Part shown: positions 1 through 64,000 of the stretch, in pieces
Numbering within the stretch: position 1 is the stretch's first letter
How the letters are laid out: every line of letters begins with the position of its first letter
Translations under genes and position numbers: made by a program
The notes under the pieces: generated by a model
Told to the model about the DNA's origin: nothing
The model's database searches: none
What the model saw: the letters and a program-made list of their open reading frames with translations, nothing else
Assembly (NCBI GenBank): GCA_033807695.1
Contig: CM066301.1
Coordinates: 2,232,001-2,296,000, forward strand
Direction of reading: 5' to 3'
DNA from: Daedaleopsis sinensis
Taxonomy: Eukaryota; Basidiomycota; Agaricomycetes; Polyporales; Polyporaceae
DNA length: 64,000 nt

Positions 1-347
1 GCGCTTGGTCTGAAGCGAAGCAAGGCGAGACAGCATGCGGATGAGACAGCCATGTTTGCGCATGGCAATGCGTATGGAAGAAGTGTAGGTGAGAATGGGA
101 AGAGTAGAGGGCGGGGACGTGCGTACGTTTTCGTCGTTTGAAGCATCGACGCAAGCCTGAAATGCTTCTGCGGCCTTATAGTGCTCCTCGGCAGCAGGAA
201 TGAGCAGTCCACGGGCGAGAAAGTCATCAGCGTTCGCGGCATGCTGGTGCGCCTGTGCTCCCGACACAACAAGTAGAATGAGGATTTGAAGACATTGATC
301 ATAGATCATGAACATACAGCATTCAGAGGAGAATCCATGGGTGCCAT
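1..347 (-). CDS. MIT/NRBF2-Atg38-like protein, N-terminal part (runs off left edge)
   Basis: Three exons can be read on the minus strand: 347-318, 252-127 and 9-1, the last continuing outside the window. Donors are GTATGT and GTACGC; acceptors are CACAG and TTCAG. The start ATG at 347 gives MAPMDSPLNA followed by a helical segment beginning AHQHAANADDFLARGLL and continuing IPAAEEHYKAAEAFQACV. This Ala-rich amphipathic hairpin, with an H/Y-x-A-A spacing, resembles the MIT domains of NRBF2/Atg38, which bind the autophagy PI3-kinase complex. The family assignment is by pattern and rests on about 50 residues, so another MIT-type protein is possible. The catalytic or C-terminal part is not visible. 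Confidence 0.6.
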
Positions 348-872
348 TTTGTCGCGTTGAGTGGAAAGCAAGGAGATCCGAGGACACCTACAGTTACAGT
401 AGCGGAGTGCGTGAGGCTCGGCTCAGTATGACTGACGCGTGACGCGTATCCCGCTAACCCTAGATTTGGGTTCCTTCCGTCAGGAGCCTCCCGGTCCGCA
501 GCCGGTCTGGTTTGTATCGCACGACCCGCGGTACCGTACTTGGTCGCATGCCTATGATAGCTATAGCCATCCGCTCGCTGCCTGTGGGACGTCCCAGGCT
601 CAGGCAGAATCCCAACAGCCGTTCATGGAACTGCAGCGGCTCGTACCGGAACTGCCGTCGTCGGCTTCCGTTCATGGAATGGACTTAGCCCCTGGTGTGC
701 GGATGTCTCTCTACATCCGCGCGCAGCGCCGTTCTCCGCTTTGACCTTGGAAGGTCGGTAATGGTCGCTGGGCTATAAAGTATGCCTTTCCATGCCTCAC
801 CATTCATCACCCACAACTACCCACTCCCAGCACAACATCCACCACTCTTCACAACTGTCCGGTACAGTCACC
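348..872. promoter_or_regulatory. Divergent intergenic region between the MIT-like gene and the five-exon gene
   Basis: No convincing gene lies here. Two MCB-type ACGCGT hexamers sit almost back to back at 435-440 and 442-447, about 90 bp upstream of the minus-strand MIT-like start. A TATA-like TATAAAG at 774-780 lies about 95 bp upstream of the plus-strand ATG at 873. Short open frames in the middle (for example 439-744) look like chance ORFs. Confidence 0.4.
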
Positions 873-1750
873 ATGTTTCAACGTGTTTTCAAGAAGAAAG
901 ACGATGCTGCAAATGTCGAGCTCACCAGGAAGAGCCGGGTGGAGGTTCGTTGCCCTTTCGCTCCTAACGCAACTCGCTGTTCAACTCCTCCATGCAGAAG
1001 AGCCGCAGGCCTAGGACTGCGTCGCCTTCAACTGCCTCGTCTTCTCGATCTCGATGGAGCAGAGCTATCTCTGTGAGTGTAACTGTTCTTCCCGACTACC
1101 CTCCAAAATTAACATGATCATTATAGCCCGATAGTCGCCGCAGTCTCCCGGAGGGATCAATCTCTAGAGTGGGTATTACAGCTACAGTAATTATAAACGA
1201 TGCTCATCCGCTCTCAGCGTGAACTGTCATCCAACTACGGCCCCACGTTGGATGAGTTGTGCCGTCCGGCCATACTAGATCGCTCTGCGTCCTCCGTCTC
1301 GTGCGACATACGCAACCCCTTCCGGAGCAACACGAGCGAGTCAATTCAGACCATATCTATCAGTCGCACTACAACAAGGGATTCCTCCATCGAGAGCGGC
1401 ATACTCGTGCAGCGTGCTGTTCCTACATACCACGCGACACCTATCGAAGGGTCTCTCAACCCGGAACCACACCGCGCCGCGATCTTCACCCGAGGCGCAC
1501 AATGCAATCCCGAAACGTTTTCCAATGAAATTATGCCTACTACGCCTACTGAAAGCCCATGTCAGGTATGCTGTTTGCCACGCCAAATTGATATGTCGTT
1601 TCTAACGCATAAGTCGACTAGGATGGCAAACGCCATCATCGGTCCTTCATGAAATATCCGAAACACGACTTTCTCAGCATACATATACCGAGTGGCATCT
1701 TCAGTCCTCCAAGTCGCGAGAATCGCAATTTGTTGTGGTCAAGGGCGTGA
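873..1750 (+). CDS. Unrecognised Ser/Arg-rich protein, five exons
   Basis: I do not recognise a family. A consistent gene model joins 873-944, 998-1072, 1127-1168, 1218-1565 and 1622-1750. All junctions keep frame with standard GT-AG introns of 49-56 nt, giving 221 aa. The N-terminus (MFQRVFKKKDDAANVEL) is basic. Residues 25-65 are rich in Ser/Arg/Pro and probably disordered. The middle holds many Ser/Thr, and the end is basic with HH and KYPKHD patches. The TATA-like box at 774-780 is well placed for this start. No signal peptide or membrane helix is visible. The continuity of five exons supports a real gene, but the function is unknown and alternative splicing of exon 3 is possible, since reading past 1168 meets a stop at 1220. 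Confidence 0.5.
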
Positions 1751-2211
1751 AGAGCAAAGCCTACTCATCCTACTTTTCCTATAATATGCCCTGTAGCCAT
1801 AACCACATGCTACTGCTATCGACTTGTATTCGTACTTCCCTATGGCTACTACTACTATACCATATTATTTCCTTGACAGAAGAAATGGTTGTCTGAGTCG
1901 AACTTAAGCGTAGTATAACTAATAGCTCACCAGGTACTCTGGGTTAGGTACTTCGTAGTATTACCTTGGGCGAAAGCTCGGCAGTGACTACGTCTCCACC
2001 TATAAGTATTATCAGCTGAGATGGCTTGTGTCGTTTAACATCACCTCTGTGTGTGTAGTACATCCAATAAGTCGGTGGAAGCGAAAGTTAGTGCATTTAT
2101 ACAGTTGCCTTTTTGGGAAGCGTCGCGTATTGCCGAGAAATCTCTCGAGAGCACGAATCGCTGCACGACTCCACATCCTTCCTTCCTCCCTCTCTCTCGC
2201 GCATACCTAAA
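1751..2211. other. Intergenic region upstream of CCT1
   Basis: This stretch of about 460 bp has no coding signal that I trust. It is relatively AT-rich in its first half. Its last 60 bp are pyrimidine-rich (CCTTCCTCCCTCTCTCTC), a common feature just before fungal start codons, and lead directly to the CCT1 ATG. Confidence 0.4.
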
Positions 2212-4368
2212 ATGTTCCAGCGTGATCCGCGTGCAGGTGCTTTCTTGGGAGGTGATCGTGTATCAGGGCAGGATGTTCGTGATCAAAATGGTGCGTGAAC
2301 ACCTCGCTCGCTAGAGGGACATCTACAAACATTCCGAGACACGCGCAGTCCTTGCAGCTCAGACGATTGCAAACGTCGTGAAGAGTTCGCTGGGACCGAT
2401 GGGTCTCGACAAAATGCTGGTCGACGACATCGGAGTACGTCCATTCTCCCCCTTCCTAATCTTGCAAAGCTGCATAACTCAATTTCGATCGTGCCCCATC
2501 TTCCGATCGCCTCAACGCTCACAGGAGGTGACCATCTCCAACGATGGCGCGACTATCCTCTCCCTTCTGGCCGTTGAGCACCCCGCAGGACGCGTGTTCG
2601 TCGATCTCTCGCAAAAGCAAGACAAGGAAGTCGGGGACGGAACGACGTCCGTTGTACTGATCGCCGCGGAGCTTCTCCGTCGCGCGAACGAGCTCGTGAA
2701 GCAGAAAATCCACCCGACCACAATCATCACGGGCTACCGACTTGCGTGCAGGGAGGCGTGCAAGTTCATGCAGGACCAGTTGAGCGTGAAAGTCGACTCC
2801 CTCGGGCGTGAAGCGCTCATCAACGCGGCGAAGACGAGCATGTCCAGCAAAATTATTGGCGGGTGAGTACTCTGGTTCTGTGGTCGAACTGCGGGGATAC
2901 AGGAGGGGCGATGCCCAGGGTTGGATGCAATGTTAATGTTGGTAGCTGACACGCACGGTAGGGACGACGATCTGTTTGCGCCCATGGCCGTCGAGGCGAT
3001 GTTGGCCGTGAAGACGATCAATAGCCGTGGAGATATCAAGTACCCTGTCAAGGCCGTCAATGTCCTTAAGGCGCACGGTCGGAGTGCCCGGGAGTCCCTC
3101 TTTGTCAAAGGTTATGCCTTGAACTGCACTGTTGCGAGTCAGGGTAGGTCCATTCCTATCTACACATTTTCTCCTGTTTCCGTGGGGCTGACTCTTGCTC
3201 GACAGCTATGAAGAAACGCATCACCAATGCGAAGATCGCATGCCTTGACATTAACCTTCAGAAAGCTCGCATGCAGCTTGGTGTCCAAATCCTTGTTGAC
3301 GACCCAGACCAGCTCGAGGATATTCGGAAACGGTAAAAGACACTTCCGTCGCTCTCATAGGAATGACCATTTCCTAACGTCACAATTGCAACAGAGAATC
3401 CGAGATCACACTGGAGCGGATCCGCAAAATTTTGGCCGCTGGTGCCAATGTCGTCCTCACGACCAAGGGTATCGACGACCTGTGTCTCAAGGAGTTCGTT
3501 GAAGCCGGGGCTATGGCTGTGCGCAGGTGTAGGAAGGAGGATCTCCGCCGGATTGCTAAGGCCACCGGCGGTACACTCGTATCAAGTCTCGCTAACCTGG
3601 AGGGCGAAGAGTCATTCGAGCCAAGCTACCTGGGCTTTGCCGACGAAGTCGTCGAGGAGCGCATCTCCGACGACGAACTCATCCTCATCAAGGGCACCAA
3701 GGTCGTCAGCTCTGCGTCGATCGTGCTGCGAGGGGCGAATGATTACATGCTGGACGAGATGGAACGCGCGCTCCATGATACACTCTCGATCATCAAGCGG
3801 ACTCTTGAGAGCGGCTCCGTTGTGCCTGGTGGTGGTGCCGTCGAGACCGCACTCAGCATTTACCTCGAGAACTTTGCTACGACGCTTGTGAGTGACATCG
3901 TCATTTAACTCATATTTGTCTAACCAGAAGGGAGCGTGTAGGGTTCGAGAGAACAGCTTGCTATTGCAGAGTTCGCGTCTTCGCTCCTCGTCATTCCCAA
4001 GATACTCGCGGTGAATGCGGCGAAGGACTCAACGGATCTCGTCGCGAAGCTCCGTTCGTACCACAACGCCGCGCAAAACGCGCCAATTGGCGACCCAAAG
4101 AAGGCCTTGCTGCGATACGGGCTTGACTTGCTCAACGGTCAAGTGCGAGACAACGTCACCGCTGGCGTGCTTGAGCCGACCGTTAGCAAAGTCCGAAGCT
4201 TGAAGTCCGCGTTTGAGGCAGCCGTGTCGATTCTGAGGATAGATGACGCCATCCAGTGTGTGCCTGGTAAGTGAAACATCGGTTTTAACCGTCGTGTCTA
4301 TTGTGCTAAAATTGATTGCCATTTCAACAGAGTCGAAGGGCGGTGAAGATGATGGTCACGGACACTAG
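2212..4368 (+). CDS. CCT1: CCT/TRiC chaperonin subunit alpha
   Basis: The translated exons match the TCP-1 alpha subunit from end to end. The start is [20 protein letters not shown]. Group II chaperonin motifs follow: [11 protein letters not shown], the ATP-site NDGATIL and GDGTTSVV, the [10 protein letters not shown] segment, and the late VPGGGAVE. The protein ends in a His/Asp/Glu tail (GGEDDGHGH). It forms one of the eight subunits of the cytosolic TRiC ring that folds actin and tubulin. I count introns after DQN, DDIG, IIGG, TVASQ, IRKR, FATTL and QCVP, all GT-AG and phase-consistent. Length is about 555 aa, normal for the family. The paralogue choice rests on the close match to yeast Tcp1/Cct1 ([12 protein letters not shown] and NCTVASQAMKKR). 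Confidence 0.95.
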
Positions 4369-4752
4369 AGACGGATGAACAAAGTATGGGAAGCCGCGTA
4401 GAGCATAATGACTGTTGCTGCATTGTACATCACATACAGTACGAATGACCTCGATAGCAGTACTTTGCGACTGCATACGATTTTTGTCAGACATCCGTTG
4501 TCTCATGCTCGAAACTTTTTAGCCACAACATGAGGCTCAGGCGTTGAACTCAACTTGAAGTTGAAGCTGTATGCGGGGTCTGCGGCACGTGATCTAGGCG
4601 CGGTTGGTTTGGCGAGATGTGCAAGGCAAGTTCCTGAACGTCTCTTGAACCTCCGCCACTACGGCTTGCCACCCACCACGACCCACACGCCGCGCTCTCT
4701 GCCCGTCGTGTCAGCCTGACCAGCTTCGCTCACGCTCTATGCGCTAAGACCT
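4369..4752. other. Intergenic region upstream of CDC27
   Basis: About 380 bp between the CCT1 stop and the CDC27 ATG. It holds the CCT1 3' end and the CDC27 promoter. I see no TATA box; the part from about 4640 is C-rich and pyrimidine-rich. No other feature. Confidence 0.35.
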
Positions 4753-7649
4753 ATGCCACACGACGACCCGCCCGCGGCACTGAGCCCGCAATTATGTCAA
4801 CGCTACTCTTTTCTCATATGGTCCTTCCTCGACGCCGATCTTCCTAAATCTGCCCTATTCTACGCCGAGCAGTACTATGTCGTCAACCCTGTAAACCACG
4901 ACGCGCGACATCTCTATGCCACCGCGCTCCTGCAGGCCGGACAACCGCACTCGGCATTCCGACTGGTTAACCTGCCCCCGGACACGCGCTGTACGGGCTG
5001 TGTGGAGGTCATCGCGAAATGCTGCGTGAAGCTCGGGCGACACAGGCAGGCGCGAGAGGCGTTTGAGACGTGTTTGCGGGACCACGCGTACATCCCCAGC
5101 CGTACGTGTTTCCTTTGTAATGTCGCCCTCTGACGCGTCGCGTTCACCACCGTTTCACGACACCGCGTGGTTTTGGTTTCGCTGCAGAATCGATGGGCGC
5201 GCGAATAGCGAGGTCTTTCCCCGACGAGGCGATCATGTACTGCATGGCGGGGAACGCTGCGCTCAAGGGTAACCTGCATGAATGTGCGAGCATGAACTAT
5301 CGGCAGGCGCTGGCATTGAATCCGATGCTATGGGAGGCATTCGAGGGCCTATGTGCGATAGGTGCGGTCTGGTCTGCTCAAGGGGGCGAGGCACAGTGGG
5401 CTCACGGCTCTCCAGGCGAGATTCCTCCCATAGAAGACTTGTTCCCGAACCGCCCGTTACCGGTTCTGCGAAAGCCCAGCGAAGATCCTAACGCTGGTCC
5501 CAGCAAACCAATACCAACTGCAACAGGTGCTGGATTTTTCACGCCTGACGCTGCGCAGGGCCGTAACCCCTTTTATGGTTGGAAGCCCGAGCTGAGGATG
5601 GACGCCCCGGCAGGAGCGCGAGATTCAATGTTAGTTGGAGAGAACTTGACGACTCACATGCCGACTCGTACTGACCCTTGACAGCGGCACGGCCGACTCG
5701 TCATTCTATGGCGAGCCCTCGTTCCTGAGGCCCGTACGTCCAAGCCGGTCGCAGCCGAGCACGTTGATTCAGCCACCAGCTGTGCGTCCTCTTTCTTCAG
5801 TCGATGAGGTGGGCCCAGTGAGCAAGAAGCCACGGTCTACCGCTCGGCAGCGAACCGCGCCGCCCTCGACGACCGCGGCGGACACGAACCACGTCAAGCC
5901 GTCGAAGGCTGCCGGGACTCTACCCGGGGGACCGGGCCTCGCGGGCGACCGCACGAAAAGCTCAAAGGCACGCGCACGTCCGGTTCTGACGATTGTTAAC
6001 ATCTCCTCATCTCCCGGCCGTCCTGCCCAGGCTGCGGCGGCGTCCTCTAGGTCCCATGCGGTCGGTATCGGGAAGCCCACCGCGAGCTCGAATGCACGTC
6101 AGAGTTCGAGGCTGCAAAGCGGCGGAAGCAAGATCGCGAAGGTCGGTGTCCACTGTTATCGTCCAATGCTAGGTGGGACTCGCGCATTGACATAATCGTT
6201 ATGTGCCAGACTGTGCGCGATCGAAGACGAGTGCCGACCAAGACACGTTCGCAATCGCACGACTCTGGGCTGGAGGAGGAGCCTGGGGGCGCTGAACAAC
6301 CCCCGGCATTTGCCTCGGCCTCGCCTGTCGCCCAAGCCGGTCTCTCAGAGCCGTCACCGCCTCCGTCGGGGATGTGGACCGCGGAACAAGAACAGGCTGC
6401 GCAAGAAGCGTATTGGAACGAGCTAGCCGATATCACCATCTACGATGTGATGAAGAAGTTTGCGAGCGCAGCGCGAGCGATGGCATTGTATGACTGTCGA
6501 CGGTGTCTGGAGGAGATGGAAAAGCTGCCTGCTGCCCACAAGCGCTCCGCGTCTGTCATGGCCATGTTGGGTAAGGCTCAGTACGAACTCGGAGTGTACC
6601 CAGAGGTGCGTGGCCAGACGTTCACAGCATCTCGAACTTTCATTTGCCTTTGAACCCCAACTCATGTCTGTCGGTTCAGGCTGAGCGCGCGTTCGAAGCT
6701 GCGAGAAACTTGGAGCCGTATCGGTTGTGGGACATGGAGGTCTACTCGACGCTCCTCTGGCACCTGCAGCGGAACGTGAAGCTATCGTTCCTCGCCCAGG
6801 AGCTTCTCTCTATCGATCCAAAGGCCCCCCAAGCCTGGATTGCGGTTGGGAACTGTTTCTCACTGCAGAAAGAGAAGGCACAGGCACTTACGTGTTTCAG
6901 ACGTGCAGCTCAACTGGACCCCACATGTGCCTATGCGTACACCCTGAGCGGGCACGAGTCGATCGACGAGGACCTGAACAAGGCGATCTACTTCTTCCAG
7001 TGCGCTTTACGTGCTGATGCACGACATTACAATGCCTGGTGCGTGGAACTCCACTGTCGCTGATAAGCCGGTGGGTCTGGGAGAACGCGGCTGTTTGTGC
7101 AGGTATGGGCGGGACATGTTACATGCGCATGAGCAAGTTACATCTAGCGGACTACCACTTCAAGAAGGCCTCTCAAATCCACCCACAGAACGCGGTGCTG
7201 CTCGGCTGCGTGGGCGTGGTGAGTTGCGGTCACGCGAGCATTTCTGATCCGTCTTCAGGCTACTCACGGCTGTCTGGTGTGAACTCTGCGCAGGTCCGCG
7301 AGCGGTACGGCGAATTCGAGAGGGCGCTGGAGCTGTTCAATCAAGCCATAGGGTTCTCGCCCGAGAACGCGCTAGTGCGGTATCATCGAGCGAAAATCCT
7401 TATCGCGCAGAAGAAATACACGGTTAGTGTTGGCGTTTCAGTTTCCGTATCGCTGGGACGAAGTGGTCTGATTGATATACGGCGTGGCGTCTGTGCTGTT
7501 TTCCCACCGTCGGGCGATCTGACGCCATACACAGGCAGCGGTGCGGGGACCTGGAGCAGCTGCGGGACACGTCCCCGGACGAGTCGAACGTGTTGTTCCA
7601 GCTCGCGAAGGTGTACCGGCTGATGGGCGACGAGGTCAAGTTCGCGTAG
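4753..7649 (+). CDS. CDC27: Anaphase-promoting complex subunit 3 (Cdc27/APC3), C-terminus interrupted by TAG
   Basis: This TPR-repeat scaffold of the APC/C ubiquitin ligase docks the IR tails of Cdh1 and APC10. The N-terminal block has TPRs (SALFYAEQYYVVNPVNHDARH, AIMYCMAGNAALKGNL) and the family marker PPIEDLFPNRPLP. A long Pro/Ser/Arg-rich disordered linker follows (about 5540-6400), then the C-terminal TPR superhelix (AERAFEAARNLEPYRLWDME, AWIAVGNCFSLQKEKAQALT, AIYFFQCALRADARHYNAW). At least eight introns are needed. Two oddities occur near the end: the junction across 7039-7102 does not keep the expected frame with its best GT-AG pair, and an in-frame TAG at 7647-7649 stops the protein 39 codons before the next in-frame stop (7764-7766). 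The identity is secure. Whether the allele is intact is not. Confidence 0.85.
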
Positions 7650-7766
7650 CTGCTGGCGGAGGTGCGCGACGTGGCGCCGAAGAGCGTCGCAAAGATAAGG
7701 AAGCTGGTGGAAACAGTCAAGGACCCGGACGTGGGAGAGGGAATCATGGACGAGAGTCTGAGGTAG
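7650..7766 (+). other. In-frame continuation of CDC27 beyond the premature TAG
   Basis: Directly after the TAG the same frame stays open for 38 codons to TAG 7764-7766. It reads LLAEVRDVAPKSVAKIRKLV and ends in an acidic tail with DVGEGIMDESLR. This is the kind of sequence that completes the last TPR and the acidic tail of fungal Cdc27. A single C-to-T change (CAG to TAG) would explain the interruption. Confidence 0.7.
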
Positions 7767-8518
7767 CTCGGGCGGCAGAGGACCGCCGCGGTCGGTCGGA
7801 GGTTGGGAAGACGAGTCGGATCGGAGGTGGAGGGCTCTCTGTGCGCGGGCAGAGCGTGTAGATAGACTGTTGGCTGGCGCAATTATTGTATATCGGCCTG
7901 GGAGAGGACGCGATGGTTGCGCGAGAGGGACGAGGAGAAGACGCCATGAACCCAGGTGAGCGGAGGGGGCAGCAGTGGCGGGATTGGCTGGCGTGATGGC
8001 GGCTAATGGACGGGCGCCTGTGCCATATCAGGCCGCGTTGAGTCACCGCTGGTGCGTTCAGCGTGTTATAAGGGGCGCTTGCTCGCGTTGTCTCCCTCCA
8101 CCGGCCCCTGCCCCGTCCCCCCACCATGTCCGTCTAAGTCGCCCCCGCCCCCGCGCCCCTTGCTTTCTTGCCTCGCCCAGACGTCCTCTCTAGTCTCGGC
8201 GAACAGTGCACCAAGCATGGTTAACAAATCCGTCCGCAAGTCCAAGAACGGCACCATTCTGTTCGAGCCCTTCATCGTCTACCGCATACACCGTTGATAG
8301 CACATTCCGCCCTCCTGCCTCGTATGTACGCCCTCTGCCTCTCTTCCTTTACGTGCATCGCTGACACGCGTCCTACGCACTCCTCCAGAACGCACCACTG
8401 CCCCGACGCCACAGTCCTGTCGCTCAACCGGCCGTCGTTATCACTCGTCACTATAAATCCCTCCCCACCGTCCATGCAGCCAGAAGTGCAGCAATTGACC
8501 ATCCCATCTCTCTTTACC
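7767..8518. promoter_or_regulatory. Upstream region of the acidic-protein gene, with TATA box
   Basis: This is the intergenic stretch before the gene starting at 8519. TATAAAT at 8452-8458 lies 61 bp before that ATG; ATAAG at 8068-8072 is a second TATA-like element. A 26-codon ORF at 8219-8299 (MVNKSVRKSKNGTILFEPF...) could be an upstream ORF but has no other support. Confidence 0.4.
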
Positions 8519-9367
8519 ATGGCTCGCTCAAAGCTCCACTCCGCCGTCTCCGGCGGAGTCAAGGACTCTTGCAGCCTCCACCGCTGGGTCCTCCTCAAAA
8601 ACTCCATCCTCCGCTCGCACACACCCGAACCCGCTCCGTCCCAGGTAGAACCTGATGTACAACATGTATATAGATGCGACGCCGAGGAGGCACGCGACGA
8701 CCTCGAGGAGGACGAGGACGCCTTCATGTTCCCCGACCCGCACGCTCTTGGCCCTCGCAGCGCAGACGTCGGCGACTCTGAGAAGCAGTGGCTAGACTCT
8801 CTTTTGGAGGACCTCGGTGACGATGACGAGGACGCGGACGGTGCGACGTCCATATCCATCATCCCTGTCGACGAGGACGACGACGCGTTGAGTCCATTGG
8901 GCTCCCCCATGTCTTCGTCAGACGACCTCGTCGGACACTCCGGGCTGTTCTATCAGCCGCCTCCCATCGCCGTTCCCTATCCCATTCCCTACCCCCCACT
9001 CCATCCCCCACTCGTCCCCTCCTGGCTCCAGCTCGACTCGTACGACCACGATCCCCTTCCCTATTTCGACGCGGATGACGACGTAGAGGACCTCCCTGTG
9101 CCAGACGCAATAGAGGACACGTCGGACGATGAGTCGGACGCGCTGTCAACACCATACAGCCAGTCCATGTCATCACTCTCTCCTGCCGACCCAGCGTCTG
9201 TGCCCCTGCCCCCCGAGCGCAGGCGGTTGCGAGGTCATCCCCACGTGTACGTCACGGACGACGCTTATTTCTATCCCTTCGAGCTGGACCCTCCACCCTT
9301 CCACGATGTCCAAGACTCTCTCGACTCCGCTCGTGTCTTCCGCCCGTCTCTGTACCAGGAGTGTTAG
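8519..9367 (+). CDS. Unknown acidic, Pro-rich single-exon protein
   Basis: I chose the ATG at 8519 (MARSKLHSAVSGGVKDSCSL) because the TATAAAT box at 8452-8458 would place transcription start too close to the earlier ATGs at 8294 and 8474. The protein is 282 aa and intronless. The N-terminus, HRWVLLKNSI included, looks structured. Residues from about 50 onward are dominated by Asp/Glu runs (DDLEEDEDAF, DEDDDAL, DADDDVEDLP) and a Pro/Tyr stretch (PYPIPYPPLHPPLVP). The end is aromatic (AYFYPFELDPPPFHD). No membrane helix or signal peptide is visible. The layout suggests a mostly disordered nuclear or regulatory protein, but that is inference. Confidence 0.6.
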   Translation: MARSKLHSAVSGGVKDSCSLHRWVLLKNSILRSHTPEPAPSQVEPDVQHVYRCDAEEARDDLEEDEDAFMFPDPHALGPRSADVGDSEKQWLDSLLEDLGDDDEDADGATSISIIPVDEDDDALSPLGSPMSSSDDLVGHSGLFYQPPPIAVPYPIPYPPLHPPLVPSWLQLDSYDHDPLPYFDADDDVEDLPVPDAIEDTSDDESDALSTPYSQSMSSLSPADPASVPLPPERRRLRGHPHVYVTDDAYFYPFELDPPPFHDVQDSLDSARVFRPSLYQEC

Positions 9368-10976
9368 TTTACTTTTGTGTGTCCATACTTTGAGCATTGT
9401 CCATTATTGACTTCACTTCACTCCCGTTCCCTTTGCCTCCCACCATCTCTCCCCGCTGCCATCTGCTCGTCTGTTGTCGGATATCTTACTGCTCGTATGC
9501 TCTCCTCACATCGCCATGCTTCCTCCCTCCTACTACCTAATTCCTCCTCTTGGGTCCTATTCGTTTTCCGAATACAGGGTATTGATACCGACACATCGTA
9601 CGTAATGGATGTGGTCTAATTCAATCCGTTCTGGAGACTTGTCGCAGCTTGTCGCTCGCACCGATCTCGCATGGCCGCCTAACTTCTTCCAGAGAACGCA
9701 GGAAACTCCGCCTTAGAGCCGCCTGCCGCATCACCGTTCACGCATCATGCATCATGGTCGGACGACCCTCGAGGATACCTGGGTGTGTCGGATGTACATG
9801 TCCAGCCTGATTGTTCTCGTCCATCGTGATCCGTTTCAATACAGCCTCCCTTGACACTAACACTCGCTACGCCCACCTCCCCCGATGCAAGTCAGAACCG
9901 GTCCTCGGAAGCTGGTGCGGGGTGCCGATGCGATCCTCGTTCAACGACAACATCCAACCTTATCCGGATCGGCTGCAGCCTGCAGCCAACAATTGAAATG
10001 ACTCCCCCGCAGAGTGCTGCTACCTGCCTATTGCGCTCTCCAGCTCTTTTGCAATTCGGACCACGCCTTCGCACTGGCAGAGTCAGATGGGCCTCGCGCA
10101 GGGCGCATGACGCATGACGCGTACACGGTACACGGTGCACGGTGTCACTCATAACGGTACACGGTGCGATAAGGTGGGCCAAGGTGGGCTACACCGTGAC
10201 TCAGGCTGCAGTACTCAGTCCTTACGTCGTCGCGGCTGCACGCGGAACAGACACCGAGGGCCATGGCATCATGGCCCATGGCCACCACCGCGAGAGCGTT
10301 GTTCGTACGTACACGGTGCGCCAGCCCAGGGGCACTCCGAAGCTGCCCGAAACTGGTACCGTGCCAAGGTTCGGCGGGCCACTGGATACGGAGAGCTATA
10401 TCAGCTGCAGCGAGGCCATGAGACATGTACAAACCGTGCGTGTCGCTGGCCGAAACTCGAGCTTACCTAGCTAGTACTTGCGCAATAGTCAGACTCCGCA
10501 CCCCGGGGCCCCTGAGGCCTGAGGCCTAAGGCTAGCGGAGTTCGTCGAATCGTCCTCGAGCCTCGACGTTCCCCGCACTTCGCATCTCGCGTGTACATCC
10601 CCCGATCCGTCGCTGGCCACGGCTTCGGGCTTCCTCAGCCTGACTCGCGCAGACTGTACAGGCCTGTACGTACGAGATGGCCCGGGTTCCGCCGCGCCGC
10701 GTAGCTTAAGGCTAAGCACTATGCTGGGGTGGTCGTCTCTGGTCTCTGGTGGTGACTTCGAATTGGCCCCCATGACATGGCCATGGCCCGCATGCGGTAA
10801 GTACAGGACGGCGAGTACATATCAGCCTAGTGCCGCGCACAGCGCCCGTGCCACCCACCCCGCAGCTGCACCAACCACGACCGTCACCTCGACGCAAACA
10901 AGCGGGGGCGGGGTGTAACAGTAGTAGGGTGCAGTACATGTACAGGCTCAGCGCGACGTGACCGGTTGGCCACGCC
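9368..10976. other. 1.6-kb stretch without a gene I can support
   Basis: Open frames on both strands are short and Arg/Ala/Pro-rich, and none has a consistent splice model. A short cluster of near-repeats of the words TACACGGT and GTGCACGGT lies at about 10116-10170 and again near 10308, next to an ACGCGT at 10117-10122. A CpG-rich part begins at about 10500. Confidence 0.4.
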
Positions 10977-12964
10977 CTATGACGCAGGGCCGGTCGCAGG
11001 ACTTTGTGCGGTGCCATCGGGGCCAGTGCCGCCCGACTCGTCTTCGGACGTGACCAGCTCGCGCCGGGGTGGAACTGGCAGTGGAACATCACTAGCCCTA
11101 GCACCCGCGTCCGGGTCCACTGGGCTCGTACTAGTCGCAGCTGGAGGGGAGGCCGATAACGCGGTTACAACTTCTCGCGCTGGCGACGGGGCGAGTCCAA
11201 GTCGGTCTCGCGAGGGGGAAGAGGGGGCGGAGGAGTTTGAACCTAGTCGATCGGGACCACTAGCACTACCAGCACCGACGACATCGACATCGACGATGAC
11301 ATCGCTGCGCGCTTCCGCTTGAGAACTGACCGCGGTGGGAGCCTCAGCCTGAGCCATCACGCGCACGGTGGAGCCAATGCCAGTGCCAGTGCCAGTGCTT
11401 CGCGGAGGCAGCGCCCACCAGCTGGGGTCGCGCTCAGCGAGCGCGCGGGTGCGGACGAGCTGGAGCGCGGTGTTGTTGAACGCTGCAGGGTACGCGGCGC
11501 AAGGCTGCAGCGGGCGGCTCGTCAGGTAGGGTGCTGTGTGTGTGTGTGCACGTGCGAAGGTGTTGTCAACGCGATTGAATGGCGCGTGTGCGATAGGGCA
11601 GACAAGGGCGGAGGGCAGAGGCATGGCGTCCCCGTGCGGAACGAAGGGCGAAGCGAGGAGCGAGGAGCCGGGGACGGGGACGGGGACGAGAATGGGCACG
11701 GGGATGGGGATGGGGATGGGGACCGGGACGAGGAAGGGGACCGGGACAGGGCGAGGACGGGGCGTGCACGATGCATTGATGGGTGGGTCGGTTGCATTCG
11801 ACGCGATGCAGGGTCGGCGCGCCGTGTACAGGCAGTCGCGAGCAAGCAAGCGAGCAGGAGGGCATGGGCATGAGACGGGGAGCGCGTCCCGAGGGGGAAA
11901 TGAAGTGTACGTACCAAGGCGCGCGACACAGGGATGGTCTGCTGCCAGTTTGCGCGATGGGATACTGGTTTCGCGGGGGAGGAAGATACAAGGTTAGTAC
12001 ACAGCGACGGATGCGAATACAGAAGCAGACGGGAGAAGAGGCGGAATAATAATGATCAGAGATGCCGTGGTGCACGGCCTTGCGCGCCAGCGTGAGTGTG
12101 GTAGGAGATACGTGCAGCAGGACGCGCGCATGTCTCGGTACGGGCGACGGAAATGGGGATGAGTAGCCGGCAGACCACAGAACGCACGTACCTTTCGGCA
12201 TACTCGCTCAGACGATTGGCGATAAGGAGGATATTTGACAGACGCTCCAAAGACCAGTTCTCGCGGAAGAGATTCTCGTAAAGATGGAGGTCGCAATGTG
12301 GCATGAAGACGATCGTGGGCGTTTCGAGCGCATGCCTTGCCACCTAGAGAGACGCATGAGCGGAACGGGACGCAAACGGAGACGCGATCGGGTGGCGAGC
12401 GCGAGAGCGAGCGGAGGAAACGTACGCGGTTCTCGGTGAATGGAACCAGCCCGCGCTGCGCAAGAAGGTGGATGTCCTGCTCCGTGAATACGGGATCGAA
12501 GGCGGACACTTTCGTGCGGTCCTGGGGCGGGTGAACACATGGTGATGGTTGACGCGTGAGTGCCTACATACATGGGAAGACGACACACTATGTGCAGATC
12601 GTCGCAGGCCGCAAGGAGGAACGCGAGCTGTGCGCGGGCATCACGCGACGAAGACGGGCTACCCAGCCCAAGGCACAGCACGTCTGGTGCGACGCCCGAG
12701 GAGGCGAAAGCCTCATCGAGCGACTCGCGCAGGCTCTCTGGTGGGGAAGGACGTCAGCGAGAAGCGACGACGAAAGATCAGAAAACTCTGAGACGGACGC
12801 TTTGTGTTGCGCAGCCAGTCGGTCTCCGCGAGTTCTTCCGATGTCTTGTCCAAGAGGACGGACGGAGATGGAGGCTCCGTCGGGGCCCTATTCTTGCGTT
12901 TCTTCCGCGTACGCGCAGGTGTGAAATGATCTTCGTAGCCAAATTGTGGTGCGGTCTCGCTCAT
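10977..12964 (-). CDS. SRR1-domain protein (Ber1/SRR1-like) with low-complexity tail
   Basis: Six exons keep frame throughout: 12964-12799, 12737-12589, 12521-12426, 12343-12192, 11964-11915 and 11533-10977, giving 389 aa. Residues about 70-200 carry the SRR1 fold: VLCLGLGSPSSSRDARAQLA, the FDPVFTEQDIHLL core, then FMPHCDLHLYENLF and NWSLERLSNILLIANRLSEY. SRR1 proteins include plant SRR1 and yeast Ber1, linked to circadian or microtubule phenotypes; the biochemical role is unsettled. The N-terminus has a basic patch (RTRKKRKNR). After AYPAAFNNTALQLVR the last exon turns into an Ala/Ser/Asp/Pro tail including a GTGTG repeat. Intron 5 (11914-11534) is unusually long for this locus and contains the GGGGAC-type microsatellite. 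Confidence 0.8.
11670..11752. repeat. GGGGAC/GGGGAT hexanucleotide microsatellite in SRR1 intron 5
   Basis: The plus strand reads as imperfect tandem GGGGAC, GGGCAC, GGGGAT and GGGACC units. It lies wholly inside the 381-nt intron of the SRR1-like gene, so it does not affect the protein. The same hexamer (CCCCGT on the plus strand) forms a perfect short array at about 49545-49577. Confidence 0.8.
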
Positions 12965-14853
12965 GATCGCTCTGGTACCTGTTGGAGAACATGTGAGTGA
13001 GCTCGTCCCTGTAATGAGAGTATTGTTTGGCTAAACCTACGACAATATCGCACTTGGACGGCGTAGTACGACTGCTGGAGAGCTGCACACCTCAACCTGG
13101 TCTTGACCTGGTCCCAAAAAACCACTCAAAGCGCTCCCGGGCCATTGCCTTGCGAATCAAACACGAACAAACACCGCCACGTGCTATCAGCTCGTGACTC
13201 CCAGCTTGTCCCATCTCTGAGTCTTTGTCAAGTTCAACCTCGAGCTCATCCGGTCCGTTTATCGCAGACCGTGCTGCCATCTATGATAGCTCTTTGCTCA
13301 TCTGACTTGGCTCTGTTCTCGTAGTAGGCTTCTTGTGGTGGACCGACTCGTGCGGGCAGATTCGGACATGCTCTCCAAGTTCAACCATTCACCGCCTGCA
13401 AGCCCCCTGGCACTGGTCCTGGAGAGCTCGGAGTAGACTCCCTCGAGAATAGCGCGGCGTACATATACGTATGTACAGTACCCGACGCGCTTCTCCCGTC
13501 GTTCGACGCGCCGAGCCCACTGCCAGGAACGACCTGGAACGACGGGGCCGGCGTCTCGACATGAAAATTTCTCGTGGTTCCATATGTACGCCCACTATTG
13601 TCCTCCTTGTTTACGTGTGCTACCCAGGACCGAGGTTCATATATACATATACGCACACAGTATCCCCGGTCATCCAAGAATTCGCCAGGGCCGTTGACGT
13701 CGACAATCGAGTGGCCAGCCCTGCCGCTGGCGTGATTTGCCACTTGCGATTTGCGATTTGCGAGATCAGAACGTCGTGAGATTGTCCTAAGCGACGCAAT
13801 CGCAATTACGAGTCCCAGAATTCAACACAACGCCATAACCATCGCAGAGCGCGCGGAGCAAGCTTGAGGCTTACACTCTCCGGAGACCGGCCAGTCGAGG
13901 CGAGGCGGCCCGTTCGAGGGTGATCCGCCCCCGAGTGCGCGCGCCGTATAAGGCATTGTCACGGCTACTAACGCATCGATGACATTGACTGCCATACACA
14001 ACGGCCGACAGAGTTTGCTCCTGCTATACGGGTTGCCGGAGACTCCCGACCGCCACGGACTTTGAATTGTTTCCGCTCCCGTTTAACCAACGCGGCCAGA
14101 GGAACAAGAAACAACATTGATTTGGGCATTGCACGGCGACATACAAGCGAGACGCGGAGGATGGATAGCCGGATCGAAAGCAGAAGTGAGTAAGTAGTGC
14201 TCGGGTACAATGGCGATGTGATCCAAACGCCGGCAGACGGGGTATGTGGTTGAATCGCAGGAGTTCAAGTGTGTGCAGTACAGTATGAATGTGATATGGA
14301 GCTTGAAGACGACGCACGAGACGAGACGGGTATAGTAAGTGCGGATAGCAATCAGACTACAAGGACGTGCCTGAATTTTGTGGTCTAATCGAAGTGAAGC
14401 AATGGACGTCGACAGGAAGCGCAGGGTTAGCCGCACGTACGAGTCGGCTCTATCCTTGCTTCAGGAATCAGGCTACATCCCAGGCTCCGACTCTGGCTCG
14501 GGAGAGGGCTCTAGGACCACATGCCAATACCCCCTGTTCGGGCTGTTGGCGCGGGACTCGATCGAGGTGTTCGCCAGCCCAGTCTCTATGAACAACGTCG
14601 AGGGCGAGGCAGGTTCGCCACGGCCGCCCGAGGCCGATCCTGCACGTCGGAAGACTAGCGTCAGCGTGTGCGGCGTTGTAATAAGATGAACGTGCATGGC
14701 ACTGCAGCTCACCGCGGGCAACGTTCGAAGGACCCGCCTCAGGCACACCATCCGGGCTTTGGCCCCGCAGGCTGCTCTGGCCACCTGCGCAAGCAAACGT
14801 CGACCAACTCAGTGCTGTCCACCCAGTACCCCTCCTAGAACGACGACGCACTG
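12965..14853. other. Gene-poor stretch upstream of the SRR1 gene
   Basis: I find no gene model that holds together. Features seen: a short TTGCGAT repeat (about 13746-13762), and several ORFs of 60-140 codons on both strands with no recognisable domain. The plus-strand ORF around 14402-14689 (MDVDRKRRVSRTYESAL...) has a slightly protein-like composition, but I cannot extend it by splicing. Confidence 0.35.
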
Positions 14854-15539
14854 CTACGAGCTCCTGCCTGCGCCCCGGCATCGTGGTCTTCGGACTGAGG
14901 GCGTTGTTGAACTTGTTCGTGCGTGGGGGCTCTGCCTAACAGACGCCGACAAACGGCGGCGCGGCGGGACCACCTCTTAGTCACAGACTCGGACCGCCGC
15001 GCGTGGATCGTGGGGGACGAGGGGGCGGCCGTACCTCGCGGCTCGGGCCGGCGGCACTCGAGATCCTCCTCGACGCAGCGCGCACACGCCGCGTCGCCCT
15101 CGTTGCGCTCGCAGGCCACCCTCGTCGACCTGCTGCCGGTGCCAGTGTCGCCGTCGATGTCGGACATGGCGTGCCAGCCAGCATGATGTGTGAGCAGCAG
15201 CAAGACATACGACGATCCGGGCACGCGACTCACCAGGCCTCGCAGGCAGTCGTGCATTGTACCCTGGTTGGGAACCCGGCGGGGCTGCCGCCGCCGGCCG
15301 GTGTCCAGCTGCTGCACTCCAGCTGCTTCTTCACGCACCGCTGGCACGCGCCCGCGCCCGCAGGCACGTCGCACCTGACTGGATGATGGGCGGGGGAGGG
15401 CAGAACGCGTGTGCAGGCGGTGGGTTGGGATTGGGGGCCGAGGACGCGTCACGACTCGTTCGGACTGCAACTGTGGCGGGCACGCACCTTTTTTGCGCCG
15501 GCAGTTCCTGCAGGCCACCCCGGAGCGAGGCGGGGCCAT
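14854..15539 (-). CDS. Twin Zn2Cys6 (Gal4-type) zinc-cluster protein A
   Basis: Four exons (15539-15488, 15378-15234, 15132-15035, 14975-14854) give 138 aa with two complete zinc binuclear clusters. Cluster 1 is CRNC-x6-C-x8-CQRC-x6-C at residues about 10-41; cluster 2 is CEAC-x6-C-x8-CARC-x6-C at about 65-96. Both have spacing 2-6-8-2-6. The linker is 23 residues and contains one extra Cys. Intron 1 cuts after CRNCRRKK in phase 1 and intron 2 splits the second Cys codon of cluster 2 (TG|C). Such clusters bind CGG triplets in fungal regulators, but there is no room for the usual middle-homology regulatory domain. The C-terminal Arg/Ser tail (exon 4) is the least certain part. An ACGCGT lies just upstream at about 15573. 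A DNA-binding role is inferred. Confidence 0.7.
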
Positions 15540-16973
15540 TGTCAATGTGGGTGTACGTGGGCGACGGGACTAGTACGCGTCTCGCAAGAGACGGCTCGCA
15601 GGGCTGAGGACGGACTCGGAGGGCGTGGGGGGTATGGGCTGGGGCAGCCGCCGCATGCTGCGGTTATATGGCGAACGGGTATGGCGAACGGCGACGGGAG
15701 AGAGGAGATCGGAGGATCCACGTGAAGTCTAAGCAACGCGTCGAGCCAGGAGGGCGGGTCAGGGCAGAGCGTCCGCACTCCTCAGAGGAAAGGAAGGGAA
15801 GCGTCCGAAACGACGGCGAGAAGCAGCAGAGCCAACGACTGATACGGAACGTCCTAATCGAGGGCGACGGCAGCGAGCGCGGTCACCTCCCACCAATCCG
15901 CGGAGAAGAGGACATCGGCCGCCCGGGCACCCCCAAATCGTTCGATGGGGATGCTCGTACGGGTGAGGCTAGGTAAGGGGGGCTGCACGTCTGCTGTATC
16001 CGGATCCAAAGGACGCCGTCCGCAGCACGGCGGTGTTTACCAGTACACACCCACCGCAATCGTCCGTGACGTGCCGAGGACGATACTTCCTCCATCGAGG
16101 AGGCCTATCGTTCTAGCCACCAGAGCACGGGCGGTGTGAAAAACGCGATGCGGGGGCGATGGAACGACAGCCCGAGCCTATGGGGTTTGGGCACAATAGG
16201 CACGGCCGCTCGAGCACAAAAACGAAGTTCCCTAATTGTGCGCCGCGTACGTACGCGCCCGTCGTGAAATCCCTGTAGTTCCATGCCTCCCGTCGCCCCA
16301 CGCAGGAGCGCTAGCCGCAGACACAGACACGCCAGGCAGGCCGGATCGCTATAGTCTAGATGTCAGACGGGACCTCGAGCGGACGACATACACTACTATG
16401 TAGCTTCGCGACACCATCCGGCCGCGATGCACGTGTCGTGTCCAGGGTCTTGCCGTGTGGTCTTGAAACGCGTCGTGCTGGTGATACTTACGTCCTAGTC
16501 TTGAGCGAGCGAACGCGCCTTGTGCCACTGCGTGCTCCGGATGTGCTAATGAGATCCGCAGATGAAGGAAGGTGGCTCGCTTGCACGGATTGCAACGCCA
16601 CCACGCCCAGAGTCGCAGAAGAGCCCATTACATCCCCCACACGGACCGCGTGCGACGACGGCAGGAGTCCAGACATGCATTCGCTCCCACCAGAGACCAA
16701 TACGAGCGCAACATCAAGGGATGCATTGCGCCGAGTCCGCGAGCGCTAACGTGCGAGTCTTCCCAGAACCCCAGAACTAGCCTCAGGCGACAACGACTGA
16801 ATGAAATCTGGAAACTAAAATAATTCGAGGCCAATATGAGCATTCATTCGTTGGATGTGACGAGAACAGAAGAGCACAGTTCTGGCCCAATGCGGGCAGG
16901 CCATGGCTGATCGTTCTCAGTAAAGGGTCTTGGGAGAACATGTCAAACATAGAGTTTGTTCCCAACCGGAGGA

Positions 16974-17700
16974 TCAGTGGAACGTCAATGACAATATTAT
17001 TGATGATCGATTTGGTCGGCGCAGCGACTCACCCGTCCGTCTACCGCCGAGCCGGCTTTCGAGGGAAGGGACAGCTTGCGGCGCAGGCGGAGTCGCAGAG
17101 GACTGGCCCACTGCGTCCGGCCCTGAGGGGGTGGCGATAGCTTGAAATCTCGACATGTCCCGCTTGCGGGGAAGCAGAGAAGGTCGCGCTGATGCGCCGA
17201 GCGTCAGAGGTAACCAACGAACGGATGACGTCCGGTGAGAGCGCGTACCGCGAGAAGCGAGCCTGGGGGGGCGCGCCCCAGCCGGCGGACGCCCGGTGCG
17301 TGTAAGGCCCAGCGTTCTCCCCCCACCCCTTCCGGTATGGAGCAAAGACACGTTCTCGAAATCCACCGAGGAACAGGAACCACGCACGGCACGCGTCGGC
17401 AGCGCTCCCTCAGAACAGGCAACGCGATACCTACGCGAGCCGTGCTAGCCATGCCCGCGAGTGCCACGGACCGTCCTCGTCGGGAGCCCAAGGAAGCGCC
17501 TCCGCGGGACGTACCTTCGGACCTTCGGTTCTGGGGAAGCTCGAGCCCCCGTTGACGACGGTGCCCGTCCACGCCCCATCGGCGATCGCCTTCATCTCGC
17601 CTTTCATCTGTCTTTTCATAGCGCGACAGGCTCCCAGCAGCCTATAGAGTGTGCCCTCCGGGGCGCGGCGCGCGATGGACGAGTCCATCTGTGTTGCCAT
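16974..17700 (-). CDS. Weak two-exon gene model, unknown protein
   Basis: Exons 17700-17515 and 17408-16974 join in frame through a 106-nt intron (donor GTACGT, acceptor TTCTGAG) to give 206 aa. The first exon has a helical, protein-like look (MATQMDSSIARRAPEGTLYR, then GACRAMKRQMKGEMKAIA). The second is basic and Ser/Pro/Arg-rich. No family is recognised and the acceptor is poor. This may be a chance ORF in GC-rich DNA. Confidence 0.22.
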
Positions 17701-17841
17701 CTATGAAGCTTCTCGCGCGGAGAGAAATGAATGGCTGGGACGTCGTCTGCAGTGCGGCCGGCCCACCGTGATCGATATCGGCCGTTAATATAGCTATAAG
17801 CAACAGTGCGAGTGCACGGGCGGACGCGGCGGAGGACTCGG

Positions 17842-17992
17842 AGGCAGGGCGGTCCTGGGTGTGATGCGTGAGTGCGAGTGCGAGTGCGGGGGCTGGGCGA
17901 GTGCCGGCGGGGAAGGCAGGGCGGTCCTGAGTGTGGAGCGTGAGTGCGGGTGCGGGTGCGGGTGCGGGTGCGAGTGCTGGGCGAGTTCCGAC
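17842..17992. repeat. Imperfect tandem duplication with internal GTGCGG microsatellite
   Basis: Two copies of a unit beginning AGGCAGGGCGGTCCTG and ending CTGGGCGAGT follow each other (from 17842 and from 17914). The copies differ mainly in the number of GTGCGA/GTGCGG hexamers, two to three in the first copy and five in the second. On the minus strand they would read as repeated PAPAPA and HTQDRPA segments, but no gene is supported. Confidence 0.75.
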
Positions 17993-19992
17993 GTCCAAGA
18001 TGTCGCCAGATGTCGCCGTACGCGCGCCGTGTGGGATAGCGGGAGCGTAAGTGCGTGCCTCCACATGCAGCATGTCGTAGCGACACGAGGCTGCTAGTGG
18101 ACGTCGCAGAGGACTGCTCGTTCTTCCAACTCAGGCTCCGGGTGGACGCCAGTGTCGTCATCAGGAAGGCATCGCTGTGGACGAGTCCAGAGGGCGCACT
18201 ATGAGAGTGGTAGTCGGGAATCAGCGCGTGTCTGTCCGTCAGTAAACCTACCGCACTACGAACGCGAACGCGAACGCACGAATCGCATCGGACACGCTCC
18301 AGCTGCACTGGCTGCTCGCCGATGCCCGATTACCACCAGAGCATGATCCTGACTGGAGCCGGACGGCCTTCCGCGGTTCCTTCGCCCGATCGCCCGTGCG
18401 GGTATATCAGGCTGCTGCTGGCAGTTCCGCCAGCCCTTCGTTTCGTGTTCATCATCGAATTTTCATCTCGCGTGGCAGAAATAACAGGCCCGCAGCGGTC
18501 TTCCGACGACCTCCACTGGCGGCGTGTCCCGCCGTCGCCTCGCGGCCCCTCTGCACGCGCACTACACTTGATGAACTACCGTCGAAGGCTCGGGTTCAGT
18601 CAGCGCGCGAATGTCCGAAGTGTGCGAGCCCGGGACGGGGCGGGGGGGAGCACATACCGCACGCAGCAACCGCCGCACACCGGCGATTATCGCGCTGGTG
18701 CATGCGACGGCACGCTGCGGGGCTACGGCGGGCGCACCTGCGGGTTCTAACTTCTCTGTGACGGCGAACCGGGAGGGCCTCCAACCTTGAGCTTGTGCGG
18801 AGGCGGAGGGTGGATGGGAGAAGACGAACCGTGTCCGCACTTACGTTTCCATTGGGAACCTGGGTCGGCTAGGCTGACCATCAGGTACGGACGAGTCTGC
18901 CCCACCCCTTGGCGCCCGCTCTTCAAGTTCTGCTGATAGATAGCGATCCCGGCCCGGCCTCTCCAGTCACTTCCTCCGAGACGTCGAAGCCCGACCTTCC
19001 TCCACCCCAGCAGCCTCGGGCTTGCGCTCGACTTTCCTGCTGCTCTGAGCTCGAGCACTGTGCCGGGCTTGTCGAAATATCCACATGTTCGCAGAGCAGC
19101 AGATGCAGATGCACACCAGCACACCAGCACACCCACCTGGAGCGCGGAGCGGCGGGCGTTCTGCCTCTCGGAGGACGGTGCGCCCACACGAGACAACAAT
19201 AGCGATGCCTTTGTTCTCAATGCAGTCCTCTAAGACAACCTCGCCTTACTTTACGTGTCCCGTCGCGAACTCCAGCTGCTCGCCCCCCCTCCCAGCCGAT
19301 GCACCTTAGATGCGGTCTCCCACACTCCCCTCGCATCATCGGCAGACACCCTCTCGAGTCTCGAGTCTCGAGCGTCGAGTGATTCGTGAAGCGTGCAGCC
19401 CCCGCTCGCCAAGCACTGCAGCCCTCCGCGTCCGCGTCCGAGTCGTACATAACCACACCCGCCCCCCGCAGACACAAAGGGCTCCACAGGGCCGATCGAG
19501 CTGCACCGCACGGGCCCCGCGTCCGCCTCCGCGTCGCGGGAAGGGCCCGGGTGGCACTGGCACTGGCCCCTGGGTCACAAGCACATACGTAGGCGCAGCG
19601 CACGCACGGATCGGGTGACGTCGACGGCTGATGGGATGGATCGATGTCGAGACGTCGACTGTGCGCATCTCCCCCAGCCCAGGCATATGTCCACATACGC
19701 ACAACGCGGCCCAGCCGCACGGACTCGGGCGGAGCGAAGCTACCAACCGCCTCGGCAGGCGAGGTCGAAGTTCGAACGCGAAAAAAAACACACGCACGCA
19801 GGAGAGAGTTCGCGCTTTGTCAGCCGGGAGGGCCCCGCCGTTAATCTCCTGATCGGCGACGCATCGATCGTCGCGGACTTTATCTGCGCTCGCGCGGGTC
19901 GAGGGAAAGTCTGCGATTACAATTGACATTGACGACGGGAGGCGGCGGACGCGCACAGCGATGTTGGCGGTGGGTGTGTATGTGGGTTTGTA

Positions 19993-20044
19993 CACGATAC
20001 GATGCGATACGATACGATGGGACACGATACAATACGATACGATA
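19993..20044. repeat. GATAC pentanucleotide tandem repeat
   Basis: About ten imperfect units of (C/T)GATA with interruptions (ATGCGATAC, GGGACACGATAC). It lies in the intergenic region downstream of zinc-cluster gene C. Confidence 0.8.
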
Positions 20045-20299
20045 GTGGGGGGACCATAGAAGGACGACCGAGACGATGCCAGATATTTACTCACGACGAG
20101 GCCACCTCGCCGGCGAGGTCTGATTAGGGGGCGGGGGCGGGGACGGGGGCGGGATTAGGGCGTGTAGGTAAATACCTAAGACGCGCGCCAGCCCCGGCGT
20201 GAGCAAACGCACAGCGAGCCGTGAGAGAGAGAGAGAGGCAGGGGACGTACGGACGAGACTTCCAATTAGATGCACAACGCATGCACGCGGGGCTAGTGG

Positions 20300-21203
20300 C
20301 TAGTATTCCATGTCGTCCTCGGACGCCAGCACGACGGACCAGTACGAGCGCGGGCTGCTCGCGGCCGACGGGGGCGTCGTCGGACGGCCCGACTCGGGGA
20401 ACGCGTCGATTTGGAGCGACGGCCGGGAGGCGGGTGCTTGCGCGGGGTTAGAAGGCGCTGCAGGGCGACGGAGATGGGGTGCGAAGCGGGGTTGGCGCAG
20501 GGATCTCCGACCGACGGTGGACGACTCACGAGCGTGCCCCCGCTGGCCTCGCTGCGCCGGGGGTGGGGGGTGCGACGGGCCGGCGACCGCCTGGGCCCGC
20601 GCAGTGCTCTCGGACGACCGCGGCGCTGAGAGCCGGGGGAGCGTCGAGGAGCCGCGTCGAGACGGGGGCGAGGACCGAGGGCACGGGCGAGAGGGAGGGG
20701 GAGGGGAAGGGGCGTGCATGAGTGTCTGCTCGAGGAACGCGCGACAACGGCGGCGGGGCACTGACCTGGCTGTGGGGCGGCCCGCGAGCACGGCCGGTTG
20801 TTCCTCTCGCACTCGCGGCACGCGCCGTCCGGGACGCGCGACGGCTCGCAGCGCGACTTGGCCTTCTTGCTGTCGGACACGCCCGTGGGCCGTCGGTGAG
20901 CATACGCGACGCGTGCGCGCGATCGGACACGGACGGACGCCTACCATTCGTCGCACGCGCTGCGGCTTACGTTCCCCTCCGGCCACTGGCACGCCAGGCC
21001 CTTGGCGAGACACTTCTGGCAAGAGTCCGTCGCGGGCTCCCGCACGCACTTGACTGTGGCAGGCAGGCGTCGTCGGACACGGTGCGGCGGGGGGAGAAGG
21101 AGGACCGGGACGTACCCTTGCTTTTGGCGCAGGGGGTGCAGGACTTGCTGGTGCGGGTGTGCTTCGGCGGCTGCTCGCGCGACTTCCGGAGTATGCCCAT
21201 CAT
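20300..21203 (-). CDS. Twin Zn2Cys6 (Gal4-type) zinc-cluster protein C
   Basis: Five exons (21203-21116, 21053-20945, 20869-20766, 20625-20530, 20457-20300) give 184 aa. After a basic leader come two clusters: CTPC-x6-C-x8-CQKC-x6-C (residues about 22-53) and CDEC-x6-C-x9-CREC-x6-C (about 65-97), joined by only 11 residues. Intron 1 falls after CTPCAKSK in phase 1 (restoring Val), and intron 2 splits the second Cys codon of cluster 2 as TG|C, exactly as in genes A and D. The tail is Pro/Ser/Ala-rich and ends SYWSVVLASEDDMEY, an aromatic-acidic end that could be an activation or docking motif (inference). No coiled coil or fungal-specific TF domain is present. Exons 3-5 were placed by frame and splice signals. 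Confidence 0.75.
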
Positions 21204-23618
21204 GGTCGGCTAGAGGAGAGGAGGAGGAGTGGGGGGACGAAATGAAACAGGAACGCCGACGCGAGGGATATATGGCTCTCCATGAAGCGGGGGGACGGAG
21301 ACGACTATCGAGTTTGGGGACCCCGATCTGAGGCACCGCCTTTCCCAGGCTCGCGAAGGCATTTAGAGAACTGACTTCGCTCGGGCCTCTGGTTTGATGG
21401 CCTCCTGTCCTGGAGAGCGGTGGGAAAACAAACAAGGTGGGCGAAGAGCCGAGTCAATGTCAATTTCGTCCCGATCCCGTCTCGCTCACTGGGGCCGCGC
21501 GGGCTCCAAGGAGGAAAGGCGGCATTGGGCCGTCGCCGTCGCGCCTTTTGGCAACAGAGCGCACCAGGGGGGGCTGCCGTCTCGCACCGAACAGATGCAG
21601 GTGCGAGAAGCTCCGCCGAGCTGCGCACCGTCGCGCAAGCAATTCATACAACGAAATGCCGAGCCCAGGGAGGGCAATGGTGGGTGACATGGCGATTGAG
21701 GAAAGATAGGGCCCGCTGGCGCCCATCACGACACTGGCACGCGCACCGGGCCCCCATCGCGGCCTCCACACGACATGGATCGGGACTTTTATGGAATCGC
21801 ATGCACGCGCGCCCCGTCTCGCAAGAGGAACACCGAGCATGCGCAGAGCCTGTCGCCGCCGCAAGGGCGATGGCGGGCTCTGTGGGCAGCGCGACGCGAA
21901 GGGCATGACCGTTCGGGTGCAGTCACACACTGAACAGGCGATTAGCAGTACCGGCGGGCGAGCAGGCAGCACGCGCGATGCGCCGCGACGTTCTGAGTCC
22001 CCGGTGGCAGCTGCGTCTGCTCGGGCGCCGCGCGGGGGGAGGAAAGGATGAGGCGTCGGGGGGCAGCGGCGCTCCCGGCGCACGGACCCACGCATCGGGC
22101 GCGCCGCCGGGGGAGGCTTCAGATCATGAGATCCAGCGAGCAGGATCTCGCCGACGACGGGGATCATGGACACAATATGGGCGGACAGCGAGAACGCTTG
22201 AACTGTTGGGGGCTGCCCAATGGCGATTCCGCGCCCGCTGCGTGTACGGCATGTCCGACAGACAGCTGCCCGCGGTCCCTGCCCCGCAGCGCAGCGCGAA
22301 CGAACGAGCTGAGCCAGAGCGTGACAGTTTGTTTCAAATCGACGTCCGCGCACGCACGACGCAAGCTGGGGACCGACGCGCTAAGGGGAGACGTCACCGA
22401 CCGAGCACGCACCGCGTCCCCGCAGAGCATGGCGTGCGTGCGCGGGTCTGGGCCGCCGCGCGTCGTGCCGTTCCAGTCGGGCACCGTCCGCGGCCGCCCG
22501 TACAGTGTACAGTGCACACGTCCGGCGGCGCCCCTTCGCTTCGCTTCCCCAGGAACTTCACGCGCGCACGCAGCGCGTCACCCGTATGCGTGTTCGTGTC
22601 TTCCCAGACACGGCCGCGTCGCGAGTAGCCCTGTCCGCGCTGCATGCAAGACGCGGTCGTGCGTGTGCGTCATCGACGTCGCCGGCAACGAGACACTCAC
22701 ATTTCTCGCACTAAGTATGAAGTCGGCCATGTCGAGTCACGACGGCGGCGCGGTCGCGATCGCGCTCGACCTGTGCCTTCGCTTCGGGACGGGACGGCAG
22801 CTGCAGGGCGTGCCAAAGCCAAAACGCGACGACGAGACGCATTACGGCCGGTGCGGTCGCGGTAGGCGAGACGGTCTGGCCGCGTCAGGGTCGTCTGGTG
22901 CAGCCGGAGACGTGTTCCCATGGCCGCGCGAGTCACCCAGACAGTTCCCGACGAGAAAGGCTCCTGGCGCGACAGGAAGAGCGAGCGCGACGAGGGGGAT
23001 TCCGAGGGAGCGCAGGGTTGGGGGGGAGCTGGGGGGGAGAGCACAGGAGGATTCAGCGAACGGGTTTCCACGCGACAGATCCCCTAGACGCCAGCGCGAT
23101 GAGGATCGGCTCGGAATCTGGATCTCCTCCGCGGGCGGCTATCGCGACACTCCACTACCGCCGGCAGCCCTGAGGGCTGCTAAACCGTGCACCTGGAAGG
23201 CACGCGGGCTCGTCGGCGAGCACGACGCGCGCAATATCGCCTACGCCCTCCCATCTGCAATTGCGCGTCCAGAACCCCCAGATCTGTACGGGCGGCCCAC
23301 CTTCGCGCATACACACTTAATTGCTCGTCGTCGGCGATCACGGGAAGCCCGACTCGACTCCGTTCGCGAAACGGGCACGGGCGCAGGAACGCAGGGCAGA
23401 TCATCTCGTCACCGTACCGTACACGCTCTACAGTGGCATCGTTCCCAAGAAAGCTCGGAATGTAATCCAAGTACACGTCGTGTCCGCCGTCGCCACAGCA
23501 CGCGCGTCCCCCGCAGCACGCACGCGCACGCGCACCAGATCTCCCCAACGAGATACGCTTTTTCGTCTGACGTGCGCCGTCCTCTGCGATCCTTCCGCTA
23601 ACACCACCGGGGTCAGAC
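21204..23618. other. Region between zinc-cluster genes C and D
   Basis: No complete gene is supported. The longest open frame in the window (plus strand, 22048-23601) lies here but looks like a GC-driven artefact. On the minus strand, Cys-bearing fragments resembling zinc-cluster halves occur near 22240-22290 (VCRTCRTRS), 21815-21930 (RCSSCETGRAC) and 22700-22720 (CEKC followed by a GTGAGT). They cannot be joined into a full module and may be relics. Confidence 0.35.
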
Positions 23619-24323
23619 TCACGGCCTGATCAGCACGACGTCCAGGAAGGGCGTCCGGCGCGGAGACGTCGCCCCGTCCGACGACGGGCTCAACGGCGAC
23701 GGCGGCGTGTCTATCACCGAGCGATCCGCCTGTCAGCAACGGCACGACAAAGTGGAGACAGAGAGAGGACCGACGGACCTGCGTTGTCGTTGTCGTTGCC
23801 GTTGCCGTTGCGGGTGCCGGTGAGCGTGCAGGGGAGGCCGACACGCGCACAGTAGTGGCACGGGCCCGCACCCGCTGCCGACGCGCAGCGCATGTGCGCG
23901 GTTTTGCTGCCCGACGCGTCGCCATAGCCGTCGTCAGCCACAACGACGTCGACCGGCGGGGATTGCGGGGCTCACCAGTTGTCACACGGACCGTTGCCCG
24001 CGGCGGCCGTCGTCGCCGTCGCGGCGGGGCGTTCGCAGCACTTGCTGCGTTTCGTGCACTCCTCGCAGCTCTCTGCGCCTGGGGGCACCTCACACCTCAC
24101 TGTTCGGAGAAGGTTGTTAACACCGTCGGCGGGCGATCGAGGTGCGGAGTGGAGGGGTAGTATGGAAGTGGGGCTGGAAAGAGGTGGGTGTATGACGCGT
24201 CGACTGGCAAAGAGAAGCGCGTCGAATGCATACGCACACCGAACGCGAAAGCAGCAGCAAGACAGAGACAAATGACTCACCCTTGCGGAAGGAGCACTCC
24301 GTGCAAGCTTTTGGTTTGGCCAT
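23619..24323 (-). CDS. Twin Zn2Cys6 (Gal4-type) zinc-cluster protein D
   Basis: Four exons (24323-24281, 24099-23976, 23906-23779, 23710-23619) give 128 aa. The protein starts directly with cluster 1 (MAKPKACTECSFRKVRCE...): CTEC-x6-C-x8-CEEC-x6-C at residues about 7-38. A 16-residue Ala/Thr-rich linker follows, then cluster 2: CDNC-x6-C-x8-CHYC-x6-C at about 55-86. After a GNGNDNDN microsatellite-encoded stretch the tail is TPPSPLSPSSDGATSPRR and ends FLDVVLIRP. Intron 1 (phase 1 after CTECSFRK) and intron 2 (TG|C in the second Cys of cluster 2) match genes A and C. The two clusters fill most of the protein, so any function must be close to DNA or metal binding. Family and architecture are clear; targets are unknown. 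Confidence 0.78.
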
Positions 24324-25278
24324 AGGATAAGATAGTCGTCCGAAGGGGGGCAGGAACGATTGTGCAGCGGCTGCAGGAGCCCAAGCCCCGGGAGAGGGAT
24401 GGCGAGCGGAGGGATGGGGGAGGGGCGCGACGGGTGGCGATATTTATTAGCATTGACAAAAGCGTGCGGCAGCGCCGGGGGGGCCTGCGTCTTCTTTGAT
24501 ACGATCGGCCGAGATTCGAAAGAGGGCGCATGAGGACGTCTCCGCCGCCGCATCCAGGGTCCCCAGCGCGTGCCACGGGCACGGGCAGAGCGGCGAGATT
24601 CGAGGGAGATGGGGCAACGGACGGGGGGGGACGTGCGCTCTGTTGGCTGTCTGGTACTCGGACGGGCGTGGCGTTTCCGCAGGATTCCGCCTACTTCGTG
24701 ACGCGCGCCTGGCAAGTCCGCCGCGGCCGGTCCCTGTGTCCGCGTCGCAGCTGGAGCAGGCGGCAGGGCGGCGAGTCGACGGCGACGACGGTTCGGAATA
24801 TCCGTCCTTTTGCATTCCAGCCGGCGACGATTAGAGTTCAATTCTTCCCAGATCCGGCTGGCCCGCGTGAAAGGCTAGCGGTCGGCGTGCGGGAGGGTCT
24901 CGGACCATTCCCCGTCCGCCGTCGCCCTCGGTTCGAACAAAAGCGGCGGTCAGTAGGAACATACCGAGTGCAACGTCGATCGGCGCCAGCCGCGAGCGCG
25001 TAGGCCGCAATACAGTCGCGTCTTGCCGAAAGTCAAAATAGTCGCGCGGCGGTTGTAGGCGGCCCAGGGCGCCCCCAGCTGCTTAGTTCAAGACACCTAT
25101 GTGCTCGCATATAGGCTGTGTCTCGCAGCGGCTCCAGAGTGCCATCGCGGGAGCTTGGCGCCCTGACAGCACCGCCCAGGCGCGAGAGAAGTGCGGTAAG
25201 TGGGTGATGATACAACGCCGCCGTGCGGCTGGGAAACCTGTTGGTAGTACATCATCAAACGTTGCAGCTCGCGGCTGC
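24324..25278. other. Upstream region of gene D and 3' flank of MCT-1
   Basis: Nothing I can support as a gene. Short GC-rich ORFs overlap on both strands. One minus-strand frame (ATG at 24815) contains ACSSCDADTG, which resembles a zinc-cluster start but lacks the following Lys/Arg-Cys pattern. Confidence 0.35.
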
Positions 25279-26067
25279 TTACAGCTGCTGAACCTTCCAC
25301 AAATCATCTCCGAGATACGTCACGGTCTCGACGCCGATGCCCTTGTTCACCTGCTTGATCTCCTCCGTGCCGAGCTTGGTGATGCCGATGGCAGCTGCGT
25401 GCTCCTTGCCTTCGGCGTGGATCGCCACCGGCGTGTTCGCGGGCAGCGCCGCGGACGCAGGAGGGAGGTCGCCGCCAGCGGACGTCAGGCCGGGGCACAT
25501 CATGTGGGCGCCCGCGAGCAAGAAGCGGATCGCTCCTCTGTCCACACGCACCGTGGGCAGCACGAAGGGGTCTGGGGTGTAAGCCGCGCGCTGTCAGCTA
25601 GACTCAGGGCGGTAATCTGCATCAGCAGGGTAGGGCAGGGGGGGCACGCACACTTGTGCAGGAGCCTGAGCGTCGGGAAGAAGGGCCCGTCGAAGTGCTG
25701 GAAGAAGAGCGGCTCTCCGTGGAGGGTGTAGATGGAGATGTGTTCTCTACTGCGTCCGAGGAACGCCGCGTCCGAGAGGGGGGCAGGGCGGCGGTACGTT
25801 CGTCATCATCATCGCCTTCCGGCGATCGAGGCACACGATGTGACTGACCATTTGACGAGCGTGAGCGACTCCTTCTTGGGCCAAATCTGCTCGAACGTCT
25901 CTGGCGCGATCTTCCATTGGGCGAGGATGTTCGAGCGGATGGACCGCTGCACGGACGTCTTGACGCTGACTTGGCCCGACACGTCTGCCGAGGGCTGGAA
26001 TCTGCGGCAGCTGCGCTTAGCCGAGGGACAACACGTCGGACGATGTGCGGGCGCACTTTTTGAACAT
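25279..26067 (-). CDS. TMA20: MCT-1/MCTS1 (Tma20) translation re-initiation factor, PUA domain
   Basis: Four exons (26067-26035, 25994-25849, 25749-25652, 25571-25279) give 189 aa, close to the roughly 181 aa of human MCT-1. The N-terminal MCT1 domain includes SIRSNILAQW and WPKKESLTLVKCREHISIYT, followed by PLFFQHFDGPFFPTLRLLHK. The PUA domain begins RVDRGAIRFLLAGAHMMCPG and ends GIGVETVTYLGDDLWKVQQL. The protein pairs with a DENR/Tma22-type partner on 40S ribosomes to recycle tRNA after termination. Exon 1 codes for only 11 residues and the first intron, as placed, is just 40 nt with a GCTAAGC branch-like site. The 5' end is therefore the least certain part. Confidence 0.92.
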
Positions 26068-28116
26068 CTTTGGGACAAGGAAGCAGCTCGAGTATCAGAA
26101 CAGAGGGGAACAGGCGAGGGCGAGGATGGCGGTCGATGCAGGCAGATGATGGCGGTCAGTGGCTGAGATGCTATCGCCCCGCCCGCCCCGGAGTCGGAAT
26201 AAACCGATCGTGAGATCACAGAGAGAGCCGCTGAGTTGGATAATTAGCGTTAGATTCGTTTAGATCTGGCGGAAACCACAGAGGCCAAGTCGCTCCTTCC
26301 TAGTCCTTCCTCCCTCCCAGGCCGACAGCCTTCCGCCGCCCGCCGCCCCGCAGTCGCGGCTGCCATTTCAAATCGCATCCTCGGATTCCAACAATGAATA
26401 TCCACCGAAACCCCATCCCATATCCTCGGTCTGCACGCCTGGCGGGCCCTCCATTCTACCCCCCTACGCCCGCTCGAGATCCTGAGCGCTGCCTGATCTT
26501 CACGGCTGTCACGTCTGTTGGAAGACTGATTTGACTGATGCTTTCCACGCACGCACGCACGTCGCGAGTGCCCGGCGCAATCAGCGCTCACACGCACAGT
26601 TGGCAACTCAGAAATCGTCCACTGGTACCCGGAAGACGAGGACCTGGACGCACCGCGCACACCGGTGTCCGCGTCGCCCTCCCAGAGTGCGCTAGGGAAG
26701 GCCGCCAGCGTACGACACCTCGCCGTTCTAGATTCGCTTCGGGCCATGCGCATCTTCCACGTCCACACTAGCCGAGCTTCTGGCGTTTCAGCCCAGGGCC
26801 GGCCGGCGTCGGACCTCGTCGGACTCACCATCTGGGAGCCCAAATGGGCAGTTGCCAGTTGCCTGCTTTGCAATTGGTGCACTATAGCCAGCGAGGGCCG
26901 GCTTAGGAAGGCTGTCGCTCTTTCCTTCTATGGACCCACATAGCCTCCAACGCGAACCACTTGGCGCGGGCCTACCGTTCCCGTGGCACGCCCCCTCCTC
27001 CTCCCTCCTCCTCCGAGTCCTCGCCGGCAATAATCGCCTGACGTGCCTGGGTGCTGTCGTCGCACGCATCATGCGTTTCAGGGTCCACCCCGCAGCAGAT
27101 AACGCAGCGTGCGGCAGCACAAGCCATGTTTCAATGCCGACTCCCGAGGACCGACGGGCACCTGGCACCCCGGCCTCCGAGGAGTCGTCGCCTGGTCGAT
27201 CTCAGTGCGCAGCGCGCATCGCGCAAGACTCGAACTCGGACCCCTCGAGGCACGCCCCCCCTCGCCCGCGCGTCCGCGCCCGCGCTGCTCGCGTTCCTGC
27301 TCGAACTTGGAGCCGCAAGGAGCGGTACTGCATCCATATCCGGGCACCATCATCATAGAAGCTGTGGCGCTGCCCGTGGTTGGCGCACGTGGCACTGTCA
27401 TGATCACAATGTTGAATGCAGGTGTACGTGATGCTTATGCGCCCGGCACGCGCCGCTCGAGTCAATGAACACGCCTCGTTACATCATCGGTTTCCTTGTG
27501 TGGGACCGTGAGTGTACGTGCGCGCGTGAAGGGGCATTCAATCCTACTAGACCCTTAGTTCGAAGCAGAGGACCCTGGCGACGAGCGACAATTGACAACC
27601 CCCAACAAATTGGGGAAGATGCGAGTGGACACGAGCACGTCCGTGAAGAGGGAAATGGGACCATGTCGATGTCGGGACGTGGAGCAGAACCAAGCAGCGG
27701 CGACGTTCGCCGCGTTGCGCCGCGACGACCCGCGCCGTCGGGCGTGCATCGCTCGAACGAGCAGTACAAGGTAAGAGCAGGACATGGAGCAATTGATACA
27801 TTACTTCTCTCGTATTCCTCTGCCGGAAGCTATTGTTACATGTGTGGTAGATGCGGGGGAACAGCGAGATGCGATAGCAAGAGTACACGGCTGCTGACGA
27901 ACGAGGCGAGAGACCGGGCGAAGAGCAAGCCAACGGGACGACAACCGTTGGCTCGTTTGCCACAACCAAAGGGTGTGGAGGGGATGCATGAGGACCAAGG
28001 GGATGGGAACGAGGGAATTGGTGACGAGAACGTGGAAGGGGATAGCAGACGGGCAAGTCGTCGCGAAAACTGAACGTCTATCATACAGTGACAAGATAAG
28101 TCATGCGGTCCGTGTT
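26068..28116. other. 2-kb stretch between MCT-1 and CRM1 without a supported gene
   Basis: The plus-strand frame ending at 26943 contains a protein-like segment (NSEIVHWYPEDEDLDAPRTP at about 26602-26661, then LAVLDSLRAMRIFHVHTSRA). It could be a last exon following the acceptor near 26597, but no upstream exons were found. The plus-strand frame 27465-28073 lies antisense to the region beyond the CRM1 3' end. No repeats of note. Confidence 0.35.
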
Positions 28117-31100
28117 TCAGATGTCTTCGTCCTTGTCTTCCAGCTGCGACGGCTTCAGCATGCCCGGGATGCGCATCGCCGCCTCGCGCTCTTCCTGCGC
28201 CTTGCGCTGCGCCTCTGCCTCCTTCTCTTCCAGGAAGAGGTCTGCGTTGTCTCCGGAGAACTCCTTGAGCTGAACGAGGAAGTCGCGCAGTGCGAGCTTG
28301 AACCTGTTGATGTCGCTGTGGAACTCGCCCAAGCACACGACGAACGTCTGTATCTGCGCGCTGTTCCCGTTCGGTCGATGTCAGTCACATCAGCATGAAG
28401 AGAGTAGCGCCGGATTACTGACATTTGCACGTGAGAGAACGCAGACTTGAGCAGATTCGCAGTGTACTCGCGCAGGAACAAGGCGTTGCTGATGTTGGGA
28501 TCGGGCACAGCCGCTGGGTCGAAGAGTGGAACCATAATCTGGTTCGTCTCGACCAATTGGAACATCCGGGCAAGGAGCATCGACTGAAGCTTGAAGCCGC
28601 TCTTGTGATCAGTATCCGTGAGGACGTAGAAAATGTCCTGCATGATGCTCAGGAAGTACTGCTGGAAGAATACGTTGGCGACCGAGGGGTCAGCACCCGC
28701 GAAGTTGTTCACGACCTCTAGGCACACTGCGACACCATCCCATTAGCACACCCACGTCATGGCGCGGGGATAAGGCACTTACAGTTCAGACCAGTCTCAG
28801 CGATATCCCGCATCGTGTGCTTGATGGCCCAGATGATGCTGTCCATGAACAGCTTGAATTGCGGTGGTGGGATGGTCAACAGAGCTATGTGTAAATTTAG
28901 CGTGGGTGAAGAATGCGCTGTATGTGAGCAGAGGCACGCACCAGGGAAGCAGTTCAAGTTGATCGCACGGAGCAGCTTGAAGAAGCCAACGCGGTGTTCT
29001 GGGAACTCTGAGAAGTCTTGATTGATCATGTTCAACGTCGGCTCAAAGACGGCGTCGAGGATGGCGGGCACTTGGGGCGTGAGTAAAGGCTGCGGCGATC
29101 ATTGTCAGCGTGACGTCCAACGCCAATTAGACTGGGAAGCACGTACTCCAAGGCGGCCGATAATCGTGGCCATGACATTCAGTACCTCGGCATCTCGGGC
29201 TGCCGGTACGTTGCGGTTGTAGTCACCCAGGATCGCGTCAAGGAGAGGCGGCATGAAATTCCCGTTCACGGTCTCGAGATCCTCTGACTTCTTGATGAAC
29301 GTCTCCATGAGCTTGAGAATTTCTTTTTTGATAGTACGAAGCTGCCGGACTTTCGGTGTCTTCGTCGCGATGAGCCCTGAAGGTGAGCAGATGAGTAACC
29401 CTCGAGCATAGTATACACAAGGGGGACTTGCCATCTCGAGCGACACTCTCGCTGATGATGCTGCTGACAGCCTTGTACAGACCCAGCATGTCGAGGAATA
29501 TCCGACCTATTTGGGGAAGGTAGAATGTTCCTATCGAGGTGCACGCTGACACATTCGTCTTCAAGACATTTGACAAGATCTTGATGTTGTCGAGGCTGCT
29601 CAACACGTCCATGTTCTGCGCTGCTTGTGCCATTAGAGAATCCCACTGTGCGATGCATTATTATCTTGATGGCCTGTAGAACATAAAGGAACGTACCGCA
29701 TTATTTGGCAATTCCATGAGTTTCGCTATGAGCTTCTCCTGCTGTGGTTTATTCGGCTGAGCCGAAATCATGTACCCGACAGCCTCGTAGAAGGTATGGA
29801 CCTGCGATGGCACAAAGCCTCAGTGGATGGATGCAGTGTACGCGGAGACAACGAACCTGCTGTGGTGACAGGTCGACTGTTATCCTGTGAAGAAGACGCA
29901 GGATCTCGTCGACGAAAGGCTCGGACTCTCCGGATTGATGCATGACGAAATGACGGCGACATTTCTGGGCAATCTTGATGAAAGTGTCGCAAGCCATGTC
30001 CTGTACACCTGTATTTGGAGTGAGAAATGTCCTGCGAGTAACATGTATAAACTCATGTATAAACTGTACCTTCGTGAGTCTCGTGCATAAACTCGAAGAG
30101 CTTGTTGACAACGGTCTTCAAGAACTTCCAGTGTGCCTTGAGGAATCGAGGGTATTGGCCAACAATGTACATGATATCCGATGCGACCACGGCCTTGTTG
30201 TCCTTTCCACGCTTGATTTCGCACAACCCAAGCAGATCCTTGATGACGGTAACCAAGAATCGCTTCTCGGTCTCCTCGTCTGCAACATGTGGTTAGCGAG
30301 TCAAACTCGATACTTTTGATGAACACGCACTCATAGCTCCGGATATAGAACCAATTGCCCAACAAAGCGTGTTGAGGTTCTGCCATGACCACTCCGACCC
30401 ATCCACCTGTTTCTGCAACTTCTCCGTCAAGATGCTCTCCGTGTCCGTTACGTCCAAATGCGTAAGATACACCAGGAGTTCGCGCATGGACTTGTACAGC
30501 ACGATTGTATCGCTTTCCTTCATGAACTCGCGGACGATCTCTCCTTCCTCGTTCTCGACAATCAAAACCTACCATAGAGTGTGTGTGAGAAACGACGATG
30601 ACTTGAGTGATGATGGACAATAGCGTACCTCCTCAGGCTTGACCATTTTCTCGATAACCACTAGTCGGAGGTTTGAGAGTACGTCGCTATAGATGTTCTT
30701 CCGCAACGAGATACCGTTGAGCATACTACTGCCACTCCCCAAGCTGAGACCCATGAGGAGGCCGCTGTCCCCGATGGGCAAGGTCTGGATCTCCTCGTAC
30801 AGTTCCGCGACAAGTTTCAACCAGTATTCCAAGCAGATCTTGAAGATCTCGCGTTCGTCGACCTGGGAAATCTTGACCATATACAAGTGCGCGTTTAGCA
30901 GTACGTCACGATTGGCGTCAGTCTCGACGGCACGAAGATGGTTGGAGAGGAAGTTGCAAAGGAAGAGGGCCAGGTTGAGGACTAGCTCTTGACCCGCATC
31001 CCCTGCGTTCGCATATGCTTGTGCTATATTCGTGCTCGGTGGTATCATGCGATTTACCGAGGTCATGACCATAGCGAACAGGATAACGAACTTCGGGTCG

Positions 31101-32242
31101 TACTCCGGGCCAACGTTGAGTCCGGCAATCTCGGCGAGACATTTGAGAGTGACGTTGCGGAAGTCGGGGGCTTCCAAGAACTAATAAAGTGGAGGATGAT
31201 ATGAACGCTATAGAGAGCACAAGGAACGACACAGACTCACCCGGTTCAGCAGCAGATCAATAATGGTTGTCTCGAAGATGTATCCCAAGGGGATCCAGTT
31301 GAGGAACCTCAACAGCGTCTCCAACGTTGCCCTGATCAGCGATGTCTTCTGTGCCTCTTCCAGAATCTCCGAGCAGAGCTTGAAGATTTCCGAGAACTCG
31401 CCGCACATCTGATTCTTCAGGTTTTTGACCTTAGCTTGGGTCATCTGCTCTGCCGAGTAGTCGAAGATCTCCTCGGAAAGCAGTTTGAGAATGACCATGT
31501 TATTCTCGCACAGGGAAAGGTTGGTCTTGGAGGACTCGACTAGTTCTGGGATAAATGTTGGCCAATTGTGCGGCCACTCCTGCTTCAAGATCTAGAGACC
31601 GTAGGGTGAACGCGTCAGGAGTGTGTGAGTGCATAGAATGCGGGACCGCCCACCTGGACGAGGGCAAGGTTCAACTTGTTGAGGTACGTTTTCTCTCTCC
31701 GCATTGTGGCTTCATCTGACGCAACCTTGACCGTGATTCCGACAACGAAATTGCGAATTCCTACATAGTCTAGAATTCACAACACTGCGAATGCGCCACT
31801 AGGCGAGTACGAACCTTGCCGTTGGCCATCCGGGAGGGATTTCCACCTCGTAGTAATCAACTTCTCCAGGATTTGCAAGCCGATGTACTTGACGCGCTTG
31901 AGGTTCATGGGAGAAGGGCCGTAACAGATATATACTCACCTTGGTCTGCGCATATGATGAGCGTTCAAGTACATCGGGTACCCTAGTCCACGCTTCCGGG
32001 TTGTCTTGGAATTGGGTCAAGACTTGCTGGGCGAGTTGTTGCTGCACATGGGGCCTGTAAGGAGCAAGAATCTCACGGATGATTAGCGACACGACGTACC
32101 TCCTGCCCAGTACCCCCGTAAAAAGCCATGACCACTCTGTCCATGAGCGAGACATCGAACTCTTTGGAGAAGTCGAGTATGCCCTTTAGCCTGTTCAGTA
32201 CGAACGGTCGGTATGAGCAGTGGGTGAGCAGCGTACCTCCAT
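28117..32242 (-). CDS. CRM1: Exportin-1 (Crm1/Xpo1) nuclear export receptor
   Basis: This RanGTP-dependent HEAT-repeat receptor carries leucine-rich NES cargo through nuclear pores. The start is [20 protein letters not shown], with a tiny first exon coding Met-Glu and acceptor GCTAAAG. CRIME-domain exons follow ([40 protein letters not shown]). The NES groove region shows [40 protein letters not shown] and [15 protein letters not shown]. Later exons read [28 protein letters not shown] and [20 protein letters not shown], and the end is an acidic tail ([11 protein letters not shown]). More than ten short introns interrupt it. Length is about 1,070 aa, as expected. The Cys in GLCE corresponds to human Cys528, the leptomycin B target. 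Confidence 0.95.
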
Positions 32243-33314
32243 GGTGGCAAATGGGATCGATTGACGCGTGCAGTGGTGGTCGTCGTAGTAGTCGATGTCG
32301 AACCGCTGACGAAAGAACCCAAAGGCTGTGGGCGGTCAAGTGGGCAAAGGGTGAGATCTAATGGATTGGATCTTGTCTTATCTACGGCCCCTCGGCACTT
32401 ACTCCAGCTATAGTCAAATTCAACCTCCGATAGAAGCCGATAGAGCGGTATATTATTCAGTCATACTTACACGCGCTATAGGTTGACTCTGGCTTCCGCG
32501 GCCGACTTTGTCGATCTTAGCGAGAGTAAGCTACTCTCAAGGGAGTACTATTAGTAGTACTGCCACCAGGGTGCATCTCTGATCACTCCGTCATTTGTTT
32601 GAGGCTGTTTTAGTGTCTATTGACACTTGATGGCGAGGAAAGCCGCTGCGATGCGCCCACAACTTTTCTACAAGTCCCTTCGCTCCTACCCCCGTCGTCC
32701 TGAGCGGCCTAGAAAATTTGCTAGACCTCGCACTGGGCACACCGTCTGCACAGCTCCTGCTTCATCGACACGAGGCCGGCGCGCTCGTCAGGCACATATC
32801 GATGAACTCGAAGTTGAACAGGACTCTGGTCCGGTCTCCAAATCCTCATGGCAAGTATCACTATAACGATCATACACTGCAGAGTCTACGCAGGGCATTG
32901 GCTACATACGTATCTGCGGGATCTATCTCGTTCACACGCAAACTTTCGGAGGCATTACAAGCACTTCCAAATCGCACAAAAGTAGTCATTGATTTATGAC
33001 ATCGCATCGCACCTGAGATGTGAGACTGCCAGTATACCTATTACTTCCTTCATACTGCCCAAGAGGATGTCTGCTCCAATACAGAGCTGCCTTCGGACGG
33101 TCGTAGGCTGTTGTAGGAGTAGAGTCAACAGATGAGCGCTAGCTTTCGGACGGTAATCACAATCGTGACAAACGCGCTACGTGACATGCATCATGTGATC
33201 GCGTTTAAACGCGTCACACTTGTTCTTGTTGTACTGAGGATCATTAGGCGCGCTCTCAAGGCTAACATCTACCACCAACTTCGACCTACGACAGTCTTCG
33301 CAAGTCATCATATA
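32243..33314. other. Region between CRM1 and SPC24
   Basis: This 1.1-kb stretch holds the CRM1 promoter and the SPC24 promoter. ACGCGT (MCB-type) at 33209-33214 lies about 100 bp before the SPC24 ATG. Around 32640-32999 a plus-strand frame without a good start codon reads like protein (GLENLLDLALGTPSAQLLLH, then ALQALPNRTKVVIDL and stop at 32997-32999). It may be a gene fragment or relic of unknown identity. A second overlapping frame begins at ATG 32630. Confidence 0.4.
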
Positions 33315-34110
33315 ATGGCTATAAATATGCAGGACGCAGTGTGAGTAAACTTGAAAGCATGTAGCGAGAAGAGCTTGACATTGAATCTACAGGAAAGCGA
33401 TGGGAGAGATGGTTCCGATCATCGACCCCGAGGATGACTACCTCACGATTGCCGCAGCAGAGGAACGGATGGCTCTCACACAGGAAACCCGACAGAAAGA
33501 ATTACGCGATGCACACGCGAAGCTCAAGCGTGAGCTACGGTTCATCATTCTCATGGAGACGCTAGCTCATACTCCCCTTCAGAACTTGCCAAAGTGCTCG
33601 AAGCGGCACGCATATCCGCCACTCGACCATCGACCATCCCATCTGCAGAGGAGCACATCGCACAGATGAATGACTTGGACGCTACGCGACTTTCACTGGC
33701 CAAGGCGATAAACGACGCGGAAGGCGGGCTCGCAGGCAAGGAAGCTGAGCTCACGCGTCTGAAGGAAGATACCCGTGCCCTCGAGATGTCCGACCCAGCT
33801 GCGGAACATGACCTCGACACTACTGCGTCAGTTCTACCGTTCCCAAAGTGAGTAACCTACTAATACCACTGAAATGCGTGCAGACTACGCCTTGCACTGT
33901 ACAAGGGGCTCGGTTTTGAACCCGTCGTTGAGAAGGACGGTCATATGCCGAAGATGCTAATCCGTAAGTCTCACGTCGTCAGCTCACCGATGAGCTCAGT
34001 TGACAATTAAAGTAGGCGCTGAATCTGGGGATGTGCATTGTGTCACATTTGACCAGGGCAAGGCAGACGCAGAGTATACCAATCTGTTATGGAAACTCGC
34101 GGTATCCTAG
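33315..34110 (+). CDS. SPC24: Kinetochore protein Spc24 (Ndc80 complex)
   Basis: Five exons (33315-33340, 33393-33529, 33583-33847, 33884-33963, 34016-34110) give 200 aa. The middle is a coiled coil (QETRQKELRDAHAKLK, then LAKAINDAEGGLAGKEAELT). The C-terminal globular head has LRLALYKGLGFEPVVEKDGH and ESGDVHCVTFDQGK, ending NLLWKLAVS. This coil-plus-small-head layout matches Spc24, which with Spc25 anchors the Ndc80 complex to the inner kinetochore. Intron 3 (33848-33883) is only 36 nt but has a near-perfect branch site CTACTAATAC. An MCB-type element lies upstream at 33209-33214. The sequence is divergent, as is usual for this family, so identity rests mainly on the head motif and layout. 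Confidence 0.8.
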
Positions 34111-34285
34111 AATTTCGTTCGTTCTCCTTCTTTCGTTCCCCGATTCATAAGTTATATTTATATCAACTAAATGTGTGACATAGGAAGATATGTGGCGGAT
34201 ACGATACACTAGAACAAGGAGCCTGATCACTCAGAGGGATTATGATATCCGATCCTCGCGAGCTATGCCATGTCTGCCAAAGAGA

Positions 34286-37200
34286 CTATGGCATCCCAAA
34301 CTGCGCCTGTTAATACAACAATCAGTAAACATTCCATAGTCAAGTACAGAGACAACCACTTACTCGTACACTCGGCTTTATGACCCAAACCTTCTTCTCC
34401 TTGCATTTCTCACCGACCTCCCGAACCTTTGCCTCGATCGCGTTCTTCTTCACCTTGTGGGCCTGCAGTTCCCGATGCACCGTCTCAACGATACCCTGTA
34501 GACTGCTCGTGGCGAGCTCGTTGACACGGGCGAGCAAGAAGGGAAGATGGGCCTCAGGAAAGGGGTTCTTCGGAGCAAGCGCCGGACGTTTGGCAACCGA
34601 CGCGGGGGATGCATCTGAGCTCGTACTCGTACTTGATGTTAGAGCAGATGACGACTTCGCCAGGTGTGGCGGTAGAGCGGGTATGGCGAAGCCGTCTGCA
34701 GTATGGTTGTGACTCTGCCCTGAACCAGAAGCGGAGGTCTGTTGTTCGACCGGTTGAGAAATGTACTTGAATGGATCGATAGGGTGTGGTGTATCTAGAG
34801 CGCGGTGAGGAATCATATACGCGTCAAACATGGGGAGTTGCGAGGAGGGGACATACCATTGAATAGCTGTATACGGTAAGCCTTAAACGGCTCGTACGCG
34901 CACCGTCCGACTGACGTCTCCCATTCCGGACCTTTGACGAAGGGTACGAGAGGGATGACGACCCGTCTCTTCTTGCCTGCATTGCTCTTGTCCTTCTCTT
35001 CTTTCGCCTTCCTCTTCCCGTTAGCACTTCCTGGAGTCGGAAGATCGAGATCTGGAAAGCTAGGAGAAGCCGGCCGCTCTTCTATAGGCGTGCCGGGATC
35101 CTCAACCTCGTCGTCGTCAACTAACCAACTATCCAAGTCCGAATCTGGGTCTTCGTCACCATCGCCTTCTTCATCGCCATCCTCTACCACGTCGTCTGCG
35201 TCACCTGCGTCTTCGTCTGCCCATTCTTCGCCGGAATCGTAGGTGTAGTCCACTTGAACAGCATCGCGAGCGAAAGGAGTACGAGGCCCTATGTCGCGTG
35301 AGTTTCGCGTGAATGTGCCGAAGTAGCCCGGTCGGGCGTCCTCGTGAAACATGAAGGCCTTTGCGGGCAGTGCCTGGCGGTCTCGGAGGATAGCGAGCAG
35401 TCGCCGGACTTCGGTGTCATCTCCTGCAACCTCTGCCTCAGTGAGTTGTGACATGAGTCCTCTGACTGATACAGGGTTGTATGTCTTGTAGCCAGTCGGT
35501 TGCAGGGGTCGCCGTGGTGAATTGAGCCCCGCGGGTAGACGAGCAAGAATAACCCGCAACCAGTCTGTGACACGATCAAATATACAGGCAAGTGAGATGA
35601 CGGGCAGGACAAACCTCGAGGAGTCATGCTATCCAGATCCTGTATGTCTTCCATCACCACATCCTCGGGCCCAGTAGCTTCTTCGTCATCGTCAAGCACT
35701 ATGACATTTCCTTCTGTCCTGCTGGCAACTCTTCGCTTGCGTTTATCGCGCGAGTTACTTTCACGGAACCAGTTCACTGGGGCCAGTTCTGCGTCCTTCT
35801 TGATCGCAAATGGCCTGAAAGTTCGCTGGAAGTCTGACTGAGCGGAAGTGGGCCCAGGAGAGCCCGTCTCGCTATCCTTAGGAGACTTGCCCTTGGACGG
35901 CGACGCAGAAGCTACACCCTTCGCCTTTCCGAAGAAGTTCGCCATTATGGAACGCGATTTAGCCTGAGCGGCCTCAACTTTCTTCTCCCGTTCCGCTTTG
36001 GCAGCCTTCTTCTCGAGACGTTCCTTCTCCTGAACATTGTGAGCGAGCACATCACTGGGATCATTCACAAGTCATGACATACCTTTGCTACCTTCTCAGG
36101 ATCGACAGACTTCCTGGGCCTCCCCACAGACCGCTTCTCCTAAAATGTAGTTGAGTTATGATCAGGCGTGCACACGTAATGTTCACATACTCCAGCATCG
36201 GTCTCCGAGGTAGAGGTCTCTACAGTCGTCTTGTTCTGAGCCAATGTAACAGGTTCGTCGTTGCTGAGGTCTATGACAGTGGCCCCCGGCGGCGCACTTG
36301 TGGCCTGACGGAGATCTATTACGCTTGACCCCGGCGCACCCTTTGAACTCTTGACCTTCGCAAGGGCCTTGGTGGAGTTCTTGACACCGAGGATAGCTAC
36401 GCGTTCGTGATCTGATAATGAGTCGAAGAGCGTCTTCACATCATGCTTCGCCTAACAACATTGGTCTTGTCAAGCCATGGTGTTAATCGACCAAGTAGGA
36501 CACGTACCTGCTGCCTCTCCCTCAACCTGTTGTCTGCTTTCTCTTTTGCAGTCTTTGGCAGCCAGTCTCGACACGCGTCTGATAGTTCCCAACGCCATAC
36601 AAGCCACGAGGCAGGCACTTTGCCACCCTCCCCGGGGCTGTCTAATCCATAGTTGACACGTTTCGCGACACTCTTGATCGCGTTTTCCAGCGTGTCAAGC
36701 GGCAGCATGGCGCGTATGTCGCTATCGTCGTCCTCATCTTCGTCCACTTCGGGTAACAATTGGTGTTGGATATGCTTCGAGAGTGCTTGTAGCGTCTTGT
36801 CGCTGCGGCATACCCATGAGACAATCTGGGGGGTTCTATGCAGGTTGCATGAAATGTGGCGAGGCGTACCTTTCGTGTGCGAGCTTGGCAATTACTGGTT
36901 TGTGCTCATCGGGAACCGCGGTCAATGGCGGCAGTTTTGACGACAACCTTTCCTCCAGCATTACCCGAAACTTGACAATCTCTGCAGGACATAGGCTCGC
37001 ATGGCTCACATAAATAGAGGGGCGATGCGTACTCACCTTGTAACGTCTCCGACATCTTCTCGAACGACATCGTCTTCTGCTTAAATGCAAGTTTGCCATT
37101 CTTCAGCTCAACCAAAGACGTCTTTGCGACTTTCTCTGCTTGAAATCAGCGAGATGACACGTATAACCACGCCCGTGCGTTCTCACCGCTGAGCGCGCCG

Positions 37201-37292
37201 TCAGAGGACGAAGCTAGGTAGAGGCTGAGTTCAGACGAGAACATTGGAGGTGCTAGCCAATACACACCCAGGTTAAGATCCGCGTTCGTCAT
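34286..37292 (-). CDS. Chromatin assembly factor 1 large subunit (CAF-1 p150/Cac1/Rlf2)
   Basis: CAF-1 deposits H3-H4 behind replication forks. The N-terminal exons (from ATG 37292) code LVELKNGKLAFKQKTMSFEK. A basic, charged KER-like stretch EKERLEKKAAKAEREKKVEA precedes a PIP-box-like SIMANFFGKAKG. The family's central ED signature follows: FHEDARPGYFGTFTRNS, GPRTPFARDAVQVDYTYDSG and EEWADEDAGDADD, with long Asp/Glu runs. The C-terminal part has a winged-helix-like segment (FLLARVNELATSSLQGIVET, then KVKKNAIEAKVREV) and ends with a short exon coding AQFGMP. About nine introns interrupt it. Its start is 180 bp from the divergent RFC gene, another PCNA-pathway factor. Confidence 0.88.
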
Positions 37293-37472
37293 GACGCTCA
37301 TTGGTGTCTTCATTCACGTCGAGGAGGAGGGCAGCGGGAGCGCGGGCAAGCGGGATGTGGTCGGGAGCAGCGACGCGCTCCGTCACACGTTCCCTTTCAG
37401 TGACCGCGCGTGACGTCTCGCGGTCGGTACGCGTCACACCGCGTCTGCGCGTCGACGTGACTTGCCTCCGAC
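37293..37472. promoter_or_regulatory. Shared divergent promoter CAF-1 / RFC with MCB element
   Basis: Only 180 bp separate the two start codons. ACGCGT at 37425-37430, preceded by GCGCGTGACGTCTCGCGG, is a candidate MBF (MCB) site, with a second near-match GCGCGT at 37446-37451. No TATA box is obvious. Such an element would fit G1/S expression of both genes, which act with PCNA (inference). Confidence 0.55.
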
Positions 37473-38898
37473 CATGTCTTTCTTCCAGCCACACGCACCA
37501 AAAGCCGCGCAGAAACAGGCTGTGGACACACAACATCAGCCATGGGTAGAGAAATAGTGAGCAACCTGTGGCAAATCATGCACTCAAGCTGACGGTACAC
37601 CGTGCAGCCGTCCCAAAACCATTGACGATGTATCCGCACAAGAGCATACGGTGGCGGTTCTACGAAAGACTCTGACGTCCTCAAATGTGCGTGGCACGTA
37701 TCTTGCTCTCTGACATGCTGTTTACATTAGAGCAGCTCCCGCATATGCTGTTCTACGGACCACCGGGAACGGGCAAAACATCCACAATCTTAGCTCTAGC
37801 ACGACAACTCTTCGGGTGCGTTGACCGCTTGACTCGTGTTCAAATCGCCGCCTCACGCATACAATCAGACCAGACAATTTCCGCTCACGGGTTCTGGAGC
37901 TTAATGCATCTGACGAGCGAGGTATTAGCATAGTGCGGGAGAAAATCAAGAACTTTGCGCGACAGACCCCCCGAGCCCAGGCAGTCGGGACTGATGGCAA
38001 GACCTACCCTTGCCCTCCATACAAGATTATCATCCTGGACGAGGCGGATTCCATGACACAAGATGCTCAAGCTGCTCTGCGCCGTATCATGGAACTGTAC
38101 GCTCGCATAACGCGCTTCTGTCTGGTGTGCAACTACGTAACGAGGTGCGCATCCGTCGTCCGTCTCTCAATATCGTTTCGCGCGACAGTATCACCTGACT
38201 CCGTATTCGCAACTGTCGACTTGCATCCACACCAGAATCATTGAGCCGCTCGCCTCCCGTTGTTCTAAGTTCCGCTTCAAACCTCTAGACCCGTCATCCA
38301 CCTCCACACGTCTTGCGCAGATCGCCAGCGCAGAGAATGTCCCAGTCGACTCCGAGACGATTGAGGCCCTCATCACTACATCCCATGGAGACCTCCGTCG
38401 CGCCATCACGTACCTACAATCCGCATCTCGACTCGCCATGTCGACAAAACCACCCAGCGACATTACCCCGCGCGATATTCAAGAAATCGCAGGGGTCGTC
38501 CCGGACGAAGTCATTGTAGGGTTTGCCACCGCCCTCGGAATCGAGCAGGTGGGCGGAGACAGCATGGACATTGATATGGACGACGCGGGCAACGTGAAAG
38601 TGAAGGGGTATGACGGGGTCAGACAGAAGGTGAAGGAAATCATCCGAGAGGGCTACTCAGCATCCCAGATCATCTCTCAGGTGAGCTCCCGTCGTAGCCC
38701 CCATGCACTGGAGTTGACCGAGATTACTAGTTGCATGATCATGTCGTACTGCACCCAACCCTGAGTGCGCGTCAAAAGTCCCAATGCGCACTTGTTCTTG
38801 CGGAAGCCGACAAGGCTCTTTGTGATGGCGCGGACGAGGAACTATGGATCCTCGAAGTGGGGCTCCGGGTACACAAGGCGATGTCGTCGAAGTCATAG
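37473..38898 (+). CDS. RFC2: Replication factor C small subunit (human RFC4 / yeast Rfc2 type)
   Basis: This AAA+ clamp-loader subunit helps open PCNA and load it on DNA. The start is [15 protein letters not shown]. The Walker A is [20 protein letters not shown], the sensor/linker is [20 protein letters not shown], the Walker B is [20 protein letters not shown], and the SRC arginine-finger motif is [33 protein letters not shown] follows. The C-terminal collar ends [20 protein letters not shown] and MSSKS. Introns after EKY (split codon), SSN, QLFG, NYVTR and ISQ keep frame. Length is about 380 aa. The insertion [14 protein letters not shown] matches RFC4/Rfc2 better than the other small subunits. 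It shares a divergent promoter with CAF-1. Confidence 0.93.
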
Positions 38899-39224
38899 TC
38901 CATCACCCACTTATTAACGTTTCGTGTACTCGCGCATCTGTAGCTTTAGTCGCTTTGAATTCGTCTCATTTTGGTACGGCTACATACATTCATGAGTGAG
39001 ACAAGAGCAAGAGGTGCAGGGATCACGCTAGCAGGCTTACAGGTACAGAGAAGGAAACCGTTCATTCATGTACGTATAAGTGCGATCATGAAACAACAAA
39101 AAGGTGCAAGAGACAGACAGCGACGACGCGAGACCAGAGCATGCAAGTGCCAACACTATCCACACCCTCCGCATCCTACAACAGCGTGCATATCTACATC
39201 ATGACAGGTCGTAAGTCTTTGGCT

Positions 39225-41394
39225 CTACCGCATACCAGCGGTCGCCTTTTGCAAGGCGCGTTTGATGCCGAGCTGCGCCTTGCGGAGCTCGTCTGACGTC
39301 GAGTCTTCGATCTCGAGCTTCTCAAGAGCACGGGCAAGCTCGGCCTCGACCTGAGCCTTAGCATGACGCTTGATCTTCATGCCGATCTCGGGGCTCGTGA
39401 TGGTGCTCTCAACCTGGTGGATGTAGCTCTCGAGGTCGGCCTTCGCCTCGTGCCGTGCACTGAAGTCCTTGTCCGCCTGCTTGTAGTGCTCTGCATCCTT
39501 GATCATCTGGTCAATCTCTGCCGACGAAAGGCGACCGACGGAGTTCTGGATGCCTATTGAAGACGTATGAGTAACATGCAAGAGGATTGGACAGCACATG
39601 GACTTACTGATTTGAGCCTTGCGGCCGGATGCCCGGTCCTGAGCGGTGACCTTGAGCAAACCGTTCGCATCGAGCTCGAAGGTAGTGAGGAGCTCGGCGG
39701 TACCACGGGGCATGGGGGGAATACCGTTGAGCTCGAACTCGCCGAGCAGGCGGTTGTCACGGCACTGCGTACGCTCTCCCTCGTATACGGGGAAGGTGAC
39801 GGTTGTCTGGTTATCCTCGACAGTGGTGAAGACACGAGACTTGTTGGTGGGGATGGGGGTGTTGCGGGGAACGACGACACCGAAGATATCGCCCTGCATG
39901 GCGACACCGAGGGAGAGGGGGGCGACATCGAGGAGAAGGAGATCGGCAGTCTTATCGGAGGTCTGACCGGTGAGGACAGCGGCCTGGACGGTAGCGCCGT
40001 ATGCGACAGCCTCATCGGGGTTAATGGACTTGTTGAGCTGGCGACCACCGAAGTACTCCGAGACCAAAGACTGAACCTTGGGGATACGAGTGGAACCACC
40101 GACAAGAACGATGTCATCGACCTTCTCACGGGGCATCTTCGCATCCTTCAGCACACGCTCGACCGGGTCAAGCGTCGACTTGAAAAGAGGAGCGTTGATC
40201 TCCTCGAAACGAGCACGAGTGATGTTCGCGGAGAAGTCCTCACCCTAAGCGAGTCGGATGAGCATATAGCCACTGTTTGAGACTAAACAAGCGCCTCACC
40301 TGGTAGAGCGAGTCCACCTCAACGGTAGTCTGAGCGACGCTGGAGAGTGTCCGCTTAGCACGTTCGCACGCACTGCGGAGACGACGGAGGGCACGAGCGT
40401 CGTCAGAGATGTCGTGGCCGGTCTTCTTCTGGAACTCCTTCTTGAAGTGGTCCAGGAGGTTGTTGTCGAAGTCCTCACCACCCAAGTGGGTGTCACCAGC
40501 AGTAGCCTTGACAGCGAAGACACCCCCAGTGATGTTAAGTAGCGAAACATCGAACGTTCCTCCACCCAAGTCGAAGATGAGAACGTTCTTCTCCGCGCTT
40601 GACTGGCGGTCGAGACCGTATGCAATCGCAGCAGCGGTAGGCTCGTTGATGATACGGAGGACCTCAAGACCAGCGATGGCACCAGCATCCTTGGTCGCAA
40701 GACGTTGTGAGTCGTTGAAGTACGCGGGCACACTAGAGTGTCTGTCAGTCTCAAGAACGTGGTTGTGACATGAACATAACTCACGTCACGACAGCCTTCT
40801 TCACGGTCTTGCCAAGCTTGGCCTCAGAGATCTCCTTCATCTTGATGAGAACCATCGAAGAGATCTCCTGAGGGCTGAAGGTCTTGTCCTCGCCAAGATA
40901 GTTGACCTTGATGAGGGGAGAGCCATTCTTCTCGATAACCTCGAACGGCCAGTGGGTCATGTCCTTCTTGACGTCCGGGTCACTAAAAATTTGAGGATCA
41001 AATTTAGTACCCATGCGTAACGGTATATCTTAGCATGACTTACTCGTATCGCCGGCCGATCAAGCGTTTTGCGTCGAAGACGGTGTTCTTGGGGTTCATG
41101 GCGGCCTGGTTCTTCGCGGCATCCCCAATCAGACGCTCCTCGGAGGAGAAAGCGACGTAAGAGGGAGTAGTCCGGTTACCCTCTGCAAGAGATCCTTGAA
41201 AACATATCCTAAGAGTGACCAAAGACTAGCACGTACGGTCATTGGCGATGATCTCGACACGGTCGTTTTGCCAAACACCAACGCAACTACCGATCACGTT
41301 CAGCTTCGCGTAGGAGGCCAAAGATCCAGCCGGCTACTCACGAGTAGGTGGTACCGAGATCGATGCCAACGGCTCCGTCGAACACGTCGTCCAT
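39225..41394 (-). CDS. SSB1: Ribosome-associated Hsp70, Ssb type
   Basis: Hsp70 chaperone that binds nascent chains at the ribosome with the RAC complex. The start is [18 protein letters not shown]. The nucleotide-binding domain shows [60 protein letters not shown] and [17 protein letters not shown]. The substrate domain includes [20 protein letters not shown] and [19 protein letters not shown]. The lid ends [15 protein letters not shown] with no EEVD. Absence of EEVD, together with VGRLSSAEI and the general match to yeast Ssb1, separates it from Ssa. Several introns lie near the 5' end, as in many fungal Hsp70 genes. Length is about 615 aa. Confidence 0.95.
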
Positions 41395-41588
41395 TTTTTG
41401 TTTGGAAAGAGAAAGAGCGAGGGGGTGAGGGAAGGGAGATGGGAGAGGGCTGAGGCGAAGCTGAGGAGGTTTGGGCGGTCAAGAGGAAAAAAATCGATTG
41501 AGGGTGCTGATGTAAGCGTCTACCACGCGCCCCCGGAACGCGCCTTGCCAGATGCCGCCACCGCGTCCGACCGCTCCTACAGCAAGCC

Positions 41589-42543
41589 ATGTACGCCCTC
41601 CCCCGCTCCTGGGCTGCCCCCGCCGTTCGGTGTACACGGCGCGCACGACTGCCGACGCCGGCCGCCGTGCACGTCCGACATCTCTCGTCTGCCAGGGTGG
41701 AGGAGAAGCCGCTGGAGACCGTGGACGACTGGACGAACTTCCAGCTAAAACGTGCCGAGTATAAGAAACTAAGTGCGTGTCATATACTGTTATTCTCCAG
41801 TACACGCTCTTATTGTGAACGCAGTCGACACATTCGCAGAGTATGGCTCTACTCAGACACGAGACAACACCTTCCAGCCTCACCATTCCCTCCACCGACC
41901 CGTCGCGCCCTCCGACATCACCCTCTCTGCTCTCATTGCCTCCGGCGCACACTTCGGTCATTCGAAGACCCGCATGAACCCTAACTTCGTCCCGTACGCA
42001 TACGGGGTCCGTGCGGGCATCACCATCATCGATCTCGACCACACACTTCCCCTCCTGCGACGCGCCGCGCAAGTCGTACGAGGTGTTGCTGCTCGCGGCG
42101 GCTCCGTCGTCTTCGTCGGGACACGGCCAGACCTCCGTCCAACCGTCCGTCTGGCGGCAGAACGTATGGGCAAGCAGGGCTACCATGTCGGCGAGCGGTG
42201 GCTACCGGGCACTCTGACGAACAGAGTACACATGTTTGGCCCGGAGGTGGCAGGCGACGAGCAAGTCATCCCGGACCTGGTCATTTTCCTCAACCCCATA
42301 CAGAACATTCACGCCATCCGGGAATGTGCACTCGAGCATGTACCAACTATCGGTATCGTCGACTCGAACGTTGACCCTCGTGTGGTCATGTATCCTATAC
42401 CGGCCAACGACGAGAGCACTCGGACAGCAGAACTTATCGCGGGGTTGCTCAGTGTAGCCGGGCGGGAGGGGGTTGCGATATCCGAGGACGAGGCCCGGTC
42501 ACGCATGGCAGCGGCAGCCAAGAGGAGGGGCGGCTCAGCATAG
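41589..42543 (+). CDS. MRP4: Mitochondrial ribosomal protein uS2m (MRP4)
   Basis: Two exons joined by a short intron at about 41771-41820 (KKL|IDTFAEYG). The first 35 residues are Arg/Ala-rich and without acidic residues (MYALPRSWAAPAVRCTRRAR), a typical mitochondrial targeting peptide. The uS2 fold follows: SALIASGAHFGHSKTRMNPN, GITIIDLDHTLPLLRRAAQV, ARGGSVVFVGTRPDLRPTVR, RWLPGTLTNR, then PDLVIFLNPIQNIHAIREC and PTIGIVDSNVDPRVVMYPIP. Length is about 300 aa. Its stop codon is 30 bp from the stop of the convergent TRP2 gene, so the two mRNAs very likely overlap at their 3' ends. Confidence 0.93.
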
Positions 42544-42573
42544 ATTTACACATCAATACACTACGTCGTCTAA

Positions 42574-44373
42574 TCATACCGCTGGAACACTCTTCGCATT
42601 TTGCACGTCGTACCAGAATTCTGACATGAGCGGTCAGCCACGCACAAAAGACGGTGAGCACAGATCAACCTACGTTCTGCTGCCTCGAGAGCCCTCATGT
42701 TGCCTTTGAGTTTGTTGAGGGTCTCAACGTATTCTTCTTCTTCTACGCTGTCGAAAACGATACCGCCGCCCGCCTGAAGGTATGCGATTCCGTCTTTAAA
42801 AGTCATGGTACGAATAGCAATGCATGTATCCATCTCGTCTTCTGCAAAGTCGAAGCGACCGACAGCCCCAGCATAGATCCCGCGCCGCTGCTTCTCGAGC
42901 TCGTAGACGAGCTCGATAGCCTTGATCTTCGGGGCGCCCGATACGGTACCTGCAGGGAAGATGGAGCGGAATGCATCGAACCTTGGGTACGACATAAGCA
43001 CGCAGTTGATGCACGAGTCAATGAGATGCTCACCTTGTCTTGCCCTCGCGCAGCTGACCCGAGACTTGCGAAGTCAAGTGGATGACATGGCTGAACTTCT
43101 CCAGCCTGAGCAGGTGGTCGACGTGTACCGTCTCAGGCTTGCACACACGATTCACGTCGTTTCGCGCAAGGTCGACCAGCATGATGTGTTCTGCTCTGTC
43201 CTTTTCTGAAGCAAGCAGCTCCGCTCCGAGCTTCTCGTCCTCTGAGCATACGTGAGCACAGGGGTGATTGCCATCGAGTGAACAACTTCCGCTCACCTTC
43301 CACAGTCTGACCTCTCCGGATAGTGCCTGCAATCGCGTGGTTGTACACCTTGTTTTTCTCGACCTTGCAGAGCGTCTCGGGGCTAGCACCAACTATCTGG
43401 ATGTGACCACAGTCCATGTAGAACATGTACGGACTAGGATTGATGCGTCGCAAGTGCCTGTATGCGTTGAACGGGTGCAGATTGGTCGGACGTGCCAGAC
43501 GCTGCGAAGGGACAGCCTGAATGATGTCCCCCGCCACAATGTGCTCCTTAAGCTTCGTCACAAAGCCCTCATATCCAGCCTTCCCCACGTTAGACACGGC
43601 CTCGTTGCCGAGAACGACAGGTTGCTGGTAGACTTCAGGTGTTGCGCTGCTCATCACGAGCTTTGCGAGCCTTCGGGCCTTCGACACCGCTGTCTGATAG
43701 ATGAACGAGAGGTTGACCTGATTCGCGTCCCCTGGGCAGAAGACATGCGAGACGACCTTCAGGTTCTGGTAGAGATGGTCGTAGATGAGGAGGGTATCCA
43801 CAAGCATGAAGATGGCTTCAGGTATGCGGAGGGGGTCTTCCAAAGGGCGCACGGTCTTGGGCTCGAAATGCTGGATGGAATCGTACCCGACGTAGCCGAT
43901 TGCTCCGCCAGTGAACGTTTGAACCTCGGGCAGCTTCACGTACTTGTACATGGCCATCTCCTTCTGCAGTGCGACCAAGGGGTCCCCAGTGATTTCTTCA
44001 TTAGGTCCTACCCGGATGATCTTGAAAGGGTCTGCTCGTATGTCAGTGATCTATGGCTCGTTCGCAATAGGAGAATGGGACGCACCTGCTCCGATGAAAC
44101 TATACCGCGCAAGGCTCTCTCCCGCCACTACTGACTCCAGGAGGAAGCTGTACTTGGAGTCCTTCGCGATCCGCAGGTATGCGACGCATGGTGTAAGGAG
44201 GTCTCCCGGGAGCTCGACGTATACAGGCACGCAGTTCCCCTGCTTTTCTTTGAGTATGATGTTTTCAACGGTGGACAGGGGAGGAAACGCTGGGAGTTTC
44301 TGTGTTTCGGGTCAGCTAACGTCACTCTCACACACGGCGGAATAGCTCGCTTGACCTGCGTGTCTATGGCCAT
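42574..44373 (-). CDS. TRP2: Anthranilate synthase component I
   Basis: Catalyses chorismate plus glutamine-derived ammonia to anthranilate, the first step of tryptophan synthesis. The feedback site motif is present: [12 protein letters not shown] (LLES) near residue 60. Catalytic chorismate-domain motifs follow: [81 protein letters not shown] and [20 protein letters not shown]. The end is [20 protein letters not shown], and the last exon codes [15 protein letters not shown]. Exon 1 codes only MAIDTQ. About six introns interrupt it. The partner glutamine amidotransferase (TRP3) is not in the window. Confidence 0.94.
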
Positions 44374-44719
44374 GTTGAATGAAGCCGGATGAGCGTCGGG
44401 GGCAGGAGACGTCGTCGGTTAAATGCTTTATAGCATTCAGGGCAGAGGCAAGAGCCACAGGGCGGATCGCGACCGCCTCATCGAGTCACTGACTCACTGA
44501 CATGAGCTCGTATTGCAGATGGCCTGCCTTTCCACTCGCCTCCGGCCGCCAGCACTCTCACAGCTTGCAAACGATGCTGTCAGTGTCTGGCGATCGGAGC
44601 GAGTGTTGTCGGCGGAGCACTGCAGGGCGTAGCCCAAGTGCCCCGGAACGGAGCGCGCGCTCAATCCAAACCACCAACCGCCATCTCGCAGCAGTTAAGG
44701 AGTTCAGGAGAGCTGCAGT

Positions 44720-46440
44720 ATGATAACACCCAGATTCTCCTGCTCGCAGACTGACACCTCCATCGTCGTGTCGTTATATTGTCCCTCTGTGCGAGTAAGT
44801 TGGCCTCTCTCTCACGCCCTCAGCAGCCCTTTTCGCTGAGAATCTTGTCCTGGAAGTAGGCGTCCGACGTTGAGATCAACGTCGACGAGACGCTCTTCAG
44901 CGTGCACATCAGCCCCTATTTTCTGCGCCTCAACTTTTCGCATTCTATCCTCGAAGACGACGCCTCGAGTGCCGTCTATGACCCGAGCACCGGATATCTG
45001 ACCGTGACGCTCACCAAAGAAGTGCCCGGTCAAGTGTTCAAGGACCTCGACTTGCTCGCCAAACTTCTCGCACCCCGACCGCCCAAGGAGCCTCCGTCGC
45101 AACCGGTGATTGAAGTACTCGAGTCGCACGACGCCCTTCATGATGACGGGACCGACGAGCTGGTTGAGCGGACGCAAGAGCTGACTCTCGAGCAGCAGGA
45201 GATCCTAGAAGGTACGACTTGTCGGCATTCCGCCCGTACAGCTCTCATCCGTTGTCGCAGCCGCCGAAAACGATTGGCAGTTGCCCCAATCAGTGCCAGA
45301 GTCTCTGCCGCAATTGCAGACGAGCGCCGAGCGCCCGTATGGGTTCTTAGACATGCATTCTGGTTACTTCAGGCATGTGGAGCACGCCGAGAACGAAGTC
45401 AACGAATTAGGCGTCGACGCAGAAACGTGCCCACCCGAAGAGCGCCGTCTGCGACGTCTCAAGCACGAGGACGACAAATGGGACGAAGAGCACTACATGC
45501 AAGCTCGCCTCTCACATATCTTTCTTCGCTACCGTAAACTAAGCTCTGTGTTACGTAGGGCTGACTACGCCGATGATGAGTACATCCGCGAACTCATCGC
45601 CTGGCCTCATCCGCACGTCGCATCTGCCGACGAATTCCAATACACCGAGAAGGAGAACCTCACGATGCTGCGCCTGCCCCGAAAAGAATGTGCGCTCATC
45701 TGCCTCTCCCAAACCCTATCTACACGCGAATGCGCTTCTGAACTTCCCGAACAGACCTCGCCACGCCCGCGCAGACTCGCCAGCTCTACCTCACCCTGCT
45801 CACCCTGCTCTTCGCGTACGCGTACGAGACGCGCACGACGCAGCACGACGCGACGCCAGAGAGCGCATGGACCGTCGCCACTCTCACGCCCGCGTTCTCC
45901 GCGCTCGACCCTCCCCCGTATGACCACGAGCTCCCTGCGGCGACGTCTGCGTTTACGGAAGCTGAGCTAGCCGCGACCTTCGCTGCTTCCTACCGGCGCG
46001 CGCTGGCCTTCCCGCTCTATCGCTCCTTTGCGCTCGCAGAACGCTGTCGGGAAGATGTCGCCGGACTGCTTGCGCAGGGCAAGAGGGTCGTGGCGCGGTG
46101 TCTGATCGAGCTCAAGGATATCTTGGACCACCACGATGTGTATTACGTCTATAGCAAGATCTGGGTCGACGACTTCTGCGTCTGGACGGTCGCATACGCC
46201 AGGTGAGCTCCGCAAATCAAATGATGGCCAGCGGGTCAGGCTTAGCTGAGCTCGTTGTATAGTGACGAGGTTCTGGCCGAGATGGCAGACGGCATGCGCA
46301 GACTTATCATGAAGAAGAGGATGATCGGGTGGGATCTCGAGGAGCTAGAAGCCCTGACACGAGGAGAAGCCGGACGCAGCTCGGATAGTGATGATGAATC
46401 CGAAGACGAGATTGAACGCATGCTTCCGGCTCCCTTATGA
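44720..46440 (+). CDS. SHQ1: H/ACA snoRNP assembly chaperone Shq1
   Basis: Shq1 holds dyskerin/Cbf5 before RNA loading. The N-terminal CS domain starts MITPRFSCSQTDTSIVVSLY and continues SVHISPYFLRLNFSHSILED, TGYLTVTLTKEVPGQVF. The Shq1 domain shows AERPYGFLDMHSGYFRHV, ADYADDEYIRELIAWPHP, KENLTMLRLPRKEYLA, LLTLLFAYAYETRTT, AERCREDVAGLLAQGKRVVA and HHDVYYVYSKIWVDDFCVWT. The tail is acidic (SSDSDDESEDEIERMLPAPL). Exons were joined through introns after SVR, ILE, HYM, KEY and AYA. The HYM|ADY intron (45499-45558) is a GC-AG intron with donor GCAAGC, 60 nt, open in all three phases needed to read through. Start chosen by homology to MITPRF. Confidence 0.92.
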
Positions 46441-47799
46441 AGCAGCAGGCAAGAGGACGTCAATATCATTCCCCGCTGCTAGAAGTCGTAGTGGAGCAAA
46501 TATAATCACGCACTCGACCCGAAACGCATTACTTCCTCATCCGAAGCATACTCGCGGTCGAATCCAATCTAGAAGAGTGTTCAGTCATCGGGCTCAACTA
46601 TGCTACCCAGCCTACCGGTGCTGCACCATGTGCACTCATACGTACAGTGAAAGATTGTACTATCATACTGATTCATCTTGCCAATTAGATGAACTAGGCC
46701 GCGAAGAGTCCGTGCAATTTGCAAGAACCTCTAGCCAGTCTCGGTAGTTGCACGATATATGGGAAACGTTTGAACTCAATTTTCAAAGACGCACAACTGG
46801 TGAGACTGTCTACTACTTACCGCGGGCTGGATGGATAACCTTGGGCATGCGTAGAGATACGATAAGTAACACCGGGCATGGTATGTCGTCCGTGCGACCA
46901 AATCCCCGACTGGCCACGGGGGCGAAGTAAAACCGAACATTTGAGCTAGACCGATAAGTGTACGCTTATGGTTTGAAGTCAGCCTCATGGGAGCCCGAAA
47001 GCAGTGGATCCAGCAGTTATGGCAGCGCGCCCTCCCTCTTTGTCCACGGCCCCCAGCCAGGAAGCGGAAGATAGACACGTGCCGCGCCTCCCCGCTTCTC
47101 TTCCCTCGCGAGGGGCCGCCTCGCAGCACGATTCCAAGCCTCTCGAGAGAACGTGGCCCCCGAGCACGCGGGCCGAGTGCGCGTTCTCCCCGAGCACCCC
47201 TCGCTCGGTACGTCCCCGGGGCCCGTCCCGTCCCCGAAATGTCGCGTATTGTCCGCAGACGCTGCGCGTGGCCGGCCACGCTCTCGCAGTGATTGACTTC
47301 GAGCTCGCGGGTGGGCTTCCAGGCGGAGGCTGTTGGATGGCCCGGCTTGGCACGGACCCAGTTATCAGAACTTGGATGGATGAACAGAGGAAGGTGGGTG
47401 TGAGCTCGAGTCTGCGCACGTCAGTACATATCACGGTCCGCGCTGGATCGTCAGCGCCTGTTTTGAAGGCGAGCATGTAGGAAGCCGTGCGCTGCGGCCT
47501 CGGGACTGGCTAACCGGCCGCCTGATTGTGTTGGTGGCTTCTGCAGCTGTCTGAGACACAAACAGAACCTTCGAAGCGTATTGCGGTCTTCGCAGACGCT
47601 ATCGCGGAGAAACAACTGGGATGAAAATGCAAACTTTATGAGTTATTGTGCGTGATAGCGTCAATTGTGCGAGGCTTACATTTACACTTGCGATACTTAC
47701 TCTCAGTACAGAACCATCAAGAATTCTTGCCTCAAGTGATCGCCTACTCGGAAGTCCACTGTGAATCGCAGCAGTCAAAAATGTACACACCAGGTCAGT

Positions 47800-47831
47800 G
47801 TGTTTCCTTCAAAGGGTGTTTCCTTCAAAGG
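47800..47831. repeat. Perfect 16-bp tandem duplication
   Basis: GTGTTTCCTTCAAAGG occurs twice, back to back, in the gene-poor region. Nothing suggests a function. Confidence 0.85.
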
Positions 47832-49544
47832 TATCACTAGTCACTTATGCAACGAAATGGATAGGATGAGGATGCGACGAAGTGGCTCGATGCGGATAAG
47901 CCGACCGCACTAGTTATTGCAGCGCGCGGCAAAAGAAGCACTCAAGAGAGTTCATGATGACTGATATGTTTCTCGGCGTTGGTGCCGCCGCCATTCGGAG
48001 GAACACATCGATGCGGAAGGCGAGAAGCTGGACTTGTACTCTTTGGGCTGGTATTCTGGTTCCCGGAAAATGATGGAGCCTTCGGGACCGCAATGCCGTA
48101 AGGTTGCTCCAGCTTCACAGGCGGGTTCGCCGCCGCAACGTCGACACTAGACAGCATAAGCTGCACATCGCCGGTTCAGTTTGGGTAAGTGGCTCCTCGG
48201 TCACCAATCACTATGGCTATGTCCTAAGGTGTTCTCCCAGTACCGACATCATTGACGAAGATAAGACATCACTAGCCGTCGTTTTCAAATTCAAAGTCGT
48301 TCGACCACGAGTGTTCCTCCTCACAACACCCGTGAAACGTCTCAGACATGGACGGTGGTCTCCGTAGCTCACCAAGTAAAAAAGATGACATATGAAGCCG
48401 CAGTCTCGTGGTAGAACCATTCACGGGGCCATATGAGGCAACTGCCAGTGAGACTCTGATTGGTTAGCCAGCAAGTCTCCTTGGGGCACATATCGAGACC
48501 TATCCTAACCTATCAACGCCAAGCACCATCTCCCGCCAGAGTCCAGACTAGTGGTCGCATTCTGACAGCACGCCATCCTCCCTCCACCAGCTTCCAGAGT
48601 TCCATTTTGAAGACGACATACCCGGGCCGCGAAGCGCGAAGGGTGCAATGTCTTCTGACTACTGATCATCCGTCTTTGTCAACGGCTCGAGCGTCGCACA
48701 GCGGGTAAGTCATTAAGTACATAATCTAAGTACATATTCGCTAACCATCATCGTTGTCGCTGTCAATTTGTCAAGCTTTGCTCATCTGTCCATCTCATCG
48801 CATCTCCATCTCTCCGCCTCTCTCCGCTCGTGGCATGCCGCATGTGTCATCGGTACCGGCCGCGTGGGAGTACGCACGCTACCCCGGTCTTGGCTAAGTT
48901 GGCTTGGCCACGCACTGGTCGGCATCGCCGCCGCCGCACTCCGTCTGGACTCTGCACACAACCGTTGCAAGTTTGTCAGCCACACCACTATTACGAGCAA
49001 TTGACGAGGCTAATCGTCACTGCGAACCTCATGTACGTCCTTCGCAGGAGCGGAAGCTATCCATCATGACCGAGTTTCCAAGAACTCCTCACGTATCCAT
49101 TAAGCTTTCAAGGCTCACTTGGAAGCCTTGCGATGAGCTTACAGTCCATCGACTCTTTATTTAGAATGATCAAGCCAAGTAACCGAGGCTACTTCTATAT
49201 CCGCAGGTCGTCTATCGACGCTTGCTAGCGTTCATCGGGGACCCGGGACACGAACAGCACAAGACGCACGGAGCGCGTGGTCTGCCTCGGGGCAGCACTT
49301 CCCAGCATCCGAACATCTCGAACGTTGCAACTCGCCCGCTCAATCAACGCTGCAGGCGCACCGGTCTCGCTCCATAGCGACGGGGGTCGCTCCGAGTCCG
49401 ACCGTCAAATTTTTCGCATCGCATGTTGTCACCGCTGACGATGTCTGCAGTCCGTGTCCGACGTCCGTGTCGTTGCCCTCTTAAACTTCTCTTCCTCGTG
49501 ACTATTTTCCGGGAAGCCAGGCTGGACCGTTCTCTTCCATGACT

Positions 49545-49577
49545 CGTCCCCGTCCCCGTCCCCGTCCCCGTCCCCGA
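49545..49577. repeat. CCCCGT hexanucleotide microsatellite
   Basis: Five perfect CCCCGT units on the plus strand, flanked by a degenerate copy (CCCCGACCC). This is the reverse complement of the GGGGAC array in the SRR1-like intron at about 11.7 kb. Confidence 0.85.
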
Positions 49578-51439
49578 CCCACACGCATGCCCACATTCCG
49601 CCCACCCGCGTGTGCAGCCGCAGGCGTGCTGTTCCGCAGTCCTTGCAAGGCAATCGGGCGAGACGCTCCCAGTCCTGCAGTGCTTCTCAGTAATATTAAC
49701 TCAGACCGACAATTATCACAAACAGCACGCGTCCGCCGTCGACGCGAGCCGCTGTTCAGATTTCTTGTTCCATGTCGCTAAGTAGCAGCCGGTGGATCCT
49801 TCGCGCGCGCGCGAGCCCGAGCCCGAGATCGCAGATCCCCGACGGAGGGAGACCAAAACGCAACAGAACGCAACGAGACAAGCCTGCCGGTGCCCAGCCC
49901 CACGCACACGGAGAGCCCAACGGGCCAAGTTCCAACAGCCATCACCCGGCGTTTCCCGCCGCGATCGCGATCGCGCGGCCGACCCGCACAATCGGAAGGT
50001 TTCCGCGAAGCTCGAGCACGACGCGCCCACGCCCGAACGGGACTAGCCCCGGCAGCGCGCGCGTCGCTGCTATGCGCATCGCGCTAAGTGCTTATGTACT
50101 TTTGGTGCCGGCCCCCGGCTCTCGTGCGTGCTGCTGGTGCTGGTGTCGTCGGCACGGCTGGGATGGCACCTTCATTGATTCGAGCAGGTGCACGGGTGCG
50201 GACGGGTGCAGGTAATGATGGTTCTTGGAGCTAGTGCTGGAGCGCGGCGCGGGCTGTGATGTGCGCGCGGCGCGGAGGCCCATGGAAGTTGGGACTGGCA
50301 CTGGCACTGGGAGGGCTAGACCGCAGAACGCGCCCCGTCGTCGCGACAATTCACAATTCACGGAAAAGATTCAAGACGCGGTCGCCGGGAGAGCGACGAA
50401 CAGGCGCGAGAAGCACGACGTCGGCGGCGACGCGCTCGGGAATTTGTCAGTCGAGGACGCGTCGCCGTTGGAGATGCGCGCGCCGTGACTCCGAGGTGGT
50501 TGCGACTTCGCGGCCATGCGCGCTACCCAGTATCGATCGCATCGCCCGCGCCGTCAACGCGTCATCCCCGGTGCGGCGATGCGGGGCGAACACGGGCAGG
50601 ATAGGCAGGGCATCTACCGCTGCACGTCGTCTTCGGAATCGCAGCTCGGTCGGGTATACGCTGTCCGAAGCGTGATCTGTAAAAAGGTGGAGGAATAAGT
50701 GCTGTAATTGCACCCGGGGGTAGTGCTGGAGGATAAGTACATGTGCGGGAGGCCGCGTGCTGCGTGCCCACTCATAGTCATACCCGCTCGCAGAGAATTG
50801 GGGTGCGATGGTCGATTATGGACAGATGGATGAAACACGCACGCGCTACGAATGCATGGAATCCGGATATCTGTGTCACAGCCTGTCACAGCCCTGCGCG
50901 TTGGCAGCGGAGCAGTGGAGAATGATGTGCAGCTGCTGGGCCGCGGGGCCCAGCGAACGCGAACGGGACATTAATATTACTATCGACATCGATGGCGAGG
51001 CTATTAAGGTATCGCGATGTGTGTGCGTGCGTATGTGTAGGATCGTGAATGTGTGTGCGTGTGCCGGGGTCGAGTCCGCGGCTAACGAGATGCATGGGCA
51101 TGAACCGAAATGGAGACTGTGATGCAGAGGGAACCGGTCCAGACTATATGCAGATGTGCGAGAACGACGAATGCGACAACATGAACGATGATCGACCAGA
51201 AGGAAAGCGACGGGGACCGACCCCGAGAGATAGCACGCACTAGAAGGCGGCTGAACAGAAAACAAGCCGAAGCCGCGTCCGAGTCCGGAAGGGCATAGAC
51301 CGTCGCCTGGTGCAGTGGCAGAGACGCAGGGTCGGAGGCGACGCGCATGCTGGGGAGGCGACGATTGGCTTGCTGGAGCGCTCGGAAGCGTCGGGGGATG
51401 CTGGGAAGGACGAACCCTGGATTCGAGCGCGGCCGTGTG

Positions 51440-53637
51440 TCACCCGCCAGTCCGCTTGCGCGTCATGCCCAGCAGCCCGAGCATGCTCGCGCTGCTCCGG
51501 CGCGACTGCTGCTCGATGCGCTCGAGCTCCGCCTCCCACGCGCGCACCTCGTCGACCTCCAGCTCCAGATTCAGCCCGAGCCCGGCGGTCTTCATGCTCT
51601 GCCGCCTCTCCTGCTCGTCCTCCCGCCCCAGATCCTCGACGTCTCGCCCCCGCTTCCCATCCCCGCCGCGTGCTCGGGACTTGCCCCGAACTTTGTCCAT
51701 CGCGTTCATCATGCTCTCCCCGAGGCCAGACTCCCGAGACTTCCCTTTCGAAGACGAATGGCTGTGCGAACTATTCGCGCTCGACCGGCTTGACGTTGGC
51801 GGGTCGGGTTCGGAGGGCAGAGTGGCGACCGCGATCGCGCCGAACGTAAAATTCGCCTTATCACTCGGCCCGGCGGACGTATGCGGCCTCCGGGGAGCCT
51901 TCTTGCGCGGCTTGTTACTCGAACCCGACGAAGCCTTGCGGTGCTCGCCGTTCTCGCTCGAATGCGCAGGTGTCTGGGGAGGGGAAGGCAGACCATGCCC
52001 GTTGGGCTTCCCATGAGCGTCCTCCGCATTAGGACCATCCTCACCGCGCCTTCTCCACGGACTCTTCGACTTGCTTCGTTGGGAGAGTTCCTTCTGCTCT
52101 GTCCACTTGTCCATCGCAACTCGCCGATCCGCCTCGTTTGTCGGTACGATTGTGAGCTCCTTGGGCTCGAGCTCGAGAGTGTCCGCGCCGCCAGGCCCAA
52201 AGACAACGACCCTCGTCCGAACAAAGAAACGTACCGTGGCGAAGTCGCTGTGCATCGTCTCCCCGATTGCCCAACGATGTGCGCCGCGAGCATCTGGCCA
52301 CTGCAGTGTCATAGTCTTGAACCAGAGTCCCGAAGAGTCACGGTCAAAGGAGCTGACTTCAGCGGAGACAATAGAGGCAGTGATTGTCTTCATGGGCGAG
52401 TCTGAGGAAGGTGAGGGGGCGATACGAGGCGAGATAGACAGCGAAGACGAGGGGGATGGAGGGGGCATAGATGGTGACAATACGCGAGGAATGGGAATGG
52501 GAGAAGAAGCACCGTTGGAGCTTGGTGGCGAGAGTAGTGCCATGGTGGAGGAGTAGCTAGCACTGCTGATCACGGAATCGAACGTCGTTTGGCTGGGACT
52601 TAGGTGGGACTCGTATGGAGAGTGAGGATGGGACGAGAATCCGGAATGCCCAGAACCAGAAGCAAACTGAGCAGTGGTCGGTGTGCGTGCATCATCTTCA
52701 GAGTGTGAAGAGGGAGTCGGGGAAGCAGGCGAGAAAGTCGCAACCGGGGAGGCAGAAGCAGCATTAACATGATTGATGCCTGTCGTGACCAATGGTGTAG
52801 GAACAGCGGGAGCGTGATGGAGTTCAATCCGACGCTCGACCGAGACTGTCGCGCTTCGGACGGTGACCCCCTGGTCCTGTGGCTGGAGAAGGAGGGTCGC
52901 ATATATGAGGTCAGAGGGCCCTACCGGGGGTGTAGGAGTGCACACGTTGTAACGCAGCACGGGTGCACGAGGTTTGCTTGTCTGATGGATGAGAGTGTGT
53001 TGGGACGCGAAGTGTTTCGGTTGTATTGACGGGGGAAGATCGTAGCGTAGAAGGGCGAGGTCGTAATAGCGAACAATGCGGGAGCCGACACTGGGAATGG
53101 GTACATGGTCGAGGACTTGAGAGACACGGGTGAGAAGAAGTTATTACGATGATCGTGGCAGATGGCAGATGGGGGCAGCAAGCGGGGCAGAGAACGTGAT
53201 GACTTACTGGCTTCTAAACGCCAGAAGACGCGGTAATCTTGGTAGTTGGCGGTGCTGAAGCCGAGGGTGCGTTTTGGAAGGGTGATTTTGAACGGGAACT
53301 CGAGCTCGCCTACGTCGGCATAGTCTTTGTCTTGGGGCTTGACCCAGAGGACGTCGGTGTGGTCTACGACAAGGGCGGAGCGAAAGGAGCGAGAGCGGGT
53401 GAGGCGGGATTGGTAGCAGCGGACGGAGATGGAGATAGACTTTGCAAGGATTGGACGGGCATCTTCGTCGAACTTGGTGCGCACGACTGCGAACAAAGGT
53501 GAGCTGCGGGTCGGGGGTCGGGGGAGGGCACACATACCGCCTTCGACGCGGACGGGGGTGAGGCCGAGGTAGCCCTGGTGGGGGAAGAAGCGGTTCCCGG
53601 AGTTGCCCCGCGTTGTGGAGACGACGAGGTGGACCAT
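51440..53637 (-). CDS. Arrestin-like (ART family) protein
   Basis: Three exons; the last runs 53115-51440. The start is MVHLVVSTTRGNSGNRFFPH. The arrestin N-like sandwich reads SISISVRCYQSRLTRSRSFR, ADVGELEFPFKITLPKRTLG and NYQDYRVFWRLEA. The C-like half reads GSRIVRYYDLALLRYDLPPS, then DLIYATLLLQPQDQGVTVRS and SVERRIEL. A disordered Ser/Pro insertion of about 150 residues separates this from a further beta segment (ASIVSAEVSSFDRDSSGLWF). The tail is long, Ser/Lys/Arg-rich and charged, ending SASMLGLLGMTRKRTGG. Fungal arrestin-like proteins recruit Rsp5-type ubiquitin ligases to plasma-membrane transporters. I did not see a clear PPxY motif, so the adaptor role is inferred from fold only. Length is about 690 aa. 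Confidence 0.75.
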
Positions 53638-53928
53638 GGGGAGGAGGGAGGAGGACGAGAAGAGGCCGGCGAAGATATAAGTACGCGAACATTGGCTGAT
53701 CCTTCCAACCAGCCCAAAGCCCGCCAAAGAATAGAATTCCGTCCTCCTTCTTCGTTTCCCCATTACTTATTTATTTATTTCCCCGATCACCCTGCCTTCC
53801 CTTTTCGGGGTTCTTCCATGATTTCCATCCGACGCTTCTCCCACCCCGAGAACAGCCGCCCGACCTCTCTCCGTCACCCGCCACGACGAGCTCAGCCAGT
53901 CTGACGACCCCCGCCGTCGTCGCCCGCC

Positions 53929-56031
53929 ATGCCCTCCTCCCTCTATGTCCCCATTCTCATAGCCGGCATGCTCATCACCGTCAGTGCCGCCCTTTTTCCC
54001 CTCCTCTCCGCCGTTCTAATACCTCCCTAGGGCTCCAGCAACTCCCTCTGGAGCAAGTGGCAGGTGCATCGAGTTTAGCATGCGCATATATGCAGCCGTA
54101 TTCATCTCCTGTGCCACAGGATATGCAATGCGTGGAGAATTGCGAGGACAAGAACCCTGCAAACCATGTCCTCTATGAGCAACCAGTGTGGCAGACGCTC
54201 CAGATGTTCCGTGCGTGTGTCCCATACCGTGTGCATCCACCCCACTTATCCCGTGTCACCGTCCGCACTAGTCGGAGAGATGCTCTGTATGTCCATTCCG
54301 TCGACTATCCCACATCTCGTCAGTACGTGTTAACACGTGGACCCGCCAGGCTTCCTCCCTGTCATCTACTCCTGGGTGCGCGCCAAGCAGCAAACTCAAC
54401 CGCTACGCCTCCCTTCCGCTTCCGAAGAGGAGCCTGCCGCCGGCGCAAAGGCTGAAGTCTCACAGACTCGCCTCCATGGCTGGAAACTTCTCCTGCTCTG
54501 GTTCCCGGCGGCTTGCGATCTCACCGGCACGACAGTGCGTCTCCCGCTTGACCTTAACCGTTTGCTTCTTCTCATGATGTGTCTTTGGTAACAATGCGGC
54601 TATACAGTTGATGAACGTCGGTCTGCTGTATACTCCGGTCTCGATCTATCAGATGACCCGCGGTGCTCTCGTGCTCTTTGTCGGCGTTCTCTCTGTCATC
54701 TTCCTCCGTAGACGTCTTTGGCTTTACCAGTTGAGTGCTCCTCTGTCTCTCAGCCATTATCCTCGATACAGCATGTCCAAATGTCGGTGTGCTTTCGTGT
54801 AGAACCTTGGCTGACTCTTGTTCCCAAGATGGATCTCCCTTATTACGGTAATGGCAGGTGTCTCCCTCGTCGGTCTCAGCGGCTCCATGGTCAAGGACGC
54901 CGTCAAGGAACCTAGCCTGAACGCATTGGACGACCTGCCGCTACCCGAACCCGTCGAAGAGCCAGAAGTTACCAAGGTTCTCGTCGGTGCGTCTAATAAT
55001 CAACGCGCAGTCCGCTTCGATGTCATCTGACTGCGCACCATAGGCGTGTTCTTCATACTGTTCGCTCAAATCTTGTACGTCTTACCCTCAGTCGTATCCG
55101 CGATTGTCCATGCCGCCACGAGCTATCGACTGTATGGAACGTGCTTTCTGCTGACACTTGACTTTGCCCAGCACGGCTACCCAATTCGTGGTCGAAGGTC
55201 AGTTATCTTGCCGCAGCATACGCAACCCTGAGCACTGCTGATATGTTCGCACGCTGCGCGCACAGAAAAGATCATGTCCCGTTACTCAGTTGCTCCGTTG
55301 GTAGCCGTTGGATTCGAAGGCCTGTTCGGCGCGCTGAGCATCGTGCTCGCGATGCCTCTTCTTGCGCGCTACGCGTCTGTTTCGCCATTCTTTGACCTTC
55401 CACGCGGATGGCACCAAATGATTGACACCCCATCGGTCCTCTACTCCGGCCTCGTCATCGCGGTTTCGATATCGCTGTTCAACTTCTTCGGACTCAGTGT
55501 GACCCGGCACGTCAGTGCCACCGCTCGCAGCTTGACAGATACTTGCAGGACTCTAAGCATCTGGATCATCAGCTTGGGTCTGGGCTGGGAAGTCCTGGTG
55601 TGGCCCATTTCTCTGCTACAAGTTGGCGGTTTCGGACTGCTTGTGTAAGTCTCATACGTGTTCTTGATGACCTCGCATGCATAATCACTGACACCGGCGG
55701 GCGCTGACTTGGTAGATACGGCACGGTAAGGACATTCTCGCGCCTCCGTAACTTATGATGCGCCAGTGCTGACGGTTTCCCACAGTTCCTCTTTAACCAC
55801 CTTGTCACTCCCCCGCGCTTCCTCCGCCCTGCTTCTGAGCGGGCCGCTGCGGCGCCGATGGAAGACGAAGGCGAGACACAGACCCTGCTTGCCGAAGAGG
55901 CGCTCGACGAAACCGCAGCCCTTCCCTCGGACCTGGGACGCAGTGGCTTTGACGTTGTGCCGCCGGAGGACTTGCCAGCACACGCGCATGGGCGCGCGAC
56001 CCATGCTGCTGAGAACGACAGCAGGGTCTGA
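53929..56031 (+). CDS. SLC35F6-like transporter (drug/metabolite transporter superfamily)
   Basis: The protein matches SLC35F6 in order and motifs: PILIAGMLITGSSNSLWSKW, QPVWQTLQMFLGEMLCFLPV, LLLWFPAACDLTGTTLMNVG, SIYQMTRGALVLFVGVLSVI, WISLITVMAGVSLVGLSGSM, FFILFAQI, TQFVVEEKIM, GFEGLFGALSIVLAMPLLAR, FFGLSVTRHVSATARSLTDT and IISLGLGWEVLVWP. About nine or ten hydrophobic helices are visible. The C-terminus is long and acidic (MEDEGETQTLLAEEALDETA). A 15-nt microexon (54272-54286) is needed to restore the conserved GEMLC segment. Human SLC35F6 sits in lysosomal/mitochondrial membranes; the substrate is unknown. It is divergently arranged with the arrestin-like gene (291 bp between starts). Confidence 0.85.
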
Positions 56032-57677
56032 GTTCGATGGATTGCACGTCGCCCTTCCCAAGGCTGGGACAGATGCTCCGGCTGGGAATCGCAGGCTGCA
56101 TCGTGGCCTGTCAAGGCTGTACATCCCTCCTTTCTTCCTGGCCTACGTGGGATATCTACCTGTTTGGACTCATGGATATTGTACCATATAGTTTGTCATG
56201 CTACACCTCCTACGTGTTCCGTAATCTGTGCTAACGTCGCACGCCGCCTGTGCCCGTGCGCAGGCGTGAACTGTCTGCGGTCGCATCCTGTATATGTGAT
56301 TTATCCGTCGACAACGGTTCAGCCACTTATCGTGTGGATTGCTAGCTAGTCACCGCCGCCGATCAGAACATTCCACCCCACCGAATTTGAAGGTGGTGCG
56401 AGGAGCTGGTACGAGAGACACCAACGTTAGTCTCGGTCAGTCTCCATCAGTTCTGGAAAAAACCAAACTTCACATCGCCCGTGGCGTATCTCTCGTCATG
56501 ATCTCGCCCATGCCAACGATCCGTGCAGCTTGATTACCGGCGCACGCCGCGCAGGGAGCCCGAAGTCGGGGCCCGGGGCTTGCCAACTGGGAGGCTCGGA
56601 TGCTCGCGTACCCGGTGCAGCTCGAAGACAGCGCCGCCGTTGCCGGGCTCCTCCTGCCTTCAAATGCCATGATCGTTGTACGGCGTGCTCGAAATCGTGG
56701 CACGGACGCGGACGCGGAGCGAAGCGTGCCAAGCCTCAGGCGCTGTCCATCATGCAGTCGACGTCGGTGGCGCAGTACGGTGGACATTGGAATGGTCTTC
56801 TTCGCGGGGAAGCGGGGGCGATCGAGGTGCGCGGCGTCATGCATGATGCATGATGCATGATGGGTTTGGGCGACTCGGAGGTGCAAGAGAGCTTGGCTTG
56901 TGGCAAGAACGGCGATAAGTCTTAGCTAGCGCCATTCGAGGAACTTTGTGTACTTACTAGTAAGTAGCCGGCTAAGACATGCAAGCCGTAATGCACTAGA
57001 AGCGCATGAACCGTGCATGTGACAAGACCTGTTGCAATTGAGCAACGCACGACGGTTGATCAGATTGACCGATGTGCGAGTATCGTCGGGCGCGGTATTG
57101 TTTCAGCTGCAGAGACTTCCGATATTTACTAGCTCGAATAGGCATCCTGTGTTGCTACAAACTTACCATCTCATCTACTGTTCTCAGTCTACATGTTCTG
57201 GCCTTGAAGCTTGAGCCCGGGAATATTCTACCAGTACATATGATGATGAGCTCCACAGTGCATGGCACACTGTCGGAAATCATCGATGTCGACGACCATT
57301 CGCTCGTGACAATACTCACCCGCCGTCTCGAAAGTGGCGGACGCACGATATTAACGAGATCGTGAGCAGTAACCATGGGTAGCAGTCGTTGTACACTACT
57401 ACATAACCTTGTGAGATTAATAGTACCTGAATCGTAGTACTACTACTTACTGCATTGCACGTTGGAGGTGAGCAGGCGCCCGTGGCATTCCCTGCCCGCC
57501 TGCGCGGCTGGCCACGTGTGCTCTCCACACCACAAGGTTCTGTCTCTTGTCAGTGTCACTTCTTCTGTGATCGAGGACTCCACAACACTCTCGATCTATC
57601 TACTGACCGCTGAGTCGCATTAGCGTGTTCAAGAGCCTCCTCGTATTCACAGCTCTACGCTTCAGAACACTTTCATG
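56032..57677. other. Intergenic region between the SLC35F6-like gene and tRNA-Asn
   Basis: No supported gene. A short tandem repeat of GCATGAT (three units) lies at 56841-56861. A CpG-rich island with overlapping Arg/Ala ORFs runs from about 56530 to 56880, and the remainder is less GC-rich. Confidence 0.4.
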
Positions 57678-57757
57678 TGCCCCATGGCTGAGTTGGTTAC
57701 AGCGTCCGACTGTTAAAGCGCATCGGAAGGTCGTGAGTTCGAGCCTCACTGGGGCAG
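57678..57757 (+). tRNA. tRNA-Asn (GTT) with a 6-nt intron
   Basis: A complete cloverleaf folds by eye. The acceptor stem TGCCCCA pairs with TGGGGCA. The D stem is GCTG/CAGC with an A-box-like TGGCTGAGTTGG. The anticodon stem TCCGA pairs with TCGGA, and the T arm is GTGAG-TTCGAGC-CTCAC. The anticodon loop reads CTGTTA-x6-A, so the anticodon is GTT and six extra bases (about AAGCGC) follow position 37, the standard nuclear tRNA intron site. The discriminator base is G, as in other tRNA-Asn. A short T-run (ATTTT) 6-10 bp downstream can end Pol III transcription. Confidence 0.95.
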
Positions 57758-57898
57758 AATCATTTTACCCATATTTGCGAGGTCGTCATCCGTTCCGACC
57801 GTGTCCCCTGGACAAGCGACGTACGGGATTCCGACCAGAGATATCCATTATATGCCATTACAATGTCCCCATAACGGACTGATAATCTATCTCAACAT

Positions 57899-61452
<3,554 letters not shown>

Positions 61453-62397
61453 GTCGCCTGCGGAAGGCTCTATGCGTAAGAGAGCGGGAGGTGAAGGAGA
61501 GGATGGCCGGGGAGTGTAGAGTACAGTGGGCGCGGTCTGGAATCTTTTGGAGAGAAGACTCCCGGCAAAAGCGCCAGTATATGAGCAGACGCCCTCGCTA
61601 AGCTGACGTGGCGGATTCCCGCCGGCCCCAAGCTCCGGGTCCACCGCCTCCCACCGCCATGAAAACCGTCTGTGTTCCAGTATGTTCTCAACCTTCGCCT
61701 GAGAGTCTCTCCTGACATCCCTGGTACACCTCCAGCCCATCTGACTCTGTTCATGTATGTTTCGTGCGAACAATGCCGGCCGTGAGTATTCGTGAGGTAC
61801 ACGAAGTACGGCAGATCGTTGGCAGGCACCTCAAACTTTCAAGTTCGCGGTCTCTGTCCATTCCCGGGCTTCGACTGTGGGAGGGGACAGCACCGTCGAC
61901 CGTGCAAGCTCTCAGAGTCTGAATGCCGACCAATGGCCAGCGAGGCATTGGTGCGAGACAACGAGATTGGAGAGGCACACGCCAGCGCATCCCCGAACCA
62001 CGACTGATAATTACTCGCATTTATACACACAGCGGACCGTGAATCTATACATTGACATAGGCCTGAGAGGGGAGAATAGTACGGGATACAGCGCACAAGA
62101 TGGTTCGCCGACTGGGACGTGTTGCGCGGAAACGGGATTGCAAAGATGTGTCCTTGCAGCCAAGTGCAGAATCACCATCATCAACGGCATTGAGGAGGCG
62201 TGAAGAGCATCAACGTGGTAGTAGAACGAGTGTCCGTGGAGATGAGCGAAGAGACAGACGATTATGAATCTAAGGTTCACGTTGCACCGCTGTTTATTTA
62301 TGAAGTGAGCGTGTGGAATATCGATTCATACAAGGTTCATCCTTACGTTGCGAAAGTAGTGGATTAGTGTACATGTCCGAAGCCAAGATGCATTCGA
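61453..62397. other. Upstream region of the SERCA gene / 3' flank of SIP5
   Basis: This 0.95-kb stretch holds the SERCA promoter and the SIP5 3' untranslated region. Short ORFs on both strands have no recognisable domain. I see no TATA box close to the SERCA start. Confidence 0.4.
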
Positions 62398-63970
62398 TCA
62401 ATTGACAATCGTCGTGCTGGGTTCGCCTTCGGTGGAAGGCGTTGGGAGCACAGCAGTATCCAATAACGGCTTGTCAGACACCGATGACTCGGGAGACGAC
62501 GGGAGGATGTCATATGGAGGAGAAACAGAAGAGGCGAACGATGGCGGGTGAGCAATGGCTGGACGGTCCGTCGTGTGATCGTTTGAAGAGGGCGCGGAAA
62601 TCGTAGGTTCCTCCGCGGTAACGACGGGCAATGGTGTGTTTGAACCCGTCTCGCCTTCGCCAGTCGAAGCAGAAACCGGTTCGGAGGCTCCTTCACCAGC
62701 ATTCTCACTCTCGGCCAAAGAACTCCTTTGCTCGTCCTCCGGACTGGGGCTCCCAACGGCACTGGCGGTAGAGGTGGCGCTGAGAACCGCGGCGCTGATA
62801 GTTCCATATTGCGAACTCGGGGTAGAACGACCGCTACGTCGACCGCTCTGTGAACTGCCTGTTACAAGATCCGAAGCTGGAGGGAGACCTGATATACGCG
62901 AGGAGGTAGTGCGTGCTGGACTTGAAGTCGAAGTTCGAGAGTGAGGAGTTTGAGTACCGTCATCCGTGGACTGCGAAGGAGCCGGCGACTCGTCTGAGGT
63001 CGGGACAGAGACTGCTGTATGTGAGAGATCTGTTCCTTCCGGACCCCCTGTAGATTGGCTCTCCGTGGCACCGCTTGTGGCCGCTGCTGCGGCTTCTTCT
63101 CTCTGTTTCTTCTCCTCCTCTTCCTTCTGCCGCTTCTGTTGGGCTTCGTGCTCAAGCAGCGAAAGTCGCATGGCCTCCATGACCATGATCTGAGAGCGGC
63201 GTCAAAATTCTGTGATTGAGTGATTAATGGCCACGTATTGAGCATGACATACCTCTTCTAGATCCTGTCCACCAAGACCCATCGCACCGAGGAACTGATT
63301 GAGCTCCTGGTTCTGCTGCCTTCTCCGTCTGCGACTTCCACGGTCGCCGCTGCCCTCCGTACTCTCCGCCCCGCCAGCGTCCGTGGCGATTGTGTGCACA
63401 CGACCACTCGTGACCCCAACGGGAATGAGCCGGTCGCCAACTTGACGCATGATGATACGCCTGTTGGCGCGCCGGGCAACAGCAGCACGTACCGCCTCCA
63501 ATTTCGCCTCCCAATCGGGATGGATTTGGTCTTTCATGCATAAGAGACCGAGTCACATACCAAGTGAATGTGAATGTGCCATTGTACTCACCGACCGTGA
63601 CAACTTCGGGATCGGTGTGGCTAAAGCTCTTCCTCCGGCGCTTCGTCGAAGGTCTCTCTGATGTCGCCTTGGGTGAGTCAGGCCATGATGGCGGCGTCTA
63701 TGATTACGAGGACGTCGTCGGCCACATGAGCTGCCAGTGGGTGGTCAGCGGGGAATGGGAAACACGCACCGCGCCTTCGCTGTTTATCCCAGTGCGCCAA
63801 GGAGGGGGCGTGTAGACGACGCCAAAGTTCTCCTGCACACAATATGGACAAGCCGCAGGTTCCGAAACGACATGAGTAGTCGTAGGCTCCACTCTCTTGA
63901 TCTGCACGAAGCACTCGGTGCAGATGGCTTGGTCGCAACATCGTGAACGGTTGATATTGGGTGGATAATA
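62398..63970 (-). CDS. SIP5: SIP5 homologue (Snf1-interacting protein), 5' end missing
   Basis: The window's right edge cuts the gene; the first visible exon starts at 63970 after an intron acceptor GCGTAG. It encodes the conserved Cys-rich motif [20 protein letters not shown], then FVQIKR and [15 protein letters not shown], an incomplete RING-like zinc-binding pattern typical of fungal Sip5. Later exons read [17 protein letters not shown] and [21 protein letters not shown] helical [20 protein letters not shown] stretch is followed by a long Ser/Thr/Pro tail ending [10 protein letters not shown]. In yeast, Sip5 links the Snf1 kinase to the Glc7-Reg1 phosphatase. That role here is assumed from homology. 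Confidence 0.85.
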
Positions 63971-64000
63971 CTACGCGCCCGTGTACTCGTAGTGAACATG

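Follow-up and report, generated by a model that had tools for sequence, protein, structure and literature searches.

Three neighbouring genes of Daedaleopsis sinensis predicted to encode compact proteins with two Zn2Cys6 clusters each

Three genes, here called A, B and C, all lie on the minus strand at about 14.4–24.4 kb of the window (the whole 64 kb stretch of DNA that was analysed), and our spliced models bear out the claim, made in an earlier reading of the sequence alone, that each of them encodes two complete Zn2Cys6 clusters. Near the predicted C-terminus of A (226-aa model), B and C there is also a motif, SP-x(1-4)-[YF][WL]-x-VVL, that the sequence-only reading had overlooked. Zn2Cys6 proteins are the main class of regulators in fungi and their choice of site is usually attributed to the geometry of the dimer. 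On the features described below A, B and C may be paralogous, expressed, compact Zn2Cys6 transcription regulators, a proposition whose chances we put at about even. The genes and their C-terminal motifs are as follows.

14473–15539, minus strand: gene A, preferred spliced model, 226 aa, last two exons resting on the tail motif (exons 15539-15488, 15378-15234, 15132-15035, 14931-14713 and 14639-14473)
14835–15539, minus strand: gene A, shorter alternative spliced model, 131 aa, without the tail motif
14512–14544, minus strand: tail motif of A, SPNRGYWHVVL, pattern match
20300–21203, minus strand: gene B, 184 aa, spliced model and Daedaleopsis nitida P0001 across all junctions (exons 21203-21116, 21053-20945, 20869-20766, 20625-20530 and 20457-20300)
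20327–20356, minus strand: tail motif of B, SPRSYWSVVL, pattern match, with a relaxed form in all six full-length named orthologues
23619–24323, minus strand: gene C, 128 aa, spliced model, last acceptor picked for the tail motif (exons 24323-24281, 24099-23976, 23906-23779 and 23710-23619)
23631–23666, minus strand: tail motif of C, SPRRTPFLDVVL, pattern match

Gene models and paired clusters

All modelled introns in the three genes have GT...AG borders. The closest annotated match to gene B is P0001 of D. nitida, with 88% identity, and the model of B follows it over all four splice junctions. Two intron positions recur in all three spliced models, both as originally described: intron 1 follows CxxCx4 in phase 1, and intron 2 interrupts the codon for the second Cys of module 2 (TG|C). 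The end proposed earlier for gene A (14854) did not survive, since the TAG at this position belongs to a third frame. The most likely end of gene A is 14473, as predicted by a model that uses an acceptor before 14931 and one extra intron, and this end is preferred because the acceptor shifted by four bases together with the extra intron yields the tail motif; in the 131-aa alternative exons 1–3 are unchanged and exon 4 (14935-14835) starts from the acceptor four bases upstream. The last exon of gene C is likewise supported because reading through it gives the tail motif, so that for both A and C the 3′ end is a model resting on the motif.

All six modules (A1 and A2, B1 and B2, C1 and C2) show the CX2CX6CX5-12CX2CX6C pattern of Zn2Cys6 proteins (PF00172). 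The spacing is 2-6-8-2-6 in A1, B1, C1, A2 and C2 and 2-6-9-2-6 in B2, C1 terminates in CC, and linkers of 23 (A), 11 (B) and 16 (C) residues were obtained from the module ends, in agreement with the earlier values. The figure of twelve Cys holds for the two modules together but not for the whole proteins (14 in A, 12 in B and 13 in C). Whole-protein scores with the Pfam Zn_clus model were 52.5 (A), 32.2 (B) and 38.2 (C), all above the 21-bit cut-off, and at a lax threshold (E ≤ 10) two Zn_clus stretches were found in each protein. Single-module scans, which covered B1, B2, C1 and the half-module of Polyporus arcularius discussed below, placed B1 (22.1) and B2 (21.4) above the cut-off and C1 (17.6) below it. 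A search for strict half-modules in an open frame (C-x(5,12)-C-x2-C-x6-C) gave six in the window, all of them in A, B and C and forming three same-strand pairs, one per gene, compared with a mean of 0.9 half-modules and zero pairs in 100 second-order Markov resamples of the window. A looser pattern adds a few unpaired plus-strand matches near 36798 and 51430, which look like chance.

The surroundings of the genes (13000–27000 of the window) are GC-rich, with wide gaps between A, B and C and housekeeping genes on both sides. The GC content per 2 kb is 0.63–0.67 at 14–26 kb (with the exception of 16–18 kb, 0.62), compared with 0.50–0.58 at 28–50 kb. Among 20 chosen ORFs that were scanned the flanking matches were to SRR1 (near 12.5 kb) and CRM1/exportin (28–31 kb), with a TCP-1 chaperonin, CAF-1 subunit A, an RFC-like ATPase, Hsp70 and anthranilate synthase farther out. 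The long plus-strand ORFs at 21997-23598 and 25087-25728 are without a Pfam match.

Tail motif, orthologues and family origin

Each of the three genes contains the tail pattern once; there is no further occurrence in the 64 kb window and none in 200 resamples of 13–27 kb, although it should be noted that the pattern was composed after A, B and C had been viewed, so that this count is a measure of rarity and not an independent test. Independent support comes from the full-length named orthologues of B, all six of which have the motif in a slightly relaxed form. The motif is aromatic and hydrophobic, with acidic residues next to it in B, and the tails of all three proteins are rich in Pro/Gly/Ser; it is likely to be a partner-binding site, a small, conserved candidate for interaction in proteins that are too short for much more. 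Upstream of it (20300–20420 of the window) gene B and its orthologues have in common the sequence TPxS-x-ASSPRS, in which two Ser/Thr-Pro pairs are possible phosphorylation sites. A nine-residue activation-domain pattern matches the tail motif of B and of five of the six full-length named orthologues; it is absent from P0005, A and C, and we place no weight on it.

The search for orthologues of gene B gave seven proteins, one from each of six named polypore species (three checked as Polyporaceae and three that we presume to belong there) and P0007. Both clusters are full in D. nitida, Fomes fomentarius and Earliella scabrosa, whereas P. arcularius, Lentinus tigrinus and Cerioporus squamosus have module 1, the tail motif and the first three Cys of module 2, the half-module of P. 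arcularius scoring 11.1 bits as Zn_clus. Since the second half of module 2 is gone from three orthologues, this module appears to be dispensable in some lineages. P0007 is an unspliced reading that ends before module 2; its gene matches the Fomes protein, both exon pieces compared being identical. It has extra residues at the position of intron 1 and a W at its end, where the Cys codon would split, and from these both introns are expected at the same places in its gene. Between gene B and D. nitida the identities are 20/21 in the N-terminus, 26/30 in module 1, 11/11 in the linker, 31/31 in module 2, 46/53 in the middle (3 gap columns) and 32/36 in the tail (2 gap columns). The 31/31 identity indicates that module 2 is strongly constrained in this pair, yet it is half lost elsewhere. 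The linker of B and its orthologues is 10–11 residues long. At the equivalent of Gal4 Lys18 module 1 has Lys in all ten aligned rows, and in module 2 the nine rows that reach this position have K (five), R (three) or H (one).

The two intron positions and the tail motif support the proposal that A, B and C arose from one gene through duplication, and because the position of intron 2 is common to all three the ancestor would already have been a tandem gene. A and C are each about one third (~35%) identical to B. Outside the Cys residues and loops B2 and C2 are alike at 6/16 positions, and A2 is like A1 at 6/16, B2 at 0/16 and C2 at 1/16. Exon 3 of gene A (15119-15035 of the window) is thus nearer to its own module 1 than to module 2 of the sister genes. 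This likeness pulls against a simple duplication of A, B and C; exchange within A may have rebuilt the exon from module 1, or the likeness may be chance in a small sample. Orthologues of A or C were absent from the best 7992 candidates by shared words (the alignment included both genes). The genome searched comprised 51.6 Mb in 24 contigs. Protein searches of it with A, B, C and the tail of B for a fourth copy recovered A, B and C themselves and weak single-module or unclear places, and none of eight weak loci inspected (two of which are one place) carries a tandem pair. A Zn_clus screen of the genome (E ≤ 10) gave 63 matches, at a low sensitivity that recovered one of the six modules of A, B and C. 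Seven of the Zn_clus matches (six plus-strand and one minus-strand) lie within about 24 kb of contig C9 (1293490–1317865), and in the five that were read (1291500–1310500) the second halves are near-identical, with a RCDGxKPxCxNCKRR-type stretch followed by a YxxxPRRRG-type one. This array was rejected as a source of relatives of A, B and C, as it belongs to a different family and is single-cluster as far as read.

Possible modes of action

In the mechanism that we propose both clusters of each protein would bind zinc, module 1, in which the counterpart of Gal4 Lys18 is always Lys, would read a CGG-like half-site, module 2, held on a short linker, would let the same chain make further contacts with bases or backbone, and the C-terminal motif would recruit a co-activator or other partner. 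Contacts of this kind from the same chain would make a coiled-coil dimer unnecessary, and it is plausible that two half-sites are recognized by a single chain. Lys18 of Gal4 contacts the guanines of CGG (PMC5559640), and AlcR and TerR are described as binding DNA as monomers, aided by a run of basic residues ahead of the cluster (PMC4360782). Gene B has 7 K/R/H within the 21 residues that precede its first Cys, while basic residues ahead of module 1 are few in A (1/9) and C (2/6). By a crude coiled-coil test the longest Pro/Gly-free stretch after module 2 is 14 (A), 16 (B) or 8 (C) residues, and since none exceeds 16 residues a long coiled coil is unlikely in any of the three. Zn_clus is the sole Pfam family found in A, B and C at E ≤ 10, with no large fungal regulatory domain. 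The solved sequence closest to A is Ppr1 (1pyi, E 9.4e-6), which matches module 1; module 2 of gene A gave weak matches to Gal4 (best E 0.036). Among 48 spacing arrangements of CGG pairs in the upstream regions of A, B and C the best reached 0.0067 uncorrected, and none survives correction. An AlphaFold prediction from P0001 and five orthologues was too low in confidence for use (mean pLDDT 46.1, pTM 0.21); each module contains some of its short helices.

The contribution of module 2 is where the alternatives diverge. As A2 carries a net charge of −4 and the Lys18 equivalent of C2 is His, module 2 may make no contact with DNA in A or C. A rival reading is that DNA is bound by module 1 only and that module 2, stabilized by zinc, has a structural role or one in protein interaction and can decay freely, in keeping with the acidic A2, a C2 that is without Lys/Arg, the low score of the P. 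arcularius half-module and the truncation of module 2 to its first three Cys in three of the six named orthologues of B. We consider it rather unlikely, as the recognition positions of B2 still have K and R, the comparison of gene B with D. nitida shows module 2 to be the better conserved of the two modules, and the half-losses could be a single event in related species. The same weakness of A2 and C2, which are degraded at recognition residues, would suit a situation in which B is the only working gene and the duplicates A and C are silent or in decay, as would the modelling of their 3′ ends on the motif and the failure to find an orthologue of either. However, that search scored just the 7992 candidates with the most shared words, and despite the low identity to B both genes have kept the twelve cluster Cys, GT-AG introns and open frames, together with the tail motif, so that decay of A and C seems to us quite improbable.

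The small size of the proteins, with no fungal regulatory domain detected by Pfam at E ≤ 10, could also mean that they are inactive in themselves and compete with larger Zn2Cys6 regulators, as decoys or in a dominant-negative way. A tail motif would be superfluous in a decoy that does no more than bind DNA, and the presence of this motif in all three paralogues and all six full-length named orthologues weakens the idea; moreover, a larger regulator with the same cluster was not found in the genome, albeit by weak searches. We regard decoys as very improbable.

Relation to known Zn2Cys6 proteins

The six-Cys spacing and the Lys18 equivalent of module 1 are shared by A, B and C with Zn2Cys6 regulators such as Ppr1 (1pyi), Leu3 (2er8) and Gal4 (1d66), members of PF00172. 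Unlike proteins of this type A, B and C have two clusters per chain of 128–226 aa, and in contrast to the classical Gal4 type no regulatory domain was found in them and a coiled-coil region is not apparent. As described in PMC4360782, AlcR and TerR resemble B in the basic stretch before the cluster and offer a precedent for dimer-free binding, but they have one cluster per chain and in TerR the second half-site is taken by a second molecule. The two-cluster architecture itself cannot be claimed as novel, as ascomycete proteins with two C6 domains are already published: CCG_02279 and CCM_00582 (Tolypocladium and Cordyceps) are described as predicted proteins with two Zn2Cys6 domains plus DUF3468 (PMC6471507). 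In having two such domains in one predicted protein they are like A, B and C, but by this description they are set apart by spacings of 2-6-5-2-6 and 2-6-6-2-6 and by DUF3468 (PMC6471507), which Pfam did not find in A, B or C at E ≤ 10. For short two-cluster proteins of basidiomycetes, searches of an open-access library gave no description, although one may exist.

We suggest, tentatively and as a possibility short of an even chance, that polypores have a family of mini-regulators, each a short chain whose two unlike clusters, on a fixed linker, would together read a composite site for which other Zn2Cys6 proteins need a dimer. In one lineage they would have multiplied to an array of three genes whose second clusters diverge, and in another they would have been cut back to one and a half clusters. 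If this is true, a natural two-cluster chain with three divergent copies and half-lost relatives would provide a test of the part played by the second cluster and the linker in the choice of site.
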